Below, piece by piece: positions 1 through 64,000 of a DNA stretch of 64,000 bases. A program made the position numbers and the translations under genes. The stretch comes from Pseudeuparius sepicola (taxonomy: Eukaryota; Arthropoda; Insecta; Coleoptera; Anthribidae), in contig OY987300.1 in the NCBI GenBank assembly GCA_963920635.1, forward strand, positions 61,790,915-61,854,914. Reading direction: 5' to 3'. How positions within the stretch are numbered: the first letter of the stretch is position 1; each line of letters begins with the position of its first letter. Below the pieces are notes generated by a model, which was not told where the DNA came from, did not search any database, and saw only the letters and a list, made by a program, of their open reading frames with translations.

Positions 1-617
1 TACAAACAGGTGTCTAATGATAATTTTTCTGTTATATACCTAGTACCTATTTAAATAGAACAGTAAGAATTTTCCTTGGAATTTTCATATACATAATATT
101 TTAATATTCAAAGCTAGTGAATTCTCACGAAGAAAACTCCTAATATATAAATATAATGTTTATGTGGGACAAAAAATAATTGTGTTTAATACTTTCATTT
201 GAAATACTAAATGAGTATATCATATTAATGTCTTCATTATTATTGCGATCTAATTTTCGAAAAACAAAGTTAAGTACCTAAGTAAACCTTTTTTGAATAT
301 AAATAAATAAAATTATGGGATCAATCAGAATATTTATTCTGGTTGAATTATTATTTATAACATTTCCTCAAATCTAAAATATAGATGTACCTAGTTTACG
401 TCTCCCAGTTGCTATTAAAGGTTTGGTTACACCTTATTCCATATTGAAATATTCAATTAAAAAATCCCAAAAATTCATTTGTATTAAGAAGCAAATTAAT
501 TATCATGGAACCATTTATTGTTTTATTTTTTTAATTAAAAAATATAGTGTTACGCATAAAGTTCGTATCCTATAAGATTTTATTATTCGATTTAAGTAAG
601 TTTTGATGTAGTAAAAA

Positions 618-1170
618 ACTGAAGAGTACAGGAGAAAAAGGGGTGAAGTCCATATTTTTATCATTTTGAGTTATTCGCGCCATCTGTTAGGAAATTAACA
701 GCATTTTCATGTGTCAAATTGTCCCGGGCAAAAAGGCGATAGGTCACGTAATAGAAGATTAACTAAGCCGTGATAGAAGCACTTTAAAATTTGGCGTACA
801 TGGGAAAAAGGAGGGAAGTCCACGCGCCACAAGCAAATAAAGCGGGTAGTCCAGAGTAGTAGCCGGCTAAAATTTGTTCTTTGACATAGCCGTTTGTTTA
901 TTATTTACTTGTTTTACTTTTGTTTCGCTGTTTTTACCATACAACAGGGAAGGGAAAGAAAAGTATTCGGAAGCATCACAGACGCAAAAAAAATTCAACT
1001 ACAGTTGCATTAACGCCGGAAAGACTGCGGCTATAACATAAAAACAACGCTCAAAAGAATTGAAGTTTTTCAGGTCAGTCACGTACTGTAGCATATCAAA
1101 CATTAAAAACGCTCTCCTGAAAAGTTTATCTTGGCGGACTTCTCCCCCTTTTCTCCTGTACTCTTCAACT
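618..1170. mobile_element. Foldback MITE in hh intron 1
   Basis: Terminal inverted repeats of about 35 bp lie at 618-652 (ACTGAAGAGTACAGGAGAAA...) and, inverted, at 1136-1170. A third partial copy of the inner part (AAAAAGGAGGGAAGTCCACG) is near 803-826. There is no coding sequence. The family and the target duplication could not be assigned. Confidence 0.6.
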
Positions 1171-1662
1171 GTTTTGCTTAAAAATATAAATATGTCAAAG
1201 AAACTGCTCAAAATCAGCCTCGTGATTTACTTTATCTGTCAAATTTAACATTTTTTAAAATATTGCTGGACTTTTTGAAAAATTTTGTATAGAAAAACTG
1301 TTTGCCTTTCAATTTAATATATAGCTGTACCAGATTTCAGACCTCTAGAAAATACTCATTTTTTAAAAACACAATTCCATTTAATTAAAATTTAGTACAC
1401 CTATACATAAAATCACTCTGTGTTACTACGTTTATTGTTTACAGCATTTTATTATTACATGTATGTCGTTTTAAATCCACATTTTTTACGAAAAAGAAAA
1501 AATCCCAACTGAAAACTTGTAAAATTTGATGCAAAGTTTATGAAGTTCCTAGTTTTAATAATAGTTTTCTCCAAAATTCGTTTTATTGCAATATATATGT
1601 ATTCCGTGAAGTAAGAAGACCCAAAATGATATTCATAAAAAATATAGGATAATACAGCCACC

Positions 1663-2013
1663 AAGATTGCTATATCTTTGACGTAACGTTGGTGAAGGAA
1701 AAAACTTGATCGTCAATGTTTATTCCCAACGAAAATCGAGAACCAATGGTGTAGTTCAATCACAGCTTAAATATTAAGCTGTGGTTCAATGCCGGTAGGG
1801 GTATTAGCTCTCGGCGTAGTTGTTTCTGTTGGTTCTATCTTTTGAATCCATCCACCCAGGATTTGCCTACGTCCATCTGATGATTCCCAAAGAGGATGAA
1901 ACCGGTAATGGGCTGGCCGGGATCATTGTGCCGAGAGCATGTCAGGACATGTCCCAACAAAGATTGCTATATCTTTGACGTAACGTTGGTGAAGGAGAAA
2001 CTTGATCTTCAAT
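1663..2013 (+). repeat. Direct duplication of a 55-bp block
   Basis: A block starting AAGATTGCTATATCTTTGAC is at 1663-1717 and again at 1960-2013, with only a few differences. The first copy is preceded, and the second followed, by the same AATACAGCCACC (1651-1662 and 2011-2022), so the two copies look circularly permuted, as if taken from a roughly 360-bp tandem unit. No coding sequence is seen. Confidence 0.7.
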
Positions 2014-2513
2014 ACAGCCACCGTTACTTTTTAAACAATGTTTTTTTAATGATGAAAATACATACATCTTTATATCAGTATACTTACGCTAAAACAAAAA
2101 AATGATGGAGCTGTGAAATTTGGTATACCGGTATAAAATTGAAAGGCGAACAACTTTTCTGTACATAAATTTTTGAAAATAATGTACCTAATTTGTAGCA
2201 TTTTTTTCAAAAAATGCCAATATTATGAAAAGACGTTATTGTATTTTGTAAACAAAACAATTATTGTCAACATCAAAATTTCCTTAAATCGATTAATACA
2301 AAAATTAACCTGTGATACTGCATATTAATATTAATTTCTTTAAAATCATCCAGAACTTTGAAATTAAAAATTAATTTTTGGAAATTTTTTTAATAATCGA
2401 GTGTCATTTCAAATCGTAAGTGAACCGTAAACTGCCATCGTCGCAGATCTGTTTCGCACCCTTCAGGATGGGGGGGATGTTGCGCCCGTTCGTCCCGCAA
2501 GCCGCCCGCCGGC

Positions 2514-2525
2514 CGTAAGTACCTG
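2514..2525 (-). other. hh: Splice donor of hh exon 1
   Basis: Reading the minus strand, the exon ends CACAG and the intron begins GTACTTACGG. The junction falls between the codon for Gln100 and the next, phase 0, as at the conserved hedgehog intron position. The reading frame stays open past this point in the genome, but the translation loses all hedgehog similarity, which supports the donor. Confidence 0.85.
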
Positions 2526-2822
2526 TGTCATGAGCCGGTCGGCGCCGGTCCCCTCCTCGTCCTTGAACACGATGTCGTCGTTGTAGTTGGGCACGAGCTG
2601 GTCCTGGAAGCGGGTGTCGTTCCTGCCGATGCGCGACTCCGGCGGCCCGCTGGCCGTCAGCACGTTCTCCGCCGTGTTGGGCACGTGCTGCTTGAAGACG
2701 AGCGGCGTCAATTTGCGCGGCCCGCGGCGCCAGCCGGCGCCTCGGCCCGGGCCGCAGCCGCCGGCGCCACCCGTCGCCAGCAGGAGCAGCAGCGCCGCCG
2801 CCACCCCCGCCGCCGCCCTCAT
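2523..2822 (-). CDS. hh: Hedgehog morphogen, coding exon 1 (partial gene)
   Basis: Hedgehog is a secreted signal made as an autoprocessing precursor; this exon encodes the N-terminus. The 100 residues show: a signal peptide (residues 1-22, core AAALLLLLA); the CGPGRG motif whose Cys23 is palmitoylated in the family after signal removal; a basic RRGPRK stretch (32-37) like the heparin-binding site; the [12 protein letters not shown] and VPNYN blocks; and [15 protein letters not shown], where Glu89, Glu90 and Asp95 match calcium ligands of vertebrate homologues. It ends in phase 0 at Met-Thr-Gln, the same junction as vertebrate Shh exon 1, followed by GT. The ATG at 2822 is the first in-frame ATG, has a purine at -3, and puts the hydrophobic core in signal-peptide position. 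Codons are extremely GC-rich compared with the surrounding DNA. The rest of the signalling domain and the Hint domain lie off the left edge. One extra residue precedes LVPNYN ([11 protein letters not shown]) compared with the fly and mouse forms. Confidence 0.96.
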
Positions 2823-2842
2823 GCCTGATCGGCGCGCACCAT
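2819..2842 (-). other. Short uORF whose stop overlaps the hh start codon
   Basis: On the minus strand an upstream ATG at 2842 opens a 7-codon reading frame (MVRADQA) whose TGA overlaps the hh ATG in the string ATGA. The geometry is that of an overlapping uORF which could damp or couple hh translation, provided the transcript starts above 2842. Function is inferred, not shown. Confidence 0.55.
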
Positions 2843-3117
2843 TCGGTCGCCCGCTGGTTGCCGGCGCGGCCACGAACGCGGTACCGACTGAGCGCGGGCC
2901 GCCGCCGGCCGAACGCCGGGCCGTCCCCCGCGCCGCCGCCGCCCATTGGCCGGGCGGCGGCGGCGGGCGGGGCGCCTCCCCCCGCCGCCGGCCGCCGCCG
3001 GACGGGGCGAGGGCGACGCGCGGCGTCGCGGCGCGCCGCGGGGTCGGCGGTCCGGCGCGGACGCGGCCGCCGCTCGCTGCATGGCGCTCTCTTTTGATAC
3101 GTTGGAAATGTTGAGAC

Positions 3118-4335
3118 TAGGGTTTCATCAAGTCAAGTAGCTTGACATTTTAACAAATAACTTGACTTGACTTGAAAATCAAGCTTTTGACAAATTAAAT
3201 ATTTGACTTGACTTGATATTGGAAAATTACTACTTGACTTGAACTTGACTTGATTTCAAGTCATGTCAAGTAGCTTGAATATCAAGTCAAGCCATGAATC
3301 TCTAAAATTGGCAATAAAATAAAATTTACTTTTACTTGTGAACATGTTTATTTATTATTAACACACAAAATAAGAACCAAGTTTCCGAGAAAAATGTTTA
3401 TATATTAAGAAAAAAAAGTGCTTTGAACGGTGTTAACGTGAAACAGATAGAAGTTTTTGTTGTCTATGTTACACAGACACAGACAAACAAATAGAAGTTT
3501 TTATTGTTACACAGACTATACACAGAGTTTTGGAACGGACTTAAAATAATAGTTTATTTTTGTTCTTTCCTAGTTTTGCAAAAAAAGTGTACAATGCAAA
3601 GGTTTATTATTATTATTTACCTAACTGTCCTAACTGACAATAAAATTTGAAATTGATAAAAAATCAAGTAATCAAGTAGCTTCAAGAAAAACTTGATTTT
3701 TCAATTACTTGAGAAATAAATACTTGACTTGACTTGATATTGGAAAATTACTACTTGACTTGAACTTGACTTGATTTCAAGTCATGTCAAGTAGCTTGAA
3801 TATCAAGTCAAGCCATGAATCTCTAAAATTGGCAATAAAAAAAAATTTACTTTTACTTGTGAACATGTTTATTTATTATTAACCCACAAAATAAGAACCA
3901 AGTTTCCGAGAAAAATGTTTATATATTAAGAAGAAAAAAAGTGCTTTGAACGGTGTTAACGTGAAACAAATAGAAGTTTTTGTTGTCTATGTTACACAGA
4001 CACAGACAAACAAATAGAAGTTTTTGTTGTTACACAGACTATACACAGAGTTTTGGTACGGACTTAAAATAATAGTTTATTTTTGTTCTTTCCTAGTTTT
4101 GCAAAAAAAGTGTACAATGCAAAGGTTTATTATTATTATTTACCTAACTGTCCTAACTGACAATAAAATTTGAAATTGATAAAAAATCAAGTAGCTTCAA
4201 GAAAAACTTGATTTTTCAATTACTTGAGAAATAAATACATGACTTGACTTGATATTGGAAAATTACTACTTGACTTGAACTTGACTTGATTTCAAGTCAA
4301 GTAGCTTGAATATCAAGTCAAGCCATGAATCTCGG
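3118..4335. mobile_element. hAT-type non-autonomous element with 8-bp target duplication, upstream of hh
   Basis: The element starts TAGGGTTTCAT and ends ATGAATCTCGG (inverted CCGAGATTCAT), imperfect terminal inverted repeats. It is flanked on both sides by GTTGAGAC (3110-3117 and 4336-4343), the 8-bp duplication expected of hAT transposons. The ends are rich in subterminal CAAGTCAAG/CTTGACTTG motifs. The interior is two tandem units of about 520 bp plus a partial third. There is no transposase. The insertion lies about 0.3 kb upstream of the hh ATG and splits the proximal promoter region from its original flank at 4344. Confidence 0.85.
3202..4333 (+). repeat. About 520-bp internal tandem duplication within the hAT element
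   Basis: The same unit starts near 3202, 3723 and 4238 (matching G positions 3205, 3726 and 4241 give spacings of 521 and 515 bp). Each unit carries the CTTGACTTGA-rich block followed by CATGAATCTCTA, which is itself a terminal-repeat-like sequence, so the units look like end-to-end transposon copies. Units 1 and 2 are nearly identical; the third is cut off at the right terminus. Confidence 0.85.
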
Positions 4336-4343
4336 GTTGAGAC

Positions 4344-4679
4344 ATTTAAATGCGACCATATATGGACAGTATACCAAAAATTGCCCGTTCCTTTCCAATA
4401 CGCTTTTGTCAAATAAGCACCAGGACAAAGGGGTAACCACACGGATCCGCAGGTCAATGTTCAGATTTACACTGATCATATATGATGATGAGCATAATAT
4501 ATAGAGAAAAATAGGATAGGAAATCATTTTTGTTTATTGTTTATCAAATTCATTTTACGTGGAAGCGTTATTATCTGCGCTCGCTGCAGTCATATTTCGG
4601 CGAACTTAATATTTTCTTTAGCAATCTTTGATTTGACTTTAAAAAATTCACTTCGTTACTGTTTGCCCTAGTAAAAGAG
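4344..4679. other. Former proximal upstream flank of hh; no gene
   Basis: This unique sequence was contiguous with the hh promoter before the hAT insertion. It has a short GC-richer patch near 4578-4605 (TGCGCTCGCTGCAGTC). No open frame or repeat convinces. Confidence 0.5.
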
Positions 4680-4860
4680 TTATTTGTGTACCAAGGCACT
4701 GAAGTTCAACTTTTTATAACGAATGCGGAATTCAGTTGCCGAGGCCTGTAACCCCTCCGCAAATAAACTGTATGAGTTATAAAAAGAACCTTCAGCGTAT
4801 TAAATATATTTTTTTGAAATCGGAAAACAGTAGTTTTAATTTATTATGCAGGAAGCGGCG
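4680..4860 (-). repeat. Partial copy of dispersed repeat family R1
   Basis: It matches one end of the elements at 52418-53030 and 58121-58737: GTACCAAGGCACTGAAGTTC, a TTTTTATAA step, GCCGAGGCC, then the inverted arm and TTTTTTTGAAATCGG. The palindrome is decayed compared with the later copies. Bases 4861-5214 beyond it show nothing. Confidence 0.7.
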
Positions 4861-5214
4861 TAGCTACGCAGTATAAACTTTCGATTATATTTTTAGAAAA
4901 ATTCCACAAAGTTACAAGCACACGTTACGAAAAACTGGATAACGTGCAAAATTGAATCTTTCTTAAAAGGTATTCAGCACATTTTTTCGTAAACTTGCAA
5001 TTTTTAAAATACGGATTTTTAGTAGGATTGTTATGCAAAACTTTATTTTTATTGTTTGCTGTTGGGTAAAACAAAAGATACAGTATACCTACTGCACTGT
5101 ACTGTTGTATTTATGAAATTGTAGCTGAAATAAAATTTATAGGTAAGTAGGTATTTCAAAATTTTTATTCAGAACTCATATAACAATAAATGAGTTAATT
5201 TTGAAAAGTCGCTC

Positions 5215-6207
5215 TACAGGGTGTCCAACTTTAAAACTGTACAAATCCGTAACTCTTCATTTTTGGAGATAATCACCTAAACTTTTTTTTGTTTGAAAGG
5301 CCTTCAAAAACCGCTTCTTTTGGCCTCCCCGCCATTTTCAAAATGCAAATCCAGGGCCGGCTGCGATTTTTTTATACCCCGATTTTCACGAAAACCATTT
5401 AGCGATTTTTTTATTTAAAATCTGGCTCCACAGCGTTAATCAAAACCCCCATATACCAAATTTGAACAATAAATATACAGGGAGTTCCATTCTGTAGGGT
5501 GTCAAAATTGAGCAAAATAGGAATTTTAAAGACATCTGGCGAATTAAGTGTGCCATGGAATTCCTTCAAAACAGTTGAATGATCAATAGGACTCAAAATG
5601 TTGATGTGAAAATATTTACTACAAAAATATACAGGGTATTTTTCTCTGAGCCATCTCAAAATTCTGAAATTTTATGAAGCTTATACGGATCAAGAGTGCT
5701 CTGGAATCATTGAAAATATTGATAAACACAAAAGTAATGTATTTCTGTACAAAATGATAACTAACAAATAAAAAGAATTTAAATTATTGGACCTTTCTCA
5801 ACAAAGTCACTGTCTAAGATGATATATTTTCTCCGCGTTTCCTATTGTGGCACACCAGCCACCTTAACTGATATGGACTTACTGACTGGCACGTTTCTGT
5901 ATTTTTTAGATTTAGTTCGTTTATAGTGTGTGGAGCGGTTTTGATATACTCGATTTTTGACCCGTATAAAGTTCCAAAAATTTAGTAATTTGAGATGGCA
6001 CAGATAAGAACACTCTGTATATTTTGTATTGGACCTTTGCACACCAACACCTTGAGTGGTCCTTTTTATCATTCAACTGTGATTAGCATTTTTAAAATGG
6101 CAGGAAGGTCAAAACAAGCGGCTTCTGAAGGCCTTTGAAACAAATAAAGTTTAGGCGATTATCTCCAAAAATGAAGATTTTACGGATTTGTACAGTTTTA
6201 AAGTACA
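5215..6207. mobile_element. Long inverted-repeat element (core shared with 38675-40613)
   Basis: The left end is TACAGGGTGTCCAACTTTAA and about 150 bp of it returns inverted at 6066-6207. The right terminus is incomplete: the expected GGACACCCTGTA is replaced at 6203 by ACAGGGTGTATATG in the same orientation as the left end, perhaps the start of another element. The core (CAAATCCAGGGCCGGCTGCG, a GTGGCACA...CTGACT block) recurs in the palindrome at 38675-40613, so the two are one family. No coding sequence is seen. Confidence 0.8.
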
Positions 6208-6499
6208 GGGTGTATATGCGCCACCACCCGATGCGACGACCGACAACGCCGACCGACTGTGTGGCTTGTATTTATTTTTTGTTTACTTTTTGACGAGACG
6301 TATCAGAAACCTAAATGTAGATCGTTATGTTGCCAATAATGACAAACTTTTAATACAAAGTCATTCAGAAAATAAATGTATTTTTTGTATAAATAAGACA
6401 TTATTTAACATTAAGCTTCTCTTATTACTAAACTACGGAAGTAACCAGGTTTATAACGTTTTTTTATTTCTATTCAACTTTTCAACTTATTATTAAAAT

Positions 6500-6613
6500 C
6501 CGGCAAACGAAAGAAGTCCAATGAAAAACTCAGTCTAACCGCCCATGCCCACATTAATAACATACGGATGGCGCTTAGACTGAGTTTTTCATTGGACTTC
6601 TTTCGTTTGCCGG
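6500..6613. mobile_element. Perfect-arm hairpin MITE
   Basis: A 39-bp arm at 6500-6538 (CCGGCAAACGAAAGAAGTCC...) is repeated inverted, with no mismatch, at 6575-6613 around a 36-bp loop. The arms imply a recent or constrained hairpin. No target duplication could be fixed. Confidence 0.75.
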
Positions 6614-6754
6614 ACTGTAGGTACCATTACGTGAGTGGAATATTGTTTTGGCAAAAAAATGCAACCATTTTTATTCACTAAATCGGTTTAAAATGTTATA
6701 AAACCAAAATTTTGGCAAAAAGTTGGTGTCTGTGTATGTATAGGTACCTATTTG

Positions 6755-6805
6755 CCCCCCCCCCCCCATAGGCCAAAAGCTGGGTACGCCTATGACTATA
6801 TTATT
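6755..6805. repeat. C13 run next to a transposon terminus
   Basis: Thirteen C residues (6755-6767) run into CATAGGCCAAAAGCTGGGTACGCCTATG. This kind of GTACGCC/GGCG terminus next to a homopolymeric G/C run recurs at 18.5, 19.6, 20.05, 37.85 and 40.06 kb. It is probably a fragment of such an element. Confidence 0.4.
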
Positions 6806-7964
6806 TCTTTGTAACAAGTGCCATTTGCCTAATATTGCGCAATATTGTTTCAGTTCTAATAAGACGCGTAAAATAAAGGGGTACATAGGTTGCGGTCGAC
6901 GCTGAACAAAATTCCAGTGTTCGGAAGCTTTGGAGGTTTGAAAAAAAGGCATTTGTGTGTAGTTACGGAAGTCAAAAATATCTTGCGTACCTGGCGTATG
7001 TCCGATAAATTAATTCAAAGTACCTATAAGTGAAATAATATGTAGATAATCAAAGCCGAGATAAAAGCGCAATAAATAGCAGATAGGATAGGATCCAAGA
7101 CAGGACATTGGGGATATTGTATAATTTGTTAGTGTTTCTTCTCTGGTTTCTTTGAGAGTTTATTTTATTTCTTTTTAGCAAAATTTAATTAGCTATATTT
7201 TTTAAAATTATAATATTTTACTCTTTGGATTGCAATTTGAAGCACCATCAATAAAATAAATTTATATAAATAATTATTCAATTAAAGTTTCCGAAAAGTA
7301 AAGATAAAAAATGTTAACCTGTTTTAGCCTACACCTACAGTTGTTTGAACTATCATAAAAGAGTAGATATACCTACCTACTTCCGTCACTTAAATAACAT
7401 TAGTTTTGTGCTTTTTGTAATTTATTATTTACTTATATTTATTTATTTTGTTTGTGTGGGGTTTAAGTGTAAGAGTATAGCTTGGTGCTAAACTTCGCCC
7501 TTCGATTTATTTCTTCTTCTGTGTTATTTAGTTTCAATAAAGACGAGATAATATTACTATTAATACTTTCTGTGCAATGCGGAATTTACTTACTTATTAC
7601 CTCTGATTTATATTTTTGTTTTTTTTTTCTTTTGCATTTTAGATAACGCTATACATGTTGAAAACCTAATGCTTTTTAACAAATAGGCAAGATTTAGCAA
7701 AAGAGTTAATACCCCAAATAGATATGCGACTCCATTTTCAACAAAAACTGAAACAGTAGGTCTGTGACAAATAAAGTTAATGCAATAAAAGTAGGTTTTG
7801 GCAAACATTTATAAGAAATTTTTACTAACAGGAGCTGCAAGAAGCTTTACAATCATAACAACAATATCTTCGGTCACATCAACTAATTCTCACAAATCGT
7901 GTCATGTGGACGTAGGTAGAACTTACTGATGATAATTAACAACAAAAAAAAACATTCATTGTCA
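6806..7964. other. AT-rich unique stretch; no gene seen
   Basis: No frame resembles a known protein, no inverted repeat stands out, and the short open frames here have no codon bias. Confidence 0.5.
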
Positions 7965-8470
7965 TTTTTGTACGATTTTTTCTAGTTGGCCTTAGCGAGA
8001 TTTATATATAAGACCAAACGCTAGCCAGACCCATGGCCTATCAAACGTGGCCAATCAAAAGTCGACCAATAAAAGATCATTTAACTTTTCAGCCTCATTG
8101 CAGAATAATTATTTTTACCTGTAACATCATAATCTTTAAGTTTGAGCAGTTTGGTCGCTTTAAATAACAATAATGTTCTCTCTGCAAGAGCAGGTCCAGA
8201 AGTCGCCCCCAGATCAACGACGCGGCAGTCCAGCCGACTCGAATTGATAATATTAAGAATGCGGTATATGGAAAGTGCATAGCAACAGCACGTAGTCGGC
8301 TCGTGGATGGGTGACCGGGCTCTTTAAGTTATTTTGCATAATAAAACTCTTTTTTCCCGATGAACAAAAATATAATGTGTTCCTCGGCATTGAAGTTCCT
8401 TTTTATAACTAACTCATGTGGTTTATTTGCCTCGGCCTTGCAGGGCTCGGCAACTAAATTTTACATTACT
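7965..8470 (+). repeat. Older copy of dispersed repeat family R1 (5S-like motif inside)
   Basis: It aligns in order with the copies at 52418-53030 and 58121-58737: GTACGATTTTTTC, GGCCTTAGCGAGAT, AGATCATTTAACTTTTC, GCAGTTTGGT, CGTAGTCGGCTCGTGGATGG, CTCGGCATTGAAGTTC, TTGCCTCGGCC. The stretch around 8291-8318 (GTGGATGGGTGACC) resembles the box-C part of the internal promoter of 5S rRNA genes, which hints at a SINE-like origin. That last point is weak. Confidence 0.65.
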
Positions 8471-10034
8471 TATAAAAACTTGAATAATTAACATCTTATG
8501 ACTTGATCTAAAGAATTGCAATGGTTTTAACAGATCTATAATCGAATATCCAAACGTTCCTATAGTCATTACACACCGACTTGCATTGGTTCTTAGTCTT
8601 GTTTTCACTGAAAATTTCAACAAATAATTCGCACGTCTGTGACCGTATCCATCCATTATTCTGACGCATCTCACATCACCGGTCTTGGTTTATGTTTATA
8701 ACATACTTATATAAATATGTTCCTGGCTTATTCGTTTCTAAACGCCGCGAGGAGCCGGCGAAACGACGACTAAAGCCGCATTTCCACGGGTCGACCTGAG
8801 TCGAACGAATAAATCAAAATTTACGTTTTACCTTTTCTCTAGAGCTACATCTACTTTAGATAAGAAAACACTTTTTGAGTGGATAAACAGTGGCGACGTA
8901 GTATTAAAAATACCACTTAGATATAATGATGAAATTAAAACTGATTAAAAGAATTCCATGTCACGTTTAGGAGAACTCAACCAAATATTTTAACAATAAA
9001 AACCACTCTACCTCTTTACAATATTTTTATCAATATTTCGTCACCTGCGTATAGTGTATAGATACTATATTCATGGTCGGTACTCCAACACTCCAACATA
9101 ACGCTCCTTCATACCACTCCAATTTTTTTAACTGGTATATTCTGCTTGCTTTTGGTACAATGTATATCCATAATGGACGCACTTTCGCCTTATAGACTGT
9201 AATATGTTAATACGGAACATAAAATCCAAATAAGTCATAAATTAAAATTAAAAGACAATAAACTTGTATGAACAGATATTTATAACTCCAATGCAAATAC
9301 TGTTAATTTCTGACAACTTTTTTTCTGCTTCTTTACCTGTAATTAAAAGAGAATTATCTGTTTATGGCTTTTGGTAACTAATTAACGATAGTAGTAGTTT
9401 TATTTGATTTTTTTAAGGTGGTTTAATTTTGACCTTTTTTATTGACAATCAAAAATATTTAGGGCATGTGGGAATTTTAGGCTGCACTTGAAGCTTTATA
9501 AAATCGATTTGGCTAACTCGGTCCCAGATATTTCCTCTAAAGTTGTTTTTATATTAAAATAGACAATATATAATATATATTCTATTTAGAAGTCATCAAA
9601 TTTAAGTATTTAAAACTCGTCTTGCATCCAACCGTAGCTTTTTCTTTTTTCTTGAACTTTAGAGATATCTACTATTTACTAACAACATCCTACACTGGCT
9701 TTTACATTATTTTATGTACTGCAAAATATGATTTTTGGGCACATTCTCCTTTTTTTTTTATTTAAGTAGGTACCTACTATATTTTATTTACGAATTATTT
9801 TTAAGTATAACCATACTAACATTTAACTTTTGAGTAACAAACCTTCTCAATCCAACATTTTTACCTTCGGTCATAATTGCCGGCCATTGTTCTAGAAATG
9901 TATGACTCATATATTAATGTTTCCCATCGCCTTATTCAAAGAGAAGCCGACCATATTGTATCTGAATTTAATCAAAATTGAAATGTGCACTATTCTCTGT
10001 AGTTAAAGGAGCAGAACCCAGGAGAAATCGCCTA
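8471..10034. other. AT-rich stretch without gene
   Basis: A small GC-rich patch lies at 8738-8810 (ACGCCGCGAGGAGCCGGCG). Otherwise there is nothing I can support. Confidence 0.45.
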
Positions 10035-10738
10035 TACAGGATGATTGTTTTAGGTCTACCACCGCGATTTTCTCGCTCATTTTGCGGCCTACAAAAAAAA
10101 CGTAAGAAACAAGGATGTGGCAATTTTGGACAGCTAAGTGATGCTGCGAAAGATATCGGCATCCATGGCCAACTTGTCGCGCAATATTAAAAAAACCTCA
10201 AATTGAGCAAAACTATTAATGGCCGTGGAATGTTTATTTTAAGAGACAATTGATGGCACTAAGCGATTTTCTCGCTTATTTTGGGCCGCACAGAAAATAT
10301 GTAAGAAAACAAAATATGGCAATTTTGGTCAGCCAGGCGACATTAAAAAAGGAATGGGTCTCCATACCCAACTTTTCGCGGTGTACTAAAAAAACCTAAA
10401 ATCGACAAAAATTTTCATGGTCTCAAGAGAGCCGAAGACCCTGTGTAATTTGCTGAAACTATCTGACCACCTGGGTAGATGAAGCTTCTCAGTGCCATCA
10501 ATTTTCAATATAAAAGTTTTCCTCTGTCTCTTAAAAGAAACATTCCACGGCCATTAATAGTTTTACTCAATTTGAGGTTTTTTTAATAATGCGCGACAAG
10601 TTGGCCATGGATGCCGATTTCTTTCGAAGCACCACTTAGCTGTCCAAAATTGCCACATTTTTGTTTCTTACGTTTTTTTTGTAGGCCGCAAAATGAGCGA
10701 GAAAATCGCGGTGGTAGACCTAAAAAAATCATCCTGTA
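10035..10738. mobile_element. TIR element, TACAGGATGATT termini
   Basis: About 230 bp from TACAGGATGATTGTTTTAGG returns inverted at 10500-10738, flanked by TA dinucleotides as for Tc1/mariner insertions. The arms include GCGATTTTCTCGCTCATTTT and GGCCATGGATGCCGAT. A third degraded copy of the arm motif occurs inside at 10260-10400. There is no transposase, so it is non-autonomous. Confidence 0.85.
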
Positions 10739-11427
10739 TATAACAGTGGCATACCGTTGTTATTCTTAGTTCTATAGATCATTTCACCTACTCAACTGAC
10801 AAACACAATTTTCTAAGTATCAAAAATGATTTCTCCCTTAATAAGTGTGTTTACTATTTTTCAATAATTGTATCCAAAATCTTAGATCTAAATCTATAGA
10901 AACATTAAAGCCGCTTTAAATAAAATTCTTACCGAAATAAATGCATAAAGGACAGCTGCTTGTGGGACACGCGTGCTTCCCAATTGCTACAGAAAATATT
11001 GTTTGATTTATTTTGTACTTTACAGATTCAATTTAATATGTGACGTTTTTATGGCGTTTGAACAGAAATTATTTTTTTTGTAAACATCCCTAGCAGGAAA
11101 AAAGTAACAGATATAAATATTATACGCGTAAGATTTTTGTGGCAGTGGCGTCGGAGACTAAATATTATTGTATAGTAAGAATAACTAGGTAGGTACTTTT
11201 GAAATTGAAATTTACCTTGTGTTTACCGTTTGTAATCTGTTGTTCCTACTATCGACAGTCATGATCTGATGTTCTTCAATTTTCGCTAGCCCTGACAAGT
11301 AGCCCAACCTCATTTCACCAGAAGTATTTTATCTTATCTATTTTTGTAACTCGTTGATTTGTATTTCGATTTAAACATGTTAATGGATAAAAAGTGGTTC
11401 AATCAAATTGAGACAGGTTTCTAATAA
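10739..11427. other. AT-rich stretch without gene
   Basis: No repeat or coding sequence is recognised. Confidence 0.45.
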
Positions 11428-12084
11428 TACAGAGTGTCTCACTTAAGAGTGAAACAACCTTATAACTTCTTTAATTTGTAACCGACCAGAACGAAATTTT
11501 TTACCAAAGGTAGATGGCATTGTTGCCTACCTATTCCGAAAGTCATATTAGGCATTTTTTTCAAAAAAATTTACTAAAAAAAGTTTTTCAGAATCGATCT
11601 AGAACCCTAAATCCAAAATTTTGCAAAATAAAAAAATATTAAATAAAAAATCAAGTAAAAATTCAAAAAATTAAGTAAAAATTGTTTTGTAGCTTTTAAT
11701 TTTATTTTAAAATGATTACTTTTTGAAAACAACTAGCCATCAGAACTTCCTTGGCACACTTTTCTAAATACAGAAAATTCATTAATTGCTATTTTTGGAC
11801 TTCAATTTTTTTTTATTTTAACAAAACTTTGGATTTGGGGTCCTAGCTCGATTCTGAACAACTTCTAGTAATTTTTTTTGAAAAAAAAAACGCCCAATAT
11901 GATTTTCTGCTTTTTAGCCTCGATTGTGACATCGCAGGTGGCTTTGACTTTGGAGTAGGCAACTAATTTTGTGGAAATAAGTAGGCCACAATGACATATA
12001 TACCTTTGGTAAACATTTCGTTCTGGTCGGTTAAAAATTAAAGAAGTTATAAGGTTGTTTCACTCTTAAGTGAAACACTCTGTA
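11428..12084. mobile_element. TIR element, TACAGAGTGTCTC termini
   Basis: About 100 bp starting TACAGAGTGTCTCACTTAAG returns inverted up to 12084. The arms share ACCGACCAGAACGAAAT and ACCAAAGGTA. A further inner pair of matching segments (GGATTTGGGGTCCTAG against CTAGAACCCTAAATCC) makes most of the 657 bp a palindrome. No coding sequence is seen. Confidence 0.85.
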
Positions 12085-12875
12085 TGTAATAACGTGTTGT
12101 TCTGAATGAAAAATTATGTCTTATGAATAATTATTGCGCTATTTGAAACCGCAATTAGTACAATTAGTTTTCCTATAATTTAATTTTCCTACGGCAGTGT
12201 GTAAAGTAAGATTAGTATTCCGTAGACTTTGGTAAAACCTTATTACGTAAAATAATCATAGGTGCGCAAAATAGATAACTTTAGGTACGGTTCATCACTC
12301 ACTTTTGCTTAAAGTAAACACAACATTTAACAATAAATAGCTAGTTTACGGCCGTGTAGTTTTACTTAGTAGATAAAATAACGAGTTTTGCAGCCAGAAA
12401 GGTATATATTAACTTCTTTTTATAATACCAAGCTTTCGGTCTACTTCGTGACCTTTATCAGGGCTAGAATTTTTTTTAAATTATTAGAAAATATTGAGAA
12501 GAGGTTGAAATTTTACTCACAATTATGTTGAAGTTTTTTATCAATATTAAAACCAGATAGATTTTAGGTTTAACTACAATTTTTTAATTTCTCTGGCAGC
12601 ATACTTGACATTTTTTTCTTTACCGCTTCATTTATACTGCCTGGAACACTATTCGAACCAGGATTTATTGAAAAACATTCATTTTTAATGGTAATAATGT
12701 ATTACAAATTTAAACTCATACTTAACAATTTTTTCGTACCATGACTGTCGTAGAAAAAATTGTATGAAAAACACTATTTTACCCACTTAATACATAAATT
12801 ACTATTTTAAAACGCCTATGACGTCAGTCCTATGGGTTATATTATGGCCATCCTTGTCATCGTAAAATAACCTTG
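12085..12875. other. AT-rich stretch without gene
   Basis: Nothing recognisable. It is the left flank of the element that seeded the satellite. Confidence 0.45.
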
Positions 12876-13357
12876 TACAGGGTGTTCCCGTATATTTTGA
12901 CCCACCCCTAGAGCCTTTATTTTTCGAGTTAGAAAAAAAAATTACTTAAATGAAAATTGTAGGGTTTTTCTGAACCGCTAGGATCTGTTACTAGTTAAAA
13001 CAACTGAGCGTCGCAAATTTATGAAAAAATATAAACTTCCTTTTTTTTAATGGAACACCCTGTATATTTGTGGATTTTTGAATTGCATGCATTTTTCAGA
13101 TTCTAATGATATAAATATGTTATATGTTTGCTATAAGCATTCGCATGATATTCCAAATTGCAAATAAATACCATATTTATACTTAATCAAGGTTGCCATG
13201 GAAAAAACATGTCAACTTAGACAAGAGCATTCCTGTCAATCCATTATTTTTGGGACAATACACCTTGTTACCCAACAACTTTCATTTAAGTAATTTTTTT
13301 CTAACTCGAAACATAAAGACTCTAGGGGAGGGTCAAAATATACGGGAACACCCTGTA
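12876..13357. mobile_element. TIR element that seeded the 107-bp satellite
   Basis: The 482-bp element begins TACAGGGTGTTCCCGTATAT and ends with the inverted form. Its terminal repeats are about 83 bp, run through CGAGTTAGAAAAAAA into an AAATGAAA tract, and differ at only a few positions. TA ends fit a mariner/Tc1-like non-autonomous element. Its last 51 bp are the first half of the adjoining tandem repeat unit. Confidence 0.9.
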
Positions 13358-15874
13358 CAAAATATCTCAGCTGGAAAGGTTTGAAGATCATAGAAAATTT
13401 AGACTGACCAAGTCGAAACATAAAGACTCTAGGGGAGGGTCAAAATATACGGGAACACCCTGTACAAAATATCTCAGCTGGAAAGGTTTGAAGATCATAG
13501 AAAATTTAGACTGACCAAGTCGAAACATAAAGACTCTAGGGGAGGGTCAAAATATACGGGAACACCCTGTACAAAATATCTCAGCTGGAAAGGTTTGAAG
13601 ATCATAGAAAATTTAGACTGACCAAGTCGAAACATAAAGACTCTAGGGGAGGGTCAAAATATACGGGAACACCCTGTACAAAATATCTCAGCTGGAAAGG
13701 TTTGAAGATCATAGAAAATTTAGACTGACCAAGTCGAAACATAAAGACTCTAGGGGAGGGTCAAAATATACGGGAACACCCTGTACAAAATATCTCAGCT
13801 GGAAAGGTTTGAAGATCATAGAAAATTTAGACTGACCAAGTCGAAACATAAAGACTCTAGGGGAGGGTCAAAATATACGGGAACACCCTGTACAAAATAT
13901 CTCAGCTGGAAAGGTTTGAAGATCATAGAAAATTTAGACTGACCAAGTCGAAACATAAAGACTCTAGGGGAGGGTCAAAATATACGGGAACACCCTGTAC
14001 AAAATATCTCAGCTGGAAAGGTTTGAAGATCATAGAAAATTTAGACTGACCAAGTCGAAACATAAAGACTCTAGGGGAGGGTCAAAATATACGGGAACAC
14101 CCTGTACAAAATATCTCAGCTGGAAAGGTTTGAAGATCATAGAAAATTTAGACTGACCAAGTCGAAACATAAAGACTCTAGGGGAGGGTCAAAATATACG
14201 GGAACACCCTGTACAAAATATCTCAGCTGGAAAGGTTTGAAGATCATAGAAAATTTAGACTGACCAAGTCGAAACATAAAGACTCTAGGGGAGGGTCAAA
14301 ATATACGGGAACACCCTGTACAAAATATCTCAGCTGGAAAGGTTTGAAGATCATAGAAAATTTAGACTGACCAAGTCGAAACATAAAGACTCTAGGGGAG
14401 GGTCAAAATATACGGGAACACCCTGTACAAAATATCTCAGCTGGAAAGGTTTGAAGATCATAGAAAATTTAGACTGACCAAGTCGAAACATAAAGACTCT
14501 AGGGGAGGGTCAAAATATACGGGAACACCCTGTACAAAATATCTCAGCTGGAAAGGTTTGAAGATCATAGAAAATTTAGACTGACCAAGTCGAAACATAA
14601 AGACTCTAGGGGAGGGTCAAAATATACGGGAACACCCTGTACAAAATATCTCAGCTGGAAAGGTTTGAAGATCATAGAAAATTTAGACTGACCAAGTCGA
14701 AACATAAAGACTCTAGGGGAGGGTCAAAATATACGGGAACACCCTGTACAAAATATCTCAGCTGGAAAGGTTTGAAGATCATAGAAAATTTAGACTGACC
14801 AAGTCGAAACATAAAGACTCTAGGGGAGGGTCAAAATATACGGGAACACCCTGTACAAAATATCTCAGCTGGAAAGGTTTGAAGATCATAGAAAATTTAG
14901 ACTGACCAAGTCGAAACATAAAGACTCTAGGGGAGGGTCAAAATATACGGGAACACCCTGTACAAAATATCTCAGCTGGAAAGGTTTGAAGATCATAGAA
15001 AATTTAGACTGACCAAGTCGAAACATAAAGACTCTAGGGGAGGGTCAAAATATACGGGAACACCCTGTACAAAATATCTCAGCTGGAAAGGTTTGAAGAT
15101 CATAGAAAATTTAGACTGACCAAGTCGAAACATAAAGACTCTAGGGGAGGGTCAAAATATACGGGAACACCCTGTACAAAATATCTCAGCTGGAAAGGTT
15201 TGAAGATCATAGAAAATTTAGACTGACCAAGTCGAAACATAAAGACTCTAGGGGAGGGTCAAAATATACGGGAACACCCTGTACAAAATATCTCAGCTGG
15301 AAAGGTTTGAAGATCATAGAAAATTTAGACTGACCAAGTCGAAACATAAAGACTCTAGGGGAGGGTCAAAATATACGGGAACACCCTGTACAAAATATCT
15401 CAGCTGGAAAGGTTTGAAGATCATAGAAAATTTAGACTGACCAAGTCGAAACATAAAGACTCTAGGGGAGGGTCAAAATATACGGGAACACCCTGTACAA
15501 AATATCTCAGCTGGAAAGGTTTGAAGATCATAGAAAATTTAGACTGACCAAGTCGAAACATAAAGACTCTAGGGGAGGGTCAAAATATACGGGAACACCC
15601 TGTACAAAATATCTCAGCTGGAAAGGTTTGAAGATCATAGAAAATTTAGACTGACCAAGTCGAAACATAAAGACTCTAGGGGAGGGTCAAAATATACGGG
15701 AACACCCTGTACAAAATATCTCAGCTGGAAAGGTTTGAAGATCATAGAAAATTTAGACTGACCAAGTCGAAACATAAAGACTCTAGGGGAGGGTCAAAAT
15801 ATACGGGAACACCCTGTACAAAATATCTCAGCTGGAAAGGTTTGAAGATCATAGAAAATTTAGACTGACCAAGT
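13307..15874 (+). repeat. 24-copy tandem array of a 107-bp unit (transposon-end satellite)
   Basis: The unit starts CGAAACATAAAGACTCTAGG. Starts at 13307, 13414, 13521 and so on to the array end at 15874 give exactly 24 x 107 = 2568 bp, and I saw no difference between copies. Each unit is 51 bp of the right terminus of the element at 12876-13357 plus 56 bp of flanking DNA (CAAAATATCTCAGCTGGAAA... to ACCAAGT). The unit boundary has a 3-bp TCG shared by the element (ACTCGAAAC) and the far flank (AAGTCGTCAAA), as expected for microhomology-mediated duplication. There is no coding potential. Confidence 0.97.
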
Positions 15875-18394
15875 CGTCAAATGTACTCTATTTCCACATC
15901 AGTGGTGCTTTTAAATTGGGTTAACAATAGAGCCCCAAAATCTTTAAAATCGAATGCGATATTGGTACTCATGTGATAAAAACTATAGCTTCAAGGTACT
16001 TGAAAAAAGGTCAAGTACAATATTGTGGAAAAGTGCTAACACCTCTACGTCTTAGGAGTTCTCTTATAGTCCTAAAGAATTTTCTCTGCCAGCAAATGTA
16101 AAATAGCAGCCTCGTCTCACTCGTCTCTCATTGTGTTGCCCAACAGAGAAGGGGGAAATATGACAAATGACTGTAATCTGCCATTGTGATTGGAACATAA
16201 AATCTGTGTTAACTTGATGACGCCCTAGACTGGCTTACGTTGTTGTAAATTACATTACACGTCGATATAATATCTGATTATACATCCTTTTACCTTTTGT
16301 TTTAAGCACTGGCGGCACAACGCGTAGGTATCGTTTCCGCCGCATGTGGTCCGACGGTGTGGCAAAAATATGGTGGCATCTTCGTTACCTGGCCGGCGCT
16401 TATGAGACCTTCCATTATAAGATTCATAATTGGTTTCCCTTTTCTCACACTCGGGCGGAATGCGATTGAAAATGGTCGTTCGGCCATCACGTGATGGCTT
16501 TCGCTCGATGCGAAATTACAACCTACCTCTATATTATCGTGGTGTTGAAAATTATATTTTAACTTATGCGGGCAGCATTTCGTACTTTTGCCTACAGTAA
16601 TATAGTCGTAATATAGGGAGATACCTAGCTATCTGAGTTACACAACTTCTATGGAAATTACAATATATTATTTAAAACAGATCTTTTTTCGAAAGTTGTA
16701 GCATTTCTTTCGATCATCAGAATTTGCTATCAGGTAAAACAAATGGACATCACAACACTGAGAAAAATATAAACTTAAATTGAACACCTTTTAAACTTTG
16801 GATCATCTGCCTGATGAATAAATTCGAACATGAAACGTTACGAGATAATAATATAAAGTTTTATACAGTTTTCATTGTGAGTAGATCTGAAAAATACAAA
16901 AATATATAGGGTGTTCCTTTAAAAAACGAGAGTTTAGTTTGTCACTGTTTTGTGTATAAAATCGCCGGGTATCACCATAAAAAGCTACACAATTTGGTGT
17001 TTGCACGTTTTATGATTGTTTTCTAGGGCGAAGAATAACAAAGTTAAGAAGGGAAATCAAATCAAATCAATACTCGTTGGGATTGATTCATTTGTATCTC
17101 CAGGATATTCGTCTATATTCAAACTCGTGTTTCTACGGTATGAGAAAAAAAACTGCTACGTGCTAGGAAGAAGTTTTAATTTGAAGTGTGTGTTTTCGGT
17201 TTTAGCACAGTTGTTGTCTATTACATTTTACTAAGTTATTATATTTAAATTATTTTGCCGGTTTCTAATAGATACTACTGCAGCATAAAAAAATCAATCA
17301 AATCTGAAAAATTAAATTCCTTTTATGTGAAGAACATTAGCATCCACTCCTCGATTTACAGCACTAATCCACGGCACTTGGTATTCTGTATCTGTATAGG
17401 TAGAATTATCTACCGAGTTATTATTACTTAAAAAGTGCTAGTCATGAAATATTAATTGATATAGAAACTTAAGAAAAACACATAAAAAAACGACAAATAT
17501 GAATGATGAAACGCAAACATTATACGTTTTCATACGAGTACCCGCCACGATAAAATCGGTCTCACAGTGATACGATCTGGTCGATTCGAGCATTCAGAAA
17601 AATGAATCTTAACAGTGTTCGATATCTGGCGGAGCATGTATTTGGAACAAATAAACACTGTTATTTCGCAAAAAAATATCGGAATGACATTAAATGGTAA
17701 TTCTCCTTTATACAATTTAAGATAACCTGGTTTTATGTGTTTACAGTTAGTTACGATGTTAATCACCTATTGAATACATGCGAGTTTTTCTTCGACTCGC
17801 TGCTCCAATTGTGAACATGTTATTTATTTTTAACCAACTGGTAATAGTTTTAATAGAATTTTTAGTCTAAAAAGTAGCCTATTCTTAGATTTCCCCTCAC
17901 AAATTCCAGAATTTCTGCCCTAGCATAATATTCCTTGCGCGTTTTTCTTTTTTGTCCCGGATTTTGCATGTTATTCCCACGGTAAATGCACCAAACTTTT
18001 ACTTGGCCTATCGAAGAGCAATCCGTGTGACGATTATTAAATTCGAAGATAAATTAAATTGCAAAATACACAAAAAGTGACAAATAACGTGCTAACAATT
18101 TATTTGACATCAGCTGGAATATTCAGGCTTTATTGCTATGGCACACTTTGCGAAACGCAGAATTTAATTGAAATGCTATTTTTGGATTTCTTTTATTAAA
18201 CTTTGAACTCGGGGTTTTGTGAACAATTGTGAACAATTGAATCGAAAGAACAATTTCTATTAGAAAAATTTCTAAAATCTAAAGTTTATCAGAAGAGAGT
18301 TACATGTCAAAAAGTTTTTCGAGGCACTAAAAAAAGTTGGGGGCAGTCCTTGAAAATGCAGGGGGTCATGTTAAATTTTATTAAATCATATTAA
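15875..18394. other. Mostly unique sequence; one GC-richer block
   Basis: Around 16305-16520 is a GC-richer block (GGCGGCACAACGCGTAGG, GGTCGTTCGGCCATCACG) with a short open frame on the minus strand that resembles nothing known; it could be a small conserved non-coding element. A lone element terminus (GGGTGTTCC) is near 16908. The rest is AT-rich with no gene. Confidence 0.4.
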
Positions 18395-19708
18395 ATTAAT
18401 CGTTCTTAGTTGTGTCAGTGGGTAGCGGTTTGGTAGCGAAGAATAAATTTGGGAAGGGGGCTATTTCAAGATTTCGGGGGGCTTAGCCCCCCCCCCCAAG
18501 CCCCCACCTTGAACCGCCTATGGGTAAGACCCATACATTTTAGGACTACTTTCGTTTCCCCGTAAATCTTCCTAAAGTCTTCCATTTTTTATTTCATTAT
18601 GTATATACTTAGTGTGTCCCAGCCCAGGATAAGTGAAATGAGAGGTGTAAAAGACCAAAAATTTTTGGGTTCGAATTTGGCCATTTGGGCCTGCTTGCCT
18701 AGAAAATAATTAATTTTTACCATATTTTTAATTTTGAAAAATAAATTATAGGCCCTGACAGGAACGATTTATTTATTTTCTGTGTAGGTTAAGTGCTCTT
18801 TCTCGACAAGATATCGAAAAATTTCATTAGAAAAAGTCGCTTATAATTGAAAACTATGACCCTGTGTCAATTTTCAAAATAATTGGCCTACTTTGATTTT
18901 TGTCCACTTTATTTCCTATAAGTAGGTGAACCATCCTTGTCGTTTAAAATATCGAAAAATTTCATTAGAAAAAGTTATTCAGAATAAATAATAAATGCAA
19001 GACTGCGAAATTTGGACTCAATCGGCGTACTATGATTTGTTATAGGAAATAAAGTGGACAAAAATCAAAGTAGGCCAATTATTTTCAAAATTGACACAGG
19101 GTCATAGTTTTCAATTCTAAGCAAATTTTTCTAATGAAATTTTTCCACATTTTAAACGACAAGGATAGTTCACCTACCTATAGGAAATAAAATAGACGAA
19201 AATCAAAGTACCTAGGCCAATTATTTAGAAAATTGGCATAGGGACATAATTTTCAATTATCAGCAACTTTTTCTGATAAAATTTTTCGATATCTTGTCGA
19301 GAAAGGTCACTTAACATACACAGAAAATAAATAAATCGTTCCTGTCAGGGCCTATAATTTATTTTTCAAAATTAAAAATATGGTAAAAATTAATTATTTT
19401 CTAGGCAAGCAGGCCCAAATGGCCAAATTCGAACTCAAAAATTTTTGGTCTTTTACACCTCTCGTTTCACTTATCCTGGGCTGGGACACACTAAGTATAT
19501 ACATAATGAAATAAAAAATGGAAGACTTTAGGAAGATTTACGGGGAAACGAAAGTAGTCCTAAAATGTATGGGTCTTACCCATAGGCGGTTCAAGGTGGG
19601 GGCTTGGGGGGGGGGGCTAAGCCCCCCGAAATCTTGAAATAGCCCCCTTCCCAAATTTATTCTTCGCTACCAAACCGCTACCCACTGACACAACTAAGAA
19701 CGATTAAT
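18395..19708. mobile_element. 1.3-kb foldback palindrome with nested inverted elements
   Basis: The arms run from ATTAATCGTTCTTAGTTG (18395) to its inverse ending 19708, centred near 19051. The outer 220 bp of each arm look virtually identical, including a C/G homopolymer flanked by GGGGCTTAGC. Inside, at 18616-19490, lies a more diverged TIR element (GTGTCCCAGCCCAGGATAAG). The outer arms are thus younger than, or better conserved than, the core. No coding sequence is seen. Confidence 0.9.
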
Positions 19709-19721
19709 ATTTTTAATTTAG

Positions 19722-19790
19722 TGGGGATTTGAACTCGGTTCATTTGTAGAGCATTGGACTGGTAACAGCGGTTGTAGCTTCCACTGGTGT
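19722..19790 (+). repeat. Decayed tRNA-like sequence (possible SINE head)
   Basis: GTAGAGCATTGGACTGGTAA is a typical D-arm plus anticodon-arm string; the 7-base loop CTGGTAA would read anticodon GGT (Thr). The 3' side of the anticodon stem does not pair and the T-arm (GGTTGTAGCTTCCAC) is degenerate, so this is not a working tRNA. It abuts the right edge of the 18395-19708 palindrome. Confidence 0.3.
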
Positions 19791-20035
19791 AAAACATTTT
19801 TAACATTAACATTTTTTCATTAAAAGAATACTTATTATTTTTGAAACTTTTTTTGGTTAAATTATTAAAAGTAGGTAGGTAGGTAGAGTTTTTTTTATGA
19901 ATCACCATATGGGGTATTAGGTTTTTTATAGTATAGGTAAGTACTTATGTGTAATATGTAAGTATATTTTGTTATGTGAAACAGTCTTGTTACTTGTTAA
20001 AAAAAGATTCTTTTGTATAATAATAATCACAAATA

Positions 20036-20098
20036 TGCCAGGGCCCAGGGGCTTAAGCCCCCCCAAAACAAAAGGTCTAGGACCGCCTATGCCATACC
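20036..20098. repeat. Element-terminus fragment with GGGGCTTAAGCCCCC
   Basis: CAGGGGCTTAAGCCCCCCCA followed by GACCGCCTATGCC resembles the GCCCCC / ACCGCCTATGG ends of the palindrome at 18395-19708. It is an isolated fragment. Confidence 0.4.
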
Positions 20099-20514
20099 AT
20101 TCTGTTACTTATACAATGAAAGTTTTAAAGTTTTTAGCTTGTGTGAAATATTAGATATTTAGGTAAACAAAATCGGCCAATGAATTTGGGTGAAATATTA
20201 TTCACGGGTTAAGTTGTCAAAAAAATAAAAATATCGTAGCGTCGAAGCAAGGTAGGTAGGCATATTTCACGGAGCACGTTTTCCAAACAATAATCCTTCT
20301 TCAGAGTATGCGTTGCGACGACCATATCATTGTGGCCAATGCGGTGTTGGGAAGCTAGGCCTGTCGAGAAGTCAGTCTGGTGAGAATTTGGAGTGCTGGG
20401 TTTTCGTAGTAGCGGTAGGTAGGCATCCAGAAGTACACTCATTGATTTAATTTCAGCACCAGCAACATAATATGTATGTAGGTATATTGTATATTATGCA
20501 CAATCCTACGTTAT

Positions 20515-21135
20515 GAGATGTTTTTAACGGCGCCGGCGAATTGAACAGTCAGAAACGGTTATGAATGAAGCACCGGGCCATCAGAATTGCATTAAGATCT
20601 ACTTATGCAAAACATTTTTGATTGTGTTTACATAACTATAAATAAAAACCATCCAGCGTGCAATTGTTATTGCGGAATACCGACCTCTAACATAAGACAT
20701 CTTCCAATAGAGCGCGCACATAAAAACACAATGTAGTTATACGCCCCGGGCCGGGACGGGCCTTTATGGTCTTTTCGGAAAAACGCCGTTCATTGTTCGC
20801 GTCTTAGCCGAGGTGCTAACAAAGTGCAGCTTGTTGTTAAAACAACTTAACACGGCCGACGAAGGCATCCAGTTGAAAAACAAAAGAGGGGCCCATATAT
20901 TTACCGGACGAATTAGCCCCACAATGCAGTCGAATTGCATAACACTAACCTCTTTGTGATCGTACGTGTTTCACAAATAAGTTGTTCCGCCGCCTGTTTG
21001 GACAAGACGCTATGGGTAAAAAATATTATCGTCTACCGGCCACTACCGAGAAAAATCCGCCCATTGATTTATGCCCTGCTTTGCATTGCAGATTTCTTTA
21101 TGCCTGATAACAGCAGGAGCTATATGCGAAAATAG
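20515..21135. promoter_or_regulatory. GC-rich block, candidate non-coding regulatory element
   Basis: This block rises well above the AT-rich surroundings (CGGCGCCGGCGAATTG, CGCCCCGGGCCGGGACGGGC). It has no convincing coding frame or repeat structure. It contains strings of the kind bound by homeodomain, Hox/Cad and Sox proteins (TTTATGG, ATTGCAT, CATTGTTC), which occur by chance too often to prove anything. Unique, repeat-free sequence in a transposon desert upstream of hh suggests a conserved enhancer. This is inference. Confidence 0.35.
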
Positions 21136-21457
21136 AATAGTTAGAAAGTACAACGGCGGTGTCTCTAATAATAGATTAGGCATATATTATTTTTATTTAT
21201 AGATAAATATTGTTCAGAAGAAATTATTGTTATTTTTTCATGATTCATATTTCAAACCAGTCCGGATAGGATGCTAATAATATTTTGAATGCCCACATTT
21301 ACATTTCCATGTTTTTCTTAGCTTTTTGGTGGAATTAATCTTGTATGAAATCAAACAAAACATATGAAACCAAATGCATATTGATTGAAAATAGAAAGTT
21401 ATTTAAGGAAACAGATATACAGCTTAGTGTTTCGCAAGACTCTTGCAAATATATTGT
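21136..21457. other. AT-rich stretch without gene
   Basis: Nothing recognised. Confidence 0.4.
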
Positions 21458-21492
21458 TCTTGTCTTGTTCTTTCGGCAAGAACAAGACAAGA
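21458..21492. repeat. Perfect 15-bp-arm hairpin
   Basis: TCTTGTCTTGTTCTT and its exact inverse are separated by a 5-bp loop (TCGGC). No transposon ends are visible around it. It is too short for an ordinary miRNA precursor and is more likely a simple-sequence palindrome. Confidence 0.6.
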
Positions 21493-21536
21493 CTCTTTTA
21501 AATTTCTTTAAACTCCTTATGTATTCTTTCACAGAT

Positions 21537-22202
21537 CCAGGGCCGGCCCAAGCTTTTGCGGGTCCAGGTGCTGCATGAAAGTGCGGGGTCCCAACAAGGA
21601 ATAATTAGATGAGCCAACTCTATTTTTGTTCCAATCAGATTCCAATTGGTACACCATGATGTCACTTTTTAAAAAAGTTCCGCCGATTTCCTACAAGCCC
21701 GGGCGACGAGTTTGAATCACTCCAGTGACGTACATAGAAATTAATTTCAACCGGGGAATGAAAATTTTTGTGTATTTTTCTGAAATAAGTGCATTTAAAA
21801 TAATTTAGTAAAATACGCCGCAGTCGAAATTTTTTAGAAGTTTTAAAGAAAATTACTAAAAATAAGTATGGTTTATGTTCAATAATAAAAAAAATACCAA
21901 TAGTGCCGACTTAATTTGAAAATTTCTCACAGACTTGTTTGGTGCTTTTTTCTATGTACGCCTATTGTCCTATTTTCTGTAATTTTATATATTTATACCA
22001 TAGACGTAAGCATAAAAAAGTTGGGGGTCAAAGGGTACCCACCCCCATTTTGCTTTGTTTCTAACTGGAACTTTTTGACTAAAATTTCACAAAAAATAGT
22101 TACGCTTTAGTTACGAAAATTGTTAATAAAATTCGTTTTTTAAAATTCATCTTTAACATAAAGTCATGTGATTTTGGCCCAAAGAATCTGTGGTCAATAG
22201 TT
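21537..22202. repeat. Transposon debris, CAGGGCCGGCCCAAGC terminus
   Basis: CCAGGGCCGGCCCAAGCTTT (about 21538-21557) is the kind of terminus often seen on hAT elements. The sequence that follows (GCGGGTCCAGG..., GCGGGGTCCC) looks like its body, but I could not find the other end. A stretch of AAAAAGTTGGGGGTC at 22014-22029 recurs at 18331-18344. Confidence 0.35.
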
Positions 22203-22745
22203 TGACCTACTTTTTTTGTAACACCCTGTATACATTGGCATTAAAATGGTCCTACCTGTTTTAACTGGCTGCCAATGGCATATGAAGGTCTTAAAATAGC
22301 ATATTTATTGTAATAATAAAATTGTAGCCTGGTATGAATCGTTTTTGTATAAGAAAATTATTATGCATTATTATTAGTGTTGTAATAAGGGTTCTACCTG
22401 CTGTAACCGGCTGCCACTGAATTAGTGAATATAAAAAATCATGCTGGTATGAATCGTTTTTCTATGCAACGAAAATTTTACAATGGTAAAAAAAACCGAT
22501 TGTCACTTGTTTTTCATGGATATTTTGACTTGAAAAATGTTGTATATCTTTGACAACCTGATATAGATTGTTTTCTATGACGCGATTTTCTTAACGTTTT
22601 CAAGTTAAAACCGGCTGCCATTATCTAATCTTTGGATGGGTTTATTTTTCATAAATTTTCGTCCACTTCAGAGGCAGCCTGCTATGAATCATTTTGAATG
22701 TATCATTTTCAGTAAATTACGTGAATCACATGAAGCCAGATATTT
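22203..22745. repeat. Cluster of diverged internal repeats
   Basis: The motif TATGAATCGTTTTT (with one variant) recurs near 22334, 22446 and 22684, and CCGGCTGCCA/TGGCTGCCAATGG near 22266, 22409 and 22611. A GTAACACCCTGTATA terminus sits at 22219-22233. This looks like an old element with tandem internal units of roughly 110-240 bp. Confidence 0.5.
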
Positions 22746-23073
22746 ATTACAAACAGATATTTTACAAGGGGTAAATCCCAATACACTGTTGTAATAACTA
22801 ATAATTATATGTATGTATATCTAATATAATTCGTTCGGAAAAATTGTCAATGTAGTAAAACATTTTTTTGTTACAAGTGTCTTTATAAAGGTCAAATTTT
22901 ACAGTTGAAGCAAGCTACGTGGCCGCTAATGATTACGTTATATTCTATCCGTGCACAAGCACAAACTAGTGGAAAAGTCAAATTTTAAGTACCTATACCT
23001 AGTCTCACAATCAATTTTGTTTCCTTTTAGATATATGATGCATACTTTATATTTTTACACTGTATGAGGAACA

Positions 23074-23749
23074 TACAGGGTGGACCCAGATGGGGGATCA
23101 GCCTTGCTTGATTAGAAAGTGATTTGCATCGTATTTTTATATTTTAAAAATCAAACAGGCCTTGACAGGGTCAATTTATTCATTTTCAGTTCAGGTAGGT
23201 ATACTACCTTTTCCTAAAGAGATATCGAAAAATTTTATTAAAAAAAGTTGTTCAGAATACAATTCCAAATCATCGTACCAAATTATAAAACAATCGGCAC
23301 ATTTTGATTTTTTATTTTTAAATTTTTTGCGGTTTTAGCGCAAATCAAGTACGTTTATCGAAAAAAAAATTTCAGAATGCAAATTTAAGACCCTGTACTA
23401 AATTTCAAAACAATCGACATAATTTGATTTTTTCCAAAAAATAAAGTTGAAATTTTAAAAAAATCAAGGTCTGCCGATTGTTTTAAAATTTGGTACGCTG
23501 ACTTAAATTTTCATTCTAGACAACTTTTTCCAATAAAATGTTTCGATATCTCTTAAGGAAAATGTAGTTTACCTGAACTGGAAACGAATAAATTGCCCCT
23601 GTCAAGGCCTGCTTGATTTTTAAAATATAATAATAAGGTGCAAATTAGTTTCTAATCAAGCAAGGCTGATCCCCCCAAAGGTCAAGTTTCAACTCGAAAT
23701 TTTTTTGTCTTTTACACCTATCGTATAGTCGATCTGGGTCCACCCTGTA
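23074..23749. mobile_element. TIR element, TACAGGGTGGACCCAGAT termini
   Basis: The termini TACAGGGTGGACCCAGAT / ATCTGGGTCCACCCTGTA are followed by long arms sharing GATCAGCCTTGCTTGATTAG and the AGGCCTTGACAGGG block. Almost the whole 676 bp is a diverged palindrome. The TTGCTTG...AATC and GGCCNTGACAGG blocks also occur at 18.6-19.5, 32.9-33.5 and 51.8-53.2 kb, so these are one superfamily. Confidence 0.85.
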
Positions 23750-24270
23750 TAAAGTCTCTTTATTATCTTAATATTACATAATTTTAATGGAGAAGATATT
23801 TCTCTGACACGCACGTTTCGTGTCCCATTGTTCAAAAAGATTACACTAATACAAGCATAAACTTTCGAGTTAAAGCAACACGTATGTACTGGTACTTATT
23901 TCGCTCTTGCTAGGAAACAGTGTAACTTCGAATGTAAACTGAAACAAATAATAATTCTCACTCTCACAATACTCCAAACTAGGAGTACTCCAGAAGCAAA
24001 CGAATGCTTGTGCGGCGAAGCAGTCACGAAACATTTGATATATGTAGATATATTTGTATTATTCAAATAAAAATGGGATATAGTGTATGGCACCTAACAA
24101 TATCTCGCGAATAGTAGGTAGGTACAATTTAGTTGTACGCACATGGCAATCCCGTCTAATTTACCAACAGTAAACAGGTTGATGTATTCCAGGACTTATT
24201 TCATTTTGTCTGGTTAGGCAAGTATATTTTTGTCTGGGATAGCAACACACCACCTCGGACTAGAGAAAAC
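23750..24270. other. AT-rich stretch with a small R2 repeat fragment
   Basis: At 23953-24020 (CTCACTCTCACAATACT... GAATGCTTGTGCGGCG) there is a short match to the repeat at 45180-45600. Otherwise no gene is seen. Confidence 0.45.
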
Positions 24271-24720
24271 GTTGGGCCCGGGCCCGGGCGGTCGACTTGT
24301 TTTGATTAGAATCTGTAAACACACGGAGTTCGGTTCTCCTAGTTTAAATTACCTGGCGTATTGCTTTGCGGCTGATTGATAGCCCCCTTGTCACGGCCTT
24401 TCGGGCGGTTCGTCCCGCTTTCGGCCTGACTTTTCACTTCGGCCTGGAAAAGGCATTTGGCGGCGGCGGCACGGCGCTTTGTGCGATCTCACCACAACGG
24501 CGCGCCTTGTCTTCGGGCCCCGCCCGACTGAGCGCCCTGCCCTGCCTTCACCTTGCCCGGACCTTCTGCAAATTGCGATTTTTTTGTAGGCATCTATACT
24601 CTATTCAAACCAAAACCCAAGTGAAACATAAACACAAGTTGTTGCATGGCTAGAGCGTGATACGCACGTGATCGGCTTGCTATTGGCTAGACGGCAATAA
24701 AATTTGACCCGGCGGGCGAG
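24271..24720 (+). promoter_or_regulatory. GC-rich island, candidate plus-strand promoter
   Basis: The block starts at GGGCCCGGGCCCGGGCGG and continues through GC-rich DNA with CpGs. It ends in a plausible promoter order: an inverted CCAAT box (ATTGG, about 24681-24685), an AATAAAATTT TATA-like string (about 24696), then the candidate exon below. The open frames inside are compositional. It could instead be an enhancer of hh. Confidence 0.4.
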
Positions 24721-24724
24721 TGCT

Positions 24725-24849
24725 GCGAGTCGGTGTTTCTTACAGAGGTGTATTGAGTTGCAAGTGGAACTTTATTTTTTCCGATATAATTATTTCGCTG
24801 TTTATTAATTGTTGGAGCTACGATTTGTGTTAATAGTAGAAATTTGCAG
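24725..24849 (+). other. Candidate non-coding first exon with strong splice donor
   Basis: The right edge reads TTTGCAG|GTAAGTG, a near-consensus 5' splice site with the donor at 24850. It lies about 150 bp downstream of the TATA-like string. No ATG frame of note occurs between them, so the exon would be 5'UTR. No downstream partner exon is recognised in the window. The gene, if real, extends past what I can identify. Confidence 0.35.
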
Positions 24850-25395
24850 GTAAGTGAATGACTAGGTGTACCATAAAAGTTTGTTTTTAAAGTTCCTAAT
24901 ACTGGGGCATATTATTTTAATATTTTATATTATAAAATTCATAGAGATCGTCCTTAATGCGGCCCTGCCTCGTATTAGCCCTCAGAATTGTTCGCGTGCT
25001 TCCATCGTGTAAATGTTTACGCGCCACTTGCATTTAGTTTGAATAGAGTTTAGAGATTGTTGGCAGCTCAAACAAAAAATATACGGAACTTCCAATAGAA
25101 CTTCTATAATGTACTAAGACAAAACTTTATCGCTCCACGAGAATGGTTAGAAAAGTGGGTGAAGAAAATTAGAAATCAATACACAATGAAAGTATTTGCG
25201 ATATTATTTAAACGGAGTAATTGAGAGAGGGTAAAATGAGGTTATTTCAAAATAGCGTTTCATATAATCGACATTCCAGCTTTAAGGATAAAATATTTAG
25301 TTTTAATTTTTTTTTCTCAAAAACGGTAGAATCTAAGAACTTGAATTTTGGGACAGGTTACCAGCAAGTTAGAAAACACTTTACTGCAAAATTAT
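24850..25395. other. AT-rich stretch without identified gene
   Basis: It would be intron if the 24725-24849 exon is real. Nothing else is supported. Confidence 0.35.
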
Positions 25396-26042
25396 TTTTT
25401 TTGCACCGCAGGGACTAAAGTGATGACTTTACTACCTTTTTTGCGGGACTAAAGTGCGGCATTTACTCCCTTGGGACTAAAATATTTTAGTCCCAAGGGA
25501 GTAAAAACTTTAGTCCCTTGGGATTAAAAGTAACAAAAACAATAGAAACTATGACCAAATACATGTACTTGTACTTGATTAAATAGACAGTAACGAAACG
25601 CAGTGGATAACCAAATTAGGGTTCTACAAAAAAATTCACATCTGAAGAATGCCATTTTTTAAAATTAATAGATTCTGAGCTATGAACAGTTTTTAAAAAT
25701 AGGCATTTTCATTTTGACTACTTTGCACCGTTGTTGAGACAAAACTGCTTGAGATGGAACAAAATGAATTTCATATTCCTCTCTTAACTTTTCAAGAGCT
25801 ATCTGCTGATGTAACTGATGGTTGACACCAAGGTACCAATTTTTTGGTACCAATTTTGGTACCATTATACCAATTATTGGTACCAGCACCATTAGGTACC
25901 TAGCCCTTAAAAAGTTAAGATAGAAATGTGAAATTTATTTTGATCTATCTCAAACAAAGTAGTAAATTGGAATGTCGAATGTTTCTCTTTACATATTGTC
26001 TTGTGAATTTTTAAATTTTAGTTCCTGCGGTGCAAAAAATAG
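25396..26042. mobile_element. Inverted-repeat element with GGGACTAAAG motifs
   Basis: TTTTTTGCACCGCAGGGACT near 25397 returns inverted as CCTGCGGTGCAAAAAA near 26024-26040. A palindrome of AGTCCCTTGGGA/TCCCAAGGGACT type sits at 25465-25530 and another GGGACTAAAG/TTTAGTCCC pair at 26055-26153, so the element may extend to about 26160. No coding sequence is seen. Confidence 0.65.
25829..25903 (+). repeat. Cluster of GGTACC repeats
   Basis: Five GGTACC palindromes fall within about 75 bp, in a decayed tandem pattern of GGTACCAATTTT with unit length 10-20 bp. It lies inside the inverted-repeat element above. Origin by slippage is likely. Confidence 0.6.
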
Positions 26043-26160
26043 CGTATGTACCACGGGACTAAAGTGACTCTTAATCCCTCGAATGATTGTTGCCCTCGCT
26101 TACGCTCGGACAACAATCTTCACTCTCGGGATTAAAAGATGCATTTTAGTCCCTTGGTAC
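26043..26160. repeat. Palindromic repeat with TAGTCCC ends
   Basis: ACCACGGGACTAAAGTG and TTTAGTCCCTTGGTAC face each other across a smaller palindrome (ATTGTTGCCCTCGC / GCTCGGACAACAAT). It is either the outer part of the neighbouring element or a separate MITE. Confidence 0.55.
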
Positions 26161-26424
26161 ATAATACTATTTACATAATATACATCGCCGCTATGTTGTA
26201 TTTTAAAAACAAAAAATTGTTATAAAATTGCAAATAGCAATTAAATCTTGTAAATAAAGGAAGTCTGGGCTCATTACAACCCTGACTAAAAATACCAGAT
26301 GACACCACAGCGCTCATAGTTGCCAACTTCGAATCGTCAAAATTGAAATTGACAGTTACAGTTGGAATACTTATCGGCAAATTTGATTTAGAACCACTAC
26401 AGAATTCTGTAGAACATAATTTAA

Positions 26425-26775
26425 GAGGGGGTTGCCGACAGCGAAAGTGACGTTAGATTTCGTATTTTTTTAAGTTGTATAGCATAAAATCTAATAATAT
26501 TTTACCTGGCAAAAATGTAGTACAAAAAAAATTTAGTACAAACATCTTTGTCTGCATTTTAATCATATCTTAAAAGCATATGCACTGGAAATATTATTTT
26601 TCCCAAGGTTTTCATAACCTATAAAACAAAACACTGCTTGTAATAATTTATGATTAAAATGAAGACAGAGATGTTTGTACTAAATTTTTGCCACGTAAAA
26701 TATTATTAGATTTTATGCTATACAACTTAAAAAAATACGAAATCTAACGTCACTTTCGCTGTCGGCAACCCCCTC
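26425..26775. mobile_element. Palindromic MITE flanked by TTAA
   Basis: Arms of about 105 bp start GAGGGGGTTGCCGACAGCG and are nearly perfect inverted copies. They are flanked by TTAA on both sides (26421-26424 and 26776-26779). A TTAA target is typical of piggyBac-like elements but also of some others; the terminal sequence is not a piggyBac end I recognise. Confidence 0.8.
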
Positions 26776-26984
26776 TTAAGCATATCTATTGAAACACAAT
26801 TTGGAATAATCTCGCTTTTATCTCAGAAAATATTTATTGATGTATAGGTAGGTATCTTCTACAGCTTATTAAATTCCCATTTTTATTGCAAAACTTGCTG
26901 CACAATACGCAATACATTTGTGACCACTTTTCAACTGCAGTGGGTAATTAAATAAAAACCATAGCGTCACCTAGGTAAACTTCT

Positions 26985-27340
26985 TTAAAGCCGTTTACCG
27001 CGTCGTTTTTAGAGTGCGGTCCAACTCTTAAAAACCTTGGCGCGTCCCCTTGGCACGAAGCGGGGGCTTTTAGGAAGGCGGCAAAAGTCAAAACATTACA
27101 AACTCGCCAAAGATTTAGTGGGGTCCCCGGGCCGACACGGCTGCTCTTTTATCAGGTGACAGTTCTTGTACTAATGAATGTTTTCGGGGACTTATTCACT
27201 CGTCCTCTTCGATGTGGGTCTCGGAGGCCGGCGCGGCGTCCGTCCCATGGCTACGGGCTCAATGGGCCTCGCGCCGCATTACATTTTTCTGGTCTATGTC
27301 CGGAGATATGAATGGAATTCCGTGAATTAGACGCACTTAA
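26985..27340. promoter_or_regulatory. GC-rich block, candidate non-coding regulatory element
   Basis: Unique GC-rich sequence (AAAGCCGTTTACCGCGTCGT, GGTCCCCGGGCCGACACGG, CGGAGGCCGGCGCGGCGTCC) with no coding frame and no repeats. Its sharp borders and preserved composition resemble the other islands in this desert. Regulatory function is inferred. Confidence 0.35.
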
Positions 27341-27659
27341 ATATAAGGTGTGTTTTTTTATTAGAAAGCCAGAATTTTATTAACAGGTAATTGGACGCGC
27401 GACAAGTTTTTCCGATATTTATGATATTTTTATTCGGATGGTATTTACAGGTTTCTAAGTTATACGAACGTCCATTATGTCCTAAAAGCGAATATAAAAT
27501 TTTCAAATAGATTTAGAAGCGACGAAAATTAAATTAATCAATTGTTACTTTCTAATGCTTTCTAAGTAACGTTAAAAAATCTGTTAACAGTTGAAGTGAT
27601 TTCTCTATAAGAAACTGAATACAATATTTACGTTAGGTACAATATCTCTATAGTTTGTT
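27341..27659. other. AT-rich stretch without gene
   Basis: Nothing recognised. Confidence 0.4.
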
Positions 27660-27787
27660 CAGCGAATGTTCGGCCCTAAGTCATAACACCCGTCCTTGTC
27701 TGACTCGTGAATATACGACCGATATCCATCGTATATTCACAAGTAAGACAAGAACAAGAGTTGTGACGTAGGGCCGAACATTCGCTG
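27660..27787. mobile_element. Small hairpin MITE, CAGCGAATGTTCGGCCCTA ends
   Basis: The arms of about 55 bp (27660 onward, and inverted to 27787) cover nearly the whole 128 bp, with a short loop around GATATCC. There are only a few mismatches. Confidence 0.8.
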
Positions 27788-27940
27788 TATTGTATATTGA
27801 ATGCATTCTTTTTGCACTAATTGACTGAATTAATGGACCTTATTACACGTGCCCTAGGACTCCAGCGAAGTGTGTATTTTAGACTCAGGACGGTGATATA
27901 CGCCAAAAGGACTTAATTTTGAGGGCGAAATAGTATATGT

Positions 27941-28068
27941 CATTACGAGTCTGGAAATAAAGATTTTTCCGTGCGCGCGTGACTAATTCCCCTGTGAGGC
28001 GCAGCGGCGCAGCCAAACACGGGAACTCATGCAAGCACGGAAAAATCTATTTCTATGGACGTGTAATG
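27941..28068. mobile_element. Small TIR element, CATTACGAGTC / TTTTTCCGTGC arms
   Basis: CATTAC...AAATAAAGATTTTTCCGTGC at 27941-27975 faces GCACGGAAAAATCTATTT...GTAATG ending 28068. The loop is GC-rich (GAGGCGCAGCGGCGCAG). The CCGTGCGC motif also appears in the repeat at 28436-28560. Confidence 0.7.
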
Positions 28069-28435
28069 AACGATATTTTTTATTATACTTCTTTGAAAAT
28101 GGAAACTTAAAACATTTTATCGGCATATTATAATAAATTAAACTGACAAAAAATAAACAATGCAGACAATATAGTGTTTGGTATGTATGATGCGTTTCCA
28201 TGGTTATTCTCAAATTATTTCAAAGATGCTTTGTTGTAAATTAGTTATTGTCAGATAAGGTGAATAAAACGTCAAAAATATTACAGAAATGTATCTAAAT
28301 ATTGAAACACTTACGAATTAAAATACAAAATAGGTACATGTCAAATATCAAAGAGCATATAGAGTTTCTTAAATTTAGTTTACTTTGCTGTACCTATATT
28401 TCTATTTTAAAGCCATATATTCGATATTTTTATTC

Positions 28436-28560
28436 AGCGCACGGAAAGTTTTTCTATGCGCTGTTTCCGTGCGCTAGCCCGAAAAACCCCATCTTTCATT
28501 ATTGCTAAAACAGATGAAAATAAGGTGTTTTCAAAGAAGTATAATAAAAATGGTTTTTTG
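28436..28560 (+). repeat. Dispersed repeat R3 (also at 33975-34090)
   Basis: Both copies contain GCGCTGTTTCCGTGCGCTAG, AGATGAAAATA-type sequence and TTTTCAAAGAAGTATAATAA in the same order, 5.5 kb apart. An inverted match to the last part is at 28080-28100. This is a transposon arm of unknown family. Confidence 0.7.
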
Positions 28561-31500
28561 ATAATTCGACCTATAGACTTTGGAGGTCTTAGACAATTTT
28601 GAATTTTAAATACGAAATCCTCGTGGATACGGCTAAACGGAATCGAATTTAAGTTCCATCTTCGACATCTGCAAGTCGAAGTACATACATCGGATAGAGC
28701 CAGTTTCGGAACACTTATTTTTTTCGATTTTTAAAAAAATGCGCTGGTCAGCCATTTAGAAAATGTATACCTAGGCAAATTTGGATGATGGTTTCGGATT
28801 TTACAGGTAAATTACCTCTAATAGGTCGGTTTTCAAGTCATTTAAAAAGTAGCCCCTATATGCAACTGTTTCCCAAAAAGTGCGCTGGTTGAGCATTCAC
28901 AAATTTACATAAGTATTCAATTTTGACCGGATTTCGGGATTTTTTTGCGAAATCGCAATTTTTTACCAAAAAAATAAATAAATAACTCATCACGTAGAAA
29001 ACTTCTCACGGGCCTGATTTCACCGTATCCTGTACATCTCGAAGCACTGCGTGGATTGCCGTAAGATAGAAAGTCGTACCTCTAACTGTTTGTGTTCAAG
29101 TAGCCTTCAAATTCAAATCGAAACAGAAAACTCCAAATACAGTTCTTCGTTGAATCTCCGCATCGGCTGGAATCTCTCTCTCCGGTGTTTTTTAAAAATC
29201 TTTTGCCATAGAGTATGCTTAGAAAATTTTCATGGTTTTATCAAAGATCATAATAGAATTTATCGTTGCTGCTGCGCCTGAGTTAAACGAAATTGTACCG
29301 GGAAATGATGCTATTACTACGTAAATCGCCCCGCTGAATCTATCTATAGTTATAGTCTATCCAAGTTACAGCGTCAGTAGATATAAACAAAATCACATGA
29401 ACGCTTTGCGATCGATTACCAGGGTTTGACTATCATGAGATTCCAAGTGGCTTGTAATTCTGAACTAATTATTTTAGAAGTTCTAAAAATTGTGTTTTTA
29501 CCTTTCGTGGATCTTTATAAATTTCTTTAAATGAAGTAGCAAAATACATTTACAGAATATACCGCTCGCGATCGGATCTAAAATATGCAGGAAACTCGAC
29601 TGAGGGAAGAGCCGGCCCTGCATTCCGCTCGCCGCCTAAACACTTGAGATTTTACGACGGCCAGACCAATAAGAGAATGCGCGATCACGTGGTTGCTAAT
29701 GTTTTGATTCACTGCCTCTATAACTTGGATATAGTATAGCAGAACAGAACAAATAGCGTTAGAACCAACCAAATTTTTAATATAAGTCAAGTCGTGACAT
29801 TTTCATTTTAGATTCATAGGGGAGCAGAAAATGCAATATTGGTTTGGAAATGATATAGGACTAAATTACCTCTAGTTTTAATTTTACTATGTTAACTATA
29901 CTTTAATTCCGTCACTTTGCTCTATGTTCGCGGATTTTCTTCATTCTGAAGGGAATAGTCCTGTAAGTAAGTAAGTACGTACTTTTTACGTCCGAGTGGC
30001 TTTATCAAATATGAAGTGTAATTATTGTTTCTTTAACCACTTCAACATTCATCATCTGCTCCAGTGTTGAAATTTACACTCAATTTTCTTGATTTGCAAG
30101 ATATGGATTTTACCACTCCCGATTTTCACTGTGTAAGTTGGTACTGCAACTTATAATGGATACAGTTACAATACCTTCAGTAGTTTTCTGACTGACACTT
30201 TAAAATCTTCATCAGAATTTACAGCAGCAATTACATCGTAAAGTCACAGAAGCTATGAGGATATTCTTTTCTGAAAGGCTGTATACCATAATTAGTTCAA
30301 CTAGCAGCAAGCTTCTTTATGCAGAGTGACGTTTAGAAGGAAAATATTTACACTGGTCATAAATATCGACACGCCTCAAATCCTTTTGCTTTTGTGTTTA
30401 GTTGTTCGCTTTTGCCACCGACAATTTTGCTAGAAAATCGGTAGTAAACAGTAAACACAGTAGAAAGTATTGTGAGGACAGTATAAAATCCATGAATGCC
30501 CATAGTGTGTGGGTTATCAGGGTAAACATTATCATTTTATATTTTATATTGACACGTATCTATAACTTTTATGCGTGTACGTTAGGTCGAGAAACTGATA
30601 ACCGAGATAAGGAAAGGCAAAAATTAACTGTGGAAGGTGTTCCCTTAGGCATGAAGTCCTAGTACATATATAGTCAATAATATTATGCATTTAGTGCTTC
30701 TTGATCAAATATGTTCTTAAAGTTTCTTGCATTTGGCATTCGTTTTTCATAACAACAATATTTATTAATTACAAAAATATTTTCAGATATTATGTAACAA
30801 GTTATCCTCTTATTGTGGGTCAGTTTGTTTGTTGTTCAACCCTACTACAATAGTGTCCAATCTCTACGTGCCACCCCATAAATAAATGACAACTAATCAG
30901 GTAATTCCTGAAACCATATAAAATTAATTTACTTAACACTTTAGACAGGTAATTATACCTGTCCGTCGACCTGTTCGGCCGCCACCAATATTAAAATCAC
31001 ATTTATTACCCCAATAGTAATCATTACCACCCCATAGACACAACGGAAATTCGTCATCTATGTTGTAATATAAGTAGGTAAGCCCAATATCCCGCGTTTG
31101 AAGTTCCAAAGCGGAGATCATTGGCGTGCAATTTTTCTATGAAGCAGCATTTACATATGCATTCAATCGAGAACAGCTTTTGGTCATTCCACCAAACCAT
31201 CTTCAAGCAGCCTTCTCCTTTGAGATTCAGATTTGTACAGTTAGGACGTCGAAAGGGTTCTACAATACTTTCTTTATCCTTATATTATACGGTTTTATGA
31301 GCAAGCCCTCCGCTGTCTCTTAATTTGTAATATTGTTTTTTATTGATTTTTCTTGTTGTTTTTTTAGGAAAATTGTTTGAAATTGAAAATATTCGTCCAT
31401 TCGTTTTATACTTGAACAGTACGAGCAAATTACATTGTCAAAAATCTGCTCAATAATAATCCAACCGTTTTAGTTAAAAATGTTTACATTACCGATAAAA

Positions 31501-31639
31501 TAATAGACGCCAGACCAAGTTCCAAGTCCAAATTAGATGAGCGACAATATCTCACAGGACAAGTCTCCCCAATTCGCAATTATTATAAAAGGGAAGACAG
31601 CCACATAGTGAAAATGATGAAATTAACCAATAATGCCCT
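28561..31639. other. AT-rich stretch without identified gene
   Basis: Around 28720-28990 the phrase ATGCGCTGGTCAGCC / GTGCGCTGGTTGAGC repeats about 160 bp apart, suggesting transposon interior. A modestly GC-rich patch lies at 29600-29690. No coding sequence is credible; the longest frames (under 90 codons) match nothing. Confidence 0.4.
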
Positions 31640-31925
31640 TTGCTCTACTTTGGATGAACAACACTCTAAGCGTCGCTTCTATCGCTCCAACAAGCGCTTG
31701 TGCGTGCGCACGGCACTGGCGCAAAGTTGTCGGCATTCCATTCCGATCTACCTGTTGAGTAACCCGACACCCCTTGTTTTATTGGCAGGCGCCAACGCTC
31801 CCACGGCTCCTCGGGGATCCGGGGGTGACATTTCACCCCGCTTTAAAGCGACACCGCCCGCTCTCACGAAAGCTGCGCTGCGGTGTCGCTGGCACTCGAC
31901 CACGCAACACCATGCACGTAGGTAT
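31640..31925. promoter_or_regulatory. GC-rich block, candidate non-coding element
   Basis: A GC-rich block (AAGCGCTTGTGCGTGCGCAC, GCTCCTCGGGGATCCGGGGG) sits in AT-rich surroundings. It supports a 164-codon open frame on the plus strand (31608-32102), but the translation has no domain or signal I recognise and both strands are open, as expected of GC-rich DNA. I treat it as non-coding. Confidence 0.3.
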
Positions 31926-32659
31926 GTCAAATTTTTTAGTGTGATCAGCACTCTTTGTTTTCATGTTTTCAACACTATCATGATTCTTAACTCTAGAATC
32001 CTTGGTTCAAACTTTTTGCCCACTTTTTTCTTGGACACACCCACACACTTCGTGAATGAATTTAATTTACATAAATTCATAACTGCCAAACGACTAAACT
32101 AAATTTGCTCTATAAGATACAAGATTATATTCTCAAAGACAATAACGTTTTACTGAGAAAATTTTCACCTACCGCTTTCAAACTTTACAGATCAATTGTA
32201 CCATTGAGAAAAAAATGAACAATGAACAATGTAAATCGCAACGGATTGAACTCGACACGATTTTGACATACCTACTTTTCCAAGAAAAGTGGCGTTTTAC
32301 CCTATGTCCATTTGTCATTTTTTTGCCTCATTTCGAATGTAAAATTCACCTGTAACATTTAAGGGCGGTAGGAGGAAATTTTATTTTTCGAATTTTTGAG
32401 TTAACAGGTGTCTTGGGGTATATTTTTGAGTTGATTTTATTGTTATCAATGCCATATGCCTTTATTGCGAAATAAAAGATGAACTAAAATGTTAAAATGA
32501 TGATACAAAGAGATAACCAAAAAGAAAACCAAAAAGATAACCTCAAAAAGTTACGAGTAAATGCACGACCATAAACAGCGGAAGTGGTTCCCTCTGTGAT
32601 ATCTTAAGCCCTCTGTGATATCTCCACCCCGAAAAATTCAGGTTCACGTTTCTGTTTAG
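31926..32659. other. AT-rich stretch without gene
   Basis: A local duplication (AAAAAGATAACC-type, 32517-32545; CCCTCTGTGATATCT twice at 32591-32625) is present. Nothing else. Confidence 0.45.
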
Positions 32660-32851
32660 CAGCTTTATTATTTTGGGAGAAAAGTAGATATAGCCATATA
32701 ATTGAAAAAACAAAACTTAAACTCCCTGTGTACAGTAACTATTGAGATTTGACCATTAGTTGTTATAAGCTCAATCGTAATATTTTGATTCAAAATATAT
32801 GCACTTGCTTTATGTATCGTCATTAATGGGAAATGGGACACCCCGTATACT
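32660..32851 (-). repeat. Truncated member of the 49054-49574 element family
   Basis: AGCAGCTTTATTATTTTGGGAG, the ATTTGACC/GGTCAAAT block, the GCACTTGC...TTTATGTATCGTCATTAATGGG block and the terminus GGGACACCCCGTATA correspond in order to the element at 49054-49574. Only one terminus is present. Confidence 0.65.
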
Positions 32852-32876
32852 TTACAAGGTATTTCTGACATTGTTC

Positions 32877-33542
32877 TACAGGATGTCCCTACATCGACAC
32901 AATAATGGGCAAGACAAAAACATCGAGTTGCAATTTGAGCGTCGGCTGAAGAACTATTCCTCACCCAACGATTTGAGCGTCTCGAGCCCTGCTTGATTGC
33001 GCCTTAGAAGTTTTGTGAAAAATTTTATTAAAAAAACTCGTTCAGAATTAAAAACTCAGAAGGTGTGTACAATTTCAAAAGCCTAGGCCTATTTTGATTT
33101 TTTCGTATTTTCCTATTTTTAGAACGGTTCCTTTTCTGTAGCTTTGTCGTCAATATGTTGTTAAGGAAAGTTGAACAGAGTGAAGAACTGAGTAGGTGTG
33201 CAAAATTTTAAAAGCCGAGGCTTACTTTGAATTTTTTCTGGTAAAAATTTAAAACGCAAAAAATCAGAGTAGGCCTAGGCTTTTGTAATTTTGGGAATCT
33301 ACTCAGTTTTTCATTCTGAATCACTTTTCTTAATAACATTTTGTCGTAGCACTATACTTGTGTGAAAAATTTGTTTTTTTACAATTTACAAGGAATACCT
33401 CGAGGAATACGAGATTTTTCGAAGAATTATGTCACCAATTATATTTATAATCAAGCGTAGATGATCGCCAGAAACTCAAATTTCAATTCGAATATAGTCT
33501 TTCACGCAACTTATTGTTAAGTCGACCTGTGGACACCCTGTA
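32877..33542. mobile_element. TIR element, TACAGGATGTCC / GGACACCCTGTA termini
   Basis: The ends are TACAGGATGTCCCTACATCG and the inverse of TACAGGGTGTCCACAGGTCG. The interior has the GCCCTGCTTGATTG block and mirrored CCTAGGC...TTTTGATTTTT segments, as in the 23.1 and 51.8 kb elements. No coding sequence is seen. Confidence 0.8.
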
Positions 33543-33974
33543 TAAAGGGGGTATTTTAGAGAGGATGCAATAAAGATAATTTGCAAATAGCCACTTTTGG
33601 AAAAACAAAATGATTGAGAATGCTATAGGGGATGAATGCAATGTCAACTTCTCCTTAGACAATTGAATAGGTTTTCTACGTCAGGTATAGACAGAAACTA
33701 GTATAACAATAGGAAAATTTCTCCAAATTACCCAGTCTTTCAAATGCGCTACGCTCCAACGTTCCTAGGATCGAAAAGTTTCTTTGCACCGCAGCGCCAT
33801 CTATCCGCCAATATCAAAATGAACGCTTATCAGCCTTGAATAAAGCCCTCTTCACGTCCTAGCGAACGGCGTTTGCAGAATTAAAATACCTATCTCATTT
33901 TGTTCCGGAGATATCGGCGACGGGAGTCCTTATTGGGACACCCTTTATATGTTAAATATCAGATAGCATTTAGA
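33543..33974. other. Stretch without gene; lone element terminus
   Basis: TTTGCACCGCAGCGCCATCT at 33785-33804 resembles the end of the 25396 element, and GGGACACCCTTTATA at 33937-33951 is an isolated terminus. Otherwise nothing. Confidence 0.4.
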
Positions 33975-34090
33975 CTTTTTCCGTGCGCTGTTTCCGTGCG
34001 CTAGCCAGAAAAACCTATTTTACATTAAATATTACTAATACAGATAAAAATTATATGTTTTCAAAGAAATATAATAAAAACTGTTTTTCC
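33975..34090 (+). repeat. Dispersed repeat R3, second copy
   Basis: It matches 28436-28560: GCGCTGTTTCCGTGCGCTAG, then GATAAAAATTATATG and TTTTCAAAGAAATATAATAA. The following 300 bp (to about 34400) look like transposon interior with no coding. Confidence 0.7.
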
Positions 34091-34499
34091 TGAAATCGCT
34101 TTAAAATGTAAAATGTTGGAAACCAAAATTTCAGCAAAGAAAAGTTAGACTAAAGGATATGTAGGGCTTGTGGTATATCGATTGCAAATAAAATAAGTAA
34201 TTTTTTTGACGCCATGACCTACAACTTCTTCGTCAACTCTTGAAATAAAAAAGTTACAAGCCAAAGAAGTTTCGGCAATTTTCGGGTTTTTCAAAAGTAT
34301 CTCGGAAAGTAGGCCATATGGATCTCAAATGAGTTTTTACCCAAGGCTACCCCACCAAAAAGGCAATTCTTTCCTTCGAATTAAGTTATACGAAAAATGT
34401 CCGTCAATAGACAGTGTATACAAGTAATTTTAAAATTTGTGTTTTTACCCACTCCTTTGATTTTAAACCTCCGAAAAGAAATAAACCGTATGGGACGCC

Positions 34500-35065
34500 C
34501 GGATTGTCAGCGCCGAGTGTCATAATTCGCGGATGAGTTTTAAATAGGTGCGTCAGGTGAGCCTCTCTTGTCATAGCCTAATAAAAATATTTTCTACGCG
34601 CCTACTCGTCTTCTAACCTCCCGATGGACAAATAGCTGCGCGACATCCACAGAAAGTCGATCCCACAATGGACGGGAGATCGGGGACTAAGGCGACACCT
34701 CAACACCCGCGGCAGGCGAGTGGCCCGCTCGCCAGGGCCATCCCCCGTGTTCCCCGGCACAATGGGACACAACCTCCGAGCGTTATTTATCTTCAATTAC
34801 AGGCAATTTATTTGTGGCCCGGAGATGATGTCACGGCCATAAAGCCCGGGGAGAAATTTCCATAACAATCGGCGGGTCCGGAGCGGCGCCGCAGCGCGGC
34901 CACCGACCGCGCGCGGTCGTTAGAAGACGCCGAGAGAGGAGAGCCGTTTGGTTGGCCCCTCTGCGGGCACACCACTCCGCGCCGTCGGTTATCGCACTGA
35001 GACAAAAGCCAGCAAAGGTCTGGAAATACCGGTGACAGACGAAAGTTGGAATAGGGTACTTCACG
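34500..35065. promoter_or_regulatory. Longest GC-rich block; candidate enhancer
   Basis: Unique, GC-rich and repeat-free DNA (GGTCCGGAGCGGCGCCGCAG, CCGACCGCGCGCGGTCGTTA). It includes AT-rich patches with homeodomain/Hox-like strings (GTTATTTATCTTCAATTACA, CAATTTATTTGTGG, GCCATAAAGCC). Open frames on both strands are compositional. Of the islands here, this one looks most like a developmental enhancer, but no functional evidence is in the sequence. Confidence 0.4.
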
Positions 35066-36648
35066 AAATTTTACAAACTCGATAAAACAATTCGTGGACA
35101 CTTGCCTAAGACCCTACTATTATTTAAAATATATATATTTACGAAATTAGCAAGTTATTAGACTTTCTTTGAAATTTGGCGGGAAAGCACTTGTTACGTC
35201 ACAAGTGTTTTATAACCGCAATTTGGCAACATAGCGATACCACTTAAGTGTTTTGAAACATAACCTTATTCGGCAGTGAAAGTTGCAAGGGAAGTTGAAA
35301 TTTCAAAATTCTAACCTCAAACTCCTAGACTTATGATGCCCCGTGAAACCACTTTTAGCGTTGATTGATTCCTTCCTCCATCGACGATTTTAGTCAAGAA
35401 GGGTTTTTTTCGTAAATACTTATTCAATCGTTTTTCTGTAAATTTTTTTGGATAGGTTGGGCCTAAAGTCCGGAATTCGGGCTCAGTACTTCTAAGCACT
35501 ATGGCGCCTTCAAGATGGTCCCTGGGCCTAGGTTCTCTCTTTATTAATAACTCATAATACTGTATTCTTACTACAACATAGGTACAAACCTTTGCAGTTT
35601 TATCCCATGGATTTCGGCATCCAATTTCGGCAAATTACGGATTGTCCTTTCAGGGTCCATGTCCATGATACCTTACCTTACACATCTAACAACACGATAA
35701 CTAGGTCCGCAAACAATATATAATAGTAAATATCAATAACAAACTATAATAAATGGCACAGATATTATCTACTAATATTTTGATTTAGCGAGATACGGAA
35801 TGAGAGTTGGCATCACGGGATGTCATCTGCCGATCAGAAAACCATACGTGTTAGATGACATGTGGATATATGAATATGGCTAGATGCCTAGGTGGGCGGG
35901 TAACGTTGCCAAATACGCGAATATTTCCCCCATTAATGGTACCTGAATATTTATAGTATGTTCCATATACAGATATTTTAACTAAAGTGTTACGTGGCAG
36001 AGGTGAAGGATATAGTTTCCAACGTGTGAAGCATAAACAGATACCATTTTGATATAGAGGAGTCAATATACGGAACATATTCGTAATAAAAAGTCTTTAT
36101 GTGACAAAATTTGTGTGTGCAATTGCGTTAATTAAAGCTCAAAGGTTTCCATACATTAAGTAACAGATATTCATAGGCAAGCTGGAGATACTTGAATAGA
36201 AAACTGCAATTTGCCTTTGTTCCACGAATGATTGCAAACGGGCACCGGCAACGGTACAGTTCCGTTTCTCCTGAGAGGCACAGAGTTGCCACGTTTGTCG
36301 TTCTGGACAATAGAACCACGAAACTGTAGATTTCAGCCTGAACAAAATTGTGCAACTTTGTCTTTAATTATCATAAAAAGTATGGGTTAGGTTAAAAGCC
36401 GTTGTTTCATTTATTCCGTGTTATGTTGGTGCATCTACTGTAAACAGAGTACAATTTTAGAGCAATTAAGAATATTTTCAAGTACCCTATTGGGCAAGTT
36501 ATAAAGTAACCATATTATGCGTTTCTCTAGTGACATTGAACGACTCCTGAGATTCCTAAGATCTGAGACTAGGAAAGTTCCAGATTATAGATTGCTAAAG
36601 CCTTTATAACATATTTTACTTTTTTTTAAATATTCACTTCATTGAAAA
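35066..36648. other. AT-rich stretch without gene
   Basis: No repeat, coding sequence or RNA is recognised. Confidence 0.45.
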
Positions 36649-37317
36649 TACAGGGTGTCCCGTAAGTCATGGTCCAAACGGAAATGGGTGATAGGGGAAG
36701 TCATTTGAAACAAGAAAAACCCCATATGTTGTTATCTAATTCTTTACCGTTTTCGTGATACAGGGCGTTGAAGTTTTGGAGAATAATTGTTTTTTTTTTT
36801 ACAATATCTTCGTAACCGTTTGAGATATTTGCAACAATAGTGTCCTGTCAGTTGGCATAGTTTGGGAAATTTCTGTGTCCCAAAACAAACAAGGGGCGGA
36901 GTTAGAGGGGATGAGGGTCCATTAATTTAAGAAAAAACTTGGTACGGGCCTGTCCACAATTTAATTTGAATGCATTTTTAGATAGGCGACTTCATTTCCT
37001 ACAAAAATTGTTTCTTTCTTTTTTTACGTACCTGTCGCCATTTTGTTGCAATATTTATTTATTTTTTATTTAAGTTAAAGTTTTCATGAAAAATCGCCGA
37101 AAATTTTTGATAGACAAGGAAAGGCAGAAGAATGAAAAAACGACCCACTCATCAGAATGGAGTAATTTTTATTGATAAACTTGTTTGGTTAGGCCAATAT
37201 TTTTGGATATTACAGGGTGTTTTACTAATTAATGCGCTTTTAAGCTATCTTTGTCACATTTTCCGCAAAATCTTATCAAAACTAATGAGATATCATAATT
37301 ATTTGTTAAATATTTTT

Positions 37318-37580
37318 TTATAAAAGATGCTCAAAATGTCCTGCTTCCATCTTTATGCATAGTCTACATCGACGAAGGAAACTATATGTTTAATTCGCCC
37401 TAAGGTTTATCCATTCTGTTTTATTTCCTCCACCGCTATTCCTAACCTCTCCCGAAGCATTTTCTCAGTGTTGCATTCTGTTCCACAAACTTTTTCTTTT
37501 AGATAACCCTAGAAAGAGAAATCTATGTGGTTAAGATCTAGCGAACGTGGTGGCCACTGTACACTCCCTCCTCGACCCAG
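37318..37580 (-). pseudogene. Mariner/IS630-type transposase, C-terminal remnant
   Basis: Minus-strand translation gives a GRGGSVQWPPRSLDLNHIDF block, the conserved region carrying the last catalytic Asp of DDE_3-type transposases, then GYLKEKVCGT. After a frameshift comes RRCRLCIKMEAGHFEHLL followed by TAA at 37318, a C-terminus typical of this clade in insects. A TAG interrupts the first block at 37509-37511. The N-terminal HTH region is absent. It is inactive. Confidence 0.8.
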
Positions 37581-37631
37581 CCTGGTTTGTTGAAAGACGT
37601 ACCATTAATTGTACGCAAAAATATGTGTCTC

Positions 37632-37818
37632 CAACATGATAGAGCGCCACCACACTAAGTATTATCAACGTGTGCGGAAGTTCCTTAACAATACATAGGC
37701 ACCTTGCAAGATGGCTGGGTCGAGGGGGGAATAGATTTCCTTTTATAAACAGAGTGAACGAACCTTAGGGCGAATTAATCATAGTTTCCTTCGTCGATGT
37801 AGACTATGCATAAGGATG
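37632..37818 (+). pseudogene. Mariner/IS630-type transposase remnant, inverted right-arm copy
   Basis: The plus strand reads QHDRAPPH, the motif around the second catalytic Asp. After shifts it gives YYQRVRKFLNN and a DGWVERGG-like block, then jumps by deletion to the RRCRLCIR-like C-terminal end near 37785-37818. The frame is broken several times. With the left-arm remnant it shows that both arms derive from one transposase gene. The final GHFEHLL-like codons continue at about 38012-38034, beyond the nested MITE. Confidence 0.65.
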
Positions 37819-37826
37819 TAAGCGGG

Positions 37827-38006
37827 CAGAGGAGTAACCAGGGGGGGGGGCTTTGGGGGCTTTAGCCTCCCCTCCCAAAATCTGCTGCGTGGTATTTATT
37901 TCTAAATAAAATTTATTTTAAAACAATAGTTTTGCCGTAAATATTATGGAAGAATTTTTTAAAATAATTACCCCCCCCCCAATTTTACATTCTGGTTACG
38001 CCACTG
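37827..38006. mobile_element. hAT-type MITE nested in the transposase remnant
   Basis: The ends are CAGAGGAGTAACCAG and the inverse of CAGTGGCGTAACCAG, followed inward by G and C homopolymers. Flanks TAAGCGGG (37819-37826) and GAAGTGGG (38007-38014) match at 6 of 8 positions and look like a decayed 8-bp target duplication. It interrupts the C-terminal codons of the right-arm transposase copy. Confidence 0.75.
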
Positions 38007-38674
38007 GAAGTGGGACATTTTGAGCATCTTTTATGAAAAATATTTAACAAATAATTATGACAAAAATAATTTCCAACAATATTGGTCTAGCCAAACAAGG
38101 TTATCAATAGAAATTACTTCATTCTGATGAGTGGGTCGGTTTTTCACTTTTCTGCCTTTCCTTGTCTATCAAAAACTTTCGGCGATTTTTCACGAACACT
38201 TTAACTTAAAAAAAATAAAAATTGCAATGAAATGGAGACAGGTGTGTAAAAAAATAGAGAAACAAGTCGCCTATCTAAAAATGCATTCAAATTAAATTGT
38301 GGACAGGGCCGTATTAAGTTTTTTCTTGAATTAATGGACCCTCCTCCCCTCTAATTCCGCCACTGGTTTGTTTTGGGTCACGGAAATTTCCCAAACTATG
38401 CCAACTAACAGGAGACTATTGTGTACCAGAGTTGTTGCAAATATCTCGGTTACGAAGATGTTGTAAAAAATCCAATTATTCTCCAAAACTTCAACACCCT
38501 GTATCACGAAAACGGCAAAGAATTGGATAACAACATATGGGGTTTTTCTTGTTTCAAATGACGTGTCCTATCACCTATTTCTGTTTGAATCATGACTTAC
38601 GGGACACCCTGTATAACAGTGGAAAGCCTGCAGTTGTTTTATGTTGCTGTGACCGACTTAGTGAATTTTATATG

Positions 38675-40613
38675 TACAAGGTGATCATTTTTGGACGTCC
38701 ATCCTCTGTTGGTAGAAAACGGTCAAATATATGGAGATGATGTGTATAAAGGAATGAACTGGCCCATTTAGCGACTCTGTGCAAATATGACGCTAGGCGT
38801 CGCGACGCCAAGAAATATTTTTTCCCACCAACGTAGAGGAAGACACCCAAATTTGAGACACTCTTTTTTTAAATTCGAAATAAAATTCACCGTTAATTTT
38901 TTTTTTTAATATTGTATTTGAATACTTTATACTATTTAAAAAACAGTGATACAAAGAAACTACATTAAAATAGCGATCTAGAAAGAAAAAATAGTGCCAG
39001 ATTTCAATGAAATATCATTAAGCAATACCTACTAACTAACCCAGTTTATTTTAATTAGTCTAGGCTATTTCTGTTAGATGGCGTTACATATCCTTTAATA
39101 TAAGGAGCTATCTCAAATTAGACACCTATATAAAATTTGGGTATCTTCCTCTACCACTTTTGTTATATTGTTCCAAAGCCCTACTTTTTCTGAACATTTT
39201 TCATTCATGCCATTTTTCTTTTTTCTGTTCCGTTAAAAAGTTATTCTTGAAAAACGCATAAAATATTAATTTTGGTTAATCGCAAATGACGTAGCGTTTT
39301 CAATGATTTTATTTTTGAGGATATTCCTCCGACCCTTTATTTATTTAGAAGATCTTCAGATCGCGTCTTTTGACCTTCTTACCATTGTCAACATACAAAT
39401 CCAGGACCGGCTACAATTGTTTTATAACCTCAATTTTCACTAAGTGCATTTAGCGATTTTTTTAAAACTTTATACGGGTCAAATGCACCCTGGAATTATT
39501 ATAAATTATAGGAAATGTATTATATAATTAATAATATAAATGAAAAAATAATCATTATTATAAATTATTGGAAATGTCTTATATAATTAATAATATAAAT
39601 GAAAAAAAAATCATTTTTTTACAAAGTACCATCCAACAAGTAAAAAACGATTTAAACTATTGGACTTTTCTCGACAAAGCTATCCTCTAATAAAATTATA
39701 CCTTTTTCTATGGGTTTCTGTTGTGGCACAGTACCCGCCTTAACTTATCTGGACTTACTGACTGTCAGCCTTCTGTAAATGTTAGACGTAGTTCGCTTAT
39801 AATTTCTGCGGAGATTTTGATACACCAATTTTTATCGCCGTATAGGTAAAGTTTAAAAAAATGTACCACTTTGAGTTGGCACAGAGAAAATACAGGTTGT
39901 AAATTTGTTATTGGATCTTTACATATACCAATACCCGGTGTGGTTCTGTCGACCATTTAACTGTTTTGAGGCAATTCCATGGCATACTTCATACTTGACT
40001 CTTGACCCGCCAGATTCCTTTAAAATTTGTGGATGGTATATTTTTTGTTCAAATTTGGTATAATGGGGGGGGGGGGGTTCTGTGGTGTCTTTCTTTACGC
40101 TGTGGTGTCCGATTTTAAACAAATAAATCGCTAAATGCATTTGGTGAAAATTTGGGGTATAAAAAAAAGTGTACCTAGCCGGTCCTGGATTTGCATGTTG
40201 ACAACGGTAAGAAGGTCAAAAGACGCGGTTTGAAGACCTTTCAAACAAATAAAGGGTCGGGGGAATATCCCCAAAAATAAAATCATTGAAATCGCTACGT
40301 CATTTGCGATTAACAAAAATTAATATTTTAATGCGTTTTCGAAGAATAACTTTTTAACGGAAGATAATAAAGAAAAATGGCATAGGAAAATTAGGGCTTT
40401 CGAATGATGTAACAAAAGGGGTATGTTGTAGAAAAAAAAATTTTCTTGCCGACGCGACGCCTAGCGTCGTATTTGCAAAGAGTCGCTAAATGGGCTAATT
40501 TATTCCTTTATAATCCTATAATATAATCTCCAATATATAGGTAATATCTTCATATATTTGACTGTTTTTCACCAAGAGAGGCTGGGCGTCTAAAAATGAT
40601 CACCTTATTTGTA
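38675..40613. mobile_element. 1.9-kb foldback element, TACAAGGTGATCATTTTT termini
   Basis: TACAAGGTGATCATTTTTGG at 38675 faces its inverse ending 40613 (with a 4-bp insertion at the tip). The arms share GCGTCGCGACGCC / GACGCGACGCCTAGCGTCG and CCCATTTAGCGACTC. Further in, ATCGCAAATGACGTAGCG and CAAATCCAGGACCGGCTAC are mirrored too. The core matches the element at 5215-6207. A G13-14 run is at 40065-40078 and a 90-bp local tandem (ATTATATAATTAATAATATAAATG) at 39500-39605. There is no coding sequence. Confidence 0.85.
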
Positions 40614-41059
40614 ACTACATCTTAAAAAATCCATTTAGCTAGGTAGAGTATTACTAAAGTCACTTAAAACAGTATAAAAAACTCTATAATTGGAGTCACA
40701 AAAAGAATATAGGACATAAGCGTTTTCAAAAATATACATATTCTACAAGCAACATAATATTTTTCACTTTTAAGGATTTTTTTAAGGTTGTCGTCAAACA
40801 CAACGTAAAGGTTAACGCACCATATAATATTATCAAAAGGTCTACGGCTATCCACTGCATTTCGCTGCACAAGTGGCCAGCCGTCGAACAGTGTTACCCA
40901 TGCAAGTTTGGTGATATTATAGGTATTAGGCGAGCAAGCAGTCACTTGTTTTTACCACAGTATCTGTATATTTTCTCTGTCTCCTTCATCACTTTTTACT
41001 ATGAATACCAGGTTCGGTTTAAATTGTTAAAAAAGTGTTTTGTCTCGTATTTGATTGCC
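40614..41059. other. Stretch upstream of the transposon-like gene; no coding seen
   Basis: AT-rich. I looked here for N-terminal exons of the gene at 41144 and found none I can support. Confidence 0.35.
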
Positions 41060-41065
41060 CAGGCG

Positions 41066-41127
41066 TGAAACGACAGATTCAATCAATCAGATTCAATTCA
41101 ATAAATCAGATTCAATCTGTCATTTCA
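41066..41127. repeat. Inverted repeat GTGAAACGACAGATTCAATC, upstream direct-repeat copy
   Basis: The arm GTGAAACGACAGATTCAATC faces GATTCAATCTGTCATTTCAC. The same hairpin without the extra 12 bp, plus the following TTTGACGTGACATGATCTTTG, is repeated in direct orientation at 44511-44570, so the two copies bracket the gene. Confidence 0.75.
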
Positions 41128-41143
41128 CTTTGACGTGACATGA

Positions 41144-42206
41144 TCTTTGAGAAAGGAGGTAGATTTATTCTCCGCAAGCTCAGAAAACAAATGTATGTGC
41201 TGTTTGAGGGCCGATATTTCGTCAGAAGTTTTAAATGAAGAAATTACTTATTTCCAGTGGGAATCTAAATCAGAGGAAACAGTTATAAAAGGGCAAACAA
41301 AAAAAATTAGAAGAACAATAAAAAGCAACAAAGTTTCAACTGTAAAGAAATTGCTTGAAACCCTAAACAAACAAGCCACTGAATTTTTAAAACATTACTT
41401 TAGAATGTATCACCAGTTGGAGCAATTACAAATTATGAAAAAAAGTATCTCTCCAGAGGAACTCATAATACAGATTGACTTCTCGGAAAACTATGTGACT
41501 AAGTTTACATCTGAGATTCAGTCAATGCATTTTGGTGCTTCAAAAAGGCAAATTTCTCTTCACACTGGGGTGTACTATTTTCGCCGTAATATTTCCTCCT
41601 CTGTCGAAAACAAGAGCTTTTGCTCTGTAAGCGACAATTTAGATCATCAGTCCTATGCCATCTGGGCCCACCTTGAAGAGCTTTTGTTGGATCTTTCTTC
41701 TCAATACCCGCAAGTTACTAAATTACATTTTTTTTCTGATGGTCCAACGTCGCAATATCGCAACAGGCATAATTGCAATTTCCTAATAACTAAAATTCCA
41801 TCTTATTTTAAAGATGTAAATGAAGTATCCTGGAATTTTAGTGAAAGTGGACACGGCAAAGGACCAATGGATGGTGTGGGAGGAACACTAAAAAGATCTG
41901 CCGATAGTATGGTTTTACATGGTCATGATATATCAGATGCACGTACTTTTGTCGAGAAACTCAATCCTACAAGCTCCATAAAAATTTGGAAAGTTGAATA
42001 CGAAAAAATCGAACATTTCAAAAAGGAATTATCCCCAAATGTGCCTGCTATCCCGGCTATAATGTCAGTACATCAAATAACTTGGTCTAAAGATATTCCT
42101 TCAAGTATATTCATTAGAGAGCTTAGTTGTTTTTCTTGCAATTTGGGCTCAAAATGCATCCACTTCAGCCCAAAGACTCCACTGGTACTTCTCTCTGAGA
42201 CGAAAA
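41144..42206 (+). CDS. Transposon-derived protein with DDE-like core, exon A
   Basis: About 353 codons are open from 41144 (TGA at 41141) to a GT donor at 42207. The first ATG is at 41195, so either translation starts there (a C-x-C-C-x16 region follows) or the exon is entered from an upstream exon. The protein has LIIQIDFSENY (Asp at residue 111 counted from 41147), LHTGVYYF, LHFFSDGPTSQYRNR (Asp198) and WNFSESGHGKGPMDGVGG (Glu233, Asp242). This series of acidic motifs in hydrophobic strands is like an RNase-H-fold (DDE) transposase core. I know the GHGKG-DGVGG type of motif from unnamed repeat-derived proteins in insects and other animals but cannot give a family name. The exon is long, intact and free of stops, unlike other transposase remains here. 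It leaves 1 nt of a codon at its end (phase 1). Confidence 0.75.
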
Positions 42207-42287
42207 GTATCCTTTAAGTACTAGTTTTTAAACTTTACAAACATAATTATTAAAAAAACCAATTTTTCCCTTAACAATGCTTTCTAG

Positions 42288-42365
42288 GTGGTCAACCACA
42301 TTGCTCTGTGAATAAAGTGAGAGTGGTTACTCCGAAAATCCCACAGAAACTTGTCGAGAAAAAAG
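42288..42365 (+). CDS. Transposon-derived gene, mini-exon B
   Basis: A 78-bp exon preceded by TTTCTAG and followed by GTATTC. Joining the single nucleotide of exon A gives an open frame reading GQPHCSVNKVRVVTPKIP...LVEKK. Intron A-B is 81 bp. Phase is 1 at both ends, so the exon can be duplicated or skipped without changing frame. It is homologous to exon C. Confidence 0.7.
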
Positions 42366-42426
42366 GTATTCTTTTGATATTTAATGTTATTTTTTTATTA
42401 TAATTTTCCTTAACAAGTGTTTCTAG

Positions 42427-42540
42427 GAACTCAATCAACGCGACTTGAAAATAAAGTGGGAAGTTTAGTTTCGAAAACCCCAATAGCACTAGCCAAAAGC
42501 TCAGCTCCTAGAACTCCACTCAGACTTGTTGAGAACATCG
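42427..42540 (+). CDS. Transposon-derived gene, mini-exon C
   Basis: A 114-bp exon between TTTCTAG and GTATCC, again phase 1 in and out. It reads GTQSTRLENKVGSLVSKTP then LRLVENI, clearly a paralogue of exon B with an extra proline/serine-rich insert. The intron before it is 61 bp. Its intron ends share CCTTAACAA and TTTCTAG with the neighbouring introns, so exon plus intron were duplicated together. Confidence 0.7.
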
Positions 42541-42615
42541 GTATCCTTTTTTCGTAATTATTTCAAGTTATTACTTATTTGATCATATTTTGTATTCCTT
42601 AGCAATCGTTTCCAA

Positions 42616-42869
42616 ATATTGAACCAAAGAGTCCCGTAAATAAAATTAAAATTTTATCAGACGTGACAATCCCTTTGTTTCCTGATAACGAATCTTTAAA
42701 GAAAGGTTTATGCTTTGCTTGTACTTTCACTATTACGGAAAGTGCAGCGGGGGTCCGATGCAAAAGTTGTCGCAGGACCTATCACACGAAATGTATTCTA
42801 AAAAATGAATCTTACAGAAACAAGAAAATATTTTTTTGTGTTTCCTGTATAAAAGCAAACTTCTAATTA
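42616..42869 (+). CDS. Transposon-derived gene, last exon D with PHD-like zinc finger (acceptor lost)
   Basis: Aligned to exons B and C, coding resumes at about 42616 (EPKSPVNKIKILSD...) and runs to TAA at 42867. It includes a C4HC3 zinc-finger pattern: LCFAC, VRCKSC, YHTKC and FCVSC with spacings like a PHD finger. At the position where B and C have TTTCTAG, D has TTTCCAA, so the normal acceptor is gone. The upstream AG at 42601-42602 puts a TGA in frame after six codons. Either a different splice is used, the finger is lost from the product, or the locus is a young pseudogene. Confidence 0.6.
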
Positions 42870-43572
42870 TTGTTTCTTGTATAATTCTTAGTTAAGAATA
42901 AAATATTTTATGTTGCTTGTTTGGTAAACAAATAAACATTTTCATTTTCCTTACAAATTTTGTTTTTACTTCATTAGGTATTTACGATAATGATATAACG
43001 CGGCTATGTGTATCATTTCGGTAACGATACATCATTTAGGTAACGCTACTTATATTGCAATCTTTTGACAAAACTTTATTTACTAATCCCTTTTAAATCT
43101 GGCAAAACTTTACCAGAAGTATCTACAAGATATTGTTGATATTTGGGCTTCCAAAAGCGCTACATATTTGCGTCAAATGATCACTATTTTGCAATAATTG
43201 TTGCATATTTCATATTTTTTGACATTGTGTGATATAATAAAAGGCAAATTCGATTGCAATTTCAAATTTGGTGTCATTTTTCTCAACAAAATTGCTTAGA
43301 CATCCAATACACTCTTTATTATCCAGACATTGCAACATTCTTAACAGTTACCGAAATGACGATTTTAAGACAAAATCTTAAAAAAAAATTGAACCTTTTA
43401 GAATTCAGCGTTGCTGCTTCTTAAATTATAAGTTTATACAGAGAGGAAAAATAAAAATTGCGTTATTTTAATATTAGCGCGACTTTATTTTTTCGAGTTT
43501 CAATTTTTCAATTTAGCAATTTATGTGACTTTTACCTATAACTTGAAATTTTCGGTAGCAGAAAAAATGTAA
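42870..43572. other. 3' flank of the transposon-like gene
   Basis: AATAAA-like signals occur at 42897-42902 and 42930-42935, a plausible polyadenylation site for the gene. The rest is AT-rich with no gene. Confidence 0.5.
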
Positions 43573-43700
43573 TACATTGCACGATGCGTAAGCTCTTTTT
43601 TGGCCTCGGAGGTACTTTTAATGACCGAGGCAACTCGCGTTGTTCGGTCTTTAAACAACCTCCTCGGCCAAAAAAGTGCACTTACGCATCTGGCAATGTA
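43573..43700. mobile_element. Hairpin MITE, TACATTGC...GCAATGTA ends
   Basis: TACATTGCACGATGCGTAAG and the inverse of TACATTGCCAGATGCGTAAG bound a 128-bp palindrome with inner TTTTTTGGCC(T)GAGG arms and a second small hairpin (CCGAGGCAACTCG...). It is similar in design to the R1 end hairpins. Confidence 0.75.
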
Positions 43701-44249
43701 AATAACTATTTATCAAAGGTATTGTAATTTTTGGTGACAACAGCTGTCAAGTTTTGCCGCGGGTAAATTCGAAAAAACTGCTGAAAGTTGCTGTCATGCA
43801 GTTTTTCCATCTAGAAACCATTTGTAATTCAAAATTGCGCGTTTGTGATTGGTGGAAATTAAGACGAGGGAAATAGTCAGATATATTTTATTTCTGTACC
43901 TTTGCCCAAAAGCTACTGTTGTAAATAGCTCTTCAAATGTTTATTCATGTTTGTTTACCTGTGTACCTACTATTATATTTACTATTTACATTTACATATT
44001 TTCAATAATATTTCATATTAATTTTTCTACAGTACAATAAAGAGCCAAAAACTGTATCATAACATACACTTTATAATGTTTTAGTAACTACATATTGTCT
44101 TTTTATTAAATATCAGTATCTTATAGGTATATCTATCAAAACTAATTCTCAAGAGAAAAATTACTTACCCCATCAGTGATTCGCTTCACAAGGAAGCTGC
44201 CTTGTTGGATAATAGATAGCTCTACGCCCTTCAGTTGCTTTTATTAGCT
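43701..44249. other. AT-rich stretch without gene
   Basis: Nothing recognised. Confidence 0.4.
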
Positions 44250-44730
44250 TAGTAAGTTAAAAGTTTAGTTCATTTACTGTTAGGAATTTATTAATTTTCC
44301 AGGCAACTTGAAAAAGTTTTCTTATAACCAGTTTGGTGGCGAAAAAACCAGTTTCTCCAATAATATTTGAACCTCCTAAAACTTGAGCTGGCATGTCCTG
44401 CTGTTCAATTGTTCTATTCTAAGGTCCCTTTTTTTGTTTCATTTTGCACAGGGTGTCCCGAAATTAGCCTGTCATAATTTTACCAACCAATAAAATAAAA
44501 AAGTTCTAAAGTGAAATGACAGATTCAATCAATCAGATTCAATCTGTCATTTCACTTTGACGTGACATGATCTTTGAGAAATGAGAATGATTTTATCTCC
44601 GAAAGCTCAGGAAACAAATTTGTTGAAGATATTTTTTGAGTTACAAGTTCAAAGTTTAGTTCATTTACTGGTAAGAATTTATTTATTTTCCAGGCAACTC
44701 GAAAAAGTTGTCTTTTAACCAGTTAAACCA
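44250..44730 (+). repeat. Local direct duplication flanking a copy of the gene's 5' end
   Basis: An 80-bp block (AAGTTTAGTTCATTTACTG...TTTTCCAGGCAACT) occurs at about 44257-44336 and again at 44653-44731. Between them, at 44511-44630, lies a direct copy of the hairpin and the first about 60 bp of exon A of the 41-kb gene (TCCGAAAGCTCAGGAAACAA matches TCCGCAAGCTCAGAAAACAA), then it diverges. This looks like a second, truncated copy of the same element. A lone ACAGGGTGTCCCGAAAT terminus is at 44450. Confidence 0.65.
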
Positions 44731-45179
44731 AATTAAAATTCAATGGATCAGTTTGTGCCACAAATAAATTTTAGAAAATATTATTGGAGAAACCTTGTAT
44801 TTACTAATCTGCTTTACATATTTATCTCATAATTTACGATGTACAAATAAGCCCGCAGAATTTATCGAGTAAAGTGGTTTGTTACTGATTATCTCAGGTG
44901 GAATATTATTGCTAATGTCCTTTATAGAATAATCTTCACATTCTTGAATGACTTTTCAAATTGTTGTTGTTTTTGTTCATTCAAAATAATTTCTTAATTC
45001 TTTAGTATATTTTTAAGTAACTTCGATGTCGTTGCTAGTGTTCTTACTTTCCTGCAATATATCGAAAGGGGCCATATTGAAATTGGTCAAATTTTTTGGT
45101 ACAATTATTATGTTTAAATTATTACAGGTGTAATTTTTGTTGGTTTATATTGAATATGTTGAAAAAACAAATTAATTAT
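44731..45179. other. AT-rich stretch without gene
   Basis: Nothing recognised. Confidence 0.4.
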
Positions 45180-45600
45180 AATTCTCATCCTCACAATACT
45201 TGTACCCAGAAGCAACCATGTGCTTGTGCGGGGAAAGGAGGCAACGGGGCCCAGGGCCCCGGAGGCAATTATCATTATTTAGGCTATATTGTCATTTGCG
45301 GCTAGGGCCCGTTGGATAGCATTGGCTCAAGTACAAAGGAAAATTCTAGAAAATCGTAGTAATCGCAGTGAATGTAGACAGAAAAACACGCAGTCCAATG
45401 AACCACACAGAGAAAGCAGTTAGGGAGCAATACCGTGAATCTACATTTGCCGCCATCAGAGGTGTTTTTCTAAAGACATTGTGCATACGGTCTGCCCCAA
45501 CCTCGAATTGACCCAAGGTCGATCGAATGCAGGAAAACATGCAGTCCAAAGAGTTCGCGACACTACGAACGTCGCCACCACGCCTAATAACAGTCAGCTA
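45180..45600 (+). repeat. Dispersed repeat R2 (uninterrupted copy)
   Basis: It holds TGCTTGTGCGGGGAAAGG, CATTTGCGGCTAGGGCCCG, ATCAGAGGTGTTTTTCTAAAG, CGAATTGACCCAAGGTCGATCG and ACGTCGCCACC. The same blocks occur in the same order at 53640-53757 plus 55641-55860, where a mariner element splits them, and the first block at 23953-24020. No coding sequence is evident; family unknown. Confidence 0.7.
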
Positions 45601-47920
45601 TTTTAATGAACTTAGGTAGGTAGCTGTTGAGATTATCTTACAGCAAATAGGTAGTAAAGATGATGAACAACTAGTTTCAGGTGAAGTATAAAAAGTATTC
45701 ACTTAAATCAGTAACTGTTATGTAGGTATAGGTAGTCTCCTAAGTTTATTGCTCTTACAAATGCAGCTATTATTTTGGTCTGTGACATACTTAAAAGCAT
45801 TTGTCCAATATGGGTTCTTCTAACACAATATGTTAGTCTTTGATCAAACTATAACATTTAGTAATGGATGGATTTGACCAGCTCTGAATCGCACTGTGGG
45901 AGGCTTCTGTTTCACACTCGGGAAGAGTGAACTCTAAACCTCCAATGGGTCATTAGTGTGAACAGTGTGAACTAAAAAATAACCAAACAACCCACAACCA
46001 AAAATTATAATAATTATTCTACCCACCTTTGAACGATTCAGCATGTAACCATGGAACCCATTAGATATTGGCTGAAATGTTCACTCTGTCACTTACCGAA
46101 AATAGCTTGTCCCAAAAGACGTTAAACCTTTTTTTGTTGTATACCTATTTGGGGACGTTAATTATTATCTCATTTATATATTATATAAAATATATAAGTA
46201 TTTAGTTATATAGGTTTGTGGTAAGGTAATACTCTAGTATTTTATATGGAGAGTTATGGTTACGTTACGATATACTGATTCTGTAGTAAATAAAGTTATT
46301 TACTACTGCTACTAGACAAGAAATTACCAAGCTTATACTAGGTATTTAGCTCAGAATTTATTACAATCGTGCCTAACATTGCGTGACGATCTAAAAACGA
46401 AAACCAAAATAGAAGAATTCCTTCTAGTGTAATATGGCACCAGGTATGCAGGTGTAATTTTATTCTGTTCAGGTTGAATTTATTAAAGGTCAAAACATAT
46501 GCAATATGCAATTTATATTTTGTTGACAAGTGTGTGACTCGTGGGTTAGGAACATAACAGCGGTCGTTGTTTCGCACTATAATAACTACTTAGTTATACA
46601 ATTATTAATGATTTGACAGTGCTCTCTTGTATGTAAAACACGGATTTAAATGAGGCATCTATTGAAATAATTATTTTTCATAATATGCAGGTTGCAATAA
46701 AGAGTTTGGTTTGCATGTCACATTAATCAAATTTTGGCAGCGTAGTCTACGAAATAATGGAAGTTTTTATTATAATACCGTTATACCTAGCTCCTAGTAT
46801 AAGATATAATTCGTATAGATTTTGGAAAAATTGGGTATCTTAATTTAAAGGAATCTGGGTTTTAACAAATACCTACCGGCATTAAGAATATTAAAATCGA
46901 TAAAAAGTTATCACCTTAAAAGTGTCCCCACACTATATATTATTCTGTTTATCATGATGCAAACATTAAATTTCTAAACAAAATTATAAGAAACTTAAGA
47001 ATAATGTCTTGCATTATTAGGTAGATACCTACACCTGACGGTAATAGACATGTAGAAAGAAGTGGAATGTATGCAGTAATAAAAAGATTACCAGGGAGAA
47101 AGAAGAGGCTCGTAAGCCATCTGTTGTCATAATGGCACTTTATCATCGTTTACATCTCAATGATAAAAATAATGGGACTTAGTCTAAAACTTCAATATTT
47201 ACATAGATTAACATTAATTCTAAATAAATATGGCCTTTTTCACGGAAACGAAAAATTCCGTGTAAATGATTACCTGCCTTTATTAAACAAAGTACCGTTG
47301 TTCCTGCAAAGAGAAAATTTTATGTACCTACACTTTCTCTATACTATTTATTGCCTTAATTTCAATATATCATTATAGGAATAAAAATGTCGAAATACTG
47401 AAAATGTGACCATTTGCAGCGACCAGCAATAGAGATGTTTTCAAAAAATACACTTCCCTATAGATATCTGCATTTGTTTGAATTCGAGAAAAATTCTGGT
47501 TAGTTTAATGTCGCTGTCTCAGTCTAGGAGCGCACGCGTCTCTGCTGTCCTTTGTGCATATTTCCAAAATAGAGACTTAACTGTGGCAGCATAAGTAACT
47601 AAATAATTACTAGTAGTGTGTATTCAGTAAGGATTCTACTTTTCTTATATACTTGCCAATTACTACATTCTTATTTTTTATTGTAAGTACAGGGTGACCC
47701 AGTTTAAATGCAACCTCCACTCTAAAAAATACTTTTCCTCTGGTTTCAATTTGTTCCTTTTTGTGGGTCATGCCTTTTTTATGGGTAGAGGTAATATGGA
47801 ATAATATAATAGCAGCACTGGGTACGTCAGTAATGCCAATCATGATTTGAAAAATCGGAACATCCAATAGATCTTTGATGAAATTACGAAATTTTGAATA
47901 TTATTTACCATAATAATATA
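45601..47920. other. AT-rich stretch without gene
   Basis: An isolated TACAGGGTGACCCAG terminus lies at 47688. No coding sequence, RNA or complete repeat is recognised. Confidence 0.45.
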
Positions 47921-48167
47921 TACTCCTGGACAAAATTAACGCACCAACCTACAATATTTCAAATTATATTTCAAATTATTTTGCGTGTATTCTAAGAATA
48001 TAAATAGTAGGTAGGTTTTGGGCATTTACTACTGTTAAACTAATTGAATAATGCAATTTGTTGCTTTTCGTTCAGTTTTCATTAAATTATTTTTCCATTA
48101 ATTTATTTTCAAAAATGCAATTTTTATGGGGATTTATTATGTTGGTGCGTTGATTTTGTCCAGGAGT
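47921..48167. mobile_element. Tc1/mariner-like MITE, ACTCCTGGACAAAATTAACG ends
   Basis: ACTCCTGGACAAAATTAACGCACCAAC at 47922 faces its inverse, with one change, ending 48167; TA lies at both ends. The CTGGACAAAATTA terminus is typical of Tc1-like elements. About 247 bp, non-coding. Confidence 0.85.
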
Positions 48168-48556
48168 TTATTTCTTCAATTCAGTATGTTCGTAGAAGGT
48201 ATTGTCTTTGGAGAAGACCATGTTTTGATTTTTTCAATGATAATAGTTTTATTTCGCAGCTAAACTATGCAAATGTATATTTGAAGAAAATAATATTATA
48301 TGAGTGGTACTTACTATTGCTTGCAAAAGTAGGAATATGTAAATTTTCTGGTTGAGGTCGTAAATATATGGAGCAATTACATAGTTGAAAACATTGATCC
48401 CTGCGGAATTCCAGTTCCCAACCTTTTGTAAGCAATCTGTTATAAGAGACATCATCTTTAACAACTCAACCTGGGTAATTTTGCTTAAATCATTTAAGAA
48501 GTTCATTGCTTAACGGCTTTCGCTGTGACTTCCTATATACAGATTGAGATATAACA

Positions 48557-49043
48557 TACAGTGGTTTCCGGATTGTTTGGATGACACCTCTAAATGACGA
48601 AAAAATTCCAGTTGAAATTTGATCTTGTAGGGGGTTCAGCCCTGCGTGGCTTCAAACTAATTTCTGACAATACTGTACTTTCAAAAAAATCACGTACCCA
48701 AATTTTGAAAAAAAAAAAAAATATTCACACTATAGTAAAGTGCTCCTTTTGTAGGTTTAGCGACAAGATATTATTAAGGAAACTTGCTTGGAATGAAAAA
48801 CTGAGAAAATTTGCAATATTTCAATAGTACTTTGAGTTTTGACCTTTTTCCTGGTTTTTGGAAAAGTGCCCTTTTTGTAGCTTTCTCGTCAAAATGTTAT
48901 TAAGAAAGCTGAGTAGGAGTAAAAATTTTCAAAAGGCATACGTGATTTTTCGAAAGTAAAATTATGTCACAGAAGATCAAATTTCAACTGGAAATTTGTT
49001 TGTTCGTTACAAAAATCGTCCAAAAATCCGGAGACATACGGTA
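48557..49043. mobile_element. TIR element, TACAGTGGTTTCCGGATT termini
   Basis: TACAGTGGTTTCCGGATTGT faces the inverse of TACCGTATGTCTCCGGATTT. The interior has ATTTGATCTTGTAGGGGGTTC and the mirrored GTCACAGAAGATCAAATTTC. It belongs to the same superfamily as the 51.8-kb element (TTGAAATTTGA...CAGCC). Confidence 0.75.
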
Positions 49044-49053
49044 TAAAGGTGTA

Positions 49054-49574
49054 TGCAGGGTGTCCCATTAATAATGGCACATAGAGCAACTGCATGGGTA
49101 TATATTTTGTGCCAAAATATTACGATTGAGTTTCCCAATTACCGGTCAAATCTCAACGATTACTGATATACAGTTTACATTTTTTTGAAACTCAATTATG
49201 GTTATATCTCCCAAAATAATCAAGCTGCTGAACTGAAATATGACAGTGCAGTGTTTTGGTTGATAATCGTAGTGCACCTTTTCATTTTGCAAAAAAAGCA
49301 TACTTCAAAATTCGACACTCAAAAACATGAGAACCAGATACAATAGCAGGACGTTGACAACGACGCAAAATTTGAAGCAATCAGCGTTTTAGGGGCATGC
49401 ATGATGTCACGCCCCTAGGAAATTTTATCTTAATATTAAATTTTAGCTTGATTATTAATGCAACTATTAAGATTTGACCGGTAGTTGGTTGTTGAGTTCA
49501 ATAGTAATACTTTGGCACAAGTTATATGCAGTTGCTCTATGTATTATTATGTATTATTAATGGGAGACCCTGTA
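49054..49574. mobile_element. TIR element, GCAGGGTGTCCCATTAATAA termini
   Basis: Arms of about 120 bp share GTGTCCCATTAATAATG, CATAGAGCAACTGCAT and CCGGTCAAATCT. It lies 10 bp from the element ending at 49043. Truncated relatives are at 32660-32851 and 59570-59700. No coding sequence is seen. Confidence 0.85.
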
Positions 49575-49734
49575 AGTAAGGAAAACATCCTTGTCTTCAT
49601 AGGTGCGAATTATCAAGTTTTCACTGCAATTAATAATTATGAGGGTACTAAAACGGGGAGATGCTTGAAATTGAAAATAAAAGACCAGATAATGGGAGGC
49701 ATTGTGAATAATGCAACAAATTAGCATGAAGATC

Positions 49735-50090
49735 AAGCGAATGAGACAAGGGCTGCATAAATAATTGGCTAACATATAGCGCTGCATCTCGATCTCGGCC
49801 GGTCCATAGCGCGCCGTTTTAATAAATCCGAATAATTCGCGAGAGCAGCGGGGCCCACGCTCCGAGGAGGTCAAGTTCTCAAGTGCCCGCGTGGGCACTT
49901 ATTAACAAGGTAGCTATATCTTTCAGTCACTACGCTATTAATTTAACGCCTTTAGAAAAATACCTTGTCAAAAGCCAGCGTATTTACCACGGCGCTGCCG
50001 AGATAAAGCAGGTCCTTTATGGAACCTTTATGCAGGGCAAACAAATGAGGTGAGCGGCTCGAGAGCCCCAGCCACTAAAACCTAGTAACT
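49735..50090. promoter_or_regulatory. GC-rich block, candidate non-coding regulatory element
   Basis: Unique sequence (ATCTCGATCTCGGCCGGTCC, GCGAGAGCAGCGGGGCCCAC, GGTGAGCGGCTCGAGAGCCC) with a perfect short hairpin AGTGCCCGCGTGGGCACT at about 49879. Two TTTATGG/CTTTATGC strings near 50015-50032 resemble posterior-Hox sites. No coding frame. Function inferred. Confidence 0.35.
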
Positions 50091-51787
50091 GAATGTTATC
50101 TTTGCAATCATCGGATTTTTGTGGCATGGCGGTTACTACGCTGTTACTTTGTGTATAAATTATTTAAATGTAGATGCGTATCGGCATGATTAATACTTTA
50201 TTTTAGCCTCCGTCTCTATAAGTCTTCCACGGAACTGGCGATGTTGGAACTTGGAACGAGGGTTTCTAGAACGCGTCTTCGTCTCACGACTGCATCGTAA
50301 ATGCTGCTTAGAAACAAAAGAATTTAATAAAAGATTCAACAACATAACATTTATTACCCTAAAGAGATGCCGAGGTGTTTTTACAGATGTATCTTCATAA
50401 TGGATGCGATAAATCCTAAAGTTTTGGGTGTCAAGAAACCGCAGTTCAGATGATTTGCTATTGGTGGAGGTCAAGTTTATAACTACTAATAGGGTATAAA
50501 TTTCTAATAGATCCCCAAATCTGGGTTCATTTTGCTGTAAGTAGATTGGTCTCTTTTGAACAATCGTTAGGTATACCTAGATACTATCTACTAAGTGAAC
50601 CGAAAAACTAAAGAGAGTTGGGAAATGCCAGTACAAAGAAAAATCTAATAAACCCGCAAACATTACGTTTTAGAGCTACAGGATGTTGAAATTTTCCCGG
50701 AAAAATCTATTAATTTCGATATAATCCTAAGTCAGTACAGATATTGCAGCCATATTTGCTATACGATAATATGACAACACGAAATGCAATTAAACGTATT
50801 ATCTAATATCAAGCTCCTATATTACAATGACATTTCCAACTACTCTGTTTAAAATTTGTCTGTTTACATAGTAGACACCCTGTATATTATTAGAATGAAT
50901 CAGCATTGTTCAAAAGAAGGTCATGATCAATGCACCTTAATTTTTGAGTAGGTAGGTATAAGACAAAGAATTAGTAAGAAAATTTGTTTTTAATAAATTT
51001 TGGAATAATCATAATTTTAAGTTAAAACGGCTTACTTGGATTTTTAGGGATTTTTTATCACAAGGAAAACACAAATTTAAAGAAAACAGTAAAGAAGCTA
51101 AAAATTAGTATATAATATATTAGTTAATTTCACTCTCGGGAAAAAGGAAACAGCGAAAAAGTGGTTTTCACGTGAAAAAATGGCTTCATTAAAAAAATTG
51201 AATTAATACGCTGGTAAGTTAATAGCACTGAAAATGCGTGAACCGTGAAATTAAATCTACAGTGTGTTTCAGAATATTTGAACCAAGACTTTAAGAACTA
51301 ATAAATACCTATTAGTCGTTGAGTCAGGATATAAAAAGTGTCATTTTATTGTGATCTCCGGGGACTGAATACGGCACAACTTCAGCATTTTATTTAACCA
51401 TAATGGGTTTTTTTAGGGGGGTCTTAAGCTCTTCGTTTAAAACAAATGATTGCCAATTTGGCACTTTTGAGTTTTTATTTTTTATAAATCATTCTCTAAA
51501 CTATTTTGCTAAAAATAAGATAAGCCAATAACGTTAAAATTTGAGATGTTTTTCCAATAAGATTTTTCGATAGGTATCTCCAACGAAAAGTGTGCTTTGT
51601 TCACAAGGAATTATTACCAATTTGAGCGATTTCGATCATTTTTCAAGAGGGGTCATTTATAAAGCAGACTTATTCAAGTGACACATAATATAGACGCGGA
51701 ACAACAGTGATTCTTTTCACCTGTCAAATGCTATTTTTTAAATCGGCGATTGTTTTTCGCTTTCGGAAACCAACATGTATATTTATA
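50091..51787. other. AT-rich stretch without gene
   Basis: Isolated termini occur at 50876-50886 (GACACCCTGTATA) and 51260-51275 (CTACAGTGTGTTTCAG). Nothing complete. Confidence 0.4.
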
Positions 51788-53172
51788 TACAGTGTGTCCC
51801 CGGATAGGTGAAACGACTCTTGTAAAAGGAAAAAAAATAGAGTTGAAATTTGAGCTTGTGAGCTTCAGCCTTGCTTGTTTTGAAACTAATTTGTGATATA
51901 ATTTTAGTTTCGAAAAATCGATAGTTACGACGAAATCTTATTAAGAAAATGTGTTCAGAAAAAGTAAGTAGGTAGCAAAGTTTCAAAAGTCTAAGCCTAC
52001 TTCGGTTTTTTGTTTTTTCCCACTTTCCTGGGCTTTCTGTAGCTTTTATGTCAAAATGTTGTTAAGAAAACTTGTTCATGATGATAAACTGAGTAGGTGT
52101 GATAAATTTCAAAAACTTAGGCGTACTTTGATTTTTCTTGCATTTTATTTTTTTTAGCCTAGGCCCCTGCTTTTGAAATTTCTCACATTTACTCATTTTT
52201 TATCATGAACAAGTTTCTTTAACAACATTTTGATGTGAAAGCTACAGAAAGGGTACTTTTCTAAAGAAAAAGGGGAAAAAGGCGAAAAATCGACGTAGGC
52301 AGTTAGACTTTTGACACTTTGCAAACCTACTCAGTTTTTCATTCTGAACAAGTTTTCTTAATACAATTTTACCGTAAAGCTTGCAGAAAGGCTACTTTAC
52401 TGATGTGAAATATTATTTTTCTTGAAATCGGCATTAAAATGTCCCAAAATCGTCATTAAAAGCACAGAAATCGTACAATAATGTAGCCCATTATTATACG
52501 ATTTTTTCAATAAGTAGGCCTTGGCGAGATGTAAACATCAAACGTCAGACGCGGAGAAATCGCCCGTCAAAAGTGACCAAATATTCAAAACCCGGCCGAT
52601 AAAGGCTCATTTAACTTTTCGTACACATTGCGAAATTGTTTCCTATAGAAGGGCAATCCTTCAGTATACATATTTTAGTAAATTTTAAAATCAATAGATT
52701 TGTTGTGTAGGCTGCACAAGAAGCAGCAGTTTGGTTTTTCTGTCGGAAGGTGCCGTACATCATTATACTTGTCCTATAGAGCGATCGGTAAAGTCAAGCA
52801 ACGCCGCGCGTAGTCGGTTCGTGGACGGGTGATCCCTTATTATTATTTTCTTGCCTAATAAAACAATTTTTTTTCCGATTTCAAGAAAAATATAATATGT
52901 ACCTCGGCACTGAAGTTCTTTTTATGACTCATGTGGTTTATTTGCCTCGGCCAGAGGCCTCAGCAACTAAACTCCACATGAGTCATAAAAAGTTGAACTT
53001 CAGTGCCTTGGTACATAAATAACTATTTTTCGAAATTTCCAAGGCATACGTGATTTTTCGAAACTATAATTATGTCAAGTTAGTTTCAAACCAAGCAAGG
53101 GTGAACTGTGAAAACTCAAATTTCAACTCTAATTTTTTTTGCATTTTACAAGGGTCGTTTCACTTATCCTCG
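51788..53172. mobile_element. TIR element, TACAGTGTGTCCCCGGATAGG; host of an R1 copy
   Basis: The left terminus TACAGTGTGTCCCCGGATAG returns inverted near 53145-53172, but the last bases of the right end are missing. The arms share GTTGAAATTTGAGC, TTGCTTG and TTTCGAAAAATC. Inner mirrored blocks (CCTAGGC, TTTTGATGTGAAAGCTACAG / CTGTAGCTTTTATGTC) make it a decayed foldback. The R1 repeat at 52418-53030 is nested inside. Confidence 0.8.
52418..53030 (+). repeat. Dispersed repeat R1, near-complete copy
   Basis: It begins TTTCTTGAAATCGGCATTAA, has a hairpin (AATCGTACAATAATG / CATTATTATACGATT), AAAACCCGGCCGATAAAGG, a GTCGGTTCGTGGACGGGTGA motif, and ends in a 150-bp palindrome (TGTACCTCGGCACTGAAG ... 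CTTCAGTGCCTTGGTACA). It is the inverted partner of 58121-58737 with high similarity. The box-C-like string may point to a Pol III-derived origin. Confidence 0.8.
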
Positions 53173-53639
53173 TCTTCTAGGATTCAGCGAGGAAGCAAAA
53201 GAGTATACTGCGTAGGATTTACTAATTAACTTTTAATATTTTTCATTTGGACTCGAACATAAATATAAAATGATTTCCTATCTACTCCCAGTTCCCTCTT
53301 ATTTACTCCCATGGATCGTATTGTCTGCACGTGCCATCTTATCTAACTTTACAGACGAAAAATATCTACACATTGGCAAACAAAGAAAATATTTGTCTAA
53401 TAACTGTCGGTGGTTGTTTGACTAGGTAAAGAATAATGAAGTTTTCTTTAAAAACACAACCAGAATACATAAACGGTAAAAGTGCTTATTAGCATTATTG
53501 TAGTTTTACTTAGTGAGGAATCTTAGATTCCAACACATTGGAAAGGACTCGTAGGGTTAAGGTCACCGCTTTCAAACGATTTACGACACCAACTGATGGT
53601 TTGTTCTGTACTGAATAAATGTGGGGAAACGTTATTCCA

Positions 53640-53757
53640 CCTATACAAAATACTCCAAAAGAGTACCCCAGAAATGCTTGTGCGGGGGGTGGCAGTTACT
53701 ATTATTTCGGCTTCATTGCCAGTTGCGGCTAGGACCGATTTCTTCCCGATAGAACTA
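53640..53757 (+). repeat. Repeat R2, left part (split by mariner insertion)
   Basis: AATGCTTGTGCGGGG... CATTGCCAGTTGCGGCTAGG matches 45218-45308. The match stops at the TA where the element at 53758 begins and resumes at 55641. Confidence 0.65.
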
Positions 53758-55640
53758 TACAGTATGTCCACGGATGGGGTAAATAAGAGGACAAATGGAC
53801 CAAAAAGTGAAAGATACGAAAAAATGTTATTCTTTATAAAAGTTTTTGCTTGCTTTAAAAATAAGATCCACGATGCCAAAAATTTATTTTTTTTGTACAG
53901 GGTATGCAAAAAATACAAAAACGTAAAATTTGATGAAGAGTAAAGTTGGCTTTTTATAAATTTTAATGCAAAACGTTAAATAAAAAACTTGTTTGAAATT
54001 TTAAAATAATTCTTATTCCAGATTTTCAAGGAAAAATTTGAAATTTCTAAATTACTCTTTTATAACCGAAATTTTTCCAAGTCATATTCTGACCTTTTTA
54101 TTTGATTACGCCATTGATAACTGCTACTGTGACATATTTGTCAAAATAAGAACGATGTTGTCTTTAGAGCAAAGAATATTTATAATCCAAAATTACAGAA
54201 ACGGCGAGAATAGTTATCGCTACGTTATTGAGAAGTTTCAAGAAAAGTTTCCAAATGAACAATTATGCATAACTTCAGTACATAAGTTAGTAATCAGATT
54301 TAAAAAAACTGGATCCGTTAATGATTTAAAGAAGACGAAGAAAAGATACGACGAAAACGATGCTTCTACAGTATTAATTTTGCAATCTGTTGATGGATTT
54401 TTGTTTGTGGCTCGGTGATGAAATTCTAAATAACACCGTGAACTTTCATAAGCTGATAATGTTCTCAGATGAGTCAACCTTCAGTACAAACGGCACTGTA
54501 GCCTCTCAGCGTTGGGTGCTCTCAGCATGTGAGATACTGGAGTAGGAAAAACCCAGAGTTTAGAATTGGGAAGCGCCGCCAGTATTTTAAAAAAGTTAAT
54601 GTTTGGTGCGCCATTTCCTATTATGGGGTTATAACTACGGAGCGCTATAAGAGTTATAACATATTTTTTTGATAATACCATTGACATATTATATAATACG
54701 TGTAACAGACATTCTTATTTGCATATGCTGGAGTCATTTCTGTCATTGCCTCTTCAATATCGCCAAAATATGTATTTTCAGCACGATGGGTGTCCTGCCC
54801 ATTATGCTACAGAAGTCAGGGATTGGCTCAATCGCAAATTTGAAAATCAATTAATGGGCCGAAATGGTCCAATTTTGTGGCCCCCTAGGAGTCCCGACTT
54901 GACAATTTGTGATATGTTTCTGTGGGGGCGCATTAAACAACTAACATATGAAAGACCCATTGAAAATAACCAAGAAGTTTTAAAGCAGAGAATTTTAAGA
55001 GCGATATAATCAATTTCACTAGGAGAAATAAGAAGCAGATTTAGCCATTTACGACGTCAGTTAGAAAAATGCGTAGAATATGGAGGAGAAGTTTTTGAAA
55101 AATAAAAATAATATGCTCCTAATTGTTTTAAAGTTTAATAAAATAAGAAATATTTCTCGAGTATTACAATTATTATTTAATATTCCATTAGTAATTTTAT
55201 TTAACCTGTCTGTAATTTTGGATTATAAATATTCTTTTCTCTAAAAACATCTTTCTTATTTTGACAAATACGCCACAGTTATCAAAGGTGTAATCAAATA
55301 AAAAGGTCAGAATATGACTTGGAAAAATTTCGGTTTTAAAAGAGTAATTTAGAAATTTCAAATTTTTCCTTGAAAATCTGGAATAAAAATTCTATTAAAA
55401 TTTCGAACAAGTTTTTTATTTAACGTTTTGCATTAAATTTTATAAAAAGCCAACTTTACTCTTCATCAAATTTTACGTTTTTGTATTTTTTGCATACCCT
55501 GTACAAAAAGACAAATTTTTGGCATCGTGGATCTTATTTTTAAAGCAAGCAAAAACTTTTATAAAGAATAACATTTTTTCGTATCTTTCACTTTTTGGTC
55601 CATTTGTCCTCTTATTTACCCCATCCGTGGACATACTGTA
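53758..55640 (+). mobile_element. Mariner-type transposon with long inverted repeats and broken transposase
   Basis: The 1883-bp element has TACAGTATGTCCACGGATGG at the left and its exact inverse at the right (55621-55640). Inverted repeats of about 360 bp run from there to the GATTACGCC/GGTGTAATC region near 54113 and 55288. TA lies at both ends. The unique centre carries a decayed transposase (54155-55105). It is inserted into repeat R2, which dates it as younger than R2. Confidence 0.92.
54155..55105 (+). pseudogene. Mariner/IS630-type transposase, frameshifted (DUF4817-like HTH plus DDE_3-like core)
   Basis: In order: MLSLEQRIFIIQNYRNG... a helix-turn-helix N-terminus like the DUF4817 domain of insect transposases (54155-54330); a deletion; LIMFSDESTF with the first catalytic Asp (about 54455-54485); WSRKNPEF...VNVWCAISYYG; MYFQHDGCPAHYATEVRDWL with the second Asp; WPPRSPDLTICDMFLWG with the third; and a C-terminus EYGGEVFEK ending TAA at 55103. 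At least three frame breaks and an in-frame TAA near 55007 rule out function. Counting by hand, 41 residues separate the second Asp from the Asp of ICD, a DD41D spacing. Confidence 0.88.
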
Positions 55641-55860
55641 TATGAAGTGGGTGTAGGACAATTGCTAAATCACGTACAGATAAGATATTATTAGCGTTCT
55701 TGGCTATCAGCGGTGTTTTCCTATAAAGACTTGTAAACTTGCGCTCTCTACCCGAATCGATCCAAGGTGGATCGAAGGCAGAAATCATCCAGTCCAAATA
55801 GTACCTATGCGCGACGCTAGGAACGTCGCCACCGAGGTCGGAGTGATAACAAACGTGGGC
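55641..55860 (+). repeat. Repeat R2, right part
   Basis: ATCAGCGGTGTTTTCCTATA, CGAATCGATCCAAGGTGGAT, ATCCAGTCCAAATAGTA and CTAGGAACGTCGCCACCGA match 45462-45580. Together with 53640-53757 it reconstructs the order seen in the uninterrupted copy. Confidence 0.65.
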
Positions 55861-56355
55861 AACTTCTGGATCCACATTTATATATCTTCACAACCGCAGA
55901 ATAGCGCGGGTACACGCTCCAGTTCCCCCAGCGAAATTCTAGCCGGGACCTCTCGGTTGCCGAGGAGCCCGCGGTCGCCATCGCCGACTCGCACGTATCC
56001 GTTGGCCACCGAGCACACCAATAAAAATATTGAGTTACTGCAACGGAAACGGCTGGGCACAAACAAAGATAGCGGGCGCTGATATAAAAATCCCGAAGAC
56101 AAAATATGCACGCGATATCGGGTGCCCGCCGCCCGCCGTCGCGAGTTCACCAACCTCGGCGTTGCTGAGCCGAGCTGAGCTTATCTGCTGATGGCGCGAA
56201 AGCTCCGCATGCGCAGCAGATTCCAATCTGGAGTGCGCCACTATAAGTCATCAAAAGATTGCAAAAGAAGTCCAACCTACCCGGTTACCGTGATGCGCCT
56301 TTTGGAATCAGTCGAGCACCTAAATAGAATCAATTGCGCACCTAACTCGCACGCC
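55861..56355 (+). promoter_or_regulatory. GC-rich block with TATA-like string, candidate regulatory element
   Basis: Unique GC-rich DNA (CCGAGGAGCCCGCGGTCGCC, GGTGCCCGCCGCCCGCCGTC). A plus-strand GATATAAAAATCCCG lies at about 56081-56095 and could be a TATA box. Downstream reads GAGCTTATCTGCTGATGGCG, with a TTATCT GATA-type site. No reading frame is convincing. It may be an enhancer or a promoter of an unseen transcript. Confidence 0.35.
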
Positions 56356-58120
56356 ATTACCTCTCAATGACACATATAAGGTAGCTGGAAGCTAGAAGAG
56401 TTTAATGAGAAGCATTTAGTAACATCTGGGATGGATTGTAATAAATTATGTTTCTTCCTATCGTACTTATATAATCAGCATCGTATATTTGATCATTATT
56501 TATCATAATGAATGCAGTAGTTGAAGGCACTAGCTCATGTTTGGGACCCCCTATAGAATTTTTTATTTTTGACGTGGCTAGGCCAGTTTAAATGTGGACA
56601 ATTCTGAAATGAACACCTTCAATATTTGCTTTGAGAAGAACATCTGCCCAGAATATTTTTTGGCTGGACTAGAGGATATCCATTACGAACACGGACACTC
56701 AGGTGAAGGTTAGTGTGGAAGTCTCGCCCCTATAGGGGCATACCTATACTAAAACATCTCGATTGAGATATTCATTAGTTTGAGAAAGATATTTGGTCTG
56801 GAGTGGTGCGGTGTTGGTTACCTACTTAAAGAAGCCTTGACCTTTAAGTTATATTCTATTGCATATAGAGGTGTGGACTTTGCTTATGGAAAGAATTGGG
56901 AGGTAGGTTCGAATTGAGGAATCGGAGAAGGATTCTTCGCTATGTAAGTCAAAGAGTGAAGTTTGATGTTTGGTCGTTTATGTGAAAGATTGTGGTAATC
57001 TGTTGCAGCTCTGAGATGGGGGTTAGAATGAGTTTCCGTAGGTTCTCCGACCGAAACGGTTCCTTGATAAAGTCGTTCAAGAATGGGATATCGAAATCAC
57101 AACGAATATTACGATTGGCCATATTACAATAAACACATAAGGACTTTATTTTAAACGACTTGCAAGATTTTATATCGAGAATTGTATTAAGTATAAATTT
57201 AAATAGGTGTGGTAATCTCTAACATTCTACGATACGGAAGCAAGATTCAGAGGGGAGTTTTACCAAAATTGTTTTCTTAAAAAATTGCTGATGCGGTAGG
57301 TTTTAACTTTTAGATAATAATACCATGTGAGTAGGTAATGTTAATATAGGAACATACCTGCTGACCTACTTAAGAAAGAAATACAACACATAAATATACG
57401 CAGTGTGTTCCAGGTTGTTTATATAGGGTGTACCAGAGTCAGTAGTCTAAACTAACCCTGTGCATAGGGAACCCTATATAGGGCCATCCGAAGTTTGACG
57501 GTTTAGAAGTAAATCATAAAAGTAAAAGTGAACTTTTATGATTTTCTGGAAAATTCGTACAACTTCTCCGCAGAAGGATCACTATTTTGTAAAAGGATAG
57601 AGTTGAAATTTGATCCAAGCATACTCCGATGTCGTTAGCTATCTGACCCAACTTAAACATATGATTTACAGTTGATACGCAATAGGTGTTTATTTTTGTT
57701 TTTGGTAAAAGTACCTACAAGTGTTACACAAATCAAGATTCAAAGACAAATTTTAGAAAGTTGGGTTATTCTATCAACGCAAACATAGAACCTGAAAACT
57801 ACCCTGGGGATCGGTTAATCTACAGCGTTAGTGTTGAAAAATGCACGATGGTAAAAAATCGGTTAACTGAAATTGAGTAAAATTGTAGTAAAAACACAGC
57901 ATTGTTATTTATTATAATAGCAGCACAGAGATTATGGTCCTTAAATAGGATTATTATGGAATGAAACTAGAATCGCATACTGGGGAGAAGTCTATTGTTT
58001 GAAGTTTGCAGACAATATGCACTGTAGAGATGAACTTGATGCTCGGGCTTCCGTTCTTTTTATTGATGACATCCTACACTACATTTCGATCAGTACTTAT
58101 TTCTGATCATTTTCAGGTGA
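56356..58120. other. AT-rich stretch without gene
   Basis: Isolated termini lie at 57424-57436 (TAGGGTGTACCAG) and 57464-57488 (AGGGAACCCTATATAGGG). Around 57590-57625 is a short match to the GTTGAAATTTGA block of the 51.8-kb element. No coding sequence is seen. Confidence 0.4.
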
Positions 58121-58737
58121 AAAATAGTTATTTATGTACCAAGGCACTGAAGTTCAACTTTTTATGACTCATGTGGAATTTAGTTGCCGAGGCCTCTGGC
58201 CGAGGCAAATAAACCACATGAGTCATAAAAAGAACTTCAGTGCCGAGGTACATATTATATTTTTTTTGAAATCTGAAAAAAAATGTTTTGTAAGGCAAGA
58301 AAATAATAAGAAGGGATCACCCGTCCATGAACCGACTACGCGCGGCGTTGCTTGACTTTGACGATCGCTCTACCTAGGTCAAGTATGATGAGACACCGGC
58401 ACCTTCTGACAGAAAAACCAAACTGCTGCTTCTTGTGCAGCCTACACAACAAATCTATTGATATTTAAATTTACTAAAATATGTATACTGAAGGATTGCG
58501 CTTCTATAGGAAACAATTTCGCAATGTGTACGAAAAGTTAAATGGGCCTTTATCGGCCGGGTTTTGAATATTTGGTCACTTTTGACGGGCTATTTCTCCG
58601 CGTCTGACTTTTGATGTTTACATCTCGCCAAGGCCTACTTATTGAAAAAATCGTACAATAATGGGCTACATTATTGTACGATTTCTGTGCTTTTAATGAC
58701 GATTTTGGGACACTTTACTGCCGATTTCAAGAAAACT
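58121..58737 (-). repeat. Dispersed repeat R1, near-complete inverted copy
   Basis: The whole order of 52418-53030 appears reversed: palindrome TGTACCAAGGCACTGAAG first, GATCACCCGTCCATGAACCG, GGCCGGGTTTTGAATATTTG, the AATCGTACAATAATG hairpin, and GCCGATTTCAAGAAAA last. The two copies form a 0.6-kb inverted pair about 5 kb apart. Confidence 0.8.
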
Positions 58738-59004
58738 TATTTTCATGTTCAACTGAAAAAAAAACTTGAAAACGATCAGAGATAAGTAGTAACTAATAAT
58801 AATACCAATAATTTGCCAAGTCCTTGCACCAGGAACTGACAGAAAAACAGCTTCTAGCCAAAGAAAATCCCATATTACTTACAGCTAGACGCCGAAGCCT
58901 GTTCTTGAAAATCAAACTACAATATGTATACGAGTAGACGGATATTAGATATTTAAAGATTGCTCTAGTTAAGATAATAAAATTGTACGTCCCCAATAGA
59001 TTTT

Positions 59005-59454
59005 TACAGAAAGAAAGTTAGCGGCTTTATGGGACTATAAATTTCGGCAACTGGTAATATCATACCAACATCCAATTTCTAACGACTTAAACCGAAACGG
59101 TAGCACTTATATTCAACTTATATTCAACACCAACCTAACTTTTTCTTGTTGGTGTTTACTATGTTTTGTGAAATTTCGGCTCTATCAGCTTGATACTAGA
59201 TGGCGCAACTGGTTGGTTTCTCACCTCCAAGTGCAAGTTACACTATTATAAGTGCTACCGTTTCGGTTTGAGTCGTTCGGGAAGGTTGTGGCTGCCTTGA
59301 TGAACCTAATAAGGGGAAACAGCTGTCGTAGTCTACCTTCTCGAACGATTCAAATATGAAAACACCGGCACATCCATTAGAAATTGGATGTTGGTATGAT
59401 ATTACCAGTTGCCGAAATTTATAGTCCCATAAAGCCGCTAACTTTCTTTCTGTA
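59005..59454. mobile_element. Foldback element, TACAGAAAGAAAGTTAGCGG ends
   Basis: A 78-bp near-perfect inverted repeat (59005-59082 and 59377-59454) includes GGCTTTATGGGACTATAAAT and CAACTGGTAATATCATACCA. A second inner pair (CTTATATTCAAC..., AACCGAAACGGTAGCACTTA / AAGTGCTACCGTTTCGGTT) makes it a nested foldback. The interior has CTATCAGCTTGATACTAGATGG, shared with 60926-60950. Confidence 0.85.
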
Positions 59455-60160
59455 ATTGCTCTAGTTTTTTAAATTTTGGCCCTAGAAAAAAATGATAAAT
59501 ATTAAAGTTGTAGGAAATTTCCTTGCGATCTTAATTTACTGCTCGGAAAAACAAGAAAGTCAGATATACGGGGTGTCTCATTTATTATTCAAAAAAAATT
59601 TCTCTTAGAATTATTGAAGTTCTCTTTTTAAATTGAAGTGTGGCAATCTCTCCCAAAATAATAAAGCTGCTGAACTGACATTGGGTACTGGTGTGTTTTT
59701 GGGGATGGAGAATAAGCAGAAAATGACAATTTCTATGTTGCTTACAGAGGGCGCCACTTGCGCTATTTTTATCGTTCTTTTGCTCGTAATTTTTTTGAGG
59801 TTATCTTTTTGATCTTGCAGGTCCATCTTCTCATTTTGCAACAAAAGTATACTCGCGTTTCATAACAATAAAATGAACCGTTTATGTTGTAATTTGCAAA
59901 ATGTGCCTCAAACCACCCGTTAACTCCAAAATTCGAAAAATAACGATCAAAATTAAGAAAGAAATGCCAAGTCGGGAAAACATCACTGGTTTTCTTGAAA
60001 TAGGGACGCATACAACTATCTGATCTTATGCTTTACATGGCAATCTTCCAACCTTGATTTAAAAAATAGGGTAGATATGGCTGTAAACTGGCAAACGGTT
60101 CTGGTACCTAGATAATAATATATAGAACATAAATAGATATTGGACTTGCATTTTCATGTT
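59455..60160. repeat. Truncated relative of the 49054 element plus unique sequence
   Basis: GGGGTGTCTCATTTATTATT at 59569, then CTCCCAAAATAATAAAGCTGCTGAACTGA at 59649-59677, match the 49.1-49.3 kb element. The other end is not seen. The rest is AT-rich with no gene. Confidence 0.55.
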
Positions 60161-60259
60161 AAATCGGAGTCAAGACTTAACTTTTTCCGAAGTGCAGTAT
60201 ATCTTGCAGTATTGTTTACTGAGACTGAATATACCTATACACTGACTATAGAAAGAATC

Positions 60260-60495
60260 TAGAAATGGCCTGAAACAGTATTTCCCTGGAACAGGAACAG
60301 TTCGTACCTGTTCCAAAAAACCTGTTCCAGTTTCGAATCTATTTTCAATTTTTGGTGACGTCGATGGTCTTTGTAGAAGAACTGCTACCGGTAAGCGGGG
60401 CCAAACTGAACAGCGGTTAGCGTCCATGCGTCCAAGCTGTCCCAGTGTTCCAGTTCCAGCACAGTCAGTTTCAGATCCGGTTCCTATTAGTTCGG
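60260..60495. repeat. GTTCC-rich segment
   Basis: CTGTTCC/GGAACAG and GTTCCAG motifs recur at about 60290, 60307, 60322, 60450, 60457 and 60478, often as imperfect palindromes. No known element. It may be a decayed short-period repeat. Confidence 0.4.
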
Positions 60496-60600
60496 TTTAA
60501 TGGTTTGATCGTTTCGACCTGGTGATTGGAAATCGGGACCGTAATTGTTATTTCTACGGAACTTCATTAATTCCACCACAAAACTCAATTTTGCCTGAGA

Positions 60601-61015
60601 CAGTAGCGAACGGTTCAAATATGAAAACACCGGCACATCCATTGTTGTTATGATATTACCAGTTGCCGAAAATTATAGTCCCATAAAGCCGCTAACTTCC
60701 TCTTTGTAAAAATCTATTGGGGACGTGAAATTTTATCATCTTTTTAATATTTCTTCGGCTATAAGATGCAAGTTTCACAAGGATAGGGCTCCCGGCCAGA
60801 TCGTTGTTGGTTTCTACAAATTTGGAAGATACAGTGGTGAATGGCCCAATGAACCTGTTTTCTGTGTCACTTGCCAACCTAACTTGTTGGTGTTTAGTAT
60901 GTTTTGTGAAATTTCGGCTCTGGTACTATCAGCTTGATACTAGATGGCGCCACTGGTTGGTTTTCTTTACAGTGGCTTTATACATAAAGCCACTGTAGTT
61001 TTCTTACCTCCAAGC
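60601..61015. repeat. Rearranged copy of the 59.0-59.5 kb element
   Basis: TTCAAATATGAAAACACCGG and the CCAGTTGCCGAAAATTATAG block match 59348-59430, followed by GTAAAAATCTATTGGGGACG, the inverse of 58984-59006. Then the interior AGTATGTTTTGTGAAATTTCG and CTTGATACTAGATGGCGCCA match 59157-59210. A perfect small palindrome CAGTGGCTTTAT/ATAAAGCCACTG is at 60971-60996. The parts are joined in a different order than in the source. Confidence 0.65.
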
Positions 61016-61017
61016 AG

Positions 61018-61257
61018 TGGCGTAACTACAGGGTGTTCAGAGTGTGCGGTGAACACGGGCCCAGAGCTGCTAGGGGCCCACCGCCACCAAGATTTACGCA
61101 GGGCGCATAAATTTCGGTTTTTCCGATGCGAGCCGATTGATGTGGTGCTGCGTAATAACCGACGAGTCAGAATCTCTAATCGGTTACATAGAGGACCATT
61201 GAAATTTCGCAACAATAAAAATGCAAGGGTAGTACACAAAATGTATAATAACTTAAG
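61018..61257. repeat. hAT-like terminus CAGTGGCGTAACTACAGGG
   Basis: CAGTGGCGTAACTACAGGGT at 61016-61035 resembles the end of the MITE at 37827-38006 (CAGTGGCGTAACCAG). Sequence inside (GGCCCAGAGCTGCTAGGGGCCC) is GC-rich. No opposite end was found, so it may be cut by the next element. Confidence 0.5.
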
Positions 61258-62680
61258 ATGATCCAAACTCGACGCCCGAGGCCTATTGCGGAAACACGAA
61301 AATTGGAAATAAAGCTTCGAACAGGGGTTCTTAAATGGGACATACTATAAGGCCCAATGACTGCTGTGACGTCATCAATATTTTCCCCCAGAAACATACC
61401 ATTTTTTCCTAAATATTAAAAGTCCTTATCATTCTCACAACTTTTATAGGAAAAGATTTTCTGTATCTTTTATTGTTCAAAATTTACAATTGACAGTCAG
61501 AAACTATTTAAGAGAATGTTAGATTGTCTTGTTCACCCTTAAATTTTTTCAACTGGAATATTAAAAAAAAATTGTAACAAGCTATAATAGCAAACAAGTC
61601 AGTAACAAGCACAATTCAAAAATTTAAAAAATACTCCAGTCGAACAAATTGAAGCGTTTTTTACAAAAACAGCCCAAGTCAACAATTAATTTTTTTGGGA
61701 AATAAAGAAAAACAAAATTACTTAGTAATTGTTTTTTACTTTTCCAACTAAGTGATCTCAAAAAATCACATGTTTAGTTAGTGTTCTGTACCTTCCAATT
61801 CAAATTTTATTTTATTTTTGGTTTTCTCTGCAGAAATAAAAGTTTGATTGACAAAAATTGTTTTTGCAAGAAAAAAAGAGTAAAATTTAAGAAAATTATT
61901 TATTGTTAAGCATGTAATTAAGAACAAAAAATAAAATATGATCTGATCAGTTGTCACACCCAGTACTATTATCTTATAGAGAAATCCTGATCATTTGGCA
62001 AAAACCAGTGACCTCGTATAGGAAAAATAATATGGTCTTAAACAGCCTAAGCACATGGACGACAAAATACAGAAAACGAACCATGGTATAGTTTTTATTT
62101 TGTCCGGCGCATCCACCGCTAAAAATGATCAAAGTTTCATTGGAAACATCAAGGTGTCTAAGAAAGTGGAATAGGTGGGAGGTTACGTCATTTTGTCCTT
62201 TTTTCATATACTTTCATTGTATTTTTTTGGCAAAAACCACCCATGTCAAAAACACAGGTTGTTTTTGCCGGAAACACGCTTGACAGGGGCGCTTTTTGTG
62301 GAATCATCCAATCTTTTACATGGTTTTATTTTGCACAGGTGTGGTTTTTGTAGAATATTTTATTATGGCAAAATGTACTACAGCCAGTGCTATCTTTTGG
62401 CAAAATTTCTCAGATATTTCGAATTTATGACAAAGGCTGTTTTTGTAACAAACGCTTCAATTTAATGGTGCACAAGGCACCCTAACATATCATACTCTTA
62501 AATAATTTCTGACTATCGCAATTGTTTTCATGGCTAGCTAGATTTCGGAAAACCGATCCTAGTGAATAAAAAAATTCCATGTTTTTCATTCCATTCCATT
62601 TAGAGCCCCTGTCCGAATTTTATTTTCAGTTTTCGTGTTCCCGCAGTAGGCCCGAGGCGTCGAGTTTGGATCACCCTGTA
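61258..62680. mobile_element. TIR element carrying a transposase-like remnant
   Basis: The right end is the inverse of TACAGGGTGATCCAAACTCG (62661-62680). The same repeat starts at the left as GATCCAAACTCGACGCCCGA (61260), lacking the first 8-9 bases. Arms of about 85 bp share GAGGCCTATTGCGGAAACACG. An inner inverted pair (AAATTGAAGCGTTTTTTACA at 61639, inverse near 62440-62463) is also present. A minus-strand transposase-like remnant lies at 61974-62207. Confidence 0.8.
61974..62207 (-). pseudogene. Transposase-like remnant with GQNKN motif (DUF7869-like)
   Basis: The minus strand reads TLIIFSGGCAGQNKNYTMVRFLYFVVHV, then, after a one-base frame slip, FPIRGHWFLPNDQDFS. The pair SD-C-GQNKN plus F-RGHS-D-D is what I know from a large family of repeat-derived insect proteins, tentatively the DUF7869 type. 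Here the usual Asp of the first motif is Gly and the frame is shifted, so the copy is dead. It lies inside a TIR-bounded element, which fits a transposase role for the family. Confidence 0.6.
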
Positions 62681-62807
62681 CAGAACGTACATGGTGATTC
62701 AACATTTTAACCTATAAAATGTCGTTTTTCGACCTGTAGTGAGCAATGTGCATTATTTTTAACTGTTGGTCAATACAAAGTTTAAGTTGGATTATTCTCT
62801 ATGCACC

Positions 62808-63157
62808 TACAGGGTGTCCCATTTGCGATGTTTTTGCGAGGTATCTCGGTTGTTTTAGAAATATGGAGTTGCGGTTTTCGGGACACTGACCTACTTTTTC
62901 ATAAAAAGAAAGGCTCATATACAGAATTTTCATGCGGCCTCGTTAGTTTTTTTAAACACAAGGTGATTTTCAAAATTTGCCATTTTCAGGCACCCTCCCT
63001 GTATCCGTTATACGCTAACTTGTTGAAATGGTAAAAATCGACCGTTATAGATTTTTCGTGTAGAATTCAGTGGCGTACACGGTTTTTTTTCTAGGAGGTA
63101 AGAATTTCAAAATACAAATATAACTTGCAAAAGTATCGAAAATGGGACATCCATGTA
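62808..63157. mobile_element. TIR element, TACAGGGTGTCCCATTTGCG termini
   Basis: The left end TACAGGGTGTCCCATTTGCG faces the inverse of TACATGGATGTCCCATTTTCG at 63157. The inner repeat is short; the body has no coding sequence. Confidence 0.7.
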
Positions 63158-63189
63158 CAGTGGCAAATATAAGAATAAGGAACGCTACT

Positions 63190-63665
63190 ACGATGCCACG
63201 TATTTACAGCGAACTGCTATTACCTATCCCCTACGTCACTGCTCAGGACTTCTCTGGCGCACAATAAATCATCGAGAAACAAATGGAAGTGCGAGCATCG
63301 AGTTCGTCTCAAGAAATCCCCTAGTTGCGCCTATGTCGCGATCCGCTTCCAGCTGGACGAAATCGAACCGTCTCTGGTCCGGAGGGTCCCGGCACGGCGC
63401 GGCGGCGGTGTGGATGGTGGCGACCTCTCGAATAGCTCGGTGACTCGCCAGAATACTAATGACGGGTCGGTCGCAGCGGGCAGCCAGCGGTCCGGCCCGG
63501 CCTACTCGCGAGTACCCTGCAGTTCTCGCGCTGCGCGGCGTCCTTCGGCCGCCGCCGGTAACGGTAAAAAATCGAGATGCGGCCACGGCCGCACCGCCGC
63601 CGTTGCCGGTGCCCGGTGCCCGGATCCATTCTGCCGGCCCATGGGACACTTTGGACAATAAATAA
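63190..63665. promoter_or_regulatory. GC/CpG-rich island at right edge, candidate promoter or regulatory element
   Basis: Strong CpG-rich DNA (GTCCCGGCACGGCGCGGCGG, GGCCGCCGCCGGTAACGG, GGCCACGGCCGCACCGCCGC), similar in density to the hh island. Both strands carry long open frames (minus 63269-63682, plus 63410-63661) with low-complexity translations matching nothing, so coding is unproven. It could be the 5' end of a neighbouring gene or an enhancer. Confidence 0.4.
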
Positions 63666-64000
63666 TCCGATCGGTGCAGCAAGTACCTACTTTAGTTAAA
63701 GCGTAAGATTCACAGAGACATCTCTTGTTGCTCAACCGGGCAGTTTTTGACTGCGGAAACTTCGAATCCAGGCTTTTGCGGGCAGATCCGTTGTGCACCC
63801 TGCAGATAGTATCAGATTAACTGAAGAATGGAGGTTTCTCTACTCACGCTGGAAACTCACTTCATTATAGTGCGATAAAGTCAATGCAATTTCTTCCACG
63901 GAATCCAATGCCGCTTAGCAAAAGAAACTTGGACTTCAGACAAAAAGTTATGACCAATAAATTCTTCGCAAAAATAACCAAATGGTGAATTATTATCGTT
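63666..64000. other. Right-edge stretch without gene
   Basis: Composition returns to AT-rich; nothing recognised. Confidence 0.4.

Follow-up and report, generated by a model that had tools for sequence, protein, structure and literature searches.

The 64-kb stretch of DNA analysed here (hereafter the window) contains no N bases. A hedgehog N-terminal signalling exon (PF01085, E 6.2e-28, residues 121-200) lies within 2463-3116 of its minus strand. Twenty-five PDB sequences matched this exon, every one of them a hedgehog protein, and the homology stops at ...ADRLMTQ, which in hedgehog genes is the end of the first coding exon. Among the 120 listed of 641 database matches to this piece, the top one reached 84% over 84%, the best named by E-value came from the beetle Asbolus verrucosus (81% over 82%), and the cockroach Blattella germanica was also represented (83% over 83%). 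Overall, the window resembles DNA of an insect, or at any rate of an arthropod, and the beetle matches to this exon and to an ORF at 41144-42217 point weakly to Coleoptera. Some 10 kb upstream of the hedgehog coding exon, a distance that provides the only hint on its chromatin setting, lies a tandem array of 107-bp units that begins inside the right end of a short element with terminal inverted repeats (TIRs).

This parent element (12876-13357, no strand assigned) is a non-autonomous, MITE-like TIR element of 482 bp, TA target duplications included, with the tips TACAGGGTGTTCCCG. Its inverted arms (12873-12939 and 13294-13360) are 67 nt long and 96% complementary, and alignment of its two 85-bp ends revealed three substitutions in the outer 52 bp, where the left TIR departs from the right TIR at 12904, 12914 and 12921, and a 2-bp gap plus a fourth substitution deeper inside. 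The TIR element that the initial annotation had placed beside the array is therefore real. Both ends are bordered by TA (TA-CAGGGTG ... CACCCTG-TA, at 12876 and 13357), which corresponds to a TA target-site duplication, a pattern that a TA owned by the TIR would also produce; with the tip TA counted as target duplication, the element proper spans 12878-13355. As befits a short element without a transposase, it contains no stop-to-stop ORF of at least 120 aa. BLAST, with matches starting within 13300-15880 filtered out, found one copy of the element in the window, and besides that copy and its own inverted parts it returned one 37-bp match (89%) at 16890-16926. The part of the element that matches there (13043-13079; 89% over 37 bp) surrounds a further tip of the same kind, on the minus strand at 13064, and the parent element may consist of two related elements joined together.

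The parent element is probably of the Tc1/mariner type. Support for this assignment, without proof, comes from a second element with related tips and transposase pieces, a TA-flanked, mariner-like element of 1.9 kb (53756-55642, plus strand) that is not part of the array. Its tips (TACAGTATGTCC) are similar to those of the parent, not the same, and it is the sole element with transposase pieces identified in the window. Two separate open pieces (54005-54418 and 54635-55009) contain the transposase matches, which comprise a PF16087 helix-turn-helix match (E 2.2e-6), a PF13358 DDE_3 match that at 20.8 bits lies below the model cut-off of 28.6 and, in the PDB, a weak match (E 0.0071) to the Sleeping Beauty transposase; the predicted transposase is interrupted. 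Related tips are abundant: 33 sites in the whole window match TACAGGGTGTYCC with at most two mismatches when the array is set aside and both tips of the parent are counted, whereas 20 first-order Markov sequences gave 0.75 such sites on average and 3 at most. Few of these TACAGGGTGTYCC-like tips were paired into elements. The 29 listed matches to TACAGGGTGTTCC in the window, a listing that left out minus-strand matches within the array, continue into mostly different inner sequences, and this tip seems to be common to many distinct elements.

A direct scan of the window for exact period 107 returned one maximal tract of 24.03 units, at 13306-15876 (plus strand), in which 2571 bp (24 x 107 + 3) show zero mismatches. 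TRF described the same array (period 107, 24.0 copies, 100% matches, 0% indels) with a score of 5142, whereas the runner-up among the 17 rows for the window scored 221. The earlier claim of 24 identical 107-bp units is thus borne out, the additional 3 bp being a TCG that is common to both breakpoints. In unit 1, the transposon-derived part (13306-13357, plus strand) corresponds to the terminal 52 bp of the right TIR and still belongs to the element, as seen from the scan and the TIR alignment, and the flank-derived part comprises the next 55 bp (13358-13412, plus strand). BLAST found nothing similar to this 55-bp part elsewhere in the window at E 1e-3, matches starting within 13300-15880 having been filtered out. 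The initial annotation had divided each unit into 51 bp of transposon and 56 bp of flank; the joining of a transposon end to flanking DNA stands, and 51+56 is one of four equivalent phases, becoming 52+55 when the TCG is put on the left. When matches at 12861-15879 were left out, the sole 13-mer of the unit found elsewhere in the window was TTTTGTACAGGGT, which spans tip and flank and occurs at 53891 and, reversed, at 55496, both sites lying within the inverted arms of the 53756-55642 element. Exact copies of the TIR tip CGGGAACACCCTGTA number 24 on the plus strand and one on the minus strand, at 12876. Every unit therefore does contain a complete tip, as had been observed before, and these are copies of sequence whose role as transposase binding sites is putative.

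Head-to-tail repeats of tens to ~100 bp that form an array of kb size, as 24 x 107 bp do, correspond to a minisatellite or VNTR. Since TRF found one array of the 107-bp unit in 64 kb, the earlier label of “satellite” is too strong for what is a single array of 2.6 kb. A coding repeat was considered and rejected: 107 cannot be divided by 3, and the stop-free stretches in the array reach 62 codons at most. There is no need to invoke hairpin-driven amplification, since the unit folds no better than its shuffles (z of -0.13 and 0.34 for the two strands, and -1.17 in another phase). Exact-match scans for the element and flank gave 0 matches in a viral collection (three patterns) and 0 in a prokaryote collection (one pattern), results that are expected for insect DNA and that say little, since records close to the window's own genome may be missing from these viral and prokaryote collections.

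The differences between the two TIRs identify the source of the array. All 24 units carry the right-TIR form at all three of the 52 positions that separate left from right, which means that the array was derived from the right end of the parent copy after its insertion. Amplification followed insertion, because every unit holds the transposon end while the left tip is present once. Local birth from a transposon end and its flank, which the initial annotation had proposed, is accordingly upheld as far as the window shows.

The left breakpoint (13306-13308, plus strand) lies inside the right TIR beside a poly-T tract, in the context TTTTTTTCTAAC-TCG-AAAC, and the right breakpoint (15874-15876, plus strand) reads GACCAAG-TCG-TCAAATG. 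To the left of the left breakpoint the right TIR still follows the left TIR, so the left border consists of genuine element sequence. The sequence to the right of the array, on the TCAAATG side, which the initial annotation had taken for a right parent still in place, is presumably the ancestral right flank; this flank and the copy number of 24 come from one assembly. The TCG microhomology noted earlier is indeed present at both breakpoints, but it is weak evidence for a mechanism: a junction match of at least 3 bp accompanied 7.3% of duplications of 60-199 bp placed along the locus, and 6.6% of those of exactly 107 bp. The 3-bp homology alone is not significant, and we rejected it as proof of end joining (P ~0.07). 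The junction fits end joining or template switching and proves neither. The array itself, by contrast, cannot be explained by chance.

Together, these data argue for a young, locally born array of the minisatellite type, a reading to which we assign a probability of about 0.8. In the sequence of events that we envisage, a Tc1/mariner-type MITE would first have inserted at a TA site. A single 107-bp segment, reaching from the interior of the right TIR to 55 bp past the element, would then have been tandemly duplicated at two points that share TCG, whether by end joining, fork template switching or slippage. Finally, the two identical 107-bp direct repeats could have grown to 24 copies by unequal sister-chromatid exchange, break-induced replication, a short rolling-circle step or replication slippage, at a pace that outran the marking of units by mutation. 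In a published general model, as set out in the available portions of two sources (PMC9659126, PMC12628747), tandem repeats start from transposable element ends, which are first duplicated through microhomology, with unequal exchange as the next step. A function for the array need not be assumed, and it may well be neutral. At a mutation rate of ~2.8e-9 per site per generation, as in Drosophila, and with no homogenisation assumed, zero differences in 2571 bp would place an upper bound of ~0.4 million generations on the age of the array; homogenisation via unequal exchange would loosen that bound. The array is probably very young.

Amplification through a circle, in which an excised 107-bp circle or a rolling-circle product was re-inserted at the locus by homology, would produce the array in one step. 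The full identity of the units fits such a step, and rolling-circle re-insertion has been proposed as a route to satellites (PMC4079207 and PMC12628747, in their available portions). On the other side, the array lies collinear with the element to its left, and no signature sets a circle apart from unequal exchange. We regard this route as unlikely; it is a variant of the expansion step and does not exclude the local birth that we favour.

The absence of variation over 2571 bp is also what a loop in an assembly graph would be expected to produce, raising the question of whether an assembler or gap filler multiplied a real but small duplication, of two or a few units, into 24 identical copies. 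However, the window is free of N and spells out long, near-identical inverted repeats, which suggests that it comes from a long-read assembly, and a single long read would easily cover an array of 2.6 kb. Short-read assemblers, moreover, usually collapse identical 107-bp repeats rather than expand them. An artefact of this kind therefore seems to us quite unlikely.

We consider it very unlikely that the array at 13306-15876 is one member of a pre-existing, dispersed satellite family, since its units bear the right-end form of precisely the adjoining element copy, and the array runs on directly from that copy, the only one of this element found in the window. Least probable of all is an origin in which the first duplication arose from aberrant cleavage or repair by mariner at the right end: the array does start in a TIR, and TIR elements have been reported to promote duplications via gap filling and template switching, but the same source, in the portions available, ascribes most single-copy events to transposition-independent gap filling (PMC8277862), and a direct product of transposase cutting is disfavoured because neither breakpoint lies at the element's tip, one being 52 bp inside (TA counted) and the other 55 bp outside. 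The likelihoods that we attach to these alternatives are not mutually exclusive, nor do they exclude the preferred reading of a young array born at this locus.

Arrays whose source can still be recognised are already in print, among them Tetris/TIR-220 (PMC4079207) and yeast CUP1 (PMC4232551), so that the statement in the initial annotation that most satellites have lost their origin, though plausible, has to be set against such cases. The comparisons that follow draw on the available portions of each source. In Drosophila virilis, the Tetris/TIR-220 repeats resemble the array described here in that they arose in tandem from a DNA transposon's inverted repeats, their sources are still recognisable and their arrays reach kb size (PMC4079207). 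TIR-220, however, lies within the TIR, has a unit of ~220 bp, is ~94% similar overall and amounts to 610 repeats on 69 contigs (PMC4079207), whereas the unit here straddles transposon end and flank, is known from one locus and is 100% identical. The Xenopus repeats Xstir and miDNA4 also tie a MITE, in the case of miDNA4 a Tc1/mariner MITE, to an expanding tandem repeat, and microhomologies have been invoked for miDNA4; the reviews differ on the source of Xstir, one tabulating it as TIR and the other as internal sequence (PMC12628747, PMC9659126). In contrast to our array, in which about half of each unit is external flank, both Xenopus repeats are described as part of the MITE.

Like the present array, yeast CUP1 arrays have been compared with their own single-copy borders, where junction homology is 3 bp or less and the first duplication is of non-homologous origin; unlike it, they have units of 1.2-2 kb with a copper-resistance gene and 0.5% divergence among repeats, and the available text reports no transposon end (PMC4232551). 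Animal Pack-TIRs likewise combine TIR transposons, duplicated non-transposon sequence and microhomology at the breakpoints (a median of 2 bp; 67.6% have it at one breakpoint at least), but there the sequence is captured into the element and forms no tandem array, as far as the available text goes (PMC8277862). For mollusc satellites, junctions without a common architecture are described (PMC5139131, in part). Motif searches of the literature for the family name of the TIR assigned no family; one gave unrelated papers among the matches listed, and another led, among those listed, to one similar tip, that of MITE_83.0 of Rhodnius prolixus (“Tc1-like ?”), whose TACAGGGTGACC is close to the tip of the parent element; the remainder of its TIR differs, and the portion of the source available mentions no tandem array (PMC4678618). 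In the literature covered, which was available in part, we met no case of a half-TIR, half-flank unit at a single locus, and since this search was not exhaustive, we claim no novelty for it.

The founding events of tandem repeats can seldom be read, because later turnover erases the breakpoints. At this locus the product still adjoins its source element and the left breakpoint, and the differences between the TIRs assign the array to a single end of a single copy. The array is a clean, probably young example of a known process. The derivation of tandem repeats from transposon ends is already well documented, and the general view of transposon termini as a recognised source of such repeats (PMC9659126, in part) stays as it was. 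The locus is suited to testing how fast a new array grows and whether the transposon ends within it are used. With a single left end and 24 alternative right ends, the MITE could in principle form a nested ladder of possible elements (482, 589, 696 ... 2943 bp, as computed from the left end to each right end) that a mariner transposase might move together with part of the array, seeding monomers and host flank elsewhere. We view such mobility as a long shot; if true, it would amount to a satellite dispersing itself via a transposon's spare ends.

Several other features of the window merit description. A 357-aa ORF on the plus strand (41144-42217) has no Pfam match and 234 database relatives; among the 120 of these that were listed, the best two named are from the beetles Diabrotica balteata and Ignelater luminosus, and those named also include moths, whitefly, thrips, spider, molluscs, fish and a priapulid. 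The ORF perhaps encodes a transposon protein that lacks a Pfam model. Long inverted arms at 52409-58743 (pieces of 347, 171 and 97 nt, 93-96%) lie ~5 kb apart and enclose the 53756-55642 element, an arrangement that may represent a foldback-like structure or a large TIR element. At 39495-39615, a 59-bp unit is repeated 2.1 times at 95% between the inverted arms 39259-39413 and 40176-40330, possibly as a small duplication inside another element. Lastly, a near-palindrome of 1.3 kb occupies 18395-19708, with 496-nt arms that are 97% complementary, more inverted repeats further in, and ATTAATCGTTCTTAG ends on both sides.
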